In this document: positions 1-64,000 of the stretch, piece by piece
Numbering within the stretch: the first letter of the stretch is position 1
Layout: each line of letters opens with the position of its first letter
DNA from: Nitrososphaerota archaeon
GTDB lineage: Archaea; Thermoproteota; Nitrososphaeria; Nitrososphaerales; Gagatemarchaeaceae
Direction of reading: 5' to 3'
NCBI GenBank assembly: GCA_029785615.1
Contig: JAFLZH010000001.1
Span: 64,629 to 128,628, forward strand
Length of the DNA stretch: 64,000 nucleotides
Notes under the pieces: model-generated
What the model was told of the DNA's origin: nothing
The model's input: the letters and a program-made list of their open reading frames with translations, nothing else
Database searches by the model: none
Made by a program: the position numbers and the translations under genes

Positions 1-101
1 GGGAGGTGAGAGCCTACCAAGTTCCCGACGTGGGGGACCTGGTTGGTGTAAGGGAGGGCGCAGAGGACAAGCACCCGCTCCGTCCTGGTGTTCTTCGCCA
101 C
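1..101 (-). CDS. metG: Methionyl-tRNA synthetase, N-terminal fragment (runs off window)
   Basis: Only about the first 34 residues are present, read leftwards off the window edge. They contain LVLCALPYTN followed by VPHVGNLVGSHLP, the start of the class I synthetase Rossmann domain, with the HIGH-type signature appearing as HVGN. The enzyme charges tRNA-Met with methionine in the cytoplasm. I chose GTG at 101 because a TATA-like TTTAAA on the minus strand (about 126-134) lies about 27 nt upstream, which suggests a leaderless mRNA; GTG at 122 is also possible. It lies downstream of ahcY on the same strand, next to the methionine and SAM salvage genes. Confidence 0.8.
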   Translation of the reverse strand, partial: MAKNTRTERVLVLCALPYTNQVPHVGNLVGSHL

Positions 102-141
102 GGTCAGGTGCGGCGCCCTCACTTTCAGTTTAAACCTTAGC

Positions 142-1371
142 TCAAATCTCCCAGCTGTGGGCGTACTCCTTCTGTTCCTTCGTCATGACGCCTATGGAGA
201 TGCCCATGGATTTCAGCGCCGCCCTCGCCACCTCGTCTTCGAGCTCAGCAGGGACGCCGTAGACCTTCTTCTCCATCTTCGAGTGGTCGGCGTGGATGCG
301 GATGGCAGCCATCATCTGGTTCGCGAAGGACATCTGCATCACCTCGGGGGGATGCCCCTCCGCAGCGACCAGGTTCGCTATCCTCCCCTTCGCGACCAGG
401 TACACCCTCTTGCCTGACGGGAGAGTCACCTCGTCCACGTTCGTCCTCACCTCTTTCACCTTCTTCGCCTTGGACAGCAGCGTCTTCACATCGATCTCGA
501 CGTCGAAGTGGCCGGCGTTGGTCAATATGGCTCCTTCCTTCATCTTCTCAATGGCAGCGTAGGGTATCACGCCTTTCATCCCCGTGGTGGTGACGAACAG
601 CTCCCCCCCGGGCGCCGCTTCGTCGATGCCCGACACGTCGAACCCGTCTAGGTGAGCCTCAAGCGCCTTGACCGGATCTACTTCTACGACCGTCACCCTG
701 GCGCCCATCCCCCGGGCTCTCATGGCCACGCCCTTGCCGACCCAGCCGTAGCCCACAACCACCGTCCTGGCCCCAGCTAGGAGCAGGGCGGTTGCCCTCA
801 TGATTCCGTCCAGGGTGCTCTGCCCCGTCCCATACCTGTTGTCGAACATGAACTTGGTCTTGGCGTCGTTGACGGCTATGACCGGATATGCCAGCCCACC
901 CTGCGCCTCCAGCGCCTTCAACCTGACCACCCCTGTGGTGGTCTCCTCGGACCCCCCGACTATGCCCTTGACTTTCGAGCGGTGGGCTGCAACGTGGAGG
1001 TCGGCACCGTCGTCGATGAGCTGCTGAGGCCTGCTCCCCAACACCTGCTCGATGCACCACCCATACTCCTTCGTCGACTCACCCCTCCAAGCCCACACCT
1101 CTGTCCTGGTGGATAGGTACGCAGCTATGTCGTCCTGGGTCGAGAGGGGGTTGGCCGCCGCCAGCTTCACCTCCGCACCGGCGAGGAGGAGGGCATCTAT
1201 GAGCACGGACGTCTCCTTGGTAATGTGGAGACAGACCCCTATCTTCACCCCTTCCAGAGGCTTCGACTTCGCGTACTTCTCAGCCAGGTTGGTGAGTGCC
1301 CCCATGTGGGCCTTTGCCCAGAGGAAGTTCCTCTCTCCTTCGCTGCTCAGCTTCGGGTCTGCGACTTTCAC
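142..1371 (-). CDS. ahcY: S-adenosyl-L-homocysteine hydrolase
   Basis: Cytoplasmic NAD-dependent enzyme that splits S-adenosylhomocysteine into adenosine and homocysteine, relieving product inhibition of methyltransferases. The 409-residue length matches the shorter archaeal form. Visible motifs are EETTTG (142-147), DNRYGTGQS (177-185), the NAD-binding GYGWVGKG (207-214) and a C-terminal stretch with NLVAAEGHPPEVM. The start ATG overlaps the stop of the upstream phosphorylase by 4 nt, so the four salvage genes are probably translated from one mRNA. Identification is secure. Confidence 0.96.
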   Translation of the reverse strand: MKVADPKLSSEGERNFLWAKAHMGALTNLAEKYAKSKPLEGVKIGVCLHITKETSVLIDALLLAGAEVKLAAANPLSTQDDIAAYLSTRTEVWAWRGESTKEYGWCIEQVLGSRPQQLIDDGADLHVAAHRSKVKGIVGGSEETTTGVVRLKALEAQGGLAYPVIAVNDAKTKFMFDNRYGTGQSTLDGIMRATALLLAGARTVVVGYGWVGKGVAMRARGMGARVTVVEVDPVKALEAHLDGFDVSGIDEAAPGGELFVTTTGMKGVIPYAAIEKMKEGAILTNAGHFDVEIDVKTLLSKAKKVKEVRTNVDEVTLPSGKRVYLVAKGRIANLVAAEGHPPEVMQMSFANQMMAAIRIHADHSKMEKKVYGVPAELEDEVARAALKSMGISIGVMTKEQKEYAHSWEI

Positions 1372-2105
1372 TGTTTGTATCCCGCCAGGCCCCCGACGGC
1401 CGCCTCTATCAACTGTTTCACAAGCTTCCCTGCGCCCTCCATCACCCTTGAGACTTCTTCGTGGCTCACAGCAGGCTGCAGCCCGGCCGCCCAGTTGGTT
1501 GCCACCAGCACGGACGAGTACTCCATCCGCTTCTCGTTCGCCAGGATCACCTCTGGGACCCCTGTCATCCCCACCACATCGCCGCCAAGCGCCCTGTACA
1601 TCCTGATCTCCGCGGCTGTCTCGAACCTCGGCCCCTCCACGCAGACGTACACCAAGCCGGGGTGCAACTCCATCCCCAACTGCTTCGCGGCCGACGCCAG
1701 GGCGTCGTTCACCCTCCTGCTGTAGGGGTTGGTCATGTCTGTGTGGACCACCTCATCCTCGAAGAATGTCGACTGCCTTCGCTTCGTGAAATCCAGGAAT
1801 TGTTCCGTCAGGCCCAATTTCCCCACTCCGAAGTCCTGTTTCATCGAACCCACGGCGCTGGTGGCGATCACCTCTCTCACCCCAAGGCGCTCCAGGGCCG
1901 CTATGTTGGCCCGGTAGTTGACGGCGTGGGGCGGGGTCTCGTGTCCGGCCCCATGCCTCGGGATGACCACGTACCTCTCCGAGGGGTGCACATAGACCGA
2001 CGCGATGCCAAAGTCAGTCTCCACGTTCCTGGGCGGGCCGAGGTCGAAGTGCCGGGTCACCCCGGTACCGGTAATGACCCCCACCGGCGCCTTATCCCTA
2101 GTCAT
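1368..2105 (-). CDS. MTAP/PNP-family purine nucleoside phosphorylase
   Basis: A 245-residue member of the methylthioadenosine phosphorylase/purine nucleoside phosphorylase family. It would cleave a purine nucleoside with phosphate to the free base and ribose-1-phosphate. Seen: phosphate-site GTGV near the N-terminus, PRHGAGH and HAVNYRAN, then EGPRFETAAEIRMYRALGG and the GMTGVPEV segment. A second family member (mtnP, next to apt) has a different base-binding region, so this one may prefer guanosine/inosine or methylthioinosine; that is inference. It overlaps apt upstream by 8 nt and ahcY downstream by 4 nt. Confidence 0.85.
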   Translation of the reverse strand: MTRDKAPVGVITGTGVTRHFDLGPPRNVETDFGIASVYVHPSERYVVIPRHGAGHETPPHAVNYRANIAALERLGVREVIATSAVGSMKQDFGVGKLGLTEQFLDFTKRRQSTFFEDEVVHTDMTNPYSRRVNDALASAAKQLGMELHPGLVYVCVEGPRFETAAEIRMYRALGGDVVGMTGVPEVILANEKRMEYSSVLVATNWAAGLQPAVSHEEVSRVMEGAGKLVKQLIEAAVGGLAGYKQ

Positions 2106-2628
2106 AACTGGATAGCGTGTAGACCTCGTACCCTGACAGCTTCTCCCTGCCCTTCAGCGAGCTGAGCTCGGTGACGAAGGTCAACCCGACGACCTTCCCT
2201 CCCAGCTTCTCGACCAGGGCCGCCGCCGCCTTGGACGTCCCGCCCGTCGCGAGGAGATCGTCAACGACTAGGACCCTGTCCCCTTTGGCGATCGAGTCGG
2301 CGTGCATCTCCAGCCCCTGGCGACCGTACTCGAGCGCGTAGTTCACGCTCACCTTCTTCGCAGGTAGCTTCCCCACCTTCCTGGCCGGGACGAACCCTAT
2401 GCCGAGGCGGTCCGCCAGCGGGGCGCCGACAATGAACCCCCTTGCCTCGATGCCCACTATCTTGTCGAGCCTCGCCTTGCTCCACTTCTTCTCCAGGGCG
2501 TCCGTCACCCTCCTGGTAAGCCTCCCGTCCTCCCAGAGGGTGGTGAGGTCCTTGAACGCTATTCCCTTCTTAGGATAGTCTGGGATGTTCCTGATCGCCT
2601 TCTTGACGTCCTTCTCGAGCTCAGCCAT
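2098..2628 (-). CDS. apt: Adenine phosphoribosyltransferase
   Basis: A 176-residue type I phosphoribosyltransferase that converts adenine plus PRPP to AMP. The PRPP-binding motif VLVVDDLLATGGTSKAA is clear, and GIEARGFIVGAPLAD and RKVGKLP are the usual APT landmarks. Lying between two nucleoside phosphorylases in overlapping reading frames, it would capture the adenine released from methylthioadenosine and possibly adenosine. Its start shares a base with the mtnP stop, implying translational coupling. Confidence 0.95.
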   Translation of the reverse strand: MAELEKDVKKAIRNIPDYPKKGIAFKDLTTLWEDGRLTRRVTDALEKKWSKARLDKIVGIEARGFIVGAPLADRLGIGFVPARKVGKLPAKKVSVNYALEYGRQGLEMHADSIAKGDRVLVVDDLLATGGTSKAAAALVEKLGGKVVGLTFVTELSSLKGREKLSGYEVYTLSSYD

Positions 2629-3434
2629 CAGGCGCTCAACCTCGCGTGCTCGAGCGCCGAACCGCAGTCGCAGGTGCGTTCCTCCGGGACACGCTTCACA
2701 ATCTCGCCGATGAGCCGCGTCAGGTTCTCCAGGTTCCTGTTGAAGACCTTGATCACCTCACCGTGGGAGACCGGCTTCACGCTGGGGTCGCCCTCGAGAC
2801 CAGCGTCGTAGTCCGTCACAAGGGAGATGTTCAGATAGCACATCTCCTGCTCCCGCGCAAGCGCGACCTCGGGGTACTGGGTCATGTTGATGACGTCCCA
2901 CCCCTGGCGCGAGAAGAACCTGCTCTCAGCCTTGGTCGAGAACCTTGGGCCCTGTATAACGACCACGGTCCCGGAGCCGTGGAACTTCAACGCCAGGGCA
3001 TCAGCGGCCTCGGCCGCCGCCTTCCTCATCTGGGGGCAGTAGGGGGACGCTGTGCTGACGTGGGTCGTCTCAGGCCCGTCGTAGAACGTGTCCTTCCTCC
3101 CGGACGTGAAGTTGACGAACTGGTCGCAGAAGACGAGGTCCCCGGGCGCCACTTCTCCCTTCAGGCTTCCGACAGCGTTCGGCCCGATTATTCTGCTGAC
3201 CCCAAGCTTCTTGAATGCGAGGACGTTCGCCCTGTAGGGGACTGCGTGTGGCGGGAACTCGTGGTGGACCCCATGCCTTGGTATGAACGCGACCTTCCGC
3301 CCTTCGATGGCCGCGAGGGTCACCTTCCCGCTGGGTTTCCCGTAGCGTGTGGTGGCGGAAATGCTTCCGGTCCCCTTCGCGAGCTTGTAGAACCCGGACC
3401 CGCCAAAGACGCCGAACTCCGCCCTCGGCTTCAC
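2628..3434 (-). CDS. mtnP: S-methyl-5'-thioadenosine phosphorylase
   Basis: Cleaves methylthioadenosine, the by-product of polyamine synthesis, into adenine and methylthioribose-1-phosphate. Seen: GVFGGSGFY at the N-terminus, PRHGVHHEFPPHAVPYRAN, GPRFSTKAESRFF and NMTQYPEVALAREQEM. A CDCGSA pair of cysteines near the C-terminus is typical of the archaeal MTAP II type, which uses such cysteines in disulphides. The frame is open to 3449, but I prefer GTG at 3434, because a minus-strand TATA-like ATTAAATC (3456-3463) sits about 25 nt upstream. It heads the salvage operon mtnP-apt-PNP-ahcY. Confidence 0.92.
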   Translation of the reverse strand: MKPRAEFGVFGGSGFYKLAKGTGSISATTRYGKPSGKVTLAAIEGRKVAFIPRHGVHHEFPPHAVPYRANVLAFKKLGVSRIIGPNAVGSLKGEVAPGDLVFCDQFVNFTSGRKDTFYDGPETTHVSTASPYCPQMRKAAAEAADALALKFHGSGTVVVIQGPRFSTKAESRFFSRQGWDVINMTQYPEVALAREQEMCYLNISLVTDYDAGLEGDPSVKPVSHGEVIKVFNRNLENLTRLIGEIVKRVPEERTCDCGSALEHARLSA

Positions 3435-3455
3435 AGTCCGCCCCTCCAAGTTTCA

Positions 3456-3463
3456 GATTTAAT
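3456..3463 (-). promoter_or_regulatory. TATA box of the SAM by-product salvage operon
   Basis: On the minus strand the AT-rich stretch ATTAAATC in otherwise GC-rich DNA lies about 25 nt from the GTG start of mtnP. This is the spacing expected for an archaeal TBP site with a leaderless transcript. Confidence 0.5.
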
Positions 3464-3530
3464 CTTTGGCTCGCGCCGCACCTCGCATCGGCCAGAAGAC
3501 TTGAAATACCAAGGGCCGTCGATTAGACCG

Positions 3531-3947
3531 ATGCCCAGGTCGTACGAGGAACTCCTCTCCAGGGCCAGGTCCGGCCTGGACAAGGACGCAAAGAAGTCTG
3601 GCGCGCTGAGGCTCGAGCTCCCTGAGCCCGACGTGATATGGGTCGGCAACAAGACCATCTTTCGGAACTACGTCGAATTCCCCAAGCTCCTGAGGCGCGA
3701 ATCCGGGCGCGTCCTAATGTACCTCGCCAAGGAGCTGGCCACCGCAGCCTCCCTCGATGGGGACCGCGCCATCTTCATTGGGCGGAAGGACCGAGATTCA
3801 TTCTCTCAGCTCCTCCAGCGCTACCTCAAGGACGGCGTTATCTGCCCGGTCTGCGGGAGCCCCGACACCCACTTGGACAAGGAGAAGCGCATGTGGTTCA
3901 TGGTCTGCGAAGCCTGCGGGGCCCGGTCTGTCGCCAAGGTAGCCTAG
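3531..3947 (+). CDS. Translation initiation factor aIF2 subunit beta
   Basis: A 138-residue eIF2-beta/eIF5-domain protein, part of the aIF2 heterotrimer that delivers initiator Met-tRNA to the small ribosomal subunit. It has the central NKTIFRNY segment and a C-terminal zinc ribbon with CPVCGSPDT and CEACGA (two CxxC pairs). The frame is open far upstream, but that part is antisense to mtnP. ATG 3531 gives the normal N-terminus and has a TATA-like GAAATACC about 25 nt before it. The DUF424 gene follows after 3 nt. Confidence 0.93.
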   Translation: MPRSYEELLSRARSGLDKDAKKSGALRLELPEPDVIWVGNKTIFRNYVEFPKLLRRESGRVLMYLAKELATAASLDGDRAIFIGRKDRDSFSQLLQRYLKDGVICPVCGSPDTHLDKEKRMWFMVCEACGARSVAKVA

Positions 3948-3950
3948 GGC

Positions 3951-4262
3951 TTGGCCGAGAAGGGGTTCTCCGTGAGGACCGCGGAGTTCAAGGGGACGAT
4001 ACTGGTCAACATCTGCGACGAGGAGCTCGTAGGTAGTACGGTCACCGAGGGCAAGCTGAAGGTACACCTCTCCAAGGAATTCTACTCCGGCGAGGTAGTC
4101 AATCGCGGGGAGGCCCTCAGGCTCATCCGGACCTGCTCCATCGTCAATCTGGCGGGCTCACGGTCTGTCTCCTTGGCGGTCGACAACAGGGTGGGCGCGC
4201 CGGAGGCCGTTCGCGAGATCCAGGACGTGCCGTTCCTGATGATCTACAAGTTCTCGGGCTAG
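3951..4262 (+). CDS. DUF424 family protein
   Basis: A 103-residue protein of the archaeal DUF424 family, starting at TTG three bases after the aIF2-beta stop. It has the family's compact alpha/beta pattern, with [16 protein letters not shown] near the N-terminus and VPFLMIYKF at the end. The function is unknown. Placement directly after aIF2-beta in a two-gene unit suggests a link to translation. It is convergent with dnaJ and overlaps its end by 4 nt. Confidence 0.85.
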
Positions 4263-5347
4263 CTCAGGGTTCCGAGCTTCTTCAGCGTCTCTCTCTGCTG
4301 GTCGGTGAGCTTCTTCGGGACCTCGACGCGGACGATTACGTATTGGTTCCCGTAACCCCCCCTCCAACCGCCGAACTTCGGTAGACCCCTGTCCTTCACC
4401 ATGAACCTCTCTCCGGGCTGAGTGCCGTGGGGTATCGCCAGTTTGACATCGCCATGCAGCGTCGGGACCGTGAGCTCCGTGCCGAGCATGGCATCCACGG
4501 CGCCGATCTTGGTCTCCAAGAAGACATTGCTGGGGTCTTCTTCCGACCTTCTGAAGATCCTGTGGGGGGCGACGTTGATCACGACATACAGGTCCCCCGG
4601 CGGGATACCTCTCTCTCCGGCGTTCCCTTCTCCCCTGAGCCTGAGAGTGTATCCATCATCGATCCCGCCTGGAATCAAGACGCGAATCTTCCTCGTCTTC
4701 GCCACCGTCCCCCGCCCTCTGCAGTCCTTGCAGGGGCTGTCGACGAGGTAGCCCTTCCCTTCACACTTACCACAAGCGGTTATTCTGACGAGGCGCGCGA
4801 AGCCGGCCGATTGCACCTTCTGGACCTGTCCGGTCCCGCCGCAGGTCGAGCACTGGCGGGGGGACGTCCCAGGCTTCGCACCGCTCCCGTTGCATGTCGC
4901 GCACACTTCGTGCCTGGGAACTTCAATCTCTCTTTCTGAGTCCGCAACTATGTCCTCCAGATTGAGCTCAAGGTGGTAGGTAAGGTCCTCGCCACGGCTT
5001 GGCTGCCGAGCCCCCCCTCCTCCAAAGAACTGTGTAAACAGGTCGTCGAAGCCCCCGAACCCGGCTCCACGGAAGAACTCCCCGAAGTCCGCCCCCCGGA
5101 AGATGTCTTCCTGGCTGTACCTCTGATACACCCCCTCCCGCCCGAACGAGTCGTACTGCCTCCGCTTCTCGTCGTCGGAGAGCACGGCATACGCCTCAGA
5201 AATCTCCTTGAATCGCGCTTCGGCGTCGGGGGCTTTGTTCCTGTCTGGGTGGAACTGGAGGGCGAGCTTCCTGTATGCACCCTTGATCTGGTCCTTGGTC
5301 GCGCCCCGCTGTACGCCAAGCACCTCATAGTAGTCCTTCGCGGCCAC
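4259..5347 (-). CDS. dnaJ: Chaperone DnaJ (Hsp40)
   Basis: A 362-residue type I J-protein that delivers unfolded clients to DnaK and stimulates its ATPase. Domains in order: J domain (about 1-70) with HPD in LQFHPDRNK; a Gly/Phe-rich linker ([16 protein letters not shown]); a zinc-finger region with four CxxCxGxG-type repeats ([32 protein letters not shown]); and the C-terminal client-binding domains. It lies 13 nt downstream of dnaK in a grpE-dnaK-dnaJ unit. Confidence 0.96.
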
Positions 5348-5360
5348 TGGAGGCTACCTC

Positions 5361-7214
5361 CTATTTTCCTTCGTCCACTACCTTGTAGTCGGCGTCACCC
5401 ATCTTCTGGTCGCCTCCGCTGCCCCCGGGCGGCGGGCCCTGCTGCTGCCTCTGTGCCTGCTGCTGGTAGACCGAAGCTCCGACCTCCTGGAGCGCCTTCT
5501 TCAATGCCTCGCTCTTCTCCCTGATCGCCCCCGCGTCCTGCCCCCCAACCGACTTCCTCAGCTCCTGGGAGGCCGCGTCAATCTTGTCGATGCTCCCCTT
5601 GTCGACCTTCCCTTCGAGGTCTCTCTTGGTCCTCTCGGCGGTGTAAAGCACCGAGTCAGCCTCGTTCCTGATCTCAGCTTCTTCCCTCTTCTTCCTATCC
5701 TGCTCGGCGAACGACTCTGCCTCCTTGACGAGCCTCTCCTTCTCGTCCTTCGACAGTTTGGTGGACGCGGTTATCGTAATCTTATTCTCCTTCCCGGTCC
5801 CGAGGTCCTTCGCACCGACGGTGAGGATGCCGTTGGCGTCGATGTCGAACGTCACTTCAATCTGCGGGACTCCCCTGGGGGCGGGCGGGATGCCGGTCAG
5901 GTTGAACATCCCGAGGGACACGTTGTCTGCGGCCATGCTCCTCTCGCCCTGGACCACGTGTATTGTCACTGCGGTCTGGAAGTCCGCGGCAGTGGTGAAC
6001 GTCTTGCTCCGCTTGGTGGGTATCGTCGCGTTCTTCTCAATCAGGTGCTCGGTTATCCCTCCCAGTGTCTCGACGCCCAGCGATAGGGGTGTGACGTCTA
6101 GGAGGAGTATGTCCTTGATCTCCCCCGCCAGGACGGCGCCCTGTATCGCCGCCCCGATGGCTACGGCTTCCATGGGGTCGACCCCCCTCTCGGCCTGCTT
6201 CCCGGCGACGTCCTCGACGAACTTCCGGACCAGGGGCATCCTGGTCATGCCGCCTATCAGTATCACCTTGTCCACTTGCTCCGGGCCGAGCTTGGCGTCG
6301 CTGATCACCCTGCGAATGGTCTGCTCGGTCTTCGCGACTATCGGCCTTGCGACTTCCTCCAGCTTGGTCCTGGTCAATGTATAGTGGAGGTTCTTCGGTC
6401 CCGAGGCGTCGCTGGCTATGAACGGGAGGTCAACGTCGGTCGACGTGAGGTTCGAGAGCTGTATCTTGGCCTGCTCGGCCGCCTCCTTCAGCCTGGCCAT
6501 GGCTGTCTTGTCGGTGGTCAGGTCCATCCCTGACTTTGAGCGGAAGTCATCCAGGAGCACCTGGATGATGGCCTTGTCCACGTCGGTCCCTCCTGTCTGC
6601 GTGTCCCCTGAAGTGGCTAGGACCTGGAACACCCCCTTCCCGAACTCCATGATGGTGGCGTCGTGTGTCCCACCCCCGAAGCTGAACACAAGGATCTTCA
6701 TCTCGTTCTCAGCCTTGTCGAGCCCGTAGGCGAGCGACGCGGCGGTCGGCTCGTTGATTATCCTCACTACTTCCAGGCCCGCTATTTCACCCGCGTCCTT
6801 GGTCGCCTGGCGCTGGTTGTCGTTGAAGTGCGCCGGGACGGTGATCACCGCCTTCTTCACGGGGTAGCCGAGGAACGCGTCGGCGTCATGCTTGATCTTC
6901 TGGAGTATGTAGGAGCTGAGCTGCTCGGGCGAGTACTCCTTCCCCGAGAGGGTGACCCGGGAGTCTGTCCCCATCTTCCTCTTGATCTCGAAGACCGTCC
7001 CGTCCGGATTAGTCACCACTTGGCGCCTGGCCGGCTCTCCCACCAGCAGCTGCCCGTCCTTGGTGTAGGCGACCACAGAAGGGAACATCTTGCCCGCAGG
7101 AGTCGCCCCCTCGGCGCTTGGGATCACCACCGGCCTCCCAGCCTCGACCACCGCGGCAGCGGAGTTGGTGGTCCCCAGGTCTATACCTATGATCTTCTCT
7201 CTTGCGCTACTCAT
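5361..7214 (-). CDS. dnaK: Chaperone DnaK (Hsp70)
   Basis: An Hsp70 of 617 residues with the N-terminal ATPase ([13 protein letters not shown]), the linker/substrate-domain start [14 protein letters not shown], and a Gln/Gly/Pro-rich C-terminal tail. ATG 7214 is preferred over the longer frame to 7256 because it begins [15 protein letters not shown] and overlaps the grpE stop by a few bases. Odd: the phosphate-2 motif, normally DLGGGTFD, reads SFGGGTHD, so the first aspartate is serine. The gene set is of bacterial type, as in many mesophilic archaea. Confidence 0.95.
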
Positions 7215-7791
7215 CAGATGTCGCCTCCTCCTGGGCCGCTTTGGGCGCCAATTCAACCTTTACCATGCTCGGTCTGAGAAGCTGCCCCCTGAATGTGTAA
7301 CCTGTCCTCAACACTTCGGCCACCATATCCGGCCCGTCGGCGGCGCCCTGAACCCTCTCGACCGCTTCGTGGATGGCAGGGTCGAACGGCCTCCCCAGGG
7401 CGCCAATGGCCTCTACCCCCACGGATTGAAGGGCTGCGCGGAGGTTCGCGCTGACCATCCGAACCCCTTCCGCCAGCTCGCCATTGGCCGACCCTTCAGC
7501 GTGCTTCAATGCAAGTTCCAACTCGTCCGCCACCACAATGAGCTTCGAGATCAGCCCCTTCGCGAGCGTCTCCCCGGCTTCCTTCAGCTCCTTGTCCGCC
7601 CTCTTCCTGTAGTTCTCCAGGTCTGCCTGTGAGTACTTCAGGCGGGTGAGAAGTTCTCCGCTCCGCTCCTTCTCCTCAGCGAGTTGCTTCCTCAGCAGGT
7701 CTAACTGGTCCTCTTCGCTCTTCTCCCTCTCTTTCGATTCCATCAATTCCAGCTCAACTTTCCGGCGAGAGCTTGGTGCACTCCGTTTCAT
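7207..7791 (-). CDS. grpE: Nucleotide exchange factor GrpE
   Basis: Releases ADP from DnaK. Seen: a long charged N-terminal coiled coil ([27 protein letters not shown]) and a C-terminal beta domain with [15 protein letters not shown] and [20 protein letters not shown], all typical of GrpE. Length is 194 residues from ATG 7791. However, a TATA-like element at about 7795-7804 is too close to that ATG for a usual transcript, so ATG 7743 ([12 protein letters not shown]) may be the real start. It is first in grpE-dnaK-dnaJ and divergent from the RIO1 gene. Confidence 0.92.
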
Positions 7792-7794
7792 ACG

Positions 7795-7804
7795 TATAAA
7801 TTTT
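7795..7804. promoter_or_regulatory. TATA box between grpE and RIO1
   Basis: GTATAAATTT in an otherwise GC-rich 32-bp divergent intergenic gap. It lies about 25 nt before the GTG start of RIO1, as expected for a leaderless plus-strand transcript. It could also be read on the minus strand for grpE, in which case grpE would start internally. Confidence 0.5.
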
Positions 7805-7823
7805 CAAGTTTCCAAGGGGTGGC

Positions 7824-8600
7824 GTGGCCGAGGCAGAGGGGGGCAGCAAGAAAGTCAGGGAGAGGCTTCTGCGCTTCGAGCGGGAGAGCAGGTACCTCAG
7901 GAGGGACTCGGACGACAGGAAGGTGCTCGAGGAGGTCTTCGACCGGTCGACCATGCTGGCCGTCGAGGAACTGATAGCCAGAAAGGACCTCGGCGAGCTT
8001 CGAGGTGTGGTGAGGGCGGGCAAGGAGGCCAGGGTGTATCTGGGGGAAGACAGGGCGGGCGGTCCGGTAGCGGTCAAGATCTATCTCACGTCAGCGTCAG
8101 ACTTCAGGAAACGCATGGGCTACATAGCGGGGGACAGGCGTTTCGGGAGGCTTCCAGCCGGGTCGAGGGAGACCGTCTACCTCTGGACAAGGAAGGAGTT
8201 CAAGAACCTCCAGCTCGCCCGGGGCGCAGGTATCCGCGTCCCTGCCCCTCTCGCCTTCTTGAAGAACATCCTCCTGATGGAGTATGTCGGGACGCCCCCG
8301 GATCCCGCCCCCACCTTCTCCGAGTCTGAAGTCGGGGAGGAAGAGTACGCGTGGACGTTCAGGACAATCGAGGCGCTCTGGACCCGCGCCAGGTTGGTCC
8401 ACGCCGACTTCTCAGAGTTCAACGTCTTCAGGACGGACGAAGGCCCAATCCTCTTCGACATGGGGTCGGCCGTCCTCTCGTCACACCCCCAGGCGCAGGA
8501 GTTCCTGCGGAGGGACGTCTCCAACATGGTCAGGTTCTTTAGGAAGCGGGGCCTGGGAGGTAAGGACGCGGACGAGTGGATGAAGGGGATCTTGAGATGA
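7824..8600 (+). CDS. RIO1-family atypical serine protein kinase
   Basis: A 258-residue RIO kinase/ATPase, known to act in small-subunit ribosome maturation. Seen: the flexible-loop/P-loop region GKEARVYLGED, the lysine of VAVKIY, the RIO1-type DFRKRMGYIAGD segment, the catalytic loop VHADFSEFN and the metal-binding LFDMGSAV. The start is GTG behind a TATA box. Its TGA overlaps the ATG of the KH-domain gene, and RIO1 next to a Pno1/Krr1-like protein is a recurrent archaeal ribosome-biogenesis pair. Confidence 0.93.
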   Translation: MAEAEGGSKKVRERLLRFERESRYLRRDSDDRKVLEEVFDRSTMLAVEELIARKDLGELRGVVRAGKEARVYLGEDRAGGPVAVKIYLTSASDFRKRMGYIAGDRRFGRLPAGSRETVYLWTRKEFKNLQLARGAGIRVPAPLAFLKNILLMEYVGTPPDPAPTFSESEVGEEEYAWTFRTIEALWTRARLVHADFSEFNVFRTDEGPILFDMGSAVLSSHPQAQEFLRRDVSNMVRFFRKRGLGGKDADEWMKGILR

Positions 8601-9196
8601 GCTTCGAGCAGACCGTGCGCATACCCGTCGACAGGGTGGGCGCCGTGATAGGCAAGGAGGGGGCGACCAAGAGGTACCTCGAGGGCGAAATGGGGGTGGC
8701 CATCCAGGTGGACGGCAAGGAGGGGCTTGTGGTCTTAAAGTCGGAGTCTGCCCTGGGGACAGACCCATTCTCGGCGACCAGGGTCATCGAGGCGATAGGG
8801 CGCGGATTCTCCCCCCAGAAGGCGCGCAGGCTCTTGGACGAGGGGACGGCCCTGGAGGTGATAGACCTCCGCGGGTATGCGGGGAGGAGCGCGAACTCCC
8901 TCGAGAGGATTAGGGGGAGGGTGATAGGCCTCAAGGGGAAGTCCAGACGCGTGATCGAAGAACTGACCTCCTGCAACCTTTCGGTCTACGGGAGGACCGT
9001 GGCCATAATAGGGGATGCTAGCCACGTCCAGCTGGCATCGGACGCTGTCAGGTCCCTGGCGTCGGGGAGCCAGCACAAGAATGTGTACAACACCCTCCAG
9101 AAGGCAAGGACCAAGAGGAAGATGGAGCGCATGTTCCTCTGGGAAGGGACTTCGCCGGAGACCCTGGAAGAAAAGCTTCAGAAGCTTGAGCACTAG
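8597..9196 (+). CDS. KH-domain RNA-binding protein (Pno1/Krr1-like)
   Basis: A 199-residue protein with two KH modules. The first begins VRIPVDRVGAVIGKEGATK (GxxG as GKEG); the second includes GRVIGLKGKSRRVIEEL and NLSVYGRTVAIIGD. This is the layout of archaeal Dim2/Pno1/Krr1 homologues that bind pre-16S rRNA. ATG 8597 was chosen because it overlaps the RIO1 stop (ATGA) and starts the first KH strand; the frame is open only 21 nt further. It is co-transcribed with RIO1. Confidence 0.9.
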   Translation: MSFEQTVRIPVDRVGAVIGKEGATKRYLEGEMGVAIQVDGKEGLVVLKSESALGTDPFSATRVIEAIGRGFSPQKARRLLDEGTALEVIDLRGYAGRSANSLERIRGRVIGLKGKSRRVIEELTSCNLSVYGRTVAIIGDASHVQLASDAVRSLASGSQHKNVYNTLQKARTKRKMERMFLWEGTSPETLEEKLQKLEH

Positions 9197-9307
9197 CATA
9201 TATCCGATTCAGGTCGATACCTGCGGGCGGGCTCTTAGGGCGAGAGTAGGAATAGCTAGATAGGTGCTTAATTCTGTGGTGAACGATTCAGAGAGGCGTG
9301 ATGTGAA

Positions 9308-10939
9308 CTGAGCAGCAAGGCGACCTTCGCGGAGATATCGCCGTCAGAGTTTTTCTACCGCAATCGTGACCTGGCGGGGTTCACCAACCCCGCGCGCGCC
9401 CTATACATGGCCATCAGGGAGCTCGTCGAGAACTCCCTGGACTCGACGGAGATGGTGGGATCCCCGCCAGACGTCTACGTCAGGATTACCCCGGAGAACC
9501 CGAACCTGGAGCTTCCGGACCCCAAGCCCTACAGGCTCACAGTCATCGACAACGGCACGGGGGTGGCACCGCAGCATGTGCCGAGCGCCTTCGGGAAGGT
9601 CTTCTACGGGTCGAAGTACGTTCTGAGGCAGTCCCGGGGGATGTTCGGGCTCGGAGGGACCATGGCAATCCTCTACGGCCAGATAACGACCAACAAGCCG
9701 GTCACGGTCACCACCTCCCCGGACGGGAAGCGGAAATACGGCTTCCAGATGATGATAGACATAGGTGAGAACAGGCCGACAGTACTCAAGCGTTTCAACA
9801 GCGACGCCAACGGATCCACGGGGACCAGGGTGGACATTGTCCTCGAGGGCGACTACCTCCGCGCTTCCCAGAAGATAGGCGACTACTTCAAGCAGACAGC
9901 CTTGGTGGCCAGCTACGCCAATCTGACCTTCGTCGACCCCAGCGGCCAGATAACCTACTACGAAAGGGCGACCACCTCGATGCCGGTCCCCCCAAAGGAG
10001 ACCTTGCCTCACCCGTACGGTGTGGACGTGGAGGCGTTCAAGCGCATAGTGAAGTTGTCCGAGGAGCACGACATGAAGTCCTTCATGGTAACCCACTTCC
10101 ACAGGGTGGGAGACAAGATCGCGAACAAGTTCCTAGAGTTCGCGGGGGTGAGCCCGAAGCTCCCGCCGAAGAGGCTCAACACCAACCAGATAGTCGCGGT
10201 GGTGGACGCCCTCCAGCGTTTCCCAGACTTCCTCCAGCCTGACGCAGCCGTCCTCTCACCCATCGGCGAGGAAATCCTCATGACGGGCATAGCCAAGGAG
10301 CTCCAGCCTGAGTTCTCAACGGTGGTGATGAGGCCCCCGTCTTCGTACTCTGGCTTCCCGTTCCTGGTCGAGGTCGGGGTGGCCTACGGGGGGAAAGTAC
10401 TGCAGCCCGGGGTCAAGCTCTTCAGGTACGCGAACCGGATACCCCTCCTCTATGACGAGAGCTCCGATGTCAGCTTCGAGGTGCTCAACGAGGAGGTGGA
10501 CTGGCGAAGGTATCACGTCCCGGCCGACGCCCCGGTCGGCGTGATAACCCACATCGCCAGCACCAGGATCCCGTACAAGACCGTCGGGAAGGAGTACATC
10601 GCCGACAGGCCGGAGATTCAGAGGGAGATCAGGAATGCGGTCAGGGAGGCGCTGCGCAGGCTCGGGATATTCCTGTCACACAAGGGGAGCATGGAGGCAG
10701 TCCAGAAGAAGATGAACATCTACGGGAAGTACCTGCCGCTGATCGCCCAGTTCTCCACCGAATTAGCCGGGAAGGATGCGCTCCCGAAGTACGCGAAGCT
10801 CATCGGCGATGGAGCCGAGGCGAATGAAACTAATGAAGCCGACCAACCCGAGGGGGCGCCGGCGAGCGAACTGGAGGGAGAAAATGTCGAGCAAGAAGAG
10901 GACGAGCAAGAAACAATCGACAGGTTCGGCGGAGTCTAG
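9308..10939 (+). CDS. top6B: DNA topoisomerase VI subunit B
   Basis: The ATPase subunit of type IIB topoisomerase VI, which relaxes and decatenates DNA. The GHKL fold shows ELVENSLDST (N box), DNGTGV, GLGGTM and GTRVDIVLEGDY, followed by the H2TH and transducer domains. The first ATG (9407) would cut off the conserved ISPSEFFYRNRDLAGF segment. The frame is open back to 9302, and the only start-like codon before that segment is CTG 9308 (LSSKATFAEISPSEFF). Just upstream is the out-of-frame start-stop ATGTGA. The gene overlaps subunit A by 56 nt. Confidence 0.93.
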   Translation: MSSKATFAEISPSEFFYRNRDLAGFTNPARALYMAIRELVENSLDSTEMVGSPPDVYVRITPENPNLELPDPKPYRLTVIDNGTGVAPQHVPSAFGKVFYGSKYVLRQSRGMFGLGGTMAILYGQITTNKPVTVTTSPDGKRKYGFQMMIDIGENRPTVLKRFNSDANGSTGTRVDIVLEGDYLRASQKIGDYFKQTALVASYANLTFVDPSGQITYYERATTSMPVPPKETLPHPYGVDVEAFKRIVKLSEEHDMKSFMVTHFHRVGDKIANKFLEFAGVSPKLPPKRLNTNQIVAVVDALQRFPDFLQPDAAVLSPIGEEILMTGIAKELQPEFSTVVMRPPSSYSGFPFLVEVGVAYGGKVLQPGVKLFRYANRIPLLYDESSDVSFEVLNEEVDWRRYHVPADAPVGVITHIASTRIPYKTVGKEYIADRPEIQREIRNAVREALRRLGIFLSHKGSMEAVQKKMNIYGKYLPLIAQFSTELAGKDALPKYAKLIGDGAEANETNEADQPEGAPASELEGENVEQEEDEQETIDRFGGV

Positions 10940-11999
10940 GCAGACCGTCGCCCAGGGGCTCCTCCGGGACCTCGGCGGGAGCGTCTACACGGACTTGGAC
11001 GAAGGGCGCTTTCCCAGCCTGACCCTGGCCAGCAGGTCGGTCCGCAACATTGTGTACGACAAGAAGCTGCAGCAGTTCATCCTCGGCGCCACCACGGTGA
11101 AGAAGTCGTCGGGGAACATAAAGCACATACGCCCTTTCACGCAGCTCATCTGGCTCGCCTATTTCGCGAAGAAGCTCGTGGACGAGAAGCGCACATCCAC
11201 CCTTAGGGACGTATTCTACTCCGCCCAGGCGTTCAATGTCGAGTTTCAGGACCAGGCCGAGTCAGACGAGCTGATTACTGACCTGGAGGTTCTGATGCAG
11301 ATGGCCCGGGAGGGGATGAACATCTACCCTGAGGAGAGGAGCGCCATCTTCGGGAACATGACCATAGAGTACACGGTCCCCGGCTACGAGGGAAAGACGG
11401 CGGACCTCTCGGCGAACCCCGACGGTGTGATGATCGGACCGGCGCTCACAACCGCGGAGTTCAGGGACACCGACGCGGAGCTAGTCCTGGCCATAGAGAA
11501 GGGCGGCCTCTTCACCAGGTTCATCGAAGAGAGGGTGCACCAAAAGTACAAGGCGATACTGATCAACACCGCAGGCCAGCCCCCGAGGTCCACCCGGTTC
11601 CTCATCAGGCGGCTGAACCAGGAGCTCGGCCTCCCGGTGGGGATTCTCTGCGACGCCGACCCCTGGGGGGCCCATATAGCCATGGTCATCAAGAGCGGCA
11701 GCGCCAACGCTGCCCACTTGAGGGAGCTGACCACCCCCAACTCCAAGTGGCTTGGCGTCTACGCGAGCGACATCCAGAAGTACAAGCTCCCCTCGGACAA
11801 GCTGACTGAGGTCGACATAAAGCGGCTCTACGAGCTGAAGTCCGACCCGAGGTATACGGAGAAGATGTGGCACGACGAGCTCGAGACCTTCCTGAAGTAC
11901 AAGAGGAAGAGCGAGCAGGAGGCCTTCGCGAGGTACGGCCTCAGCTACATCGTGGACACCTACCTCCCTGAGAAGCTAGAGATGATGAAGAGCTCCTGA
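10884..11999 (+). CDS. top6A: DNA topoisomerase VI subunit A (Spo11-like)
   Basis: The DNA-cleaving subunit, 371 residues from ATG 10884, which has a good ribosome-binding site (GGAGGGAG, about 6 nt away) inside the end of top6B. The CAP domain contains LRDVFYSAQ, with Tyr112 the likely catalytic tyrosine. The Toprim domain has the glutamate in AIEKGGLFTRF and the acidic pair in LCDADPWG. The frame is open to 10776, but that part overlaps conserved top6B coding sequence and is lysine/arginine-rich without similarity. Confidence 0.95.
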   Translation: MSSKKRTSKKQSTGSAESRQTVAQGLLRDLGGSVYTDLDEGRFPSLTLASRSVRNIVYDKKLQQFILGATTVKKSSGNIKHIRPFTQLIWLAYFAKKLVDEKRTSTLRDVFYSAQAFNVEFQDQAESDELITDLEVLMQMAREGMNIYPEERSAIFGNMTIEYTVPGYEGKTADLSANPDGVMIGPALTTAEFRDTDAELVLAIEKGGLFTRFIEERVHQKYKAILINTAGQPPRSTRFLIRRLNQELGLPVGILCDADPWGAHIAMVIKSGSANAAHLRELTTPNSKWLGVYASDIQKYKLPSDKLTEVDIKRLYELKSDPRYTEKMWHDELETFLKYKRKSEQEAFARYGLSYIVDTYLPEKLEMMKSS

Positions 12000-12013
12000 C
12001 CCACTTCAGGAGC
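11992..12013 (+). terminator. Inverted repeat over the top6A stop codon
   Basis: GCTCCTGA (11992-11999) and TCAGGAGC (12006-12013) form a perfect 8-bp stem with a 6-nt loop. The left arm contains the top6A stop codon. It could be a processing or termination hairpin, but there is no T-tract after it. Confidence 0.4.
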
Positions 12014-12057
12014 GAAGAATCGCTAAAATACCCTATTCCCGCTCCCCGAAAAGACCG

Positions 12058-12267
12058 ATGACCTTCGAAGCGCAGCAGTCTAGGGTGGACGCCCTGGTCA
12101 GGCTAATAGGCCTCGTCGTCTTCGCCTTCGGCATACTCTTGATCTATTACACCTATGCGAACGCCGGGGTGGCTGGGCAGGCTGCAGAGATTGTCACAAT
12201 CAACTACTCTCTGGGCATCGTCCTCTCTGTCGTAGGGGTCTTTGCCGCATTCGCGAAGTTCAAGTGA
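12058..12267 (+). CDS. Small two-helix membrane protein
   Basis: 69 residues with a short charged N-terminus (MTFEAQQSRVDALVR) and two hydrophobic helices (about 17-34 and 48-64), ending KFK. I recognise no family with a known function. A TATA-like CTAAAATACC about 30 nt upstream supports independent expression. The inositol-phosphate synthase starts 6 nt after its stop, so a role near lipid headgroup synthesis is possible but only inferred. Confidence 0.65.
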   Translation: MTFEAQQSRVDALVRLIGLVVFAFGILLIYYTYANAGVAGQAAEIVTINYSLGIVLSVVGVFAAFAKFK

Positions 12268-12272
12268 GCTAG

Positions 12273-13313
12273 TTGACCATCAAGCTGGCGCTGGCCGGGG
12301 TGGGAAACTGCGCCTCCGTCCTCGTCCAGGGCCTGAAGTACTACTCAGGAGAAGAGAGGAAGGGGCTATGGCACCCGAACGTGGCCGGGTTCAAGCCCAA
12401 AGACATACAGGTGGTCGCCGCCTTCGACATCGACTCCAGGAAGGTGGGGCTCGAGCTCTCCAAGGCCGTCTTCGCTCCTCCCAACGTCGCCAAGAAGTAC
12501 CTCCCAATGCCCAAAGGTAGGGTGACGGTCCGGGGCGGCATTTCGAGGGGGGACGTGGCGCCACACCTCGGCGGGGTGAAGCTGGAGAAGGTGGGCTCGG
12601 ACGACGTGTCCAAGGCGCTTGAAGACTCTGGAGCGGACCTCCTCGTCAACATGGTCTCCTCAGGGTGCAACACCTCTACGGAGGAGTACGCCAGGGTAGC
12701 GTTGCGCGCAGGCTGCGGCTTCATCAACTGCACCCCGAGCCTGGCCCTGAAGAACAACAAGCTGGTCGCCGACTTCCAGAGGGCCCAGCTCCCCCTCGTG
12801 GGTGACGACCTGATGAGCCAGTTCGGCGGCACCATATTCCACAAAGGTCTCCTTGGCTTGATGGTGAAGCGGGGCATCAAAGTCTCGAAGAGCTACCAGC
12901 TCGACGTGGGAGGGGGCTCTGAGACCTTGAACACCATCGACGAGGGGATCAAGATGGCCAAGAGAGGGGTGAAGACGTCTTCCGTGGCCGAAGAGGTCCC
13001 ATACAAGTTCGAGACGATCGCGGGGACCACAGACTACGTCGACTACATGGGCAACGATAGGACGAGCTACTTCTGGTTCCAGGGGAGCACCTTCATGGGG
13101 AGCGGGCTGACCGTCGATGTGTACCTACGGTCCTCTGACGGGGCGAACGCCGGGAACGTCCTCTTCGACGTCATACGGGCGACGTACAGGTGCATGAAGG
13201 TCGGGAAGCTCGGGACGGTCGGGGAGATCTGCGCCTACGGGTTCAAGTCCCCGCCGAAGCTCATGCGCTTCGAAGATGCGTTCACGAAGTTCTCTGCCCT
13301 CTACGTCCGCTGA
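12273..13313 (+). CDS. ino1: myo-Inositol-1-phosphate synthase
   Basis: A 346-residue NAD-dependent enzyme that turns glucose-6-phosphate into inositol-1-phosphate, the headgroup precursor of archaeal phosphatidylinositol-type lipids. Seen: the Rossmann LAGVGNCASVLVQGLKYY, the NAD region VNMVSSGCNTST, INCTPSLALKNN, and VGDDLMSQFGGTIFHKGLL, matching the short archaeal/bacterial MIPS form. The start is TTG just after the small membrane protein. Confidence 0.93.
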   Translation: MTIKLALAGVGNCASVLVQGLKYYSGEERKGLWHPNVAGFKPKDIQVVAAFDIDSRKVGLELSKAVFAPPNVAKKYLPMPKGRVTVRGGISRGDVAPHLGGVKLEKVGSDDVSKALEDSGADLLVNMVSSGCNTSTEEYARVALRAGCGFINCTPSLALKNNKLVADFQRAQLPLVGDDLMSQFGGTIFHKGLLGLMVKRGIKVSKSYQLDVGGGSETLNTIDEGIKMAKRGVKTSSVAEEVPYKFETIAGTTDYVDYMGNDRTSYFWFQGSTFMGSGLTVDVYLRSSDGANAGNVLFDVIRATYRCMKVGKLGTVGEICAYGFKSPPKLMRFEDAFTKFSALYVR

Positions 13314-13334
13314 CGCGCGCCCTTCATTCGCCCT

Positions 13335-14528
13335 CTAGAGGGCCTCTGCTTCTGCTTCCAGCTCATGGAGTCCTGCCGGGTCCCCGAAGAGTAGGAGGGT
13401 GTCTTCCTCTTTGATGGTCAGGCTAGGGTCGAACACGTTCTGGATCAACTCTCCTCCCCTCACGAGCCCTATGACGTGGGCGAGCTTCGTCAGCTCCGGC
13501 AGCTTCTTCCCGATAAGCTTCGACGTCTTGAAGACAGAGAACTGGGCTATCTCCTTCGTCCCGACCCTCTCTGAGAAGACTATCCCGACCAGGTCCCGGG
13601 TGACGGCCGAGAGTGCAAGCAAGTGCCCCACGGAGATGGAAGAGGGGACCACTACGTCTGCTCCCGCGTTCTTGGCCGTCTCCGTGAGTTGCTCGTCGTG
13701 AACCACGGAGATTATTCTGATGTCGGGCCTCAACCTCCGCGCGCTGAGCATCGTGAGGATGTTCTCCGGGTCCTTCTCGTGGGCCGCGATCAGGGTGGAC
13801 GCTTCGTCGATCCCAGCCTCCTTCAGCGCGACTACTGGCCTGTTCTCAAGCTGCAGCACCACCTGGGCCTTCTTCTTGACAAGGGTGTCGTGGGTGGCTG
13901 GGTCATGGGTTATCACCACATAGTCGACCTCGAGCTCACCGAGCTTGTCCGCGACGTACCTTCCGAGGTGGGTGTACCCGAATATGATCACATGCTTCTT
14001 CATTCTCTTGATGAGGCGCTTCTCCGCCTGCCCTCTGGCGAGGTCCCCGTTGACCACCGCGTTCACCGTCCCCTGTAGAAGCGACGCGGCTGCCCCGACC
14101 GAGACGACAATCATCACGATGAGGAGGACTTCCTCAGTCTGGTTGATCGTGAAGAAGTTCCCGTTGTTGGGGACGTAGATTCCGATGGTGGTAATCGTCG
14201 ACACGGAAGCGAGGAGGGCACCCAGGGGCGGGAGGCCGTTGTAGTATGAGAACACCGCTGCCCCGAGACCGAACATCCCTCCGAGTATGATTAGCTGCCT
14301 GTAGAGCGCCTTCAGGAGGTAGGTGGGTGCATACATCGACTGGTAGAATAGGAACCCGAGGGTCCTCGTGTGCCTACGGACCTTCTTGGTCCCGGAGTGC
14401 CTGAAGGGAATGGGCTCTTGCGTGGGTCCCGGCTCGGGAGTTGCGATTTTACGGTTTTCGTATGGCCGTCCCCGTCGGGCATCGCCCCGGCTGTGGAAGG
14501 GCTGCCTGAAACCTGGGATGGAGCGCAT
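13335..14528 (-). CDS. K+-channel-like protein with RCK (TrkA-N/TrkA-C) domains
   Basis: 397 residues: a basic cytoplasmic N-terminus, two membrane helices around a pore loop (about 75-165), a TrkA-N NAD-binding domain starting HVIIFGYTHLGRYVADKL, and a C-terminal TrkA-C domain. This is the layout of MthK-like channels gated by ligands at RCK domains. Odd: the pore reads TITTIGIYVPNN where K+ channels have TVGYGD, so the second glycine and aspartate of the filter are missing and ion selectivity is uncertain. An internal start nearer MYAPTYLLK is possible. Confidence 0.8.
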   Translation of the reverse strand: MRSIPGFRQPFHSRGDARRGRPYENRKIATPEPGPTQEPIPFRHSGTKKVRRHTRTLGFLFYQSMYAPTYLLKALYRQLIILGGMFGLGAAVFSYYNGLPPLGALLASVSTITTIGIYVPNNGNFFTINQTEEVLLIVMIVVSVGAAASLLQGTVNAVVNGDLARGQAEKRLIKRMKKHVIIFGYTHLGRYVADKLGELEVDYVVITHDPATHDTLVKKKAQVVLQLENRPVVALKEAGIDEASTLIAAHEKDPENILTMLSARRLRPDIRIISVVHDEQLTETAKNAGADVVVPSSISVGHLLALSAVTRDLVGIVFSERVGTKEIAQFSVFKTSKLIGKKLPELTKLAHVIGLVRGGELIQNVFDPSLTIKEEDTLLLFGDPAGLHELEAEAEAL

Positions 14529-14590
14529 GGGCTAGGGGTGTCCGCAGGGTCGCTGCCGGGAGCGGAATTCGCTCCGGGCCTGTCGCCAGA

Positions 14591-14640
14591 CAGCGACGGT
14601 CTACGCGGCCTGGTACACCGAGTCGGTGCCTATTCTCAAG
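14591..14640. repeat. Att-like relic copy A (tRNA-Asn 3' end plus arm)
   Basis: Contains GCGACGGTC, as at the 3' end of tRNA-Asn, followed by a TGGTACACCGAG arm. It aligns without gaps to the copy at 15971-16020 over 50 nt with roughly two-thirds identity. It marks the left side of the accessory zone. Confidence 0.4.
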
Positions 14641-14730
14641 TCTGCCATGGTGAGAACCCGAAGTCGTAACTTTCCCAGGGAGTCGGAAAGAAGTCCCTAC
14701 GCTCCCGCCAGGCGATTTTCGCTTATGGCC

Positions 14731-15075
14731 CTAGGCGCGTTTCCCGGTTACCTTTGGGTCAGAGGTCAGGATCTGGAACCATCTCATCTTGTTCCCGTCT
14801 GGATCCTTCAAGTCGAAGAAGCTGATTACGTTGGGGACGCTCTTGATCTCGGTCGCGTCGATTTTCGAGTTGCGCAGCCGCTCTCGCTCACGCGCAAGGT
14901 CCGCGACCTCGATTTGGAGATTCCAGCTTGACGGCTTTACTTCGCCCTTTGTGATTTGAACCCATGCTCCTCCAATCTTGTACTCGACATTGCCAGGGAA
15001 GGGCTCCAAATCAGGTCCCTTCTTCCCGAACAAGCGCGCATACCACTGCCTTGACATCGGCAGGTCACTCACCAC
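14731..15075 (-). CDS. VOC-superfamily (glyoxalase/bleomycin-resistance fold) protein
   Basis: At least 114 residues of a single-domain VOC protein: VVSDLPMSRQWYARLFG at the N-terminus and FFDLKDPDGNKMRWFQIL at the end, the usual beta-alpha-beta-beta-beta modules. The substrate cannot be inferred. The conserved first strand (NTIIEIVVSDL) extends upstream of the marked GTG without an ATG/GTG/TTG at the expected place, so the start is uncertain. It lies in the accessory zone beside tRNA-Asn. Confidence 0.75.
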   Translation of the reverse strand: MVSDLPMSRQWYARLFGKKGPDLEPFPGNVEYKIGGAWVQITKGEVKPSSWNLQIEVADLARERERLRNSKIDATEIKSVPNVISFFDLKDPDGNKMRWFQILTSDPKVTGKRA

Positions 15076-15133
15076 AATCTCGATAATCGTATTGCGAACT
15101 GCGATTTCGCCCTTGTCGTTTGGGCCGTCTTCT

Positions 15134-15165
15134 GAATGGTATACCGGGCCAGAATCTACCCAGAA
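15134..15165. repeat. Att-arm-like relic copy B
   Basis: GAATGGTATACCGGGC matches the arm of copy C (15988-16003) at 15 of 16 positions, then diverges (23 of 32 overall). No tRNA-derived part is visible here. Confidence 0.35.
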
Positions 15166-15357
15166 TCATGGGTCAAGTCGCAGCCATCCAACACCCCCAA
15201 GTGACGGGCCCCCGTATCTTCGTATTACTAGGTGAGGGCGTGGCACAGTCTGTTTTCGAGGGAGGATCTCTTCCAGCACAAGGAAAGGGGCTCTCACGAC
15301 CATTCGCTCTTCGCAGGCACAGTGGTACAAAGTCTAAGTACAAGCAGATGCCTCGAA

Positions 15358-15864
15358 ATGGACCTGCAACAGAACCTGAATGCGGTCAATGTCAAAGAAC
15401 TCACGGATTACGTCGCCGACAAGAAAGCCAACCCAGAGAGGTGCAACGTCCGCAGAACCCTGAAAGCCGAATGGGTTGGTGGAACCCGAGCACGGGTCTA
15501 TTCAGACTCAGGCAAGGAGATATTCGTCGGTGGAGAGGGCGATTTCGGAGCTATGTCGATTACCCTCGCAAGCTTACTTGCTTGCGAACTGGACGTAATC
15601 GCCACTCACGCGACGCTCCGAGGGATCGAACTCGAGAAGCTTTCTGTGGAGGGAGAAGGCGGCTTTAACCAAGCGAGGTACTTGGGGATAGCATCGGAGC
15701 CGAGACCGGGGTACACGCAGGTCAGCTACACAGTCAGGATAAAAGCGAAGAACGCTACGAAGGCGCAACTTGAAGACTTGGTTAAGCTTTGCGAGACCGC
15801 ATCACCCGTGGGAGATACACTCTCCCGGAGTGTGGAGCTGAAGTTGAACGCTATCATAGAATGA
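15358..15864 (+). CDS. OsmC-family protein
   Basis: 168 residues of the OsmC/Ohr fold, whose members are often thiol-dependent peroxidases. Seen: GDFGAMSITLASLLACELDVIAT, the family's central helix with a conserved cysteine (LLACE), and a C-terminal CETASPVGDTLSRSVELKL; the second cysteine before SP is the usual partner. ATG 15358 was chosen over the frame opening at 15232, which adds low-similarity sequence. It is probably cargo of the tRNA-Asn accessory zone, perhaps for oxidative stress. Confidence 0.85.
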   Translation: MDLQQNLNAVNVKELTDYVADKKANPERCNVRRTLKAEWVGGTRARVYSDSGKEIFVGGEGDFGAMSITLASLLACELDVIATHATLRGIELEKLSVEGEGGFNQARYLGIASEPRPGYTQVSYTVRIKAKNATKAQLEDLVKLCETASPVGDTLSRSVELKLNAIIE

Positions 15865-15942
15865 ACCCCAACTGTCTTTCTGACAGGATTGCTGGATTGC
15901 GACTTCCCTGTCAAATAGGCAGGGACAAGCTTCTTTAGTTAG

Positions 15943-15982
15943 ACGGAGTTCATTCCAAGCTAATCGCGAGCGGCGACGGTCG
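15943..15982. repeat. Direct repeat of the tRNA-Asn 3' end, distal copy
   Basis: Matches 19902-19941 at 37 of 40 positions in the same orientation. The intact copy covers the last 12 nt of the minus-strand tRNA-Asn gene and 28 nt of its 3' flank. This is what an attachment-site duplication from integration at a tRNA 3' end looks like. Confidence 0.65.
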
Positions 15983-16020
15983 ACGCCGAATGGTGTACCG
16001 GGCTGAGGCCTACCCTGGAT
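15971..16020. repeat. Att-like relic copy C (tRNA-Asn 3' end plus arm)
   Basis: CGGCGACGGTCG (tRNA-Asn acceptor end) followed by GAATGGTGTACCGGGCTGAG. It is the best-preserved member of the degenerate family A-D and continues directly from the 40-bp direct repeat. Confidence 0.45.
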
Positions 16021-16308
16021 TCGCTCCTATGCTAAAGGTGTCTAATGGGCTGAAGGAATGCAGTTAATTAACCGAGGCATGAGTATAATCCCATCCTGGT
16101 CTGGTACTTCCAGGATCTGCCGCACCTGGCGGAACTTCGAATCGTCTTGAGTGCTCTTCGCAAGGTGGGTAAATATCACTCGGGCCTCTCTGAGACTGGC
16201 CTTGCGAACCGAAGCCTTGCCGCAGCGCATCGCCAAACGTGACAGCAGAGTTTCCCAATACCGACTGGGCCGTTTCGTTTAAACACCCTCTCATGTGAGA
16301 GAATTCGA

Positions 16309-17025
16309 TTGTCCTTCGACGTTGCAATCTTTCTGGCCGCCCTCGGGATAACAACCCTGGAATTGACCGAAGCGGCGGCCGTGGGGCTTGCCTTGTATGC
16401 TGATTCTAAGAGCTACGCCGCATTCCTCTACGTCGCGCTGGGGACTGTCGTGGTCCTGGCACCGACGGTGCTGGCGGGTGCTGCCATCGGCCTGCTTCCC
16501 AGGGTGTATGTGCTGCTCGTCGGCGGCGTCTTGCTCGCGTACTTCGGGCAGCGGCTCGTCAAGAGCGCGAGGCGCTCCGTCTACTTCTCTAGGAAAGGGA
16601 GCACCAAGACCGACACCTTCGAGAAGGGACTCCTGATAACCGGCTTTTCGGTCGGCGCGATCGAGGCGTTCGAGGCGGCCATAGTGCTCGTGGGGCTGCT
16701 GCCATCTGGATTCAACGCGGCCGTGGGAGGGTTGGCGGTCGGAGTCGCTATTGTGGTCGCCGCCACTTACATCCTTCGCACCCAGGTAAGGAAGGTCAAG
16801 CAGGCAATCATGAAGGTCGCCGTCTCGTCGATACTGCTCTCCTTCGCTGTTCTCTGGTTCGGCGAGCTTATTTGGGATGTCTTCTCCCTTGGGGAGCTGA
16901 GCGACCTCGTGCTGATACCGTTGTTCGTCTTTTGGTTCGCTGTGGTCTACAAGTTCGCCAACAGGCCCTTCCCGGAGCTCGAAGGGAGTCTCGCGGGGGC
17001 CGTCCGGCCTGATATGTCCCCATAA
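16309..17025 (+). CDS. Polytopic membrane protein with GDT1/TMEM165-like internal repeat
   Basis: 238 residues with six or seven hydrophobic helices in two similar halves. The first half has LELTEAAAVGLALYADS and the second GAIEAFEAAIVLVGLLP, each with paired glutamates in a helix. This recalls the two-repeat cation/proton exchangers of the GDT1/TMEM165 group, but the exact E-x-G-D-K/R-T signature is absent, so this is only a tentative fold assignment. The start is TTG. First cargo gene of the tRNA-Asn island. Confidence 0.65.
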   Translation: MSFDVAIFLAALGITTLELTEAAAVGLALYADSKSYAAFLYVALGTVVVLAPTVLAGAAIGLLPRVYVLLVGGVLLAYFGQRLVKSARRSVYFSRKGSTKTDTFEKGLLITGFSVGAIEAFEAAIVLVGLLPSGFNAAVGGLAVGVAIVVAATYILRTQVRKVKQAIMKVAVSSILLSFAVLWFGELIWDVFSLGELSDLVLIPLFVFWFAVVYKFANRPFPELEGSLAGAVRPDMSP

Positions 17026-17182
17026 CAGAAGGTGGGTTCATCGATCTTGGCGGCTCGGTTCCAGTTTCGGGTCCTTGCCGAAATGAGTGCGAGTTATCCT
17101 GCGCAGAGTGTATGATCGCCCACAGAGGTGTGCGAAAGGGCATGGGCCATCCCTGCGGAGGCATGATGGACCACGTGTATGG

Positions 17183-17190
17183 CTTTTATC
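17183..17190 (+). promoter_or_regulatory. TATA box of the island methyltransferase gene
   Basis: CTTTTATC about 28 nt before the TTG start, correct for archaeal TBP with a leaderless transcript. Confidence 0.45.
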
Positions 17191-17214
17191 ATCCCGAAAT
17201 GACTACGCGGTCTG

Positions 17215-18156
17215 TTGGTGAGGCGGCTCCGTTTTTCCGCCAAGGGCTTGGAAGAGGTCCGACGACATTCATGGAGAGACGAATACAAGGAACTACTGTA
17301 CGCCGCCCTGAGGCTCAAGCCTGACCAGCTGATTGTAGACGTGGGATGCGGGACAGGCGCGTTCAGTAGAATTCTCGCTGAGAAGCTCGACTGGAAATGG
17401 GGTGGCAGAATCATAGGTATCGACAGGGACTCGAAGCTTCTGGCGGCCGCGAGGAGGCTCGCATCGGCGTCGGGCCTTTCCCCACGGCTTGAGTTCATGG
17501 AGGGCGACGCGAAGAATATCCAGTTGCCTGACGAATACGCGGACAGAGTGGTATGCCAGGCCCTCCTGTGGCTTATGACCGAAAATGACAGGGCCAATGT
17601 CCTGAAGGAAATGATCCGCATCTGCAAAAGGGGCGGGTTAGTAGCTGCAGTCGAAGGCTCGATCGACACATCGGTGGGGTGGTTCCCCGACGACCCAAGG
17701 TTGACCGAACTCTATGCAAAGAGCACATCTGCCATGCTGAAAGGCTACAAGAAGGTCTACGGCTATGATAGAAGCATAGGGTACAAGATCCCCTCTCTGT
17801 TCAAGGAGCTCGGACTGTCTCAGGTTCGGCTGGATGGTATCACAGATGCGAGGCTGCGCTCTGACGACCGCTTCCCTTCTGACCACAGCCGCGGCGTACT
17901 CAAACTCTGGTATCTCCAGTATCCGAAGCAACTACTCTCGAAGGTAGACAAGATCGCCGGCGAGAGGGGAAAGAAAGCATTCATCGAAAAGAACGAGCGC
18001 GTTCTAACGGCGGGTGGCATGGCCTGGAAAGAAATCATCGAGCTCAACAGGTTGAAGGTCGCTTATTACAGCAGGGTGACAAGCCAAAGGGCAATGGGAA
18101 AGGATGCGACAGTCGAAGCTGGAATCCACTTCGTCACAACCGGTATCAAGGCCTAA
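17215..18156 (+). CDS. Class I SAM-dependent methyltransferase
   Basis: 313 residues. The N-terminal half is a Rossmann methyltransferase: motif I VDVGCGTGAFSRIL, acidic residue of motif II in GIDRDSKLL, motif III GDAKNIQLPDEYADRVVCQ, and KEMIRICKRGGLVAAVEGS. The C-terminal 130 residues are less familiar and may bind substrate. TTG 17215 follows a TATA-like CTTTTATC (17183-17190) about 28 nt upstream, suggesting a leaderless mRNA. The substrate is unknown. Confidence 0.8.
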   Translation: MVRRLRFSAKGLEEVRRHSWRDEYKELLYAALRLKPDQLIVDVGCGTGAFSRILAEKLDWKWGGRIIGIDRDSKLLAAARRLASASGLSPRLEFMEGDAKNIQLPDEYADRVVCQALLWLMTENDRANVLKEMIRICKRGGLVAAVEGSIDTSVGWFPDDPRLTELYAKSTSAMLKGYKKVYGYDRSIGYKIPSLFKELGLSQVRLDGITDARLRSDDRFPSDHSRGVLKLWYLQYPKQLLSKVDKIAGERGKKAFIEKNERVLTAGGMAWKEIIELNRLKVAYYSRVTSQRAMGKDATVEAGIHFVTTGIKA

Positions 18157-18314
18157 TCAATCGGTATGAGCTAGGACGCAGTACTTCCGGACTTGGGTCT
18201 ACCGTGCAAATCCAGGCCCTGCCACAAGCCAAACCCAGTCAAACTCTGGCCATGCTCAAAAGGCCTTCAAAGGGTACCTTTCTTGGATGACACGCCTGCG
18301 CGTGTCTTGCCTGC

Positions 18315-19556
18315 TCATTCCTCTGAGGGGTGGACTTCACGTTTGACCGCACTCTTGAATTTCGGTGGCCCGACGTCTTCCATGACTATGCTGCGGGCGC
18401 CCAGGAACCTCCCAAGGCGGCTGATGCCTCGGGCGAAGGGCAAGGCAGCATGCGAAATGTCAGCCCCCTGCTCCCACCAAGCGCGGACGATGCGGAGGCG
18501 AGCTTCCTCCCTCTCAAAGGCAGGCTCGATCCGGCCGACGATCTTATCGCCGCAAAGCACTGGCAAAACATAGTACCCCCATCGCCTCTTATTCGCAGGC
18601 TTGTAGACCTCCCAGATATACTCGAAGTCGAAGAGGACCTGCGACCGTCGGTTCGCTATCGTGACCTCTATAGGAGCCAAGAAGACTGCTTCGTCTTCAT
18701 CGCTTAACGACCTCCATGGACGAGGAACTTCGCCCGCAGCCACAGTTTCGAGGAATTTCAGCGCGTCAGTCCGTAGTACAGAGGGCTGCGTTTCGCCTTC
18801 GACCTCGACCTCCGAAAGGCTGCCATTGTCAACCAGCCTCTGGCGGAGCTGGCGCTTGGTCAAGACAGGCCTGCCTCTCCCCTCTTCGCCGGTCTTCAGA
18901 TAGCGAAGCCCCTCTTGGCCCGACATTCCGAGCCGGCTCATAGTCTCTAGGGCAGCCTCGTCGAGAGTCGACTCCTTGGAGAGCGGCTCAGGGAGCCGGC
19001 CGAACATCCTTTCGGTCAGGTCGTAGAACTTTCGGTTGTTTTCTCTATGATGAATCATGACTTCGAAGTGACGCCAGAGGTAGTAGAGCGCCAACCCCTC
19101 CAGTTTGCTTGAGCGATAGTTCTCGACCCTCTCCCCTTCGGTCCATTCCCCCGCGTCAAGCGGACCTCGGGACGATATCTCACGTTTCACCTTTCTGACC
19201 GCGCTTTCGTTCGCTGCAAACCACTTCTCCCACCGGAGAGGTAACCCTTCGTTCTTCACCCAGGACCAACTGAGGCGGAGCAGTTCCCGAGGGTAGATTG
19301 AAACTGCCCCGCCATGCTCGAAAGCTGCTCGATCCTCATACAGCAGGCGGTCCAGGTCGCGCCTCTGGTAGTCCGTTACCCGGCTCAATAGCGCCAGATC
19401 GTGGGCTTGGCCCACGACATCCAGCGGGTCGACCCTGATGATGCGGCAATTTTGGATGGCCACACGGATCCCATCGTAGCCCTTCCACCTCCTCCCTGGC
19501 CAGAGGCCCTGCATCCCGAGCACGAACCGTCTCCTCGACTCTTTCGATATCTTCAC
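18315..19556 (-). CDS. YcaQ/AlkZ-like winged-helix DNA glycosylase
   Basis: 413 residues of the HTH_42 family (crosslink-repair glycosylases YcaQ/AlkZ that unhook DNA interstrand crosslinks or alkylated bases). Characteristic segments: IRVDPLDVVGQAHDLALLSRV at the N-terminus, FDFEYIWEVYKPANKRRWGY, and LPVLCGDKIVGRIEP. A minus-strand TATA-like GATATACC (about 19575-19582) precedes it. It is cargo of the tRNA-Asn island; a divergent relative lies at 43822-45033. Confidence 0.85.
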   Translation of the reverse strand: MKISKESRRRFVLGMQGLWPGRRWKGYDGIRVAIQNCRIIRVDPLDVVGQAHDLALLSRVTDYQRRDLDRLLYEDRAAFEHGGAVSIYPRELLRLSWSWVKNEGLPLRWEKWFAANESAVRKVKREISSRGPLDAGEWTEGERVENYRSSKLEGLALYYLWRHFEVMIHHRENNRKFYDLTERMFGRLPEPLSKESTLDEAALETMSRLGMSGQEGLRYLKTGEEGRGRPVLTKRQLRQRLVDNGSLSEVEVEGETQPSVLRTDALKFLETVAAGEVPRPWRSLSDEDEAVFLAPIEVTIANRRSQVLFDFEYIWEVYKPANKRRWGYYVLPVLCGDKIVGRIEPAFEREEARLRIVRAWWEQGADISHAALPFARGISRLGRFLGARSIVMEDVGPPKFKSAVKREVHPSEE

Positions 19557-19929
19557 GCTTGGGGATAGTCTGTTTTGGTATATCGACTAACTCCCACCCC
19601 CCAAGAGGGCGAGGGACTCGGGATCGCCTTCCACACCCTCTCACAATCAAGATAGCCGAGAGGCTCTCGGAACAGATCGCACGAATCCCCTTGATTCGGT
19701 TCCAGTCACCCGAGCCTAATTAGCCAGAATCAAGCTTATATCATCAAACAGGCCGCACAACTGGCCTATTAGAGCTGAGGTCGGTCTGACTCGAACGATA
19801 CACCGAGCTGGGGCTCACTCCGAGCTCTACAGCATGCTCATTCTGTCGGGCTAGTCCTTCCGAGGCCAGTCAATCCGATGGAATCAGCCCCCGATTATCA
19901 AACGGAGTTCATTCTAAGGTAATCGCGAA
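19557..19929. other. 373-bp gene-free stretch between the glycosylase gene and tRNA-Asn
   Basis: No gene seen. It holds the glycosylase promoter, an AT-richer segment near 19735 (AAGCTTATATCATC), att-arm copy D (19792-19819) and the proximal direct repeat that runs into the tRNA. Confidence 0.5.
19792..19819. repeat. Att-arm-like relic copy D
   Basis: CGAACGATACACCGAGCTGG resembles the arms of copies A and C. It is preceded by GGTCGGTCTGACTCGAAC, which recalls the T-arm of tRNA-Asn. Similarity is weak. Confidence 0.3.
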
Positions 19930-19941
19930 CGGCGACGGTCG
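19902..19941. repeat. Direct repeat of the tRNA-Asn 3' end, intact copy
   Basis: Pairs with 15943-15982 (37 of 40 identical). It comprises the terminal 12 nt of tRNA-Asn plus its 3' flank. Confidence 0.65.
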
Positions 19942-20025
19942 GACTCGAACCGACGGCCAATTGGTTAACAGCCAATTGCTCTACCACGCTCCCCGGCCGT
20001 TTCACGGCCTCTGAGCTACGTCGCC
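19930..20025 (-). tRNA. tRNA-Asn (GTT) with a 22-nt insertion in the D-loop
   Basis: Acceptor arms GGCGACG and CGTCGCC pair perfectly, with discriminator G. The anticodon stem ATTGG/CCAAT holds loop CTGTTAA (anticodon GTT), and the T-arm is GTCGG TTCGAGT CCGAC. The D-loop is 31 nt instead of about 9. Removing 22 nt (19989-20010) leaves AGCGTGGTA, a normal D-loop. The insert contains a perfect hairpin GGCCGT-GAA-ACGGCC, as expected of a non-canonical archaeal tRNA intron. Confidence 0.9.
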
Positions 20026-20092
20026 GCGTTTCGACGGGCAAGAACATCGGCTGAAAAACGTTGTTTACCACCTCATTCGGGCCACGGATGGG

Positions 20093-20545
20093 ATGGGGCC
20101 GCAGGATTCCAGTCGGGACAGGGACGACGTCGAGGGGATCATCCGCGCCTTCTACGAGGCCGGGCAGAACAAGGACCTCACCGCCCTCGCAGACTTCCAC
20201 TCCTCCAGGGACTCGTTCACGAAGTTCGACGAGAACCCCCCCTACACCCGCCAGAACTCTGACGAAGCCTTCGTCTACGAGCAGGCCGCCTTCGCCAACA
20301 TCTCAGACTATCGCTACGCCATAGAGGACCTCAGGATCGACTTCTTCGGGGGTGCAGCTGTGGCCACCTTCTATCTCACCTACGGAGGGATGTTCGTCAA
20401 CGACTACTCGTTCGAAGGGTCCCCTGTCAGCGGCAGGGCCAGGGTGACGATGGTGGTGGTGAGAACGCCCAGAGGATGGAGAATAGCACACGAGCACCTT
20501 AGCCGGTATCCCGACTGGGTCGCACAGGGCTCGGCCAAGAAGTAG
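20093..20545 (+). CDS. SnoaL/NTF2-like protein
   Basis: 150 residues with the pattern of an NTF2-like/DUF4440 cone-shaped domain: an N-terminal helix (VEGIIRAFYEAGQNKDLTALADF), then strands ending RVTMVVVRTPRGWRIAHEHLSRYP. Such proteins are small enzymes or ligand binders; the ligand cannot be read from sequence. It stands alone between tRNA-Asn and a small membrane protein. Confidence 0.75.
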   Translation: MGPQDSSRDRDDVEGIIRAFYEAGQNKDLTALADFHSSRDSFTKFDENPPYTRQNSDEAFVYEQAAFANISDYRYAIEDLRIDFFGGAAVATFYLTYGGMFVNDYSFEGSPVSGRARVTMVVVRTPRGWRIAHEHLSRYPDWVAQGSAKK

Positions 20546-20589
20546 CCCTGCCCAACGGTTAACTACCAACCTTCCGCCCTGGACATCGG

Positions 20590-20889
20590 TTGCCCCTCAA
20601 CCTGTACGACGCATGGTATTTCATAATGGGCTTCCTCCTGGCCAACGGGGTGCCGCACTTCGTCTTCGGCAGGGCGGGCAAGCTCTTCCGCAGCCCTTTC
20701 GGACAGCGCTCGCCGCCGAAGGTCAACGTCGCCTGGGGGTGCGCGAACTTCCTTCTGGCGACCATCATCGGCCTCGCCTTGGCGTATCTGGGCCTCTATG
20801 ACTCCTACTCCCTCATCCTGCTGCTCCTGGGCTTCTGGCTCATGGTCCTGAATTTCGGCTTCTCAATCAAGAGGTTCCTCAACGAATAG
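20590..20889 (+). CDS. Small membrane protein, function unknown
   Basis: 99 residues with a TTG start. It has a hydrophobic N-terminal segment (YDAWYFIMGFLLANGVPHFVFG), a basic loop with SPFGQRSPP, and two C-terminal helices ending FSIKRFLNE. I do not recognise the family. Codon use resembles the neighbours, and the 3' end is 14 nt from the tRNA(CAT) gene on the opposite strand. Confidence 0.65.
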   Translation: MPLNLYDAWYFIMGFLLANGVPHFVFGRAGKLFRSPFGQRSPPKVNVAWGCANFLLATIIGLALAYLGLYDSYSLILLLLGFWLMVLNFGFSIKRFLNE

Positions 20890-20902
20890 GAGAGGAGAGA
20901 TG

Positions 20903-21009
20903 TGGGCCCGGCCGGATTTGAACTGGCGACCGACCGGTCTCTCCGAGCGGCTCCTATGAGCCGGTCGCTCTAACCGAACTTCTCGCAGGATGCTCTGAGC
21001 TACGGGCCC
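20903..21009 (-). tRNA. tRNA (CAT; Met elongator or Ile2) with two introns
   Basis: Acceptor arms GGGCCCG and CGGGCCC, discriminator A, anticodon stem ACCGG/CCGGT, anticodon CAT. Two extra segments break the gene. A 16-nt insert (20939-20954) follows position 37 in the anticodon loop, the canonical archaeal intron site. A 16-nt insert (20979-20994) lies in the D-loop; its removal gives AGTTCGGTTA. The T-stem has one A-C mismatch. GGGCCC acceptors occur in both archaeal tRNA-Met and tRNA-Ile2(CAU), so the isotype is open. Confidence 0.88.
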
Positions 21010-21033
21010 ACTTTCGCGGCTCCTTGGCTGCCA

Positions 21034-21041
21034 CCTTTAAG
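21034..21041 (-). promoter_or_regulatory. TATA box for tRNA(CAT)
   Basis: Minus-strand CTTAAAGG about 27 nt before the tRNA 5' end, the normal archaeal spacing. Confidence 0.4.
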
Positions 21042-21054
21042 CGCCGCGGCCAAA

Positions 21055-21065
21055 CCTAAATAACC
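21055..21065 (+). promoter_or_regulatory. TATA box for aIF1
   Basis: CCTAAATAACC, centred about 33 nt before the GTG start of aIF1. Confidence 0.4.
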
Positions 21066-21092
21066 CCCGGGATAGTCTAAAACCCAGTAACA

Positions 21093-21389
21093 GTGAGCAA
21101 GGACCAAGACGAGGGATTCGAGGACATTCTGGCCGAACTCGACCGCGAAGAGGCGCGCGTGAAGATACGGATGGAGATGAGGCGCTTCGGCAAGCCCACC
21201 ACCGTGATAGAAGGGATTACCATGAGCGACAAGGACCTTCACGAGCTGAACTCCAAGATGAAGAGGGCGCTGGCGACCGGCGGGACGGTGAAGGACGGGA
21301 TAATGATACTTCAGGGAGACCACAGGGAGAGCGCCGCGAAGATGCTCAAGGAGAACGGGTTCTCCGAGGGCTCCATAGAGATAATCTGA
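21093..21389 (+). CDS. Translation initiation factor aIF1 (SUI1 family)
   Basis: 98 residues with a GTG start. The SUI1 fold shows VKIRMEMRRFGKPTTVIEG, then LATGGTVKDGIMILQGDHRE and the closing LKENGFSEGSIEI. It monitors start-codon selection on the small ribosomal subunit. It lies 65 nt upstream of nuoH, which has its own TATA box, so the two are probably separate units. Confidence 0.93.
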   Translation: MSKDQDEGFEDILAELDREEARVKIRMEMRRFGKPTTVIEGITMSDKDLHELNSKMKRALATGGTVKDGIMILQGDHRESAAKMLKENGFSEGSIEII

Positions 21390-21413
21390 ATTCTGTCCGG
21401 TCTCACTGTTCAA

Positions 21414-21424
21414 ACTTTTAAAGG
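21414..21424 (+). promoter_or_regulatory. TATA box of the complex I operon
   Basis: ACTTTTAAAGG about 35 nt before the nuoH ATG; the only AT-rich stretch in the short aIF1-nuoH gap. Confidence 0.5.
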
Positions 21425-21454
21425 GTAAAGCGGGCCGCGAGCACGAGAAGTCCT

Positions 21455-22624
21455 ATGTCGAAGCCTATCGTGACCTTCGCAGACTTCGCCAAGCGGATAG
21501 TCATCGTAATCCTGTTCCTTTTGCTTGTCCTGGTGGTGGTCGGCCTCCCAATCTACTATGTCATCGGCACCTACCTGCACCTTCCGGTCGACTTCGTCCA
21601 TATAGCCAGCAACCCGGGCCTTGTCTTGGCCTTCGTCCTCCGCCTCCTCTCCACCGAGCCGATCAAGACCCTCTTCGCTCTCGCAATATTCCCGGGTTTC
21701 TCGTTCGTGGCCATCTATGGGACCATATTGATGGGCTGGGTCGAGAGGAAGATGACTGCGAAGATCCAGCTCAGGACGGGTCCGATGTACGCCGGGAAGG
21801 TCGAAGGCATACTCCAGAACGTGGCTGACTTCCTCAAGCTCGCGTTCAAGGAGATGGTAATCCCCGACGGGGTGGACACGGCCACCTTTGTGGCCGTCCC
21901 CTTCGCCCTCATGGCTGTGGCAGGAGCCCTTGTGGCCCTGCTCCCGCTCTCCCCCACCGTCTTCATCGCCAACCCCTCGGTCGGCGCGATCCTGGTCTTC
22001 GCCATCCTGGGCTTCACCCCCCTGGTCGTCCTCGTCGCCGGGTGGGCCAGCAACAGCAAGTTCCCGTTCCTGGGGGGGCTGAGGGCGCTCCACCAACTGG
22101 TGGCCTACGAGATACCCATGATCCTCTCCCTGGTCGGGGTGGTGGTCCTGGCGGGCTCTCTGAACCTCATGGACATCGTCAACGCCCAGGCGGGGATCTG
22201 GTACATCATCCCTGAGTTCCTGGCCGCGGTGGTCTTCTACATCGGAGCCCTGGCTGAGCTCGAGCGGATCCCCTTCGACCTCCCCGAGGCTGACAGCGAG
22301 CTCGTGGCCGGGTGGCAGACAGAGTATACGAGCATGCTCTTCGGAAGCTTCCAGCTGGCGAACTTCACCAGGATGTACGTCATGGCCGGGCTCTTCACTA
22401 CCTTCTTCCTGGGCGGCTGGCTCGGGCCCGCCCCAGTCCCGCCTGTGGTATGGTTCCTGGTGAAGGTCACCATCGTGGACGTCTTCCTCATGCTCCCGCG
22501 AAGCATCATGCCCAGGCTAAGGATCGACATGCTTCTCAGGGCGGGCTGGGTGAAGCTCCTCGCGATCTCGTTCGCCAACATCTTCCTGACTATGGTCCTT
22601 GTTTCTCTGGGGGTAGTCCACTAG
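21455..22624 (+). CDS. nuoH: Complex I subunit NuoH
   Basis: 389-residue membrane subunit that contacts the quinone chamber. It has eight or more helices, GWVERKMTAKIQLRTGPMYAG after the first helices, and the hallmark ERIPFDLPEADSELVAGWQT. It is first in nuoH-I-J-K-M-L-M-N. The genes for the peripheral arm (A-D) are not adjacent; aIF1 precedes it. The stop codon overlaps the GTG of nuoI by one base. Confidence 0.97.
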   Translation: MSKPIVTFADFAKRIVIVILFLLLVLVVVGLPIYYVIGTYLHLPVDFVHIASNPGLVLAFVLRLLSTEPIKTLFALAIFPGFSFVAIYGTILMGWVERKMTAKIQLRTGPMYAGKVEGILQNVADFLKLAFKEMVIPDGVDTATFVAVPFALMAVAGALVALLPLSPTVFIANPSVGAILVFAILGFTPLVVLVAGWASNSKFPFLGGLRALHQLVAYEIPMILSLVGVVVLAGSLNLMDIVNAQAGIWYIIPEFLAAVVFYIGALAELERIPFDLPEADSELVAGWQTEYTSMLFGSFQLANFTRMYVMAGLFTTFFLGGWLGPAPVPPVVWFLVKVTIVDVFLMLPRSIMPRLRIDMLLRAGWVKLLAISFANIFLTMVLVSLGVVH

Positions 22625-24768
22625 TGGGGACCTGGGGCTACGTCAAAGGAGTGCTGGTGGCGACCTGGTCTGGAATCAGGCACTTCTTCCGCCCTCGGAT
22701 GACCCTCCGCTACCCTGAGCAGAAGCAGGACCTTGAGGGCCCCGGTTACAGGTATGACGCCCGCCAGGGGGTCGGGCTCCCCGGGTTCAAGGGGAGACAC
22801 GTACTCAGGTTCGAGAAGTGCACCGGGTGCCAGCTCTGCGCCATAGCCTGCGACGGGGTGGCGGTGGCCATAGAGATGCAGAAGGTCGAGAAGGGGAAGC
22901 CCCAGAACAAGAAGGAGATCTGGCCGGCCGTGGACTACGGCAGGTGCCTCCCTCCTTCCACGCCGATTACGACCATGGACGGGATCAGGCCTTTGTCAGA
23001 AATCAGGGTGGGCGACAAGGTCCTCACCCACACTGGCAAGTTCAGGAGAGTGACAAAGTTGTTCAGCAGGTCGTACACCGGGACCCTCTACACGTTCAGG
23101 ACGACAGGGAATCCCGAGCCTCTCACCACCACGGAAGACCACCCGATTCTGGTCTTCAGACACGGTGAGACTACGTGGTCTTTCGCGAACGAAGTTGAGA
23201 GGGGCGCATTCCTCACTCGACCTCTCATCTCGGACACCGTTCTTATGCGGCTGGGGCCGCACGCAAGTCTCTACTCCAAGGAGCCATTAGCTGAACCTGC
23301 TTCACGCGGAACTTCACCTGGAATGCAGCTGGAAACGTCTGGTATGGCCGTCTCGGAGGTGGTCAGCATCGAGACTGCGGAGGTTGAGGATTATCTCGTA
23401 CAGAATCTGGAGGTGGAAGCCGACAACAGTTACGTCGCAGCAAACCAGAGCGTACACAATTGCGTGTTCTGCGGCCTCTGCATAGAGCCCGACACTGACG
23501 TCGTCACCAACCCTGGCCTGAAGCAGATAAGCCGGCTGGCGATCGGCGACTTGGTGCTCACCCATTCCGGGGAATACAAACCCGTCACGAAGGTCTGGGA
23601 CATGACCTACACAGGCAGATACTATGGAATCCACGCATCCGGCAAGCCCGAGCCGCTCCGCTGCACCGCAGACCACCCCATAGTGGCAGTCCCAAGGCTC
23701 GCTTTGGACCGTAAAGGCAGGCGCCTCCTCGGGGCAACGGCCCCTCTGTCCTTCCACAAGCCCGGGGACCTCAAGGCCGGTGACTATCTTGTAAGCCCCA
23801 TCGTGAGGAAGGTCGTCCACGTCGACAGGTATGAGAATGACGTACCGACGAACGGAGGAGCCAAGGCAGCCCGCCGGCTCTCTCTTGACGCTACGCCAGA
23901 GCTCTTCCGGCTGATAGGCTACTACTTCTCTGAGGGTTCGTGCGACGGCGGCGGGAGGGTAAACTTCGACTTGAAGAAAGAGGGCGAGGCGTATGCCGAG
24001 GACTGTTCTTCGCTTGCTGCCCGGTTCTTTGGCGAAGGGTGCGAGCCGACGAAGAACGGACAGCACGGGCTGCGGTTCGTCCTGGGCTCGACCTTGGCTG
24101 AGGACTTCTTCTCCCAATTCGGCAGAGGAGCCTCCGACAAGAAGATGCCGGACTGGGTCTTCTTCGCCGAGCCTGAGAAGCAAGCTGAACTCCTGAGGGG
24201 CGGGTGGCAGGCAGACGGTCGCAGGGCGAGTCAGGCCGGGGAGAATGGTCTCGGCATCGTCACAGCTTCGAAAGTTCTCGCATTCCAGCTCCAGTCTGTC
24301 TATGCCAGGTTGGGGGTAGTCGCTACCGTAGATGCTCAAAGTTCGCCAGGTGAACCGGTGGCCTTCCAAGTCAACGTCTTTGGGCGTTGGGCTGCCAAGC
24401 TGGCGGGTCTGTGGAACGTGAAATTCGACTATAGCCCTTCGAAGCAGGCGGACAAGTTCCACATCGACGACAGGTACGTCTACCTCCCGATCAAGAAGAT
24501 CGAGGTCGAGGAGGTCGAGAACCATCGCGTCATGGACGTCACTGTGGAGGACGACCATACTTTCGCACCGCTCGGACTCGCCACCTCAAACTGCGTAGAC
24601 GCCTGCCCCTTCGACGCCCTCGACATGACCAACGACTACGAGCTGGCGGCCTATGACAAGATGAGCCTGAAGTACACGCCCGACATGCTCGCCGTCCCCC
24701 CGAAACTGGAGGGGAAGAAGTACAAGGTGAAGTTCGACACCGAGAAAGGGGTGGTCACCTACGACTGA
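22624..24768 (+). CDS. nuoI: Complex I subunit NuoI precursor, interrupted by two inteins
   Basis: A 714-residue precursor that after splicing would give a 171-residue ferredoxin-like NuoI, which carries two [4Fe-4S] clusters to the quinone site. N-extein 1-107 contains the first motif CTGCQLCAIAC, followed by Asp in place of the usual Pro. The second cluster motif CVFCGLCVDACP is assembled from three pieces: it starts at residue 280 (CVFCGL, only six residues) and resumes at 657 (CVDACPFDALDM). The start is GTG 22624, overlapping the nuoH stop; the frame is open further upstream, but only over nuoH. Confidence 0.95.
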   Translation: MGTWGYVKGVLVATWSGIRHFFRPRMTLRYPEQKQDLEGPGYRYDARQGVGLPGFKGRHVLRFEKCTGCQLCAIACDGVAVAIEMQKVEKGKPQNKKEIWPAVDYGRCLPPSTPITTMDGIRPLSEIRVGDKVLTHTGKFRRVTKLFSRSYTGTLYTFRTTGNPEPLTTTEDHPILVFRHGETTWSFANEVERGAFLTRPLISDTVLMRLGPHASLYSKEPLAEPASRGTSPGMQLETSGMAVSEVVSIETAEVEDYLVQNLEVEADNSYVAANQSVHNCVFCGLCIEPDTDVVTNPGLKQISRLAIGDLVLTHSGEYKPVTKVWDMTYTGRYYGIHASGKPEPLRCTADHPIVAVPRLALDRKGRRLLGATAPLSFHKPGDLKAGDYLVSPIVRKVVHVDRYENDVPTNGGAKAARRLSLDATPELFRLIGYYFSEGSCDGGGRVNFDLKKEGEAYAEDCSSLAARFFGEGCEPTKNGQHGLRFVLGSTLAEDFFSQFGRGASDKKMPDWVFFAEPEKQAELLRGGWQADGRRASQAGENGLGIVTASKVLAFQLQSVYARLGVVATVDAQSSPGEPVAFQVNVFGRWAAKLAGLWNVKFDYSPSKQADKFHIDDRYVYLPIKKIEVEEVENHRVMDVTVEDDHTFAPLGLATSNCVDACPFDALDMTNDYELAAYDKMSLKYTPDMLAVPPKLEGKKYKVKFDTEKGVVTYD
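22945..23460 (+). other. Intein 1 in NuoI (172-aa mini-intein)
   Basis: Residues 108-279. It begins with Cys (CLPPSTPITTMDG, block A), has a block B with TTTEDHPI, block F NLEVEADNSYVA, and ends SVHN before Cys+1 of the host (block G with His-Asn). There is no room for a homing endonuclease, so it is a mini-intein. It sits between DYGR and the first cysteine of the second [4Fe-4S] motif. Confidence 0.95.
23479..24591 (+). other. Intein 2 in NuoI (371 aa, with LAGLIDADG endonuclease domain)
   Basis: Residues 286-656. It begins with Cys (CIEPDTDVVTNPGLKQIS) and has block B CTADHPI. Endonuclease motifs are LFRLIGYYFSEGS and ELLRGGWQADG, with KKMPDWVF between. Block F is VTVEDDHTFAP and the end is ATSN before the host Cys. 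The penultimate residue is Ser rather than the usual His. It sits before the third cysteine of the second cluster motif, six residues after intein 1. Confidence 0.95.
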
Positions 24769-24778
24769 CGCCGTCTTC

Positions 24779-25264
24779 GTGGCAATGGCGGTAGTCACCG
24801 TGGGGAGCGCGATAGTCTCCCTCGAGGCCAAGGAGCTCGTATACGGCGCGATAGGCCTCGCCGGCTCGCTCTTCGGGGTCGCTACCCTGTTCTTCCTCCT
24901 CAACGCCCCCTACGTCGCGGTCTTCCAGATTGCGGTCTACATCGGAGCCGTGGCTGTCCTGATTCTGTTCACCGTCATGCTGGTGAGGCAGGAGGGGTTG
25001 GCCAAGGAGGTGAAGCCGAAGTCGACGACGGCGGCGGGGATAATAGCCGCGGTGGCGGTGATTCTTGCGCTGACCTTCGCTGTCCTGGCCACAAACCTTT
25101 CGAGGTTCACAGCCATCACCAACACGGCTACCTACATAGACATAGGCAAGCTCATCTCAACCGGCGACGCGCCGGTCCTGGAAGTGCTCGCCTTGGTCCT
25201 GGCGGCATCCATCGTGGGCGCCCTGGCCCTGTCTAGGGTCGACAGAGGAGGGGGTGCGCACTGA
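24779..25264 (+). CDS. nuoJ: Complex I subunit NuoJ
   Basis: 161-residue membrane subunit with five helices. VFQIAVYIGAVAVLILFTVML carries the conserved Y-x-G-A-V pi-bulge region in the third helix. GTG 24779 is the first normal start, but a conserved-looking DAVFVA stretch precedes it in frame without an ATG/GTG/TTG, so the true start could be a little upstream. It follows nuoI after 10 nt and overlaps nuoK. Confidence 0.93.
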   Translation: MAMAVVTVGSAIVSLEAKELVYGAIGLAGSLFGVATLFFLLNAPYVAVFQIAVYIGAVAVLILFTVMLVRQEGLAKEVKPKSTTAAGIIAAVAVILALTFAVLATNLSRFTAITNTATYIDIGKLISTGDAPVLEVLALVLAASIVGALALSRVDRGGGAH

Positions 25265-25578
25265 CCAGCCTTGCGGACTTCGTCATTGTCTCCGCCTGCC
25301 TCTTCGGCGTAGGGGTCTACGGGCTGGTGACCAAGAGGAACGCCCTGCGGCTCCTCTTCTCAATCGAGTTCATGATCAACGCAGCGAACCTTAACTTCGT
25401 CGCCTTCAACCAGTACCTGCCCTATCAGGAGGCGAGCAACGCCCTGGGCCAGACGGTCGTGCTCTTCTCCATCGCCCTGGCAGCCGCCGAGGCCGCGGTC
25501 ATTCTGGCAATAGTCGTAGTCGCCTATAGGCTCCGCAACGACATAGACGTGAGTGAGATGAAAACCCTGGAGGGATAG
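25261..25578 (+). CDS. nuoK: Complex I subunit NuoK
   Basis: Small three-helix subunit with buried glutamates in the proton path: LLFSIEFMINAANLNFVAF and ALAAAEAAVILAIVV. The first normal start codon is GTG 25327, but this would delete helix 1 (ADFVIVSACLFGVGVYGLV). The frame runs back to CTG 25261, which overlaps the nuoJ stop (CTGA) and gives 105 residues, the normal NuoK length. I therefore annotate a CTG start. Confidence 0.9.
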   Translation: MTSLADFVIVSACLFGVGVYGLVTKRNALRLLFSIEFMINAANLNFVAFNQYLPYQEASNALGQTVVLFSIALAAAEAAVILAIVVVAYRLRNDIDVSEMKTLEG

Positions 25579-25643
25579 AAGTGCCACAACTCAACATCGA
25601 CCCCACCGGCCGGGCCCCCGGGTCCAAGCTCCGATAGCAAGGG

Positions 25644-27152
25644 TTGCCCATGGAATACATCCTTCTTCAGACGGTGGCTGTCCCACTCGCGGTCGCCCCC
25701 GTCGTCCTCCTCCTCGGGAAGAAGCTGGGGCGCCATGTGGGCTGGATAGCCTTCGCCTCCCTGCTCTATACGACCCTCCTCCTCGCCTACCTCGGGACCT
25801 CGCTCTTCAACGGGGGTCCGAACGTGACCGAGTCCTACGCCTGGGCGCCAGTCTCCGGGCTGACCTTCGGGTTCCTCGGCGACAACCTCAGCGTCCCTGT
25901 GGCGCTGATGATGAACATCGTCGTGATGGCGACGGCCGTCTACTCGATGGGATACATGAAGCACAGGCTGGAGGTCATGTACGGCGAGGAGAGGAAGGGC
26001 CAGTACGCCATCTACTTCCTCAACTTCATGCTCCTTGACGCCGGGCTGATCGGCGTCTCGCTTGCGACCAACCTCCTCGAGCTGTACATGTTCCTGGAGC
26101 TAATGTTGATACCTTCGACATTCATGGTCGCCCTCTTCGGGTACACCAACAGGGAGAGGACGGCCATGATGTACTTCCTCTGGAACCACCTCGGCGCGTT
26201 CATCTTCCTCGCTGGAATCGTCGTGGCCTACTCAGCCACCGGGAGCTTCCAGATATCCTCCCTGTCGACCATCCCGCTGGGGACCGTGGCCTACTGGGCC
26301 GTTGGGCTCATCCTCGTCGGCTGGCTAATCAAGATGGCCATCTTCGGGGTGCACCTCTGGCTACCTACGGCCCACGCAGAGCACCCCACCTCCTTCGCCC
26401 CGTTCATCGTCACCATAGTCGGCGTGGGCAACTACGTGGTGGTGAGGCTGCTGGTGGAGGGGATGCGGTCAGCCTTCATCCCCTTCGCCTTCCCACTCAT
26501 GATCATGGCGGTGATCACCATGGTCTACGGAGGGGCGATGACGATGGTGCAGAACGACGTGAAGTACCTCTACGCCTGGTCCACCATCAGCCAGAACGCC
26601 TACTCCCTCCTCGGCATCGGGAGCCTGAGCGTGTTGGGGGTGTCGGGCGGGCTCTTCTACTTCCTGAACCACATCATCGGCAAGACGATCCTATTCTGCG
26701 TAGCCGGCATCATGATCACCCAGGTGGGGACAAGGGACATGCGCAAGATGGGCGGGCTGGCTGGGAAGATGCCCCTCACCGCAGCGGTCGCCCTGATCGG
26801 CTCCATGATACTCTCTGCGGTCCCTCCGACCGGGGGCTTCCAGGCAGAGTGGCTGCTGTTCGAAGGCGTCTTCACGCGCGGGATCGCGGGGGGGCTGGCC
26901 TGGAACTTCGTCGTGGCGATAATGGGTCTGGCTGCGACCGCGCTCACCGTAGCCTACACATTCTGGCCGATGCGTAAGATATTCTTCGGCCCCCTGTCAG
27001 ACGACCTGATGGGGGTGAAGGAGGCCCCGCTCATCATGACCGCTCCGCTAATCTTCCTCGCCGCCCTGTCCATAGTGATCGGCATCTATCCTGACCTCTT
27101 CTTCAGGTCCCTCTACCACTTCGCGAGCACGATAGGATTGTCAGGTAGATAG
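25644..27152 (+). CDS. nuoM: Complex I antiporter-like subunit NuoM (first copy)
   Basis: 502 residues, about 14 helices, one proton-pumping module. The key TM5 glutamate is kept in LYMFLELMLIPS, and the TM7 lysine in WLIKMAIFGVHLWLPTAHAEHP. The start is TTG 25644 or ATG 25650. It precedes nuoL, which is followed by a second NuoM, so the operon encodes four antiporter-like subunits (M, L, M, N) instead of three. Its TM7-TM8 region is more divergent than that of the second copy. Confidence 0.93.
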   Translation: MPMEYILLQTVAVPLAVAPVVLLLGKKLGRHVGWIAFASLLYTTLLLAYLGTSLFNGGPNVTESYAWAPVSGLTFGFLGDNLSVPVALMMNIVVMATAVYSMGYMKHRLEVMYGEERKGQYAIYFLNFMLLDAGLIGVSLATNLLELYMFLELMLIPSTFMVALFGYTNRERTAMMYFLWNHLGAFIFLAGIVVAYSATGSFQISSLSTIPLGTVAYWAVGLILVGWLIKMAIFGVHLWLPTAHAEHPTSFAPFIVTIVGVGNYVVVRLLVEGMRSAFIPFAFPLMIMAVITMVYGGAMTMVQNDVKYLYAWSTISQNAYSLLGIGSLSVLGVSGGLFYFLNHIIGKTILFCVAGIMITQVGTRDMRKMGGLAGKMPLTAAVALIGSMILSAVPPTGGFQAEWLLFEGVFTRGIAGGLAWNFVVAIMGLAATALTVAYTFWPMRKIFFGPLSDDLMGVKEAPLIMTAPLIFLAALSIVIGIYPDLFFRSLYHFASTIGLSGR

Positions 27153-27155
27153 GAA

Positions 27156-29297
27156 ATGACAGCGGTCCCGATCCCATCTTACTTCGTCTGGCTCATCTTC
27201 CTCCTCCCCTATGCGGGGACGCTGGCCGCGCCTCTCACCGGCAGGGGGCGGATCCGAGACGTAGCGGCCGTCCTCTTCTCCTTCCTCTCCGCCATCTTCG
27301 CTCTCGTCCTCCTCGTACCCGTGATCGAAGGCAATACCATCTCCCTGGTCAACTCGCTGATCCCTGCCTCTGTCCCGTGGATCCCCGAGCTCGGAATCAG
27401 CTTCGGGGTGCTCTCGGACCCGTACACCGTGATCATAGCGAACCTGGTCGCCTGGATCAGCTTCCTCGTCATGCTGTACAGCGTCGACTACATGAAAGGG
27501 GACAGCGGGCTCACAAGATACTGGTTCTTCATGAGCTTCTTCATCGGGAGCATGCAGCTCATCGTCCTATCCAACAACCTCCTCTCGCTCTTCATCGGCT
27601 GGGAGGGGGTCGGCCTTTGCAGCTACGCCCTGATAGGCTACTACTACCACGACGAGAAGGAGAACTGGGTCGGAACCCCCGGCTCCAAGGCCCTGGGGAT
27701 GGAGCAGGCCTACCCGCCTTCTCACGCCGGGATGAAGGCGTTCTTCATGACGAGGATAGGGGACATGGCGATGTTGGCTGGGATACTGATCCTGTTCATC
27801 TACTCAGGGACTTTCAACTATCAACAGCTGGCGTCGTCCACAGGCTGGGCGACGTCTCTGGCCGCCGGAGGGCTGCTGGTCCCAGTCGCCCTGCTGATAT
27901 TCGGAGGTGCAGTGGGGAAGTCCGCCCAGTTCCCGCTCCAGGAGTGGCTCCCTGACGCCATGGCGGGGCCCGCCCCCGTCTCCGCCCTGATCCACGCGGC
28001 CACCATGGTCAACGCGGGTGTGGTACTCGTCGCGCGCATAGGGCCCATATTCTACTTCGCCCTTCAGTCCAACCCTGCCCTGATCCAGCCCTTCTTCATG
28101 GTGGTAGCGTGGATCGGTGCCATCACCGCCTTCTTGGCGGCCACCCAGGCGATGGTGGGCTTCGAGCTGAAGAAGCTCCTCGCCTATTCCACCATATCAC
28201 AGATAGGTTACATGATGCTGGGCCTCGGCCTCGCGGGCCTCTCGACCAACTTCGCGGAGGGGCTGTCGGCCGGCCTTTACCAACTGTTGAGTCATGCCAT
28301 ATTCAAGGCAGCGCTGTTCATGACGGCCGGGGTACTGATTCATCTCACAGGGACCAAGTACGTCAACGAGATGGGCGGGCTGAAGGAGAAGCTGAAGATC
28401 ACCTTCGCAGTCTTTCTCATCGCCGCAGCTTCCCTCTCGGGAATCCCCCCGCTCAGCGGCTTCTTCGCGAAGGACGCCATCCTGGCGACGGCGTGGGGGT
28501 CTGGGCAGTACGGCCTTTTCCTCCTGGGGTCGGCGACCGCAGGACTGACCGCATTCTATGCGTTCAGGATGGTCGGCCTCGTCTTCTACGGGGTGAGGGA
28601 GAAGCACGCCGGGGAGGGGACCGGCCACGAGCTCAAGGAGCCATCGCCCATCAGCTGGATCCCATACTCGGTCCTCGCTGCGGGGACCGTCCTGATCGGC
28701 GTCCTCGGCATCTTCAACTTCCAGGGGGACCTGCAGGGTGCCTCTGTCGCATACATCTACAGCCTGTTCAAGGGTGCCAGCTTCAGCAGCCTGAACTCGA
28801 CCTCCTCATTCAACTTCGTCTCGTCGGGGATCACCCTGGCGTTCGCCCTGACCGGTTTGCTCCTGGCTGTCCAGCTCTACGTGCGGAGGAAGACGGCTCC
28901 CTCCGCCCTGGTCAAAGAGTCCGGCCTGGCCCACGGCCTCTACCGCTTCCTCGAGAACCGCTGGTACATCAACGCCATCTACTACAGGGTGTTCGTCGAC
29001 GCGCCTCTGCGAGCTTCATATTGGACCTTGGACAACTTCGAGCTGGGCGTCCTCCAGAGGGTCCACGGAGGCGGGGCCAACCTGGCCATCGGGGTCTCTG
29101 CAGTCGGGAACTGGTTTGACCGGCACGTCGTGGACGTCGCCTCTGACGGCTTCGCCAGGGCCGGCCAGGGCCTCTCGAAGGTCTTCCGGAGGCTGCAGAC
29201 CGGCATCCTCGAAGAGTACGCTCTGGTGTTCGCCATCGGCCTCATCCTCCTGCTGCTCTTCTTCCTGTTCGTGACTGGGGTGTACACAGCGATATGA
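27156..29297 (+). CDS. nuoL: Complex I antiporter-like subunit NuoL
   Basis: 713 residues. It has the TM5 glutamate in LLSLFIGWEGVGLCSY, the TM7 lysine region AVGKSAQFPLQEWLPDAMAGP and a long C-terminal extension with a final helix, consistent with the lateral helix that spans the membrane arm in this family. It follows the first nuoM after 3 nt and overlaps the second nuoM by 4 nt (ATGA). Confidence 0.96.
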   Translation: MTAVPIPSYFVWLIFLLPYAGTLAAPLTGRGRIRDVAAVLFSFLSAIFALVLLVPVIEGNTISLVNSLIPASVPWIPELGISFGVLSDPYTVIIANLVAWISFLVMLYSVDYMKGDSGLTRYWFFMSFFIGSMQLIVLSNNLLSLFIGWEGVGLCSYALIGYYYHDEKENWVGTPGSKALGMEQAYPPSHAGMKAFFMTRIGDMAMLAGILILFIYSGTFNYQQLASSTGWATSLAAGGLLVPVALLIFGGAVGKSAQFPLQEWLPDAMAGPAPVSALIHAATMVNAGVVLVARIGPIFYFALQSNPALIQPFFMVVAWIGAITAFLAATQAMVGFELKKLLAYSTISQIGYMMLGLGLAGLSTNFAEGLSAGLYQLLSHAIFKAALFMTAGVLIHLTGTKYVNEMGGLKEKLKITFAVFLIAAASLSGIPPLSGFFAKDAILATAWGSGQYGLFLLGSATAGLTAFYAFRMVGLVFYGVREKHAGEGTGHELKEPSPISWIPYSVLAAGTVLIGVLGIFNFQGDLQGASVAYIYSLFKGASFSSLNSTSSFNFVSSGITLAFALTGLLLAVQLYVRRKTAPSALVKESGLAHGLYRFLENRWYINAIYYRVFVDAPLRASYWTLDNFELGVLQRVHGGGANLAIGVSAVGNWFDRHVVDVASDGFARAGQGLSKVFRRLQTGILEEYALVFAIGLILLLLFFLFVTGVYTAI

Positions 29298-30790
29298 TCC
29301 CAATCCTCTCGATCCTCCTGCTGCTCCCCATGGCGGCCTCGGGTCCCGCCTATCTGATACTCAGGCGCAACAAGAAGGTCGGGCAGTGGTTCACCATGGG
29401 GATCACCGGGGCGGTGCTCCTCATTGCGCTGTACGTGTTCTACTACGTCTACACGGGCTCCTCCGGCCTTGCCTCCTCAGGCATCGGGCAGTACGCCCTG
29501 ACTGAACAGTACTCGTGGGTGAGCATCTCCTCCTTTGGGGTCAACTACCTCGTCGGTGTGGACGGCCTCAGCTCTCCGCTGGTCCTCGCCACCGCCATCC
29601 TGACCCTGTTCGCGGTGGTCGGCTCGAGAACGCTGATAGACCGCTCCGAGCCGAGCTACTATGCCCTCGTCCTCCTCTTCGAGGGGGCGATCATCGGAGT
29701 CTTCGTCTCACTGAACCTCGTTCTGTTCTACTTCTTCTGGGACCTGGTGATGCTCCCCATGTTCTTCCTAATCGGGCTGTGGGGAGGGGACAGGCGGAAG
29801 TATTCCGCGATGAAGTTCATGATTTTCATTTTCACTGGGAGCATGATACTGCTCCTGGCGCTGATGGCGGCGTATCTAGGGGTAAGCCCCGCGACCTTCG
29901 ACATCCCCAGCCTCGCAGGAAGGATCCCGGCCTCCATCCAGTACCTTCCGCTCCTCGCATCCTTCATCGGCTTCGGGATAAAGCTCCCTGTCTTCCCGTT
30001 CCACAGCTGGCTCCCAGACGCCTACACCCAAGCTCCTGCTCCTGTGACCGTCCTGCTCGCGGGGGTGCAGTCAGCCATGGGCGGCTACGGGATAATCAGG
30101 ATAAGCATAGGCCTCTTCCCTCAGGCGTCCTACCAGTGGGCCTGGGCGTTCATGGCCGTCGGCCTGGTCACGATGTTCTATGGCGCCTTCGTCGCCATAC
30201 TCTCGAAGGACCTGAAGTCCATGTTCGCCTACACCAGCATCGCAGGGATGGGCTTCGTGGTCTTCGGCGCGTTCTCCTCGGCGGCGTCGGGCAGCCCGCT
30301 GGGCATGGAGGGGTCCATACTGGAGATGTTCGTTCACGCCTTCACCGCAGGTTCGCTTTTCATGCTGGCGGGATACATCCAGAAGGGGCTCGGGACCACG
30401 GAGATCTCTGCTCTGAAGGGCCTGAGGAACCTGGTCCCCAGGGCGGGGACCCTTCTCGTGTTCGCCTGCGCGGGTGCCATGGCCCTCCCGCCCTTCGGGA
30501 GCTTCGTGGCGGAGGTGCTGGTGATAATCGGAGGGATAGACGCCACCCCCTACAGCGCCGTAGCCATACTCGTCCCTGTCATGGTCGGGGGATACATGCT
30601 CTGGATGATCAGGAAAGTGGTCCTCTCGCCGGCCGAAGCGGGAGCCAGCGGTGTCGACGTGCAGGGGGTGGACTTCGGCGTCCTGGTTCTCTATCTCGTC
30701 CCCCTCATCATAATGATGTTCTTCTCCGTCCTGGTCCTCGGACCAGCCGCCCCGGTGGTCCAGCACATACTCGGGTTGGTGGTAAGATAG
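29294..30790 (+). CDS. nuoM: Complex I antiporter-like subunit NuoM (second copy)
   Basis: 498 residues with the usual NuoM segment GFGIKLPVFPFHSWLPDAY and DLKSMFAYTSIAGMGFV. Odd: the TM5 acidic residue, Glu in almost all NuoM, is Asp here (YFFWDLVMLPMFFLIG). The start overlaps the nuoL stop. Together with 25644-27152 this gives two NuoM-type subunits in one operon, a composition described for four-pump '2M' complex I. Confidence 0.93.
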   Translation: MIPILSILLLLPMAASGPAYLILRRNKKVGQWFTMGITGAVLLIALYVFYYVYTGSSGLASSGIGQYALTEQYSWVSISSFGVNYLVGVDGLSSPLVLATAILTLFAVVGSRTLIDRSEPSYYALVLLFEGAIIGVFVSLNLVLFYFFWDLVMLPMFFLIGLWGGDRRKYSAMKFMIFIFTGSMILLLALMAAYLGVSPATFDIPSLAGRIPASIQYLPLLASFIGFGIKLPVFPFHSWLPDAYTQAPAPVTVLLAGVQSAMGGYGIIRISIGLFPQASYQWAWAFMAVGLVTMFYGAFVAILSKDLKSMFAYTSIAGMGFVVFGAFSSAASGSPLGMEGSILEMFVHAFTAGSLFMLAGYIQKGLGTTEISALKGLRNLVPRAGTLLVFACAGAMALPPFGSFVAEVLVIIGGIDATPYSAVAILVPVMVGGYMLWMIRKVVLSPAEAGASGVDVQGVDFGVLVLYLVPLIIMMFFSVLVLGPAAPVVQHILGLVVR

Positions 30791-30791
30791 G

Positions 30792-32264
30792 ATGGACTAC
30801 ATACTCGCAGCGGTAGTAATCCTCAGCGCGGCCGCCCTCGGCACCCCCATACTCCAGTTATTCGGATGGAGGGTCAAGCTAGAGGCCTATCTTTCGATCG
30901 CGGCCATCGCGGCCTCCATCGCTCTGATAGCGGCCAACACCGCCTTCGGGGTCACCTCTGCGGGCTTCGGGGCTCTGCTGGTGTCCGACCCCCTCGGGGA
31001 CCTGTTCGCCCTCGTCGTCCTTTCGGTGACCCTCGCCGTTGCTGTGGCTTCAATCTACACCTCTCCAAGCGGACCGAGCCTCCCCTCGTACTACTCCCTC
31101 CTGATGTTCTCGGCCCTGGGGATGCTCATCCTCTCATACTCGGCCGACCTGCTGATGCTCTTCGTCGCCTGGGAGCTAATGAGCCTCCCGACCTACGCCC
31201 TTGCCGGCTTCGACAAGAAGAGGGTCCAGTCTAACGAGGCAGCTGCCAAGTACGCAATCCTCGGCGCCCTGTCTTCCGCGATCATACTCTACGCCATGAG
31301 CCTGACCTACGGCGTCGCAGGGACCACCCAGATATCGGGGGTGGTGGCCAAGCTGGCCTCCGAGCCGTTCAACCCGCTCGTCAGCGTCGCCATCCTCCTC
31401 TTCGTCGTAGGGTTCGGCTTCAAGATGTCCATAGTCCCGTTCCACATGTGGGTCCCTGACGCCTACGAAGGGTCCCCTCCGGCCATCGCCACCCTCTTCG
31501 CGACAGCGACCAAGAAGGCAGGCTTCGTGGCGGCGATCCGGGTGGTCCTGGCAGTCGCCACGGTCTACGCCCTCGCCCCGAATTCGGCCTTCACACTGGC
31601 GAACGTCCTGGCCGTCCTCGCGGTCATCACGATGACCCTGGGGAACGTCGCGGCGCTGACGCAGAAGACCATGACCCGGCTGCTCGCCTATTCCAGCATC
31701 GCCCAGGCAGGCTACATCCTGGTGGGCTTTGCGATCTTTGCCTACAGCCAGCAGACGGGACTGTACTCCTACAACGCGATGCTCGGGATGACCGGCTCCC
31801 TCTTCCACATAATCAACCACGCGATAATGAAGGGGGCCGCCTTCCTGGCCGCCACGCTCGTAATTCTGCAGCTGAAGAGGGGAGATCTTGGTGTCTACAG
31901 CGGCCTCGCCAAGAGGATGCCTGTGACCGCCTTCACCATCGCGATCTCCTTCCTAGCCCTGGGAGGGATCCCCCCGCTCAACGGATTCTGGAGCAAACTC
32001 CTCATCTTCGTCTCAGTCATCAACACTCCCCTGGCGTGGGTGGCCGTCGCGGCGATACTGAACAGCGCTTTCAGCCTCGGGTACTACTTCTGGGTCATAA
32101 AGCGGATGTACTTGGACTCCGGGGAGAGCACAGAGAGGGTCCACGAGCCGCTCGGTTTCGTGGTGATCTTCGCGATACTGGTCGGCCTCATGATAGGGAT
32201 AGGTCTCTTCCCACAGCAGTTCATCAGCTTCGCCTCAAGCGCCGCATCTGGGCTCTTCCCATAG
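30792..32264 (+). CDS. nuoN: Complex I antiporter-like subunit NuoN
   Basis: 490 residues, 14 helices, last gene of the operon. Seen: the TM5 glutamate in LLMLFVAWELMSLPTYAL, the TM7 lysine region GFGFKMSIVPFHMWVPDAYEG, and AYSSIAQAGYILVG. It starts 1 nt after the second nuoM stop. The next gene has its own strong TATA box, so the operon probably ends here. Confidence 0.96.
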   Translation: MDYILAAVVILSAAALGTPILQLFGWRVKLEAYLSIAAIAASIALIAANTAFGVTSAGFGALLVSDPLGDLFALVVLSVTLAVAVASIYTSPSGPSLPSYYSLLMFSALGMLILSYSADLLMLFVAWELMSLPTYALAGFDKKRVQSNEAAAKYAILGALSSAIILYAMSLTYGVAGTTQISGVVAKLASEPFNPLVSVAILLFVVGFGFKMSIVPFHMWVPDAYEGSPPAIATLFATATKKAGFVAAIRVVLAVATVYALAPNSAFTLANVLAVLAVITMTLGNVAALTQKTMTRLLAYSSIAQAGYILVGFAIFAYSQQTGLYSYNAMLGMTGSLFHIINHAIMKGAAFLAATLVILQLKRGDLGVYSGLAKRMPVTAFTIAISFLALGGIPPLNGFWSKLLIFVSVINTPLAWVAVAAILNSAFSLGYYFWVIKRMYLDSGESTERVHEPLGFVVIFAILVGLMIGIGLFPQQFISFASSAASGLFP

Positions 32265-32316
32265 CCGGCGGAGAATCGGTCCCCGGGGATAGGACGCCTG
32301 TAATATTCTTAGATAC

Positions 32317-32328
32317 GCATATATATGG
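32317..32328 (+). promoter_or_regulatory. Strong TATA box of the ATP synthase operon
   Basis: GCATATATATGG in the 97-bp gap between nuoN and the proteolipid gene, about 34-45 nt before its ATG, leaving a short leader. It is one of the most AT-rich stretches in the window. Confidence 0.6.
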
Positions 32329-32361
32329 TAATCCGACGGAGTCAAATCCAAGTTTTCCAGC

Positions 32362-32586
32362 ATGGCAGTAGTCAGTCCTGAACTAGCGCTTGCGGCCGCA
32401 ATAGTGATGGCCGGTGGTCTCATAGGGACCGGAATCGCGCAGCAGGGGATTGGAGCTGCCGGGATGGGGATCATCGCAGAGAAGCCGGAGAAGTTCGGCC
32501 AGGTCCTGTTCTTCTTCGTGATTCCAGAGACGCTGTGGATAATCGGTTTCGTACTCGGAGTAATCCTACTCCTCAACATCCTCTAG
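32362..32586 (+). CDS. atpK: V/A-type ATP synthase subunit K (proteolipid, c ring)
   Basis: 74 residues forming a two-helix hairpin. The first helix is glycine-rich (AGGLIGTGIAQQGIGAAGMG); the second carries the ion-binding glutamate in FFFVIPETLWIIGF. The short single-hairpin form matches archaeal rings of two-helix subunits. First gene of the operon. Confidence 0.95.
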   Translation: MAVVSPELALAAAIVMAGGLIGTGIAQQGIGAAGMGIIAEKPEKFGQVLFFFVIPETLWIIGFVLGVILLLNIL

Positions 32587-32601
32587 CGGGGTCTGGCACC
32601 C

Positions 32602-33162
32602 TTGATGGGCGTAGACTCTCTGCTCAAAGAGGTCGAAGAGAAGCGAAGCAGGGCCCTTGACGCCCTCGAAGAGGAGTTCAAGGCCAAGCGGGAAGAGATT
32701 GGGAAGAGGACAGCTTCTGAGTCGTCTTACATCGCGGAGGCCGCTATGAAGGAAGCGGGCGATCTTTCCCAGAAGGAGACCACGAGGGTGCTGGGAGCGG
32801 CGAAGCTCCAGGCGAAGAAGGCCATGTTCGACGCGACCGAGGCCCTCTTGGAGAACAACATCTCCCTCCTGAAGGAGGAGCTGGCGAACTACGCCGAGTC
32901 CCCTGCCTACAAGCAGCTCCTGTCTAAGATGGCGGCCTATGCTGCCAAGAGGCTTGGAGGGAAGGTGGTCGTGGTGTGCCGAGAGGAGGATGCGGTGGCG
33001 CTAAAGGCAGCAGGGGTTAAGATAGCATCTTCTGACCTCAATTCGATAGGGGGGTTCAGGGCAGAGAGCTCTGACGGGACTCTCGAGATGGACCTCACCT
33101 TCGAAGAGATCCTCCGCAGCCGCGAAGACGAGGTCCGCTCGGCCATCCTCGGGAAGGAGTAG
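32602..33162 (+). CDS. atpE: V/A-type ATP synthase subunit E
   Basis: 186-residue peripheral-stalk subunit: a long charged N-terminal helix (LLKEVEEKRSRALDALEEEF) and a C-terminal alpha/beta head with GKVVVVCREEDA and GGFRAESSDGTLEMDLTFEEIL. The start is TTG 32602 or ATG 32605. Forms a heterodimer with the H/G subunit encoded later in the operon. Confidence 0.92.
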   Translation: MMGVDSLLKEVEEKRSRALDALEEEFKAKREEIGKRTASESSYIAEAAMKEAGDLSQKETTRVLGAAKLQAKKAMFDATEALLENNISLLKEELANYAESPAYKQLLSKMAAYAAKRLGGKVVVVCREEDAVALKAAGVKIASSDLNSIGGFRAESSDGTLEMDLTFEEILRSREDEVRSAILGKE

Positions 33163-33173
33163 GCACCGGGAGT

Positions 33174-34238
33174 TTGAGCATGTCGCAGTTCGGGGGACTC
33201 GGGAGGCTTCGCGCTCTCTCACTCTCCTTTCTTGGCACGGAGAAGCTCTATGAACTCGCCCGCGCCAAGGACATCGCGGAGATAGCGCAGCAGCTCGAAG
33301 CAACGTGGTACGGCCCCGAGATAGAAGCAGCCGCCTCTACCCACAAGCCTCCGGAGCTCATCGAGGTCGCGGTCAACCGCCACCTCGTGCAGGTCAACCG
33401 GATTGCCATGCAGGCAGTGCCTCTCATGGGAAAGAGGGCGCTGACCTCCTATCTCTCGAAGTGGGACATCGAGAACATCGAGCTCATCCTGGCGGCTAAG
33501 AGCCTGGGGAGGGGGCTAGAGGAGACTGCAGCCTTCTTGGTGTCGTCCCGCAACGTCCCCGTGGGCCTCTCCCTCATGAACATCCCGCTCACAGACCTGC
33601 AGGTCTTGCTCCAGGAGCCCGACGTCGAGGGGGTGATCAACTATCTGGTGAAGTACGGCTACGGGGCGGTTCTCCTCCAGCAGCTTGGTGAGTTCCACAA
33701 GTCCAACGACCTGGGGGTGTTCACAGGGGCCCTGCAGGATCTCTACTACTCGAGGCTGTTATGGGAGCTGCGCTTCATCCGCGGCGACGAGGGAGTCCTT
33801 CGGGAGTACGTAAGGACAGAAATCACGAAGAGGAACCTACTCAACGTCCTGAAGTCTCGCGAGTCCAAGCTGAACAAGGAAGTCTTCTCGAAGCACCTGA
33901 TCGAGGGGGGGCTGCTCGGGAAGTCGGAGTTCCTCGACGCCTACTCGTCTGCCGACCCGGGGGACGTCGTGAAGCGCCTTGAGCCCTGGTTCGACCTCTC
34001 CGCCCCGTTCGAGAAGTATGCCCAGTCGGGAAACCTGACCGAGTTCGAGGTCGCCATCGACAGGATGGCGGTCGCTCGGTTCCTACCGAGGTTCCGGAGC
34101 CTCCCGATCTCAGTGACGGCAGTCTTCGGGTTCGTCATACAGGCGGAGTTCGAAAGGCAGAACATCAGGAGGATAGTCTATGGCAAGCAGTACGGGATGA
34201 CGGAACAACACATAAAGACTGTAATCCTAGCAGGGTAA
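33174..34238 (+). CDS. atpC: V/A-type ATP synthase subunit C (d-like)
   Basis: 354 residues, all-helical V-ATPase subunit C/AC39 type, linking the central rotor to the proteolipid ring. Seen: LARAKDIAEIAQQLEATWYGPEI near the N-terminus and a closing FGFVIQAEFERQNIRRIVYGK typical of the family. The start is TTG 33174, or ATG 33180 a few codons in. Confidence 0.92.
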   Translation: MSMSQFGGLGRLRALSLSFLGTEKLYELARAKDIAEIAQQLEATWYGPEIEAAASTHKPPELIEVAVNRHLVQVNRIAMQAVPLMGKRALTSYLSKWDIENIELILAAKSLGRGLEETAAFLVSSRNVPVGLSLMNIPLTDLQVLLQEPDVEGVINYLVKYGYGAVLLQQLGEFHKSNDLGVFTGALQDLYYSRLLWELRFIRGDEGVLREYVRTEITKRNLLNVLKSRESKLNKEVFSKHLIEGGLLGKSEFLDAYSSADPGDVVKRLEPWFDLSAPFEKYAQSGNLTEFEVAIDRMAVARFLPRFRSLPISVTAVFGFVIQAEFERQNIRRIVYGKQYGMTEQHIKTVILAG

Positions 34239-34242
34239 AAAA

Positions 34243-34584
34243 ATGAGCTTGAAACAGGCCGCCCAGACCGGCAAGATAGCGGTGTTAGGCGAGAAGGAGC
34301 TGGTCCTTGGGTACCGCCTCCTTGGGGTGGAGGACGCCATAGCCGTGACGAAAGAGGATGCCCAAAGCGTCGTGCTGGATTATTTCAACTCAGGGGAGTA
34401 CGGCCTGATCATAGTCGGGAGCGAGGCCAGAAAGGGGCTCTCGCCAGCGACAAGGGAGAAGCTCGAGTCCTCCATAGTACCTCTCGTCGTGTTCATGCCC
34501 TCCACCGACTCGGCCGTGGCGGAGGAGTCGCTCGCCAAGCTGGCCAAGAGGGTCCTGGGCGTAGACCTGAAGGGGGGTTCCTGA
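34243..34584 (+). CDS. atpF: V/A-type ATP synthase subunit F
   Basis: 113 residues, central-stalk subunit with a Rossmann-like fold: IAVLGEKELVLGYRLLGVED and YGLIIVGSEARKGL. ATG 34243 comes 4 nt after the subunit C stop; the subunit A gene starts 1 nt after its own stop. Confidence 0.92.
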   Translation: MSLKQAAQTGKIAVLGEKELVLGYRLLGVEDAIAVTKEDAQSVVLDYFNSGEYGLIIVGSEARKGLSPATREKLESSIVPLVVFMPSTDSAVAEESLAKLAKRVLGVDLKGGS

Positions 34585-34585
34585 A

Positions 34586-36352
34586 ATGGCCGACGGGAAG
34601 GTCGTCAGGGTAAGCGGTCCGGTCGTGGCTGCCCTCGGCCTCGAAAGGGCCAAGATGTTCGACGTAGTCAGAGTCGGGGAGCAGGGGTTGGTCGGCGAAG
34701 TCATCCGCCTGCAGGGAGGGACCGCGACGCTCCAGATCTACGAGGACACCACAGGGCTCAGGCCAGGGGACAAGGTGGTCAACACAGGCCAAGCGCTCTC
34801 CGTCGAGTTAGGTCCAGGACTGCTCACCTCCATCTACGACGGCATCCAGCGACCGCTCAACGTGCTGAAGGAACAGAGCGGGGACTTCATCAGCAGGGGT
34901 CTCGTTATACCGGCCCTCGACGAGAAGCGGGAGTGGGAGTTCAAACCCATCAAGAAGAACGGTGACAAGGTGGTCCAGGGAGAGATAATAGGCGAGGTCC
35001 AGGAAACGCCGCTCGTTTCTCACAAGATCATGGTCCCTCCAGGGATGGAGGGGACGCTCAAGGACGTGAAGGCGGGGAGCTACAACATCAGGGAGAGGGT
35101 GGCTACCGTCAAGACCCTCGAAGGGGACGTCCCCGTATTCCTCGCGACGAAGTGGAGGGTCAAGACCCCCCGGCCCATCGCCAAGAAATTGGCCCCTGAT
35201 ACACCGCTGCTCACAGGCCAGAGGGTCTTCGACACTTTCTTCCCGGTCGCCAAGGGGGGGACAGCAGCGATTCCAGGACCCTTCGGCAGCGGCAAGACGG
35301 TGTCGCAGCAGCAACTGGCGAAGTGGAGCGACAGCAAGATCATAGTCTACGTGGGGTGCGGAGAGCGAGGGAACGAGATGACTGAAGTCCTGGCGACCTT
35401 CCCGGAGCTCGAGGACCCGCGTTCCAAGAGGCCCCTGATGGAGAGGACGATCCTGGTAGCTAACACCTCCAACATGCCCGTCGCGGCCAGAGAGGCCAGC
35501 ATCTACACCGGCATCACCATAGCCGAATACTACAGAGACATGGGCTATGACGTCGCCCTGATGGCCGACAGCACCTCAAGGTGGGCCGAAGCTCTGAGGG
35601 AGATTTCAGGGAGGCTGGAAGAGATGCCCGGCGAGGAAGGATACCCCGCGTACCTCGGGCGCCGGCTGGCGGAGTTCTACGAGAGGGCGGGCAAGAGCGT
35701 GGCCCTGGGCCCCGAGGGGAGGGTGGGTTCAGTCACGGTCGTCGGTGCCGTCTCGCCCCCGGGCGGGGATTTCTCCGAGCCTGTCTCTCAGAACACGCTC
35801 CGCGTGACCAGAGTCTTCTGGGCGTTGGACGCGTCCCTGGCGGCGCGCAGGCACTTCCCGTCCATCAACTGGCTCAACAGCTACTCGCTCTACTCTGAAG
35901 ACCTCCGCTCTTGGTACCAGAGCAACGTGGCCAAGGAGTGGCCTGACCTGCGCGCCGAGGCCCTGGAAATCCTCCAGAAGGAGGCGGAGCTGCAGGACAT
36001 CGTCCAGTTGGTGGGATACGACGCCCTCCCGGAGTCAGAGAAGGGCGTGATGGATGTGGCTAAGATGATCAGGGAAGACTACCTCCAGCAGTCAGCCTAC
36101 GACCCTGTGGACACCTACGCGTCCATAGGTAAGCAATATCTCATGCTGAAGACCATCCTGACTTTCGGGCGCAGGGAGGCGGAGTCCCTCAAGACCGGCG
36201 CCCAGGCCTCTCAGGTCGCGGCCATGCCTGTAAAGTCCAAGATATCAAAGGTAAAGTGGACGCCTGAAGACCAGGTCACTTCCATGGTGAAAGAGATAGA
36301 GGGGGACATGGACGCTCAGTTCGGCTCGCTAGCCCAGGAGGTCAGGGCATAG
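34586..36352 (+). CDS. atpA: V/A-type ATP synthase catalytic subunit A
   Basis: 588 residues. P-loop [10 protein letters not shown], catalytic-site region [15 protein letters not shown], and [29 protein letters not shown] split over adjacent segments, with the non-homologous insert typical of V/A-type A subunits. No intein interrupts it, though this gene is a known intein host in other archaea. ATP hydrolysis or synthesis takes place here. Confidence 0.97.
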
Positions 36353-36354
36353 CC

Positions 36355-37743
36355 TTGGTGCAACCTGTCTCATACAAGACTGTCGACCAGGTCGCGGGTC
36401 CTCTTATCTTCGTCAGCAAGGTCGAGAACGCGGCCTACGGGGAGATGGTGGAGATCACCAATGCTATGGGGGAGCGGATACGGGGCCAGGTCCTCGACAC
36501 CCGCGCGGGGCTCTCGGTGGTCCAGGTGTTCGGCGCCACCATGGGGCTCAACGTGGGGGATACATCGGTGCGGTTCCTGGGCGAGACCGCGAGGATAGCC
36601 GTCTCGGACGAGATGCTGGGTCGGGTGTTCGACGGCCTGGGCAATCCAAGGGACGGCGGACCGGCCCTGGTGTCAAAGGAGAAGGTCGAGATAGTAGGGT
36701 CAGGTATCAACCCATACAGCAGGGAGGAGCCTTCCGAGTTCATCCAGACCGGCATTTCTAGCATAGACGGCATGAACACGCTGGTCAGAGGGCAGAAGCT
36801 CCCTATCTTTTCCGCCGCCGGCCTGCCACATAATCTGCTGGCCGCCCAGATCGCAAGACAGGCGAAGGTCCTCGGCAGCTCGGAGAGCTTCTCCGTCGTC
36901 TTCGCAGCCATGGGTATAACCAGCGAGGAGGCGAACTTCTTCATCCGCCAGTTCGAAGAGACCGGCGCGCTGGAACGCACGGCGCTCTTCCTCAACCTCT
37001 CCTCTGACCCGTCCATGGAGAGGATCCTCACGCCCAGGCTGGCCCTGACCACGGCCGAATTCCTTGCATATGAGCGCGAGATGCACGTGCTCGTAATCCT
37101 CACCGACATGACCAACTACTGCGAGGCCCTGAGGGAAATCTCTGCGGCCAGGGACGAGGTTCCGGGGAGGAGGGGTTATCCGGGCTATACCTACACCGAC
37201 CTCGCCACCATCTATGAAAGGGCGGGGAAGATCAAGGGGAGGAAGGGCTCCATCACCCAGCTCCCGATCCTCACGATGCCGGCTGACGACAAGACGCACC
37301 CCATCCCTGACCTCACCGGCTACATCACGGAGGGGCAGGTCTACGTGAGCCGCGAGCTGGAGAGGACCGGCATCTATCCGCCCATCGACGTCCTGGAGAG
37401 CCTGTCGCGGCTCATGAACCAGGGCATCGGCCAGGGGCGTACGAGGGAGGACCACAGGGGGCTTGCAGACCAGCTCTACGCCTCCTACGCGCAGGGGAAG
37501 GACATGCGCGCCCTCTCGGCGATCGTCGGAGAAGAGGCGCTGAGCGAGAGCGACAGGAAGTTCCTCAAGGTGGCGGACCGGTTCGAGAAGATGTTCGTCA
37601 GGCAAGGCGCCAGCGAGGACAGGAGCATCGAGCAGACCCTGAACATAGGGTGGGAAGTAATCGACCCCTTGTCGGATTCTGAGATCAAGAGGATAAAGCC
37701 CGAGCTCATAGAGAAGTACAGGCGGAGATCCAAGGCCAAGTAG
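36355..37743 (+). CDS. atpB: V/A-type ATP synthase subunit B
   Basis: 462-residue non-catalytic nucleotide-binding subunit, alternating with A in the hexamer. It lacks a canonical P-loop ([22 protein letters not shown]) as expected, and has [21 protein letters not shown] and [21 protein letters not shown]. The start is TTG 36355. Confidence 0.96.
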
Positions 37744-37756
37744 GGGGCTGCAATCC

Positions 37757-38392
37757 TTGCCAATCTCCACCAACGTACGGCCCACGAGGATGGAATACCT
37801 GAGGACGGTCCGCAGGATAGCTATGTCCCGCAAGGGCCTCAAGCTCCTCAAGCTCAAGAGGTCGGCACTCATCTTCGAGTTCTTCGCTGTGAGCAAGAAA
37901 ATCGCGGCGCTGAGGAGCGGCCTGCAAGCCAAGCTCTCAAGCGGCTACGACAGCATCCACAGCACCGAGATGTTCGTCGGGACCCTCAGGCTCGAGTACG
38001 AGTCGATGCGCATCCCCAGGATGCACGAGCTGACCCTCAGTAGCAAGAACATCATGGGGGTGAAGATTCCAGAGCTCACCTCGGAGGCGCGGGGGAGCGC
38101 TGGACCCGAATACCTCCTCGAGGTCCCCACCTCGATAAATCAGGCGATAAAGTCCTTCGAGGCCGTGCACCAGATGGTCCTCGACGTCGCCGAGAAGGAA
38201 ACAGCTCTACGGAAGCTGCTCGTCGAGATCGAGAAGACGAAGCGGAGGTCCAACGCCATTGAGAACGTTCTCATCCCGCGGCTCCAGGCCAACGCGCGCT
38301 TCATCAAGTTCAGGTTCGACGAGATGGAAAGAGAGAGCTTCACCAAGCTGAAGACCGTGAAGAGAAAGATGGCCCAGAGGGAGGCGGCCTAG
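37757..38392 (+). CDS. atpD: V/A-type ATP synthase subunit D
   Basis: 211-residue central rotor axle: two long helices in coiled coil, the first beginning RPTRMEYLRTVRRIAMSRKGL and the last with RSNAIENVLIPRLQANARFI. The TTG start (37757) follows the subunit B stop by 13 nt. Confidence 0.94.
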   Translation: MPISTNVRPTRMEYLRTVRRIAMSRKGLKLLKLKRSALIFEFFAVSKKIAALRSGLQAKLSSGYDSIHSTEMFVGTLRLEYESMRIPRMHELTLSSKNIMGVKIPELTSEARGSAGPEYLLEVPTSINQAIKSFEAVHQMVLDVAEKETALRKLLVEIEKTKRRSNAIENVLIPRLQANARFIKFRFDEMERESFTKLKTVKRKMAQREAA

Positions 38393-38396
38393 CGCT

Positions 38397-38606
38397 TTGG
38401 GGGAAGAGAGGGAGGAAGAGGAGCGGAGGCCGGGCGTCCCAAAGTACTACTACTGGGCGAAGTCACCGCCGAAACCGAAGAAGATGCAAACCAAGTTCAT
38501 CAACACCCAGCAGAAGAAGTTCTATGTCGTCCAGTTAGCCTTTCGGGCGGCCCAGGTTGCGGCCATCCTGACGGTGCTCTTCATCTACTTCAACATGTTG
38601 AGCTGA
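38397..38606 (+). CDS. Small single-helix protein within the ATP synthase operon
   Basis: 69 residues: an acidic N-terminus (EEREEEERRP), a proline/lysine-rich middle with YYYWAKSPPKPKKMQ, and one C-terminal membrane helix (QVAAILTVLFIYFNML). I do not recognise a named subunit. Its position between subunits D and H/G, with a 4-nt gap before it and a 1-nt overlap after it, suggests an accessory or assembly component of the membrane ATP synthase (inference). Confidence 0.7.
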   Translation: MGEEREEEERRPGVPKYYYWAKSPPKPKKMQTKFINTQQKKFYVVQLAFRAAQVAAILTVLFIYFNMLS

Positions 38607-38938
38607 TGACCATGACCGCAGACTACACCGAGACGCTGAAGAAGATCAAGGAGCTGGAGGACGCCTCCAACAAGACGTTGGCGGAAAGGCGCAGAGCCTT
38701 GGAGGAGCAGCTCCGCCAGCTGGAGGCGGAGTCGGCAGACTCTATCAACGACGCCAAGAAGAAGGCAGAGGGTTTGATCTCTGAGAGGGTCGGACAGGCG
38801 CGCGAGTCGGCAAACAAGGAAGCCGGCGAAATCTCTTCAGTGGCAGAAAAAGAAGCCGGAGCCATGGCTTCGAAGAAACTCGGCAAGAAGGAGTTGAAGA
38901 AGGTCATCGACGACGTCCTCTTCTCGGAGTTCGAGTGA
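38606..38938 (+). CDS. V/A-type ATP synthase subunit H/G (peripheral stalk)
   Basis: 110 residues, almost entirely charged helix (LEEQLRQLEAESADSINDAKKKAEG), ending in KELKKVIDDVLFSEFE. This matches the archaeal H (G-like) subunit that coils with subunit E in the peripheral stalk. The low-complexity helix makes family assignment partly contextual. Confidence 0.82.
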   Translation: MTMTADYTETLKKIKELEDASNKTLAERRRALEEQLRQLEAESADSINDAKKKAEGLISERVGQARESANKEAGEISSVAEKEAGAMASKKLGKKELKKVIDDVLFSEFE

Positions 38939-38947
38939 GAGAAGCGG

Positions 38948-41002
38948 TTGCTCAAGCCCGCTGCGATGCAGAAGGTGGGGGTGGTTGGGCTCAAGGAGGA
39001 CCGCGCGAAGGTGGTCTCCGCCCTCTACGACCTCGGCGCGGTCCAGATAGAGCCACTCTCGGCTTCGGCCGCCGGCCTACTCAGGGCCGAGCCGCTTGTC
39101 GACGGAACGAAAGAGGCCACCGAGCAGCTCCTTAGGATCAGGTCCCTGAAGGCGGCTCTCCCGCCCGTCCCAATCAGGGAAAAGAGAGGATTTTCGTCGC
39201 TGGAGGAGGTGCTCGAGGCTTCGAAGTCGATCAACATCGACCAGGAGGTCTCCCAGCTCAGAGAGACGGTCGAAAAGCTGAGCTCTCGTCTCGAAGAGCA
39301 GAGGGAGATGACAGACCTCGTCCGCAGCCTCCGATTCGTGAGCCACGACCTGAACATATTCGACCTCGAAAGCGCCGTCTCCTTCCTTGGGATCGTTCCC
39401 GCCGGCGTTGACGCCGAACTGAGAGAGGGTCTCGGGCCCAGCGGGGCCGTGGTCACGCACTCCTCTGGGGATGACCCAGTCACGCTGATAGTGACTGTCC
39501 CTAGGGAAGGCCTCGAGAAGTTCGGGTCGGCGATTCAGAAGCTCGATCTCAAGCTACGGCGGATACCGCCGCTTAAGGGGACTGCAGAGGAGATCCTCGC
39601 GGGCCTTGAGGCCGAGTCCCGCTCGATGCAGACTGGACTCGACGGCGCCAACGCCCGGCTCGCTGCAATCTCACAGGAGCACTACAAAGCCATAGCCCAG
39701 GTCGAGGAGCAGCTCTCCATCGAGGCGAGGAAGATGGAGGTGTCAGGCAGCTTCGGGTTCACCGACACCAGCTTCGCGGTCGAGGGATGGGTCCCGTCAA
39801 AGTGGCTGGGGAGCGTCAGCCAAGCCATAGCGGAGTCCTCCAGCTCCGCCAAGGTATTCAAGATAGACGCAGATTCTCAGGATCCTCACGGCGGCCCCCC
39901 GACTCTGTTGGAGACCCCCAGGAGGCTCCGATTCTTCGAGTCGTTCATCCGCTTCTATTCGGTTCCGCTATCCAACGAGGTGGACCCGAGCATGATCTTC
40001 GCCGTTGCCTTCCCGCTCTTCTTCGGGCTGATGATCGGGGACGTCGGCTACTCCTTGATCGTCCTGCTGATATCGATATGGATCATACGCAGAGTCAACC
40101 ACCCTGAGAGGAAGAGCGTGATGCCGAAGGCCCTGCGATCCTTCGGGGGGAGAATCCTGCAGCCTGTCCAGTACAGGAAGCTCGCGAAGGCGATGATTCT
40201 GGGTTCCATGGTGGGGGTGGTCATGGGGGTGATCCTGAACTCGTACTTCGGATTCCACGCGAACCAGTATCTGTTCTCGTACCTCAACTCTAACCTCCAT
40301 GCAGGCCTCCCGGCCAACGGGACCTTCCTGGACCCGATATCGACGTTGGGGCTCAAGACGCTCCTGCTCTACTCAGGGTACATAGGGCTCTTCATGGTCT
40401 CCTTCGGCCTAGTGCTGGGCATGGTCAACGCCTACTGGATGCGCAGCGTGAAGCACGCGATTGGGAAGTTTGGCTGGCTCTGCGGAGCCCTGGGCATCGC
40501 CCTTACGGGGCTGGCACTCCTGCATCACGAGAGCCTATCCAGCCTGTTGAACCCGCTCTCAAACCCACTGATCATCCTCATCGTAGTCGGGATCGGACTG
40601 GTGATATACGGAGAGGGTGGCCAGGCTCTCATCGAGCTCCCGTCCATAGTCAGCAACATAATCTCGTACACCAGGCTCCTTGGCATCCTCCTCGCGACCT
40701 TCGTGCTGGCGTACCTCATCGACAGCGTGGTCGTTGGTCCTACTTCCACCGGGTCTCCCGGTATATTATACGGAGGGGTCGCCTACGTGATACTTGGGGT
40801 GGTCCTCCTTGTCACGGTGCACGTCTTCAACGTGATCCTGAGCATCCTCGAACCAGGCATCCAGGGGGCAAGGCTCATCTTCGTGGAGCACTTCTCCAAG
40901 TATCTCCACGGAGGGGGCAGGCAGTTCACTCCTTTCAAGGGGCCAAGGTTCTACACCACGGGAACCAGGAGCGCGAAGGCGGTCGCGGAGCGCGGGACCT
41001 AG
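38948..41002 (+). CDS. atpI: V/A-type ATP synthase subunit I (a-like membrane subunit)
   Basis: 684 residues: a large cytoplasmic N-terminal half with coiled coils, then about eight helices from residue 340 on. FGLMIGDVGYSLIVLL and FVEHFSKYLHGGGRQFTPFKG are V-ATPase a/I hallmarks. It conducts protons with the K ring. The start is TTG 38948. Last gene of the operon, convergent with the prenyl synthase gene. Confidence 0.94.
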   Translation: MLKPAAMQKVGVVGLKEDRAKVVSALYDLGAVQIEPLSASAAGLLRAEPLVDGTKEATEQLLRIRSLKAALPPVPIREKRGFSSLEEVLEASKSINIDQEVSQLRETVEKLSSRLEEQREMTDLVRSLRFVSHDLNIFDLESAVSFLGIVPAGVDAELREGLGPSGAVVTHSSGDDPVTLIVTVPREGLEKFGSAIQKLDLKLRRIPPLKGTAEEILAGLEAESRSMQTGLDGANARLAAISQEHYKAIAQVEEQLSIEARKMEVSGSFGFTDTSFAVEGWVPSKWLGSVSQAIAESSSSAKVFKIDADSQDPHGGPPTLLETPRRLRFFESFIRFYSVPLSNEVDPSMIFAVAFPLFFGLMIGDVGYSLIVLLISIWIIRRVNHPERKSVMPKALRSFGGRILQPVQYRKLAKAMILGSMVGVVMGVILNSYFGFHANQYLFSYLNSNLHAGLPANGTFLDPISTLGLKTLLLYSGYIGLFMVSFGLVLGMVNAYWMRSVKHAIGKFGWLCGALGIALTGLALLHHESLSSLLNPLSNPLIILIVVGIGLVIYGEGGQALIELPSIVSNIISYTRLLGILLATFVLAYLIDSVVVGPTSTGSPGILYGGVAYVILGVVLLVTVHVFNVILSILEPGIQGARLIFVEHFSKYLHGGGRQFTPFKGPRFYTTGTRSAKAVAERGT

Positions 41003-41013
41003 TCCGCTTGGGC

Positions 41014-41880
41014 TCAGCGCTGACGCAAGATTGAGAAGTCCGAAATGTCTTCCAGCAGGACCGTGGCTTCGTTCCGTGGGATGTGTATGAGCATTCGCTT
41101 AGCCTCCTCTGCGTAGGATTGCGCCTGGGCCGCCATCTTCCCAACTACCTCGCTCTCGCTATGGGTCTTCAGAAGGCCGAGCGACACCTTGTCCCTGGAC
41201 CTCCAGTCCAGCAGGTCGTCCTTGAGCTGGTACGCGATCCCAATACATCTGCCATAGTCGGCCAGCGCCTGGACCTCCTTCTCGTCGCCCCCGGCGATCA
41301 GGGCCCCCAGCTTAGCAGACGTCTCGAACAACGACGCTGTCTTCTCGGTGACTATCCTGATGTATTCATCCCAGGTGAGCTTGTAGATCTGGGGGTCGAT
41401 GGTGAGCTCTGAATACTCTCCTTCGGACATCTGAAGCGCCGCGCTACTGACCTCCTCGGCGATCCTCTTGTCGTCATATCTAGCCGCGATGGCGAGTATC
41501 ATGGCGAAGACGAAGTCGGCGCTGAGTAGTGAAGCGCTGTAGCCATACTTCAGATGGAAGGGGACCTTCGCCCTTCTCGCCTTCTCTTCGTCGATGACAT
41601 CGTCATGTATGATCGATTCGGTATGGAGGAGTTCAACCGCGACAGCCGCGCCGAGGACCCTGTCGTCCTTGCACCCGAGAGCTTCCGCCGACAGCATCAG
41701 CATCACGGGCCTGACGCGCTTCCCTCCCTCCGTGGCATACGCCAGCGGGTCGTGGAACCTAGAATGGGCGTAGAGCTTGAGCTCGCGGGCCAGCGCAGAG
41801 TCGACGCGTACGGCGTACGACTTCATGCGCTCTTCAAGCGACTCGAGCGACAAAGCCCTATCCTCCCTCCCTCCCCCCAT
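41014..41880 (-). CDS. Polyprenyl (geranylgeranyl-type) diphosphate synthase
   Basis: 288 residues. First aspartate-rich motif HDDVIDEEKARRAKVP, second YQLKDDLLDWRS, both needed for Mg-diphosphate binding; the KRVRP motif precedes the first. It condenses isopentenyl diphosphate units to make the isoprenoid chains of archaeal lipids or quinones; chain length cannot be told safely. The ATG start lies 29.5 nt from the centre of the palindromic TATA box it shares with the next gene. Confidence 0.93.
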   Translation of the reverse strand: MGGGREDRALSLESLEERMKSYAVRVDSALARELKLYAHSRFHDPLAYATEGGKRVRPVMLMLSAEALGCKDDRVLGAAVAVELLHTESIIHDDVIDEEKARRAKVPFHLKYGYSASLLSADFVFAMILAIAARYDDKRIAEEVSSAALQMSEGEYSELTIDPQIYKLTWDEYIRIVTEKTASLFETSAKLGALIAGGDEKEVQALADYGRCIGIAYQLKDDLLDWRSRDKVSLGLLKTHSESEVVGKMAAQAQSYAEEAKRMLIHIPRNEATVLLEDISDFSILRQR

Positions 41881-41901
41881 GATAGTGATGAATGGATTAG
41901 G

Positions 41902-41917
41902 CTCGTTATATAATGAG
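41902..41917. promoter_or_regulatory. Palindromic divergent TATA promoter
   Basis: CTCGTTATATAATGAG is palindromic apart from one base pair of each half. Its centre (41909.5) is exactly 29.5 nt from the first base of the ATG on the left (41880) and of the TTG on the right (41939). It should drive leaderless transcripts both ways. Confidence 0.7.
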
Positions 41918-41938
41918 TTCTCCTAATCGCTCAGGGCG

Positions 41939-42649
41939 TTGACTCCTTTCAAGGTGCATCGGCTGCTGGTCGGAAACAGGCACGTCTTGCCCCTCCCCAA
42001 GCTCAACGCCTCCCAGCTTAGATTTCTGGCTGCCGAGATAGGGAAGAGAGGCTTTGCGGTGAGTGAGCGGGTAGGGGCTTTAACAGCGACGTCGAGGGAT
42101 TTCAGGGTGCACATCGAGCAGGCGGGGTATTGCTGGTGCTCGAAGGACCCCGTGGATCTGGTGGTCCCGCTCGTCCCAGACCTCCTCGCTTTCTCCCGGG
42201 AGAGAGTCTCAGCCGAGTCGCTCGCCCAGATGTACTTCGCGGAATTCCTCGCCGAGGGCGTCCCATCTGTCAAGCTACGACCGCGGCTGGAAGCGGCTTC
42301 GAACTGGGAGCGGCTCAGAGCGTCCGGCGACTGTGGTCTGACCCCGGACGAGCGCCTGACAGCGGCCATGCTAATGGGCTCAGCCGATGTTGCCGGGCCG
42401 GTGGTGGCGGACTTCCCCACTGACGGATCGTCTCCCCTGATCCTAGGGCGGAGGATGTATTTCCAGTCGATCATGTCCGGGACAGAGGCGGGGTCGACGC
42501 TCAGGGAAGTAGGGGGGAGAAGGCCCAGGAACTGCTACGTCCCAAAGGACGGCGTGTTCACGAGCTTCACCCCCTCCCTCGCGACGAAGTGCGCTACAGA
42601 ACTCGCCGAGGAGGCTGGAGAGTGGTGCTTCTTTGAGCCGGCGGCATGA
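41939..42649 (+). CDS. Protein of unknown function (divergent from prenyl synthase)
   Basis: 236 residues from TTG 41939. I recognise no domain. Visible: an N-terminal alpha/beta part (PKLNASQLRFLAAEIGKRGF), a CWC near residue 60, a central QMYFAEFLAEGVPSVKLRP, and a C-terminal part with two further cysteines (CYVPKDG and CATEL) and CFF near the end. No signal peptide or membrane helix. Coding character is supported by the shared, well-spaced promoter and by normal codon use. Confidence 0.7.
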   Translation: MTPFKVHRLLVGNRHVLPLPKLNASQLRFLAAEIGKRGFAVSERVGALTATSRDFRVHIEQAGYCWCSKDPVDLVVPLVPDLLAFSRERVSAESLAQMYFAEFLAEGVPSVKLRPRLEAASNWERLRASGDCGLTPDERLTAAMLMGSADVAGPVVADFPTDGSSPLILGRRMYFQSIMSGTEAGSTLREVGGRRPRNCYVPKDGVFTSFTPSLATKCATELAEEAGEWCFFEPAA

Positions 42650-42685
42650 GAAAGCTCTAATTGCAGACCCGCCTGGCCTCGGCCA

Positions 42686-42795
42686 GCCCCGGTAGTATAG
42701 AGTCCGCAAGGGCGTAAAGCCCGGTCAAACCCAAAGTGTCGAGAGTATGCCGGCCTTTCGAGTCGGCGACCCGGGTTCGAATCCCGGCCGGGGCA
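42686..42795 (+). tRNA. tRNA-Glu (TTC) with about 35 extra nt in the D-loop
   Basis: Acceptor arms GCCCCGG and CCGGGGC, discriminator A; anticodon stem CCGGC/GTCGG with loop CTTTCGA (TTC); T-arm CCGGG TTCGAAT CCCGG. Between the D-stem halves GTAT and GTAT lie 46 nt instead of about 11. The normal core AGCCCGGTCAA can be recovered by removing two short pieces, one on each side of CCCGGTCAA, so there may be two introns; exact borders are uncertain. Confidence 0.88.
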
Positions 42796-42930
42796 ATTCT
42801 AAGCTCAGATTAGTAAAATGAGGCTGATTCAGGTTTTCCGTCGAAAGCTATTTCCATTGGCCCCCGGATTTCCGACTACGAACGTGGAAGTCTGCGGTCG
42901 CCGGGACTTCACAGACCCCTGACCGCCAGT

Positions 42931-43506
42931 CTATACAGCGAAGACGGAAACCAGGCCATAATGATGCGGGCCGGCGTCCAAGGCCTTCGTAACCTCAAGA
43001 CCCGCTTCCGACATTATTTTCTTCGTTTCGGCCTCCGCAAGGCGCATTCCGAAAGGCGGGCCTATCTCTTGCTTGATCTTCTTCCAGTCTACGTCGATGA
43101 CCATAGCTCGCGCTTTGCAGATCCGGGTCACCTCGCCAAGAAACGCCTTCTTGTCGTCGATGTCGTGCAAGACATTGGCGAACAGCACTGCGTCCACAGA
43201 CCTGGCGGGAATTCCAGTCTCTGAGACGTCCGCCTCCAAGATCTTGATTCTTCCCAAATCCGCTTTCGATTCCTCGATGTTGTTGCGCAGGTGTTTCAGC
43301 ATAACTGGGTCTGCGTCGACTGCGTATACCAGACCTCTGCTGCCGACACGGGACGCCAAGGGGAGGGTGAAGAAGCCCGGCCCACACCCCAGGTCGGCAA
43401 CGGTCATTCCGGGTCTGATTCCCGCGGCCTCCATGAGCTTCAGCGGGTCCTGCCGCTTCCTTCTTTCCTCAGACATGAGGATGCGTGCGAACTCGTCCCT
43501 TTCCAT
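42931..43506 (-). CDS. Class I SAM-dependent methyltransferase
   Basis: 191 residues: motif I VADLGCGPGFFTLPLA, acidic motif II in AVDADPVML, motif III EADVSETGIPARSVDAVLFANVLHD. It resembles small UbiE-like methyltransferases of unknown substrate. It stands in the accessory zone after tRNA-Glu. Confidence 0.8.
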   Translation of the reverse strand: MERDEFARILMSEERRKRQDPLKLMEAAGIRPGMTVADLGCGPGFFTLPLASRVGSRGLVYAVDADPVMLKHLRNNIEESKADLGRIKILEADVSETGIPARSVDAVLFANVLHDIDDKKAFLGEVTRICKARAMVIDVDWKKIKQEIGPPFGMRLAEAETKKIMSEAGLEVTKALDAGPHHYGLVSVFAV

Positions 43507-43821
43507 GAACTCAGTGAACTCTTGGACGGACTAGAAAAGACTGACTGCTGTGCGGTCGCCTGGCTCCTGCTAGAGAGACCTGAGGCCTGGGCATGCTTTT
43601 CCGGGCCCAAGCCGCGCTTCGTGGCCGAAAGCTATGCGTTAATCAATTGCGTTCACATGGCAACGGCTGGCGGAAGTGTGTGGGCAGCCAGCGTGCTCTT
43701 GGAGCCGGGTGGGAGGAATTAGACTCCAGGGGGAGGCGCCAGTCCCGGCATGGTCGGCAGCGCCGGGTCCGTTCACCCGACTCAGGGAAGTTTTTTGACG
43801 ATAAGATACGAAGGGAATCAG
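43507..43821. other. 315-bp gene-free stretch
   Basis: No convincing gene on either strand. GC-rich with no tRNA or repeat recognised; a short T-run (GTTTTTTGACG) near 43791 precedes the following gene and may belong to its promoter. Confidence 0.4.
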
Positions 43822-45033
43822 TTGAGCCGGGACGCTGTTAGGCGCTCCTCAAATGGCGATGGCGTCCAGCGGGTTACCTGGAAGCAGGTCGAGGCTTTCA
43901 GACTCGCCAGGCAACATCTCACCCGGAGGGCACCTCCGAGCTCGCTGACTTCCCTTCCGGGAGAGATCTGCGGAGCGCAGGCGCAGCTGCTTCTGGCTGG
44001 CCAACTGTCGATTTGGGCCCGCGTCCGAGGCGTGAAGCTTCCCGACTTGGAGGCCGCCCTTTGGAGCAAACGTAGCTTGGCGAAAGCTTGGTGCATGAGA
44101 AGGACCATGTTCATTCTCCCTTCGGACGAACTGGCGACCTTTGTACGGGGGAGCGCCCTGCGAGCCGAGCGTGAGATGCGTTGGGTCCTGGGGAGAGGAG
44201 TTCCGAAAGAGAAGCTCGAGCGCCTCGTAGGGGCAGTCCTGAACGCCCTGGACGACCCTACCACTCAAGCTGCCCTTGCCGTTAAGGTGTCGAAGTCGAT
44301 GCGCTGCAACGTCAGGTACAAAGCCGGCGGCGTGGGGTGGGGGAACAGAAAGAAGGTTCCATGGGTGGACTTCGGCGAGCTCGCCCTCCCGGCTAACTAC
44401 CTCCTGCATCTCGCCGGATCCAGAGGGGTCTATTGTTCTGGTCCGAGTGAAGGTAACGAATCGACCTTCGTACGTGCGGACAGGTGGGTCCCGCACTGGA
44501 AAGACGTCTCACAGGCCAAGGCGGAGAGGGAGTTGCTGAGGAGATACCTCATGGCCTTCGGGCCTTCTACCGTTTCGGACTTCGCCATCTGGACCGGGAT
44601 GACCGCCGGAGACGCGAGAAGGATCTGGTCCCTCGGTGAGGATGGCATCGTCCCGGTGGACGTCGAAGGTTGGAACGCCGCGGTGCTCCGGAGCGACCTT
44701 CCGGAACTGGTGAAAGCGCATTTGAGCGGAACAGTGGTAAAGCTATTGCCTTTCTTCGATTCCTTTCTGCTGGGACATAAATCACACCGCAATATTGTCG
44801 GGCCAGTTGAACACAGGCAGGTCTACAGGCCGCAGGGATGGGTCTCGCCCGTGCTACTCGTGGACGGCCGGGCGGCAGGAGTGTGGTCCCATGTCAGACG
44901 GAAGGGCCGCCTCGAAGTGGAAATCAAACCGTTCTCAAGGCTTCTGGCGCAGGTCTCAACCCTAGCTCGCGAAGAGGCAGAGGAACTTGGAGCCTTTCTA
45001 GGCTGCCCCGACGTCATGGTGAATATACGATGA
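43822..45033 (+). CDS. Winged-helix DNA-binding protein (YcaQ/HTH_42 superfamily)
   Basis: About 403 residues of the winged-helix family related to AlkX/YcaQ. It has TWKQVEAFRLARQHL at the N-terminus, SLAKAWCMRRTMFILPSDEL (the W-x-x-R-x-T-x-H-like core, with His replaced by Phe), TVSDFAIWTGM and LLPFFDSFLLGHK. TTG 43822 was chosen because sequence before it is unlike the family. It is a diverged relative of the glycosylase at 18315-19556; activity on DNA is inferred. Confidence 0.8.
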   Translation: MSRDAVRRSSNGDGVQRVTWKQVEAFRLARQHLTRRAPPSSLTSLPGEICGAQAQLLLAGQLSIWARVRGVKLPDLEAALWSKRSLAKAWCMRRTMFILPSDELATFVRGSALRAEREMRWVLGRGVPKEKLERLVGAVLNALDDPTTQAALAVKVSKSMRCNVRYKAGGVGWGNRKKVPWVDFGELALPANYLLHLAGSRGVYCSGPSEGNESTFVRADRWVPHWKDVSQAKAERELLRRYLMAFGPSTVSDFAIWTGMTAGDARRIWSLGEDGIVPVDVEGWNAAVLRSDLPELVKAHLSGTVVKLLPFFDSFLLGHKSHRNIVGPVEHRQVYRPQGWVSPVLLVDGRAAGVWSHVRRKGRLEVEIKPFSRLLAQVSTLAREEAEELGAFLGCPDVMVNIR

Positions 45034-45079
45034 AGCGCTCGGACCCTGCCTGCGACAGCACCCCAGCTAGAGGAGAACC

Positions 45080-45337
45080 ATGGGCAACCAAGACTATGCC
45101 GTTTCCTTCATTGTAGACAGCACACCCGAGGACGCCTTCACAGCAATCAACAACGTCCGGGCGTGGTGGAAAGGACAGATCGAAAGGAGCACGGACAAGG
45201 TCGGCGGCGTGTTCACCTACCAATACGGAGACTTCCATCGCTCCAGGCAGAAGGTGACGGAGCTCGTACCAGGGGAGAGGGTCGTCTGGGACATCGTCAG
45301 GGTCGGGGCCTGGGTCGACTCCTCTTCGCGACCCTAG
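45080..45337 (+). pseudogene. AHSA1/SRPBCC-domain protein, truncated
   Basis: 85 residues that start as a normal AHSA1-like START-fold domain (YAVSFIVDSTPEDAFTAINN, then RAWWKGQIE and PGERVVWDIV) but break off after about 75 residues, roughly half the usual length. The sequence then becomes the middle of a GNAT domain in another frame. The remainder of the AHSA1 domain is absent nearby, so this looks like a deletion junction near 45300. Confidence 0.7.
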
Positions 45338-45996
45338 AAGCTGCTGCGCTGGGGAGGAGAGCTACGGTGCTTTGGGCTTCGGTGCGGGCCGAAGACCGAA
45401 GAAGCGTCCGCTTCTTCGACAAATCTGGGTTCGTAGAGCGACACCGGAGCTGGGCTTCCCGCCTGGACCTGGTCGAGGCTTCCCCCGCACACGGCTTGGC
45501 GTCGTCGCTTCCCCAGGGGGTCTTCCTAACTTCGCTCGCCGAAGAAGGGCCGGAACGACCTGAGGTCCGCGACCGGCTCTATCGACTTCGGAACGAATCC
45601 GGCAGGGACGCCCCTTCCATGGGGACGCCTAGCGGGTACACATTCGAGCAGTTCCTCGATGCCACTTTCAGGCACTCTGGCTTTCTTCCCGAGGCAACCT
45701 ACGTCGCGCGAGTCGGGGACCGCTACGTCGCGACGACATCCCTCGAAACGGTGAACGGAAAACGTGACACCCTCCACGTCAGCTATACCGGTACATTGCG
45801 GGAATTCAGGGGGCAGGGTCTTGCCACGGAGCTCAAGCGTAGGGCGATCGAATATGCAAAATCCCGGGGCTATCGGTATCTCACGACCGATAACGACTCC
45901 CTGAACGAGCCGATTGTGAAGGTTAACCAAGCTCTCGGCTTCCATGTTGAGCGGACGACAATCCGCGGTGAGAAACTGCTGGCATCGTCCCCCTGA
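45300..45996 (+). pseudogene. Tandem GNAT acetyltransferase, N-terminally truncated
   Basis: The frame picks up inside a first GNAT domain at the acetyl-CoA loop (QGRGLGRLLFATLEAAALG, then DRRSVRFFDKSGF). It continues through a complete second GNAT domain (EFRGQGLATELKRRAIEYA, then NEPIVKVNQALGFH). The first half of domain 1 is missing. The frame is open upstream to 45163, but that part is AHSA1 sequence out of frame. Domain 2 could still be active if translated. Confidence 0.65.
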
Positions 45997-46310
45997 CAGC
46001 AGCTCCAGAACTTGCGGAGTATAGGCCCTCGAGTCCCGCGCGTCTCGCGCCATCTGAACTTCATTCGATGCCTGGTGTACCGTGCTCAACAGAACGCCAA
46101 CCATGCGTGCTTAAGCAACCAAACGGGTGCCCGAGTCCCGGCAGGGGGCAGGCGTGCCCCACCGCTTGTCTTGCCATGGATGCGCTCAACCTCGATTCAA
46201 TCCCAAGAGCGGATTAGTTTCAACAACCTTGGACCTTATGAGCCCGATCGTGAACCAGCTTGATAAGGCGCGCCGCCCGGTCTGCGGGTAGGCGTTCATT
46301 TTTGGCAGCG
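45997..46310. other. 314-bp gene-free stretch
   Basis: No gene seen. At 46132-46150 CGAGTCCCGGCAGGGGGCA resembles the 3' end of tRNA-Glu (CGAATCCCGGCCGGGGCA). A TGGTGTACCGTGC at about 46072 recalls the att-arm family near tRNA-Asn. Both resemblances are weak. Confidence 0.35.
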
Positions 46311-47021
46311 ATGGCCATACCTTGCAGCTCCTGTGGCTGCGCGGAGGATTCATGCCAGGGCTGTTCCACGCCGGACCAGTGTACAAACTGCGTCGGATGC
46401 TGCTGCCCGGCGAGCCACGTGGAGTGGAGGAGGGGGAGGCTCAGCCGGGCCCTCTCCATCGAATACTTCAGTTCGCTTTGGATGGTGGCCGAAGTCGCTG
46501 GCTCTATCGGGGTGGGCGTCGTCTCAGGGAGCTTCGCGCTCCTCGCCTTTGGGGGGGACAGCGTGGTAGAGCTCTTGTCTGCGTTCGTCGTGTACAGCCA
46601 CCTAAAAGGGGACATGGCCGGCTCAGCTGGGCTAGGAAGAAGGACAGCGCTGACAGCCACCGCCCTGCTCTTCGCTTTGGTACCTGCGGTAAGCATCGGC
46701 GCGGTCTACTCCTACGCGTCGGGGCTCAGACCTGAAGGCTCGCTGTTCGGGGTGGCGATAGCTGCAGGGGCGGTTCTGGTCATGCCATACCTTTGGCTGG
46801 AAAAAAGAAAAATCGGACGGGAGACAAGATGCCTCCCTCTCTCCATCGACGCCGTTGCCTCGGCGACGTGCTTCTTCATGTCGTTAGCTCTGCTCGCGGG
46901 CCTTCTTGCAGAGTACCTCCTCGGGCTGTGGTGGGCTGACTACCTCGCCACCGCGGTAATCCTCGTCTTTGTAGTAAGGGAAGGAGCCGAGTCATATAGG
47001 GAGATTGGAAGCCTGGGATAA
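46311..47021 (+). CDS. CDF-type cation transporter with cysteine-rich N-terminus
   Basis: 236 residues. The first 33 hold ten cysteines (CSSCGC, CQGC, CTNCVGCCC), a metallothionein-like cluster. After a charged link come six helices resembling the cation diffusion facilitator membrane domain: SGSFALLAFGGDSVVELLS (second helix, D and E) and LSIDAVASATCFFMSLALL (fifth helix, without the usual His). ATG 46311 is preferred; TTG 46302 is also in frame. Probably exports a soft or transition metal; the metal is unknown. Confidence 0.75.
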   Translation: MAIPCSSCGCAEDSCQGCSTPDQCTNCVGCCCPASHVEWRRGRLSRALSIEYFSSLWMVAEVAGSIGVGVVSGSFALLAFGGDSVVELLSAFVVYSHLKGDMAGSAGLGRRTALTATALLFALVPAVSIGAVYSYASGLRPEGSLFGVAIAAGAVLVMPYLWLEKRKIGRETRCLPLSIDAVASATCFFMSLALLAGLLAEYLLGLWWADYLATAVILVFVVREGAESYREIGSLG

Positions 47022-47415
47022 CCTTCCGTTGCTCGGCACGGGTCAGTCGCCGGTCCCTAAGCACATGTCCGGAGGTTCTGCAGAAGACACGAGACCGGTG
47101 CGCCGAGCGGGTTACGAGGTCCCAATGGTGCCCACCGGGCCCCCCGGGGCGGACCCCAAGCCCTCCTGGTCTTCGACAAAAGCTCGTACGTGGAATACCA
47201 TGGGTGCCAAGAGGCAATCCGACCCGATGCCAGCCTCTGCTTATCTGAGCATCGGAAGAGGCAGAGTCGACCGGAGGAACGAACAGGCTCAACGCGGCCA
47301 GGGGGAGCCCGGTAGCGCAACCTCCGGAAGCCCTGCTGAGCGCGAAGAGCCTGCCAGTGGGCGGCCCCTGCCTTAGGTTCAAATCGGCCTAAGTGGACGG
47401 TCAGTCAGAAGCGCA
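47022..47415. other. 394-bp gene-free stretch
   Basis: No protein gene is convincing on either strand. The sequence is GC-rich and could fold, but I could not match it to SRP RNA, RNase P RNA or another known RNA. It separates the accessory zone from the DEAH helicase. Confidence 0.35.
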
Positions 47416-49263
47416 TTGAGCGAGTCTGGCGTGGACGATACATTCGAGCAGGTTATCCCAGAAGAGTCAGACGGGAGCAGCGGGCTCCGGGATCCAAAGG
47501 CCGCACCGGACCTGCCCATCTTCTCGGTGCTCGACTCCATCGACTTCTCGGATCACTTCGTACTCCTTGGGGAGGTGGGGACAGGGAAGAGCACGGTGGT
47601 CCCAATCCACGAGTTCGAGAGGTCGGGGAGGTCACGACAGGTCATCATCAGGGAACCGTCTAGAGCCTCGTGCAACGCGCTGTACTACTCCCTCGAGGCG
47701 CTGCACCCGGAGGTCAAGGGGGACTTGGCGATCATAACGAAGGACACGAAGGTCAACGTAGAGGGGAAGATCAAGATTGTCACCGACGGCGTCCTCATCA
47801 GGATGCTGGCTGACCGCTCTCTCACAGATACCTCCATCTACTTCGACGAAAGCCATCAGATGACCTCCCAACTGGAGCTCTGCATGTCCCTTGCGAAGAA
47901 GGGCGAGAAGGAGGCGAAGAACCTGTTCAGGGTGATGAGCGCCACCATCGACCCAGGGGAGTTCCTGCGCTTCCTCGGGATTTCAAAGCTGCACTCGGTC
48001 AGCGGCAGGAGGTACCCGGTGCGCCTCGAGGTGGAGCTGGTCCGCAGCCTCGACGCCATGTTCGAAACCCTCTCAAGGTACCTGTACGCCCAGCCCAAAG
48101 ACGAGTCCTGGCTCGTCTTCCTACCCACGAGGCGGCTGGTCGAGAAGTACGCGGGCAGTTACGGGGGCGTGTACATCCACGGGGGGCTGGAGGGGTCCGA
48201 AGTGAACAAGATCCAGCGGAGGGCGGAGCGCGACAGGAACCTGAGGATCTTCGCCACCAATGTCATCGCCTCGTCCGTCAACATCTACGTGGACAACGCG
48301 CTGATATTCAACGACATCATCAGCAGCAAAGACAACCTGGGCCGGAAGACCCTCAAATACGGCAAGCTGGACAACAACTCGCTCCTCCAGATGATGGGGA
48401 GGATCGGCCGGTTCAAGCCAGGCCGGGCGGTCATTCTCACCAGCACCCCCGTCCCGAAGAGAATCGACCCGGCGCCTGTCCACAAGGACCTTGAAACCGA
48501 GACCCCGTTCGACCTGGTCCTCCTGATGTCCAAGTACGGCCTCGGCCTCTCCAGCCTGGAGTTCATGTCGAGGGTGAACCACAAGGAGGTGGGGTTCGCC
48601 GAGGATTGGCTGGCAGACATCGGGGCGATAAGGCTCAGCCCGCGCGGCATCACCAGGAAGGGCCTGCTGATGAGCGAAATCCCCTACGACCCTGACTTCG
48701 CGCACCTGATCTCGGACGCCCTCATCTCGAACGACTACGAGATGGCGGGGTTCTTTCTGGCTTGCGGGGCCTTCGGCGACTCGCTCAACCACGCCTACAG
48801 GGTCGACTACGAACACTCTGCCCGACAGTTCCTCTACAGGATGGACCGATCCAACGAGCTCAACATCAAGGCGCATCTCTTGAAGCGATACTCAGAAGAC
48901 GCTGACGGCTCATTCAAGGAGAGGATGACTGTCAACGGCATCTTCCCCCGCTTTGTGGAGGAGGCTTGGAAGAACTATGGGGCCGCAAGAGACTCTCTCA
49001 ACGACCTGCTCATCGCCTCGAAGAAAGACCCGATTCCGCCTGATGTCATCGCGGACCCGGACCCGGCCTTCCTCGAGTCCTATCTGTCGGACTCCCTTTC
49101 CTTCGAGAGGTACGACTTCAGCGAGAAGGGTGGATACGACCTTAGGAACCTCATCATCGAAGACAGGTTCTACGCCCGAGGGGTGACTGTCAACTTCCGG
49201 AAGATACTCTTCGACGTGGTCGCACTGGGCCCCAGAAGGAAGCACCGCCTCAGGGGCAGGTAG
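47416..49263 (+). CDS. DEAH-type superfamily 2 helicase
   Basis: 615 residues. Motif I GEVGTGKST, motif Ia region IIREPSRASCNAL, motif II DESH, motif III SAT, motif V-like RIFATNVIASSVNIY and motif VI QMMGRIGRFKPG, in normal order and spacing. The C-terminal 250 residues are mostly helical and unlike the usual HrpA/HrpB tail. The TTG start is tentative. Likely an RNA helicase; the substrate is unknown. No nuclease or partner gene is adjacent. Confidence 0.85.
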   Translation: MSESGVDDTFEQVIPEESDGSSGLRDPKAAPDLPIFSVLDSIDFSDHFVLLGEVGTGKSTVVPIHEFERSGRSRQVIIREPSRASCNALYYSLEALHPEVKGDLAIITKDTKVNVEGKIKIVTDGVLIRMLADRSLTDTSIYFDESHQMTSQLELCMSLAKKGEKEAKNLFRVMSATIDPGEFLRFLGISKLHSVSGRRYPVRLEVELVRSLDAMFETLSRYLYAQPKDESWLVFLPTRRLVEKYAGSYGGVYIHGGLEGSEVNKIQRRAERDRNLRIFATNVIASSVNIYVDNALIFNDIISSKDNLGRKTLKYGKLDNNSLLQMMGRIGRFKPGRAVILTSTPVPKRIDPAPVHKDLETETPFDLVLLMSKYGLGLSSLEFMSRVNHKEVGFAEDWLADIGAIRLSPRGITRKGLLMSEIPYDPDFAHLISDALISNDYEMAGFFLACGAFGDSLNHAYRVDYEHSARQFLYRMDRSNELNIKAHLLKRYSEDADGSFKERMTVNGIFPRFVEEAWKNYGAARDSLNDLLIASKKDPIPPDVIADPDPAFLESYLSDSLSFERYDFSEKGGYDLRNLIIEDRFYARGVTVNFRKILFDVVALGPRRKHRLRGR

Positions 49264-49420
49264 CCCGGGCGTCCGTCTAGACGGGTCCAAGGGGCTCCCT
49301 CATCGGGTCGCCTTCGTCTTCGTCCAGCCGGCCGGGCAGGGGGCCGCCCCACGAAGCGCGTTCCGTCCCTCAAGGAGGGCCCGGATGCGCGTCAAGCGCA
49401 AGCAACTGAACGCCAGAGAC

Positions 49421-49430
49421 AGTTATATCG
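49421..49430 (+). promoter_or_regulatory. TATA box of the dipeptidase gene
   Basis: AGTTATATCG, centred about 26 nt before the ATG, giving a leaderless transcript. Confidence 0.5.
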
Positions 49431-49451
49431 GCTGGCAAATCCGTTGGAGCC

Positions 49452-50444
49452 ATGGTAGTGGATCTTCACGAAGACATCGGCTACTACTATCTGATGGGCG
49501 GAGCAACCCCATTCTCCGAAGATGCGCCGGGCCGCCAGGCGGACATTCCAAAGTACAAGAAGGCTGACATGACCCTTGTCCTGGGCTCCGTATTCCCGCT
49601 CCTCGGGAGCCTCAACCTGAGGAAGATAGCCGCGATGGAGGAGATGTACGGGCACTGGTCCTCCTCTTCCGCCCTCGTGTCCCCCCGCGACGTCGCCATC
49701 GAGCTAATCAAGATATACTACGCCCTTGAGAAGATGCACCCGAAGGACCTCAAGATAGTCAGGACCAGGGAGGACATCGAGTCGCTCGGAAATCGGGTCG
49801 GAATCGTCCTCCACATCGAGGGGTGCGAAGCGCTCGGGGAGCCCGAAGATCTCGAAGTCTTCTTCAACCTCGGGGTCCGCTCCATCGGGCTGACCTGGAA
49901 CTACGACAATAAGTTCGCGGCCTCGTGCCTCTCGTCCAAGGACTACGGGCTCACCGGCGAAGGCGAAGCTCTGGTCGCGCTTGCGGACAAGCTGGGCGTG
50001 ATGCTCGATCTTTCGCACGCTTCGCCGAGGACGTCGTCCGACGTGCTGAATGCAGCCGCCCTCTCCCCCTTCTTCAGCCACTCTGACTCGGCAGCCGTGC
50101 AGTCCAATCGGAGGAACATTTCGGACGACCTGATACGCGAGACCGGGAGGAGGGGGGGGATTGTGGGCCTCACTTTCATCCGGAGCTGCATAGGCCGCCC
50201 ATTTACCGCCGCCCGGCTCGTGGACCATGCCAAGCGCTTCGTCAGGCTCGGCGGCCCTGCCGCGCCAGCCCTGGGGACCGACTTCCTGGGCATGTCGAGC
50301 GCCCCCGAGGGGATGGGCGACATATCCAGGGTGGGGAAGTTCAGGAAAGCCCTGGTCGGAGCAGGCGTGCCTACAGACCAGGCTGATGGGATCATGCACG
50401 GCAATGCCTACAGGTTTATCCTCGAGCGCTCGTCTCGCTGGTGA
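49452..50444 (+). CDS. M19-family (renal-type) dipeptidase
   Basis: 330 residues, a zinc TIM-barrel amidohydrolase that cleaves dipeptides. Seen: VDLHEDIGYYYL (metal-binding HxD equivalent as HED), IVLHIEGCEALG with the bridging glutamate, LDLSHAS and FSHSDS metal histidines, and GTDFLG near the C-terminus. ATG 49452 is supported by its TATA box. It overlaps the frame of the following hydrolase by a few bases. Confidence 0.9.
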   Translation: MVVDLHEDIGYYYLMGGATPFSEDAPGRQADIPKYKKADMTLVLGSVFPLLGSLNLRKIAAMEEMYGHWSSSSALVSPRDVAIELIKIYYALEKMHPKDLKIVRTREDIESLGNRVGIVLHIEGCEALGEPEDLEVFFNLGVRSIGLTWNYDNKFAASCLSSKDYGLTGEGEALVALADKLGVMLDLSHASPRTSSDVLNAAALSPFFSHSDSAAVQSNRRNISDDLIRETGRRGGIVGLTFIRSCIGRPFTAARLVDHAKRFVRLGGPAAPALGTDFLGMSSAPEGMGDISRVGKFRKALVGAGVPTDQADGIMHGNAYRFILERSSRW

Positions 50445-50462
50445 AGCGCGACCGCGGCACCT

Positions 50463-50469
50463 CTTTTAA
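50463..50469 (+). promoter_or_regulatory. TATA box of the beta-lactamase-like gene
   Basis: CTTTTAA about 26 nt before GTG 50492. It supports that start over GTG 50441 and implies a leaderless mRNA. Confidence 0.45.
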
Positions 50470-50491
50470 CCTGAGGCCTCTGGCATCTCCC

Positions 50492-51883
50492 GTGGTAGCT
50501 TTCGACGCCAGAAGGTTCGACGACCTAGTCTTCGCGAAGATGAGCGAGACCAAGATTCCCAGCATGTCCGCGGCCGTGGTGGAGGACGGGAGGGTAGTGC
50601 ACGCCAGGGGGTTCGGGTGGAAAGACGCGGCAGGCGCCACCCCGGCGACCCCGCAGACCCTCTACGGCATAGGCTCAGTCACAAAGTCGTTCGTCGCCCT
50701 CGCCGTCGGCAAGCTCGTCGAGTCAGGCAAGGTGAGCTTCCACGACCCGGTCACCAAGTTCATCCCGCTCAAACAAAGGGCCTTCGAAGGAGTCGAGGTC
50801 CACCACCTGCTCTCCCACACAAGCGGGATCCCGGGATTAGGCTCCCTGGAGGTCATCCTGTTCAGCGCGTTCAGGGAGTACCACCACTGGCTCCCCATAG
50901 CCAGCCTCGACGACATGGCCTCGTTCCTGGACGGCGTCGACGGCTGGGTCGTGTCTAGGCCCGGGGAGAAGGTGCACTACCTCAACGAGGGGTTCGTCCT
51001 CCTTGGCGAGATAGTCTCGAAGGCCAGCGGCCGCCACTGGTTCGACTACCTCAGGTCCGAAATCCTGGCGCCGCTGGAAATGAAGAGGACCTTCCTCCAC
51101 AAGTCGGACATCTCGGCAGACATCGATGTAGCCACCCCCTACGCCATAAGAGGCGCGAAGATGACGCCCACCCCTGTCCCCTACGGGAGCGACGCGGCAG
51201 GGGGGATCATGAGCTGCGCCGCCGACCTTTCGAACTACGTGTCCATGCTAATCAACGGGGGCGAGTTCAGGGGGAAGAGGGTGGTCTCCATGGACACCCT
51301 CTCGAAGATGGAGGCGCCCTACGCGAAGTGGCCCATCGAAAACTATGGGGGGGACTCCTATGGCTACGGGTTCCAGGTGATCCCAGACTTCCACGGGCAC
51401 AAGGTCGTCCGACACGGGGGCTCGTTGGACGTCTACACCTCAGACATGGAGTATGTCCGGGACATCGGGTCAGGAGTCGTCCTCCTGTCGAACGGCACCG
51501 GCTACAGCATGGGTCTTCTTGGGATGTCCGCGGTGTCCCTACTACTAGGGGTCGACCCGGGCGAGCTTAGGGCAGTCAAGCTGGAAGGGCTGCTCAAGAA
51601 GCTGGAGGGGCAGTACAGGACATACAAGGACACGCTCGTAGCCGAGGTGAAGAGGGTCGGGAGCTTCCTCATGCTTTCGGGGGAGGACATAGGCAACAAC
51701 ATCATACTGGTCCCGGAGGGCGAAGAGGGGGACGAGGCGCGGTTCTTCACCCTCGAAGGGGCCGCGAGGATGGAGGTAGTCTTCAAGCTCGACCAGCACG
51801 GTGTGGAGCTATTCTTCGAGAGGTACAGGTACCGGAGGTCTGGTCCCGTGGCGCCGCGCGCTGAGACCACGTGGCCGAGCTGA
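50492..51883 (+). CDS. Serine beta-lactamase-like hydrolase (class C/PBP fold)
   Basis: About 463 residues. The catalytic SxxK is in GIGSVTKSFVALAVG, the YxN motif in HYLNEGFVLLGE, and the third motif HxG in VVRHGGSLDVY. Such archaeal proteins are usually peptidases or esterases. No signal peptide, so cytoplasmic. A C-terminal beta-rich domain of about 100 residues follows, as in other family members. It is followed by the epimerase gene with only a 4-nt gap. Confidence 0.88.
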   Translation: MVAFDARRFDDLVFAKMSETKIPSMSAAVVEDGRVVHARGFGWKDAAGATPATPQTLYGIGSVTKSFVALAVGKLVESGKVSFHDPVTKFIPLKQRAFEGVEVHHLLSHTSGIPGLGSLEVILFSAFREYHHWLPIASLDDMASFLDGVDGWVVSRPGEKVHYLNEGFVLLGEIVSKASGRHWFDYLRSEILAPLEMKRTFLHKSDISADIDVATPYAIRGAKMTPTPVPYGSDAAGGIMSCAADLSNYVSMLINGGEFRGKRVVSMDTLSKMEAPYAKWPIENYGGDSYGYGFQVIPDFHGHKVVRHGGSLDVYTSDMEYVRDIGSGVVLLSNGTGYSMGLLGMSAVSLLLGVDPGELRAVKLEGLLKKLEGQYRTYKDTLVAEVKRVGSFLMLSGEDIGNNIILVPEGEEGDEARFFTLEGAARMEVVFKLDQHGVELFFERYRYRRSGPVAPRAETTWPS

Positions 51884-51887
51884 TGGC

Positions 51888-52745
51888 ATGGCAAAGGTCG
51901 TGGTCACCGGGGGGAGCGGGAAGGCGGGCAGGGCCTGCATAAGGGACCTCAAGGCGCATGGGTACGAAGCCTTCAGTGTGGACAGGACGAGGCCGGCCGA
52001 AGAGCTCTGCCCCTCCATACAGGCCGACCTCGCTGACTACGGCCAGGCCCTGGACGCCCTCGCTGCGGTTGAGCGTGGCCCCCACGGGGTGGAGGGCGTG
52101 GTGCACCTGGCTGCCATCCCTGACTCCAGGCTGTTCACCAACTCCGTGACCTTCGAGAACAACGTGATGAGCACCTACAACGTGTTCGAGGCCTCGGCCA
52201 GGCTCGGAATCAAGAACCTGGTGTGGGCATCCAGTGAGACAGTCCTGGGCCTCCCATTCGATGTCCCGCCTCCCTATGTGCCTGTGGACGAGGAGTACGC
52301 CGGGAGGCCCGAGAGCGCCTACTCGCTGAGCAAGATTGTGGGCGAAAGAATCGCCGAGCAGTACTGCAGGTGGGACCCTGAGCTGAAGATAGTGGGCCTC
52401 CGCTTCTCGAACATAATCGAGCCCGGGGACTACGAGCTCTTCAGGGACTTCCAGGGCGACCCGGCGCTCCGCAAGTGGAACCTCTGGGGGTACATCGACG
52501 TCAGGGATGCCGCCCAGGCGGTACGCAGGGCCCTCGAGGCGAAAATCCGGGGCGCGGAAGTTTTCATAATCGCAAACGCTGACACGGTGATGACTTCTGG
52601 CGACGATGAACTGCTGGGCAAGGTCTTCCCCAACGTCCCCAGGAAGAAGAGGCTTGAGGGGAACGAGACCCTCCTCTCGATCGAGAAGGCGAGGAGGGTG
52701 CTTGGTTTCGTTCCCGAACACAGCTGGCGGGACACTGCGGGCTAA
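51888..52745 (+). CDS. NAD-dependent epimerase/dehydratase (extended SDR)
   Basis: 285 residues. The Rossmann motif VVVTGGSGKAGRACI and the catalytic YSLSKIVGE (YxxxK) are clear. It acts on sugar nucleotides or similar substrates; the substrate is not evident. ATG 51888 was chosen because upstream frame sequence belongs to the end of the beta-lactamase-like gene. Confidence 0.88.
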   Translation: MAKVVVTGGSGKAGRACIRDLKAHGYEAFSVDRTRPAEELCPSIQADLADYGQALDALAAVERGPHGVEGVVHLAAIPDSRLFTNSVTFENNVMSTYNVFEASARLGIKNLVWASSETVLGLPFDVPPPYVPVDEEYAGRPESAYSLSKIVGERIAEQYCRWDPELKIVGLRFSNIIEPGDYELFRDFQGDPALRKWNLWGYIDVRDAAQAVRRALEAKIRGAEVFIIANADTVMTSGDDELLGKVFPNVPRKKRLEGNETLLSIEKARRVLGFVPEHSWRDTAG

Positions 52746-52848
52746 GCCGGTCGGGGGATTCGCGCCAGGCCCAGTGCTCTTCGTAGTGCACAAGCGCAGG
52801 GACGCATGCCGCCAAGGGACCTCTCTGAGAGCGCAACTACCTGTAGGA

Positions 52849-52857
52849 TTTTTTAAC
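52849..52857 (+). promoter_or_regulatory. TATA-like element before the radical SAM gene
   Basis: ATTTTTTAACC region, about 30-38 nt before the ATG in the 141-bp gap after the epimerase gene. Confidence 0.4.
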
Positions 52858-52886
52858 CACCGTCACCACTTTCCTGATGTGCGGAT

Positions 52887-54563
52887 ATGGCCCGGATCGT
52901 ACTTGTGTCGGACACGACCCTCTCTCGCACCTACAGAAGCGTCCCCCTGCTCGACTTCCTAGCCAGCGCGCCCACTGACGCCCTCCCTGGTGCCATCTAC
53001 TCCTTCCTGAAGGGTCCGCCTCCGCCGGACACGGAAGGGAGGGCGGCGCTCGCCCCCTATGCCATCAGGAAACTGGAGGCCGCCCTGCTCAGGGACTCCG
53101 CCAGGGATGAAGTGGTCGTAGCCCACGAGGACCACATCTCCAAGTTCGTCGATGATGACACCGAAGTGATCGGCGTCTCGACCATGGACCCGCTCGGCCT
53201 GGGGCCGCTGACCATGTCATACGCCGTGTTCTTCGAGACGAGGGCGTCCGCCTACGTACAGAGGGAGTTCGAGTCCCTCCTCGGCAGGATCAACAAGGCG
53301 CGGGCTGGAAAGAAGGCGAAGCTCCTAGTAGGGGGCCCAGGGGTGTGGGAGCTTACCGTCCGCCCCGAGGAGCTCGAAAGGAACAAGATCGACTTCGCCT
53401 TCCAGGGAGAGGCAGACGACATCGCCGGCGACCTGTTCCGGTACGTCTCGGACGACTCTGGCGAGAAGACCGGGTTCTTCAGGGGGTATCAGACATTCAA
53501 CGCGGACTTCAGGAAGGAGTGGGAGCCGAACCCCAAGTTCATCAGTCGCTATCAGTTCTCGAGGCAGTTCCCGACCCTGGAAGGGATACCTGACATCGTC
53601 AACCCCTCGGTGAAGGGGATGGTGGAGGTCATGCGCGGGTGCGGGATAGGCTGCGACTTCTGCGAGGTCACCCTCAGGCCGCTCAGATACTACACCCCCG
53701 AAAGGGTGCGGCGGGAGCTCGAGGTGAACGTCCGCTCCGGACAGCACAACGCCTGGCTCCACACCGACGAGTTTTTCGCATACCAGCACGGACGGAACTA
53801 CGTCCCCAACGAAGACGCACTCATCGACCTGATGAAGGGGGTCATGGGCACGCCGGGGATCACCCACTCCAATCCCACCCACGGCAGGATCTCGATCCCT
53901 GCCGCCTACCCGGACTTGATGCGGAAGGTCTCCTCGATCATGAGAGCGGGGCCCAACAACTGGATCGGCTTGCAGGTGGGCATCGAGACGGGGAGCGACC
54001 GCCTCGCCGCAGAGCACATGCCCAACAAGACTCTCCCTCTCAAAGTCGGCCCCGACGGGTCATGGTCCGACATCGTCTGGCGAGGCACCTATGTCATGAA
54101 CAAGAACTACTGGAGGCCAGCCTTCACTGTCCAGGTGGGGCAGGCCGGAGAGACGCCAGAAGACAACTGGGATACTGTGGCCCTGATCAATAGGATGAGC
54201 AATTCGACCCTCGAGACCGGCCTCCCCTTCGAGTTCACGGTGACGCCGATGCAACACGTCCCCCTCGGTCTCCTCAAGAGCAGGGACTTCACTTCGCTCA
54301 AGCTGGACCAGTCGCAGCTGGCGGTGTACTTCGCATCCTACAGGCACCTGGCGAAGATAGCCGTCAGGGACGCGACACGAGCCTCCGGCGATGCGAATCC
54401 GGTTTCGAGGTATGCCACGGGGGCCATGATCGGTCTGGGGGGCTGGGTGATGTTCCATCAGGTGAAGGCCATCTGCAAGAAGGGCGGCCTGGACCTCGAG
54501 AAGGCCGCGACACACGGTCTCTCGGAGCGACGCTCCACCCCCTCCCTCCTGGTCACCCGCTGA
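52887..54563 (+). CDS. Radical SAM protein (B12-binding-like N-terminus)
   Basis: 558 residues. The N-terminal ~230 residues have a cobalamin-binding-like alpha/beta layout (VIGVSTMDPLGL, KLLVGGPGVWEL). The radical SAM core starts with CGIGCDFC (Cys252, Cys256, Cys259), which holds the [4Fe-4S]-SAM cluster. LQVGIETGSDRLA is a typical later strand. The reaction is unknown. A TTTTTAACC TATA-like stretch about 35 nt upstream of the ATG fits. Confidence 0.85.
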   Translation: MARIVLVSDTTLSRTYRSVPLLDFLASAPTDALPGAIYSFLKGPPPPDTEGRAALAPYAIRKLEAALLRDSARDEVVVAHEDHISKFVDDDTEVIGVSTMDPLGLGPLTMSYAVFFETRASAYVQREFESLLGRINKARAGKKAKLLVGGPGVWELTVRPEELERNKIDFAFQGEADDIAGDLFRYVSDDSGEKTGFFRGYQTFNADFRKEWEPNPKFISRYQFSRQFPTLEGIPDIVNPSVKGMVEVMRGCGIGCDFCEVTLRPLRYYTPERVRRELEVNVRSGQHNAWLHTDEFFAYQHGRNYVPNEDALIDLMKGVMGTPGITHSNPTHGRISIPAAYPDLMRKVSSIMRAGPNNWIGLQVGIETGSDRLAAEHMPNKTLPLKVGPDGSWSDIVWRGTYVMNKNYWRPAFTVQVGQAGETPEDNWDTVALINRMSNSTLETGLPFEFTVTPMQHVPLGLLKSRDFTSLKLDQSQLAVYFASYRHLAKIAVRDATRASGDANPVSRYATGAMIGLGGWVMFHQVKAICKKGGLDLEKAATHGLSERRSTPSLLVTR

Positions 54564-54647
54564 CGACGAGCGCCCGGAGCCGACGGCCTGCCGCGATGGG
54601 TCGAGCTTGCTTCGACATTTGAATAACTTCACTTCGTTGTGACCAAC

Positions 54648-54655
54648 GGTTTTAA
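54648..54655 (+). promoter_or_regulatory. TATA box of the HprK-like gene
   Basis: GTTTTAAG about 30 nt before the TTG start at 54683; fits a leaderless transcript. Confidence 0.45.
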
Positions 54656-54682
54656 GCGCTCGGAATCGGCGCCGAATCGGAC

Positions 54683-55876
54683 TTGACCACAGAAACACTG
54701 AACACCTACTCGACGAAGTCGCGGGCAAGGGTCAACGGAGACAAGAAGACTCCAGCCTCAGAATTCCAGCGCCTCCTCGTCATGGCTCGGCCTGCCCTCT
54801 CAGGGCCTGGCGTGCGCTCCCTGAAGGCGAACCTGAACGGCATCATCATCGAGCTCGAGACTAACAGTCCGCACCAAGCGGAGTTCTGGGCGAACAACTG
54901 GACTCAGGCTGACGCAGGGGCGGCCCCGAGGGCTAGGATCTATTCGGCGATTGGGGTCGAGGGACTCGAGCCCTCCGCCTACTACTGTCCTGAACTGCGT
55001 ACGGCTCTGTTCGTGAACACCGAGTACTACGGCCAGTGCAAGTCTTGGGCCCTCGGAATCGCCGCGGCCATACTCGAGCGCGAGTCAAACACGCTTTCGA
55101 TCCATGGCGCAACTGCTCTCTACAGGGGCAAGGGGGTGGTCATAGTCGCACCCACCGGGACCGGGAAGACGACCCAGTCCTTCCAGATGTTCACCAGCGA
55201 GTACGGAAAGATATGCGGCGACGACTGGGCCTACGTCCGCTTCCCCAACCCCGTCCCTGACATCCCTTCAACCCCTCTGATCGCCAGGCAGCCCGAGAAG
55301 GCCCTCTACATGCGGTCCGAGTCACAGAAGGAGCAGGAGTGGCTCCGCGCCGTCTTCGACCGGTCCTTGAGCGAAAACATCACCACCAGCAAGGAGGACT
55401 GCGAGCTCACCGAAGGGGCCGCGGGGTGCTCCGTAACCCACCGGAGGTGCGTCTTCAACGACGGCAAGGGGTGGTGCTACTACGCCTTCGGCAACTCTAG
55501 GGTTCTGGTCAGGAGGGAGGGCATCCTCGGACCGGACAAGGTCGTCGATGAGGTCCCAATCAACCTCGTCGTCCTCCTGCGCAGGGACGACCACAGCCCC
55601 GCAGAGGTCAGACTGACGCCTGACGATGCCATCAGCATACTCCAGAGGGGGGAGTACATGGTACTCCCGGGGGCAGGACCCAAGGAGAAGTGGGGATCGA
55701 CGTCCTACGAACCATGGTACAACCCATACCTGCTCGAGCCAGACAGCGAACGGCAGGCCCATTACTTCAGACTCATGTTCGAGAAGTGGAAGATCCCATG
55801 CATAATACTGAACACAGGGGTTGAAGGGATAGATGCGAGCCACGAGAGGATTGTAGCCGCCCTTGAGGGCCGGTAG
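54683..55876 (+). CDS. HprK/PEPCK-fold P-loop kinase-like protein
   Basis: 397 residues. The central P-loop APTGTGKTT (156-164) is preceded by LSIHGATALYRGKGVVIV and followed by GKICGDDWAYVRF, the arrangement of HPr kinase/phosphorylase and PEP carboxykinase-like folds. There is no PTS or HPr gene in the window, so the target is unknown; it could phosphorylate a small molecule. The TTG start is supported by the TATA box. Confidence 0.75.
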   Translation: MTTETLNTYSTKSRARVNGDKKTPASEFQRLLVMARPALSGPGVRSLKANLNGIIIELETNSPHQAEFWANNWTQADAGAAPRARIYSAIGVEGLEPSAYYCPELRTALFVNTEYYGQCKSWALGIAAAILERESNTLSIHGATALYRGKGVVIVAPTGTGKTTQSFQMFTSEYGKICGDDWAYVRFPNPVPDIPSTPLIARQPEKALYMRSESQKEQEWLRAVFDRSLSENITTSKEDCELTEGAAGCSVTHRRCVFNDGKGWCYYAFGNSRVLVRREGILGPDKVVDEVPINLVVLLRRDDHSPAEVRLTPDDAISILQRGEYMVLPGAGPKEKWGSTSYEPWYNPYLLEPDSERQAHYFRLMFEKWKIPCIILNTGVEGIDASHERIVAALEGR

Positions 55877-55946
55877 CCTGCCCTCATGTCACCTTTTGTG
55901 ACCGAGAAAAACGCGTAACTACCTTCGCAAAAGGGGAGGAGCAAGC

Positions 55947-56783
55947 TTGCTTGTCCTAGAACTCATGGTCATATTATTCCTGGCTTCTATCGTCGCCGGG
56001 GTCATCGGCTCCCTCGTGGGGCTCGGAGGGGGCGTCGTCGTCATCCCAATGCTGACCATCGGGCTGGGAGTGAACATCCACTACGCGATAGGCGCGAGCA
56101 TCGTGTCTGTGATAGCGACCTCCAGCGGCGCCGCGGCTACCTACGTCAAGGACAAAATGACCAACCTGAGGGTCGGGATGTTCCTCGAGCTGGGGACGAC
56201 GGCGGGGGCCATCACAGGCGCGCTGATCGCCACCTACGTAAACTCCGTCGCCCTTGAGCTCATTTTCGGCGTCATCCTCCTCGTCTCCCTCCTCCCGCTG
56301 GTCCGCAAGATTGGCGAGGACATCCCCGTCCCCCCCGAGCTGACGGGGCTCTCGAAGAAGCTCAAGCTCACAGGCTCATACGTGGAGACGGACGGCTCGA
56401 CGGTGAACTACAACGCCACCCGCCCAGCCGAGGGGCTCGCCGGCATGGTGGTGGCCGGGCTGATTTCTGGGCTCCTGGGCATAGGGAGTGGGACATTCAA
56501 GGTCCTCTCCATGGATCTGGCGATGAAGCTCCCCATGAAGGTGTCGACCACGACCTCTAACTTCATGATCGGAGTCACCGCTGCCGCCAGCGCCGGGATT
56601 TACTTCGTCAGGGGAGACGTCAACCCGATCATAGTGGCGCCCGTCGCCATTGGGATACTCATCGGCGCCTCCATGGGGGCCCGGGTGCTCACCAGGGCAA
56701 GGAACCCGACCGTCAGGAAGATATTCGCCCTAGTCCTCGCCATAGCGGGGCTGGAGATGGTGTTGAGGGCCCTTGGCATCTGA
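55947..56783 (+). CDS. TauE/SafE-family membrane permease
   Basis: 278 residues, seven or eight helices, two-repeat topology. The first repeat has GSLVGLGGGVVVIPML and the second SGLLGIGSGTFKVLSM, the family's glycine-rich signature. Members export sulphite, sulphoacetate and other anions. The start is TTG 55947. It is followed after 30 nt by the DUF1634 gene, a common pairing. Confidence 0.9.
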   Translation: MLVLELMVILFLASIVAGVIGSLVGLGGGVVVIPMLTIGLGVNIHYAIGASIVSVIATSSGAAATYVKDKMTNLRVGMFLELGTTAGAITGALIATYVNSVALELIFGVILLVSLLPLVRKIGEDIPVPPELTGLSKKLKLTGSYVETDGSTVNYNATRPAEGLAGMVVAGLISGLLGIGSGTFKVLSMDLAMKLPMKVSTTTSNFMIGVTAAASAGIYFVRGDVNPIIVAPVAIGILIGASMGARVLTRARNPTVRKIFALVLAIAGLEMVLRALGI

Positions 56784-56813
56784 GCTGCTCGGTGCCCCGC
56801 GGAGGGTGCGGCC

Positions 56814-57224
56814 ATGAACCTGAGCGACCCTGACTCGATGAACACCGTCATCAGCAAGGTGCTAAGGTATGGCGTGTTGCTCTCTGGCGCAGTCATCGTG
56901 GTCGGAACAGCCCTTCTCGCAGCCCACGCGGCCTTCTCACAGTCTGGCTCTTTCCTCACTTACAACCCCAATCAGGTGCCCCACGGCTCCTTCCCGGTCA
57001 CCTTCAACAGCCTCACTGCCGGCCTCGCCTCGGGTGCGCCGATGGCGATAATAGAGCTGGGAGTGCTGCTCCTTCTTGCGACTCCCGTCTCGAGGGTGCT
57101 CTTCTCCATCTTCCTCTTCGCGGCCGAGCACAACAGGACCTACGTCTACATCACGCTGACCGTCCTCGCGCTCCTCCTGTTCAGCATGCTTGTGACCCCC
57201 TACATCCCCATCTTCGGGGGGTAG
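56814..57224 (+). CDS. DUF1634 membrane protein
   Basis: 136 residues with three hydrophobic helices: LLSGAVIVVGTALLAAHAAF, then MAIIELGVLLLLATPVSRVLFSIFLF split by a short turn, and a C-terminal VLALLLFSMLVTPYIPI. It matches DUF1634, typically encoded beside TauE/SafE permeases, and is likely its partner. Confidence 0.85.
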   Translation: MNLSDPDSMNTVISKVLRYGVLLSGAVIVVGTALLAAHAAFSQSGSFLTYNPNQVPHGSFPVTFNSLTAGLASGAPMAIIELGVLLLLATPVSRVLFSIFLFAAEHNRTYVYITLTVLALLLFSMLVTPYIPIFGG

Positions 57225-57279
57225 CACGGCGCTGGTTCCCGCCGAAAGTATTTAGCCGCCTGGCGCATCAAGCTTCAGA

Positions 57280-57981
57280 TTGAAGAAAAGGGCCGTCTTC
57301 TTCGACCTAGGAGGGACGCTCCTTGTAATGAGGAGAGACCGGATCATAAGCAGGATACTTACAGGCAGCGGCTACTCTGCCACCGCCGACGAGGTGCGCT
57401 CAGCCTACTTCGCCGTCGAGCCAGGCTGGCTCCTCGCCTACGGGCACAGGAGGTTCACCCCAGAGGAGTCGGAGGAGTCCTACCGCCAGCTCGACGCCTT
57501 GGTCTTCAGGCACCTCTTCCCCGGGTCGTCCGACGCCGAGGCTGAACGGCTCTCCCATCTGATGCGTAAGATGTGGCCCGAAGTCCAGGAGTCAATACCG
57601 CTGGAGCTCTACCCCGACGCCGAGCCGACCCTCCGCCGACTTAGCGACGCCGGCTTCAAGCTGGCCCTCGTCTCGAACGCGCCCCCTGACGTGGCTGGCA
57701 CGGTGTCCGACCTGGGCCTCGAGAAGTACTTCCCAGTGGTAGTTGTCTCAGGGGTGGTCGGCGTCTCGAAGCCCAACCCTGACATATTCCGGATAGCGCT
57801 CCATGGGACCGGCGCCGAACCGGGCGAAGCGGTACACATAGGGGACCTCTATGACGCCGACGTGAAGGGGGCGAGGAACGCTGGCGTGACAGGGATCCTC
57901 CTCGACAGGTACGGTAGCTACGGGGACATGGGTTGCCCGAAGATCAGCGGCCTCGAAGGGATCTACGACTTCCTGGAGTAG
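57280..57981 (+). CDS. HAD-superfamily hydrolase
   Basis: 233 residues. Motif I FFDLGGTLL (nucleophile Asp), motif II LVSNAPP, motif III lysine in GVSKPNPDIF, motif IV HIGDLYDADVKGARNAG. An alpha-helical cap lies between motifs I and II, so subfamily I. Small-molecule phosphatase; substrate unknown. TTG 57280 follows a TATA-like AGTATTTAGCC about 30 nt upstream. It ends 19 nt inside the convergent neighbour. Confidence 0.88.
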   Translation: MKKRAVFFDLGGTLLVMRRDRIISRILTGSGYSATADEVRSAYFAVEPGWLLAYGHRRFTPEESEESYRQLDALVFRHLFPGSSDAEAERLSHLMRKMWPEVQESIPLELYPDAEPTLRRLSDAGFKLALVSNAPPDVAGTVSDLGLEKYFPVVVVSGVVGVSKPNPDIFRIALHGTGAEPGEAVHIGDLYDADVKGARNAGVTGILLDRYGSYGDMGCPKISGLEGIYDFLE

Positions 57982-58790
57982 CTCGCACAGAGCATCCCGT
58001 AGTAGGTGGGTGCCTGGTATGAGATCACCTCCCCTTTCATCGGGACCTCTGAAAGGGCTCCGGCGAGCATGGACATCTGCCAGGGGCTGTCGGGCTTCGC
58101 CTCGTCTATGAAGCCGGGCTCCAGGTCGAGAATCGAGCTGAGCCTTCCCCCATTGACCGCAGCGACCACGAATTCGTCATACCGCGCCGCGCTGGGGCTG
58201 TAGCCGTAGGGTCCGCTCCTCCTGTGGGCGTGAGCTTGGTCCGCGCTGGCGACGAAGGCTACGCGCTTGCTCCCGGCCTCTGCTGCGCGCGCCATCACCC
58301 TGCCGAACTCGAAATTCAGGCGGAGGGGCAGTCCCCTCGATGGAGCGACTATCACGATCTTGCTCTTCAGCCCTGTCCCTCTGAGGAAGAACCAGAGGGG
58401 GATGAGCGTCCCCCAGTCCATCGCCAGGTCAGAGAGGGGACCTTCGCTTACCCCATAGGTGGCTCCGGCGACAGGGAGCCCTGCCCTCTCGGCCTCCTCG
58501 ACCAGCGTCCGAGCGAACGCTACATCGCACTTGGCCCTGAGCCTGATGGTCTTCCTCCCTTCCGTAACGGACCCGGAGGAATTCTCTGCCGTCACCACCC
58601 CGACATGCCTGTGGAGCCTGAGGTTGTGGGGGCTGGCAATCACTATGGTGTCGGGCTTTGACCGCTCCATCCTCGATGCAAGCGACTTCATGCCGTCCCT
58701 GGTCGGTCGGAACAACCGGAGCTTCCTGCCCGCGAGGGCAGGGACCGTCTCTCCTCCGTGGGGTGCTATGCACGCGTAGACCAGAGGCAC
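57963..58790 (-). CDS. LigB-type extradiol dioxygenase-fold protein
   Basis: 275 residues related to class III extradiol ring-cleavage dioxygenases and MEMO. Seen: CIAPHGGETVP (metal-ligand His), IVIASPHNLRLH, and a C-terminal PWQMSMLAGALSEV. Fe(II) ring cleavage is the family activity, but related archaeal proteins have other roles, so the substrate is open. Convergent with the HAD gene. Confidence 0.8.
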   Translation of the reverse strand: MPLVYACIAPHGGETVPALAGRKLRLFRPTRDGMKSLASRMERSKPDTIVIASPHNLRLHRHVGVVTAENSSGSVTEGRKTIRLRAKCDVAFARTLVEEAERAGLPVAGATYGVSEGPLSDLAMDWGTLIPLWFFLRGTGLKSKIVIVAPSRGLPLRLNFEFGRVMARAAEAGSKRVAFVASADQAHAHRRSGPYGYSPSAARYDEFVVAAVNGGRLSSILDLEPGFIDEAKPDSPWQMSMLAGALSEVPMKGEVISYQAPTYYGMLCASYSRKS

Positions 58791-58815
58791 AACGCGCGGC
58801 GGCCGCCCACGTTAT

Positions 58816-59724
58816 TCAAGGGTTCTTGTCGAGATAATGCATGATCCCCATCACTGAGGTCCTCACCGACACCTTCGCATAGATGGGGAGATCTCCTACC
58901 CCCGCGTCACTGGCCACCGCCTTCTCCATGGACTCGGCTGCCTGGTCGAGGCCCATCTTCAGCTTCCGCATGCGGCTCACCTGGTCCACCCAGGACTCCA
59001 CCAGCTCCGCCGTCCGGTCGAACACCCAGTCGACATCGCTCCTGGCGCCGAAGTGCGGGACGAGCAGCTCCCCGGGGGACATCTGCCTCAGCGCGCCTAT
59101 GGTGGCCACCAGCTGCGACGGGTTGAAGCTGGGAGGGGGCGTGGTTGGTATCAGCGCGCTGAGCCCCGGGTACACGATCCCGACCGCGTCAGCAGTCAGA
59201 AGGGAGCGGCTGCCGTCCACGAGGACGGACACCTGGTGGGGCGCGTGTCCGGGGGCGTGTATTATGGTGACGCTGAGGCCGGCCCCGAGGTCGAGGTGCT
59301 CCTCCTCCCCGACCCCCCTCACCCTTTCTGCGGGGACCGGGTCAGGGCGGCCGTATAGGGCCATGATGGACTCACCGAAGACCCTGGTGGAGCTCTCGAT
59401 GAGCTTCGCGGGGTCGACCAGGTGGGGGACCCCCCTCTCATGGGCTATCACCTCTGCGTTGGGCATCTCCCTCAGGAGCCTCCCCGCGGCACCCGCGTGG
59501 TCCAGGTGTACATGGGTCGGGATGACATACCTCACGTCCGAGGGCATGACCCCGACCTCGGCCAACCCCTTCAGGACGCTCTCGTGGGAGGTAGCGTAGC
59601 CACAGTCGATGAGCGCAGGCTTCTGACCCTTCAGCAGGTAAGCTCCTACCGTCCCTGGTATCCCAAGCGCGTAGGTGTCAAGCAGGTAGACTCGTTCGGA
59701 GACCTTCTTTGCGTACGCGCCAAT
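58816..59724 (-). CDS. Metallo-beta-lactamase-fold hydrolase (start unclear)
   Basis: Zinc hydrolase with THVHLDHAGAAGRLL (HxHxDH), HAPGHAPHQVSV and VPHFGARSDVDW. The first normal start (TTG 59565) would remove the first strands. The frame continues upstream as KKVSERVYLLDTYALG and ALIDCGYATSHESV, a proper MBL N-terminus, up to the stop of the upstream M20 gene with no ATG, GTG or TTG. ATT directly after that TGA, or readthrough of TGA, are the possible explanations. Confidence 0.85.
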   Translation of the reverse strand: MGAYAKKVSERVYLLDTYALGIPGTVGAYLLKGQKPALIDCGYATSHESVLKGLAEVGVMPSDVRYVIPTHVHLDHAGAAGRLLREMPNAEVIAHERGVPHLVDPAKLIESSTRVFGESIMALYGRPDPVPAERVRGVGEEEHLDLGAGLSVTIIHAPGHAPHQVSVLVDGSRSLLTADAVGIVYPGLSALIPTTPPPSFNPSQLVATIGALRQMSPGELLVPHFGARSDVDWVFDRTAELVESWVDQVSRMRKLKMGLDQAAESMEKAVASDAGVGDLPIYAKVSVRTSVMGIMHYLDKNP

Positions 59725-60915
59725 TCACCTGGGCGTGCCTTGGCTGCCGAACTCGAAGGCGAGCATCGCGAGGGACGCGGCGCCATACTTCAGCACGTCC
59801 TCGTCGGCCTTGAACTTCGAGCTGTGGTTCGGATAGACGCATCCCTTCGCCGGGTTCGCCGCCCCCAGGAAGTAGAACGTCCCGGGCGACTTCTGCAGGA
59901 ACCTGGAGAAGTCTTCCCCCCCGAGGATGGGCTCCATCCTCTTCACCCTTGTCCCGCGTATCCTCTGAAGGACCTTGACGGCCCGTTCCGTTGTCTTGGG
60001 GTCGTTCACTGTCACAGGATAGGCGTCGGCCTCGAACTCGACGTGGGCCGAACCTCCGAATGACCTGCAGAGCCCGCCGACGACCCCGGCCACTTTCCTC
60101 TTGGCCGACTTCCTGGTCGCCTCATCTAGGGTCCTGATGGTACCCTCGAGCTCAGCGTAGTCGGGGATGATGTTCTCCTTCGTCCCTGCGTGGACTGATC
60201 CGACTGTGATGACAAAGGGGCGGACCGGGTCCATCATCCTTGAAGATATACCCTGCAAGCCGAGGATGACGTTGGCCGCGATGTAGACGGGGTCTATGGT
60301 CTTGTGGGGGGCAGACCCGTGGCCTCCCCTGCCCTCGATCCTGATCTTGAAGGTGTCCGGGGCAGCCATCACCGGTCCCCCTCTTACCCCAAACTCTCCC
60401 GCCTTCCTGTCTCCATCGATGTGCAGCCCGAAGACGTAGTCTACCTTCGGGTCGAGCATGGCCCCGTCCTCTATCATGGGGAGCGCGCCGCCCCTCCCTC
60501 CGTGCTCCTCGGCAGGTTGGAAAAGGAACTTCACGGTTCCGTGCAGCTCCGCCTGGGCCCGGGCCAAGATCTCTGCGGCCCCAAGCAGCATCGCCATGTG
60601 CGTGTCGTGGCCGCAGGCGTGCATCACCCCGTCGATCTTCGACCTGAAGCCCACGTCGGCAGCCTCGGTGATGGGGAGAGCGTCCATGTCGGCCCTTAGG
60701 GCGACAACCTTCCCGTCAACGCCCCCCTTCAGGGTGCCTACCACTCCGTTGCCTCCTACCCCTCTCCGCACATGGATGCCCAGCGCCTCCAACCTGTCGG
60801 AGACGAACTTCGATGTCCAGACCTCGTGGTACGACAGCTCCGGGTGCTGGTGAAGCGCCCTCCTGGTCCTGATAATCTCGGGCTCGATCTTCTTAGCTTC
60901 GGCTAGGAAGTCCAT
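59725..60915 (-). CDS. M20-family amidohydrolase (hippurate/IAA-amino acid hydrolase type)
   Basis: About 396 residues. Metal-site motifs: ADMDALPITE, CGHDTHMAMLLGAAEIL, FLFQPAEEHGGRGG; a dimerisation domain lies between. It hydrolyses N-acyl amino acids. ATG 60915 is preferred over 60924, since a minus-strand TATA-like CTTTTATCC (60936-60944) lies about 25 nt upstream. Its TGA stop is directly followed in frame by the MBL gene. Confidence 0.9.
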   Translation of the reverse strand: MDFLAEAKKIEPEIIRTRRALHQHPELSYHEVWTSKFVSDRLEALGIHVRRGVGGNGVVGTLKGGVDGKVVALRADMDALPITEAADVGFRSKIDGVMHACGHDTHMAMLLGAAEILARAQAELHGTVKFLFQPAEEHGGRGGALPMIEDGAMLDPKVDYVFGLHIDGDRKAGEFGVRGGPVMAAPDTFKIRIEGRGGHGSAPHKTIDPVYIAANVILGLQGISSRMMDPVRPFVITVGSVHAGTKENIIPDYAELEGTIRTLDEATRKSAKRKVAGVVGGLCRSFGGSAHVEFEADAYPVTVNDPKTTERAVKVLQRIRGTRVKRMEPILGGEDFSRFLQKSPGTFYFLGAANPAKGCVYPNHSSKFKADEDVLKYGAASLAMLAFEFGSQGTPR

Positions 60916-60935
60916 GGGGAGCACGCCGAGGGGGA

Positions 60936-60944
60936 TGGATAAAA
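60936..60944 (-). promoter_or_regulatory. TATA box of the M20/MBL unit
   Basis: Minus-strand CTTTTATCC about 25 nt before ATG 60915. Confidence 0.5.
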
Positions 60945-61125
60945 GGAATCGACGTCCGTGATTTCTGCATCTCGCTTCGGTCTTCCCGAGGGGCCGCTGC
61001 CATGACTCTCTACCTCATTGTCTCTCGTCCCCCCGGGCTCGGCCCTTGCAGACGGGACGCGGGAGGGCGGTCGTCCTGCCTTCACTCGGATGCCGTGCAT
61101 ATCCTCAGCCCAGCTCCCCCTGGGT

Positions 61126-63156
61126 CTAGGCTGACTGCACCTGCTTCCTGATGGCATCGACGACGTCCGGGTTCGCCAGGGTGGTGATGTCCCCGTAGTC
61201 CTTCCGGTCCGAGATAGCGACCAGGACGCGCCTCATGATCTTTCCCGACCTCGTCTTCGGGAGGTCGGGGACGATGTAGACGAACCTCGGCCTCGCGATG
61301 GGCCCCAGCTGCTTCACCACGTTCTCTTTGACGAGATCCTCAATTCCCTTGGCGGGGGAGCTCCCTGGCTTCAGCGCAACGTAGACTACCGGGACGTGGC
61401 CGCGGAGCTCATCGGACATAGCTATGGCCGCGGCTTCGGCCACGTCCGGGGTGGTCAGGACCGCGTTCTCCAGCTCCTTCGTCCCGAGCCTGTGGCCTGC
61501 GACCTTGATCACATCGTCCACCCTGCCGAGTATGCGGAGGTACCCGTCAGAAGCAAGCACCGCTCCGTCACCAGCGAAGTAAGGCCAGTCCCGCCAGTCC
61601 TTGCTCTCCTTGTCCCTGTTGTACTTCGAGTAGTACGTCCTGACGAACCTGTCTGGGTCTCCCCAGACGGTCTGCATTATGCCAGGCCAGGGGTTGCGGA
61701 TGCAGAGGTTCCCGGCCCTGTTCTCGCCTGCAGGGATCACGGCACCGTCCTCATCGAGAATCACCGGGTAGATGCCCGGCATCCCTGGCCCGGCGCTCCC
61801 GGGCTTCATGGGGCTGACCGCCGGGAGGGTCGAGCAGAGGAACCCCCCGGTCTCCGTCTGCCACCAGGTGTCGGTGATCACCGCCTCCCTCTTCCCGACC
61901 ACTTCGTGGAACCACCTCCAGGTCTCCGGCTCTATGGGTTCGCCCACCGTCGTCATCGCCTTGAAGTGATAGTCGTACTTCTCGGGCTCACCAGGCCCGG
62001 ACTTCCTGAGCATCCTGATGGTGGTAGGCGCCGTGTGGAATATGTTCACCCCGAGCCTTTCCGCGATCCTCCAGGGCCTCCCGGCGTCCGGGTAGAGCGG
62101 CACCCCTTCATACATCACGGTGGTCGCCGCCAGGGCGAGGGGGCCGTATACGATGTAGGAGTGGCCCGTGATCCACCCTATGTCTGCGAAGCACCAGTAG
62201 ACGTCCTCCGGGTGGATGTCCTGGACGTACTTCGAAGTGGCGGCGACGTAAGCCAGATACCCACCGGTCCTGTGCTGGGCCCCCTTTGGCCTCCCGGTGG
62301 AGCCGCTGGTGTACATCAGGAAGAGTGGCGCCTCCGAGTCCATGGAGACGGGAGAAATCGTCTTGCCTTGGAACCGTGTCGACAGCTCGTCGACGAAGAA
62401 GTCACGGCCCTCGATCATGGGCGAATTCGAGAGATACCTCCCCGCGTGACGTCGCCAGACGAGGACCTTCTCGACCTGCGCTCCGAGCTTCGCCGCCTCT
62501 TCCACCGCGATGTCGGCCTCCTTCTTCTTGTCGATGACTCCCCCGTTCCTGTGGTAGCCGTCAATGGTCACCAGGACGGTGCTCTTCGAGTCCTCAATCC
62601 GCTCCGCGCAAGCCCTGGCGCTGAACCCTCCGAAGACCTGGTTGTGGATGACGCCGAGCCTGGCGCAGGCGAGCATGGAGACGGGGAGCTCGGGGACCAT
62701 GGGGAGGTGAAAGGTGACCCTGTCGCCCGCCCGGAGTCCCAGGCCATGAAGTACGAGGGCGAACTCGTTGACCCTCCTGTATAGCTCCTGGTATGTGACA
62801 ACCCGGTGCGCCTCGTCCTCGGGCTCTGGGACCCAGATTATGGCCGCCTTGTTCCCGTACTTCGGCAGGTGCCTGTCTACACAATTGTACGATGCGTTGA
62901 GCCTCCCGCCGACGAACCATTTCCAGAATGGGGGGTCGGACGCGTCCAGTGTGGTGTGCCAGCCCTGGTCCCATGTCAGAAGGTCCGCGTACTCCCTGAA
63001 GCACTCGGGGAAGTTCCTCTCAGAGAAGCGCTCCAGGATGCTCCTGTCTCTCATGTTCGCCTGGGCGACGAAGGAAGCGGGCGGGTCCAGGAGCGGCTCT
63101 TCCTTCCAGTGTACCGCTATGTGCCCACCAGCGACGTCTGACCGCGAGTCAGTCAT
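61126..63156 (-). CDS. acs: Acetyl-CoA synthetase (AMP-forming acyl-CoA ligase)
   Basis: 676 residues. Adenylation motifs: YTSGSTGRPKGAQH (P-loop-like), TDTWWQTETGG, GRVDDVIKVAGHRL and the C-terminal KTRSGKIMRRVL with the catalytic, often acetylated, lysine. The Trp in TDTWWQTETGG matches short-chain acyl enzymes, so acetate or propionate is likely; a hydroxypropionate ligase cannot be excluded. ATG 63156 begins a normal ACS N-terminus. The short gap to the M20 gene downstream (about 210 bp) holds nothing recognised except that gene's promoter. Confidence 0.93.
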   Translation of the reverse strand: MTDSRSDVAGGHIAVHWKEEPLLDPPASFVAQANMRDRSILERFSERNFPECFREYADLLTWDQGWHTTLDASDPPFWKWFVGGRLNASYNCVDRHLPKYGNKAAIIWVPEPEDEAHRVVTYQELYRRVNEFALVLHGLGLRAGDRVTFHLPMVPELPVSMLACARLGVIHNQVFGGFSARACAERIEDSKSTVLVTIDGYHRNGGVIDKKKEADIAVEEAAKLGAQVEKVLVWRRHAGRYLSNSPMIEGRDFFVDELSTRFQGKTISPVSMDSEAPLFLMYTSGSTGRPKGAQHRTGGYLAYVAATSKYVQDIHPEDVYWCFADIGWITGHSYIVYGPLALAATTVMYEGVPLYPDAGRPWRIAERLGVNIFHTAPTTIRMLRKSGPGEPEKYDYHFKAMTTVGEPIEPETWRWFHEVVGKREAVITDTWWQTETGGFLCSTLPAVSPMKPGSAGPGMPGIYPVILDEDGAVIPAGENRAGNLCIRNPWPGIMQTVWGDPDRFVRTYYSKYNRDKESKDWRDWPYFAGDGAVLASDGYLRILGRVDDVIKVAGHRLGTKELENAVLTTPDVAEAAAIAMSDELRGHVPVVYVALKPGSSPAKGIEDLVKENVVKQLGPIARPRFVYIVPDLPKTRSGKIMRRVLVAISDRKDYGDITTLANPDVVDAIRKQVQSA

Positions 63157-63292
63157 GGCTCCTCTTGGAGCAGCATCCTCTGGCGATTTAAGATTGGTTG
63201 GGCGGTCCAGACGCTGCTCAGACCCGGCCTCGGTTCGCGCTCTTCAGGCCCCCAAACACGAAGTGCCATCACCCCTGGGCTCACGCTGTGGA

Positions 63293-63392
63293 TGCGGGGG
63301 ATGGGATTCGAACCCACGAACCCCTGAGGGAGGGGATCTCCACGAAAGGTCGCTTAAGTCCCCTGCTGTTGGCCAGGCTTAGCTACCCCCGC
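63293..63392 (-). tRNA. tRNA-Leu (TAA) with a 15-nt anticodon-loop intron
   Basis: Acceptor arms GCGGGGG and CCCCCGC, discriminator A; D-arm of normal size; anticodon stem GGGGA/TCCCC; loop CTTAAG then A, anticodon TAA. A 15-nt insert (63338-63352) follows position 37, the canonical archaeal intron site. The long variable arm and T-arm GTGGG TTCGAAT CCCAT agree with tRNA-Leu. Confidence 0.92.
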
Positions 63393-63435
63393 ACGGCCCG
63401 CGCATCAGGCTTGAGTTATTAACGTTGGAATGGAG

Positions 63436-64000
63436 TCAGCTGAGGTATCTCAGGAAGCCCTTCAGTTTCCTCGTGTTCGCGACGTCCCCCGCCTTCATCC
63501 AGGCCCTCCTCGCCACCGTCACCCCGTACCCGATGTTGTCCAGCTCCCCCACGGAGTGGGCGTCCGAATCCACGAGCACGGGGACCCCTTCTTCCATGGC
63601 CCTCCTCGCCCAGACGTCGTCGAGGTCCAGCCTCTTAGGTTGCCCGTCCACCTCGAGCATCTTTCCATTCTCCTTCGCCGCCGCTAAGACCTTGCGGAGG
63701 TCAATGGGGTTCCCTTCCCTCCTCCCGATGAGCCTGTTGGTGGGGTGGCACAGGAAGTCCACGGAGGGGTGGCTCAGGGCGCTGAGCGCCCTCGCGGTCA
63801 GCTTGTCGGGGCTCTGGCTGAAGTTCTGGTGCAGGGACGCCCCGACGATGTCGAACCCGTCGAGGAAGCTCCTGTCAAAGTCGAGGGACCCGTCGCTCTT
63901 GATCTCCACCTCGACGCCCTTGAGTATCCTGAAGGGCGCCAGCTCGCCATTCAGCCTGTCAATCTCCTTCCACTGCCTACGGAACCGCTCTTCGGACAGC
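63436..64000 (-). CDS. PHP-domain protein, C-terminal part (PolX-like; runs off window)
   Basis: About 187 residues, open to the right edge. PHP metal-binding residues appear as HQNF, SHPSVDFLCHPTNRLIG, and VDSDAHSVGEL. This matches the C-terminal PHP domain of family X DNA polymerases (PolX), which gives 3'-5' exonuclease or AP-endonuclease activity in base excision repair. The polymerase part, if any, lies outside the window, so a free-standing PHP phosphoesterase is possible. Confidence 0.8.
   Translation of the reverse strand, partial: LSEERFRRQWKEIDRLNGELAPFRILKGVEVEIKSDGSLDFDRSFLDGFDIVGASLHQNFSQSPDKLTARALSALSHPSVDFLCHPTNRLIGRREGNPIDLRKVLAAAKENGKMLEVDGQPKRLDLDDVWARRAMEEGVPVLVDSDAHSVGELDNIGYGVTVARRAWMKAGDVANTRKLKGFLRYLS

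Follow-up and report, generated by a model that had tools for sequence, protein, structure and literature searches.

Does a 107-nt gene with a CAU anticodon in an archaeal genome encode a tRNA that has to lose two introns, and how did the insert in its D-loop reach that site? The gene lies in a window of 64,000 nt (the whole stretch of DNA analyzed here) from a genome assembly of 1.39 Mb in 32 contigs that is 91% complete. The host, an uncultured member of the Nitrososphaerota, does not belong to the Thermoproteales. Our analyses leave us highly confident that this is a single functional tRNA gene, most likely for tRNA-Ile2. Its transcript would carry two separate archaeal tRNA introns, to be cut by an α2β2 EndA and joined by RtcB.

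The CAU tRNA gene and its isotype

Both inserts measure 16 nt and lie in the D-loop and at 37/38 (Table 1), as the original prediction had it; intronless alleles bear this out for each site, and the strand, absent from that prediction, is the minus strand. The gene was missed by ARAGORN and by a window-level Rfam scan. Its 5′ part reads GGGCCCG UA GCUC AG, intron 1 AGCAUCCUGCGAGAAG, then UUCGGUUA GAGC G ACCGG CUCAUA; its 3′ part reads intron 2 GGAGCCGCUCGGAGAG, then A CCGGU CGGUC GCCAG UUCAAAU CCGGC CGGGCCC A. Intron 1 divides into A, GCAUCCUGC, GAGA and AG, intron 2 into G, GAGCCGCUC, GGAG and AG. Excision of both inserts leaves 75 nt and, as predicted, restores the cloverleaf, with the acceptor stem (7/7), D-stem (4/4) and anticodon stem (5/5) complete and a single A·C mismatch (52/62) in the T-stem. 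The mature Ile2 sequence predicted after splicing would contain CUCAGUUCGGUUAGAGC and CUCAUAACCGGU.

Table 1. Coordinates of the CAU tRNA gene, its parts and two further tRNA genes in the window
Feature	Position	Strand	Evidence
Pre-tRNA gene, CAU, probably tRNA-Ile2 (AUA-reading)	20903..21009	-	Rfam tRNA model, 44.2 bits in genome-wide search; acceptor GGGCCCG/CGGGCCC (7 bp), A73; orthologues in many congeners
Exon 1, positions 1-15: acceptor 5′ strand, U8-A9, D-stem 10-13, A14 G15	20995..21009	-	Junction fixed by intronless alleles, CTCAG before and TTCGG after the site
Noncanonical intron 1, site 15/16, 16 nt, AGCATCCTGCGAGAAG	20979..20994	-	Precise absence in congeners; GAG pairs with C11-U12-C13; covarying inner hairpin
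Exon 2, positions 16-37: remaining D-arm, anticodon-stem 5′ strand, CUCAUA	20955..20978	-	
Canonical intron 2, site 37/38, 16 nt, GGAGCCGCTCGGAGAG	20939..20954	-	1 + hairpin + 4 + 2 layout as in intron 1; order-wide at this site
Exon 3, positions 38-73: anticodon-stem 3′ strand, variable loop, T-arm (A52·C62 mismatch), acceptor 3′ strand, A73	20903..20938	-	
tRNA-Asn(GUU), 96 nt, neighbour	19930..20025	-	15/16 intron at 19989-20010, 22 nt; acceptor GGCGACG/CGUCGCC restored; hairpin GGCCG/CGGCC; GGG pairs with C11-U12-C13
tRNA-Glu(UUC), 110 nt	42686..42795	+	15/16 intron AGTCCGCAAGGGCGTAAAG (found by scan); probable second D-arm intron near 22/23 (by eye)

The T-stem mismatch might point to a degenerate tRNA pseudogene with acquired insertions. 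We consider this hardly conceivable, as no other full-length match to this tRNA turned up in the genome, the exons of the gene are conserved throughout the genus, its acceptor and anticodon stems are fully paired and stem covariation is seen (ACCGG/CCGGU, UUCGG/CCGAA, UCCGG/CCGGA). The A52·C62 mismatch itself recurs in several relatives (L026, L032, L035, L036, L038) and is A-U or G-C in other congeners; it may be a tolerated A+·C pair or be altered by a base change after transcription.

Three features point to tRNA-Ile2, namely the acceptor sequence GGGCCCG, A73 and the presence of TiaS among the genes of this organism. In tRNA-Ile2 (CAU), C34 is modified to agmatidine by TiaS. The tRNA set of this genome, gathered by search and from short stretches, is incomplete, and no tRNA-Met was found in it for contrast. 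The tRNA is probably tRNA-Ile2, with Met as the alternative. A pattern search for further CAU tRNAs gave mostly chance matches.

NuoH is encoded beside the CAU tRNA gene; the protein is 100% identical to that of archaeon isolate YP3.bin16, and its other close matches carry the labels Nitrososphaerota, Thaumarchaeota or Nitrososphaerales, in keeping with the lineage of the host. In the complex I cluster (window positions 22312-24768, plus strand), a NuoI-like ferredoxin gene seems to hold two inteins, with Hint and intein-splicing domains followed by a second element with LAGLIDADG, and with a conserved host Cys motif after each.

Intronless alleles and intron variation among relatives

The D-loop site is empty, with matching exons, in the congeners G005 (L044), G020 (L047), G007 (L048), G011 (L051) and G026 (L154), where the alleles read CTCAG directly followed by TTCGG, or a near variant. 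In G034 (L162), which belongs to the same family, it is the 37/38 site that is empty, reading CGGCTCATAACCGGTCGG, and the D-loop intron is retained; L052 likewise lacks the 37/38 intron. From these precise intronless alleles with matching exons it follows that both inserts are removable units and have not arisen by chance, and that the two introns are gained and lost independently. The junction at 15/16 is unambiguous, since the introns of L038, L040 and L041 end in AAA or CAA.

Ile2 genes of the family have 15/16 filled, empty, or replaced by an intron at 22/23 (L042, L043). Three introns interrupt L050 (15/16, 22/23 and 37/38); in L054 a third lies in the variable region. Outside the family, L157 shows an intron at about 22/23, and in L159 and L161, from other families of the order, one lies at about 9/10, between the acceptor and the D-stem (all placed by eye). 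The anticodon intron occupies 37/38 across the order.

In the relatives, the D-loop intron varies in sequence and measures 15-22 nt, and the anticodon intron, where there is one, is mostly 14-16 nt long. The equal size of 16 nt, which the original prediction had singled out as notable, is hence a coincidence. It might otherwise be explained if the D-loop intron had recently been copied from the gene's own anticodon intron, and the exon string GCUCA as well as the layout of 1 nt, hairpin, 4 nt and 2 nt are indeed common to both sites. Such copying nevertheless appears improbable to us: beyond the constrained GAG..AG the two introns align poorly (score 0.6), their lengths differ in relatives, and in G034 (L162) the D-loop intron stands without an anticodon intron. 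More similar is the 15/16 intron that tRNA-Lys(CTT) carries in G005, a likeness that suggests same-site homology between isotypes but is inflated by shared constraints.

Pairing of both introns with exon bases

Introns at 15/16 have a common layout, which consists of 1 nt, a hairpin, 3 nt that pair with D-stem positions 11-13, 1 nt facing G10, and A plus G, A or C before the cut. For the pairing test we used 26 distinct 15/16 introns of five isotypes (20 Ile2, 3 Arg-CCT, and one each of Ile-GAT, Lys-CTT and Pro-TGG), all with a junction that is set by an isotype-matched allele lacking the intron. In 26/26 of them, full pairing with D-stem 11-13 was seen for the triplet at -6 to -4, and the other nine offsets gave 0-4. 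Shared descent accounts for part of this signal in Ile2. Outside Ile2, the triplet matches its own D-stem in Arg-CCT (D-stem CGC, triplet GCG) and Pro-TGG (GCU/GGC), and also, with junctions set by eye, in Gly-TCC (UCC/GGA), Glu-TTC (UAU/GUA) and Lys-TTT (CUU/GAG). The inner hairpin of Ile2 shows compensatory changes at pair 2 (C-G, U-A, G-C) and pair 3 (C-G, A-U, U-A, G-U). In a set of 23 introns, which partly overlaps the 26 and is not an independent test because we placed the junctions of its five non-Ile2 isotypes by eye, inner pairs totaled 65, where 5000 shuffles averaged 11 and reached at most 25; central pairs came to 69/69, with a shuffle mean of 32 and at most 45. A junction-free scan that favored a 9-nt D-loop had placed some junctions off by one base and split the triplet signal between -7 and -6; it was replaced by the allele-fixed junctions.

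An exon-intron central helix flanked by bulges that hold the cuts is thus found by comparative pairing at the D-loop site in 26/26. In the genome of the window, G10 is mismatched with A and there is no convincing outer helix, so the motif falls short of the strict hBHBh′ form, with its 4-bp central helix and outer helix, and is a relaxed bulge-helix-bulge. The relaxed forms hBH, HBh′ and BHL are also recognized among archaeal tRNA introns (PMC6379350). The D-loop insert would hence fit an intron of the relaxed bulge-helix-bulge type that recruits the 5′ strand of the D-stem as its pairing partner. This layout recurs in the anticodon intron, where loop bases 32-35 take the place of the D-stem. 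In L032 all four pairs are formed (CUCA/UGAG). The intron of the window has three pairs and an outer helix, and deviates from strict hBHBh′ by an A35·G mismatch; in both of its introns the mismatch, G10·A or A35·G, lies at the far end of the central helix.

Folding energies tell a different story. The bulge-helix-bulge is not the minimum-energy fold of the precursor, a feature that would be supporting rather than required. Taken alone, the anticodon segment prefers GGCUC/GAGCC (-13.0 versus -7.3 kcal/mol for the bulge-helix-bulge), the isolated D segment gains no stability over its shuffles (z 0.30), and even for the spliced sequence in isolation the minimum-energy fold is not the cloverleaf. 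We dropped minimum-energy folding as proof of the motif, since the isolated segments prefer other folds. Support for the putative motif is comparative, and thermodynamics alone gives none.

Could the D-loop insert instead be an enlarged D-loop that is kept in the mature tRNA, with the 37/38 insert as the sole intron? A hairpin could be tolerated there, and the bulge-helix-bulge is not forced by minimum-energy folding. We regard this as very improbable, however, as orthologues of the same genus with matching exons lack the insert exactly at 15/16, its conserved triplet competes with the 3′ strand of the D-stem (26/26), and inserts of the same layout occur at 15/16 in several unrelated isotypes.

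With two introns, the precursor would form a hairpin in each, and the next four nucleotides would pair with those exon bases that directly precede the splice site, namely D-stem 10-13 for the D-loop intron (strongly at 11-13) and loop bases 32-35 for the anticodon intron. Two nucleotides, usually AG, would stand before the 3′ cut. Since the motif occupies one side of the D-stem, its 5′ strand, this stem would form fully only after removal of intron 1.

Splicing enzymes encoded in the genome

A heteromeric splicing endonuclease had been anticipated, and the genome encodes two PF01974 proteins that agree with this. The first (L024, EndA alpha, 185 aa) matches the EndA of A. pernix (3p1z_B, 3e-42); it retains the catalytic His and Lys, and its K40 aligns with the loop lysine K44 of the A. 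pernix enzyme. This K44 was tied to a broad substrate range (PMC6379350). In the second (L025, EndA beta), the alignment shows Ala at the position of the catalytic His. We thus find a catalytic alpha subunit with Tyr/His/Lys and a noncatalytic beta subunit in separate genes, which would fit an α2β2 splicing endonuclease, the EndA type reported for Thaumarchaeota (PMC4090602). An RtcB ligase gene is also present. The positions of the inserts, the clean intronless alleles, the covariation and the genes for both subunits and the ligase can be read directly from the DNA, and on these we base the assumption that the α2β2 endonuclease would cut both introns and RtcB would ligate the exons; the order of these events and the aminoacylation of the product are likewise inferred.

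Position 15/16 as a frequent intron site

Most tRNA genes recovered from the genome exceed the length of a mature tRNA, and several have two introns. Introns at 15/16 interrupt Ile2-CAU, Asn-GTT, Lys-TTT, Arg-TCT, Arg-GCG, Gly-TCC and Glu-TTC; part of this set comes from a scan that used pairing as a search condition and hence is not an independent test of it. Two nearly complete congeners add Pro-TGG, a second Pro (CGG), Arg-CCT and Lys-CTT (G005) as well as Ile-GAT (G015). The site is a hot spot, used by 11-12 isoacceptors in the genus. In the neighboring tRNA-Asn, ARAGORN (19929-19999) and Rfam (19930-19998) both took part of the intron for the 5′ acceptor strand and misplaced the 5′ end, which really lies at 20025. 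As ARAGORN missed Ile2 and mis-bounded Asn, tools of this kind call too few tRNAs in such genomes. Elsewhere in the window, tRNA-Leu(UAA) (63293-63392, minus strand) has an anticodon-loop intron.

The 15/16 intron of tRNA-Lys(CTT) in G005 (L236/L181), AGCAGGAAAATCCTGCGAGAAG, equals that of the Ile2 gene in the window save for one 6-nt gap, and the Ile2 gene of G005 itself has no 15/16 intron. The likeness may reflect movement of an intron from one isotype to another, or constraints common to both.

In an RpoB tree built from 29 genomes, where several forks are poorly supported, the Ile2 15/16 intron requires 5 changes against a shuffled mean of 7.9. It is found in early-branching family members, and three outgroup families lack it. 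A single gain at the family's base, followed by several losses, agrees with this pattern; repeated gain may be an alternative history. Tentatively, and with somewhat more doubt than conviction, we suggest that 15/16 is a preferred intron entry site in this family, where one layout matched to the D-stem has spread to about a dozen isoacceptors and is still gained and precisely lost between congeners.

Relation to known systems and significance

Multi-intron tRNAs are best documented in the Thermoproteales. There, Pyrobaculum and Thermofilum have multi-intron pre-tRNAs with small introns at canonical and noncanonical sites and an (αβ)2 EndA (PMC8450103, PMC4090602, PMC3218864). The gene described here likewise belongs to tRNAs with several small introns at both kinds of site, but in a different lineage, the Nitrososphaerota. 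The original prediction had held such tRNAs to be rare outside Thermoproteales-like lineages. Multi-intron tRNAs are already on record in Thaumarchaeota, and PMC8450103 reports 107 noncanonical introns for Thaumarchaeota/Nitrososphaerota, the phylum of our organism, and a clade-specific bulge-helix-bulge model. In Caldiarchaeum subterraneum, multi-intron tRNAs with introns in the D-, V- and T-arms show presence and absence at the population level (PMC3293823). The example there, a tRNA-Thr with introns at 24/25 and 45/46, is tied to a mobile element (PMC3293823), whereas Ile2 in the window has 15/16 and 37/38. Since multiple and noncanonical introns are thus known from Thermoproteales, Thaumarchaeota and Caldiarchaeum, the mechanism is not new.

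As noncanonical positions, PMC4090602 lists 20/21, 22/23, 25/26 and others, ending in "etc.", and does not name 15/16. The accessible portion of the literature on archaeal tRNA introns contained no description of this uncultured family or of its 15/16 hot spot. The site is under-described, and we do not claim novelty of the position. If our tentative reading is true, the spread of 15/16 introns would be a second, independent burst of tRNA introns outside the Thermoproteales. With many sequenced congeners, in which the same tRNA site is filled, empty or shifted (15/16 versus 22/23), the genus offers a good natural system for the study of tRNA-intron gain and loss.
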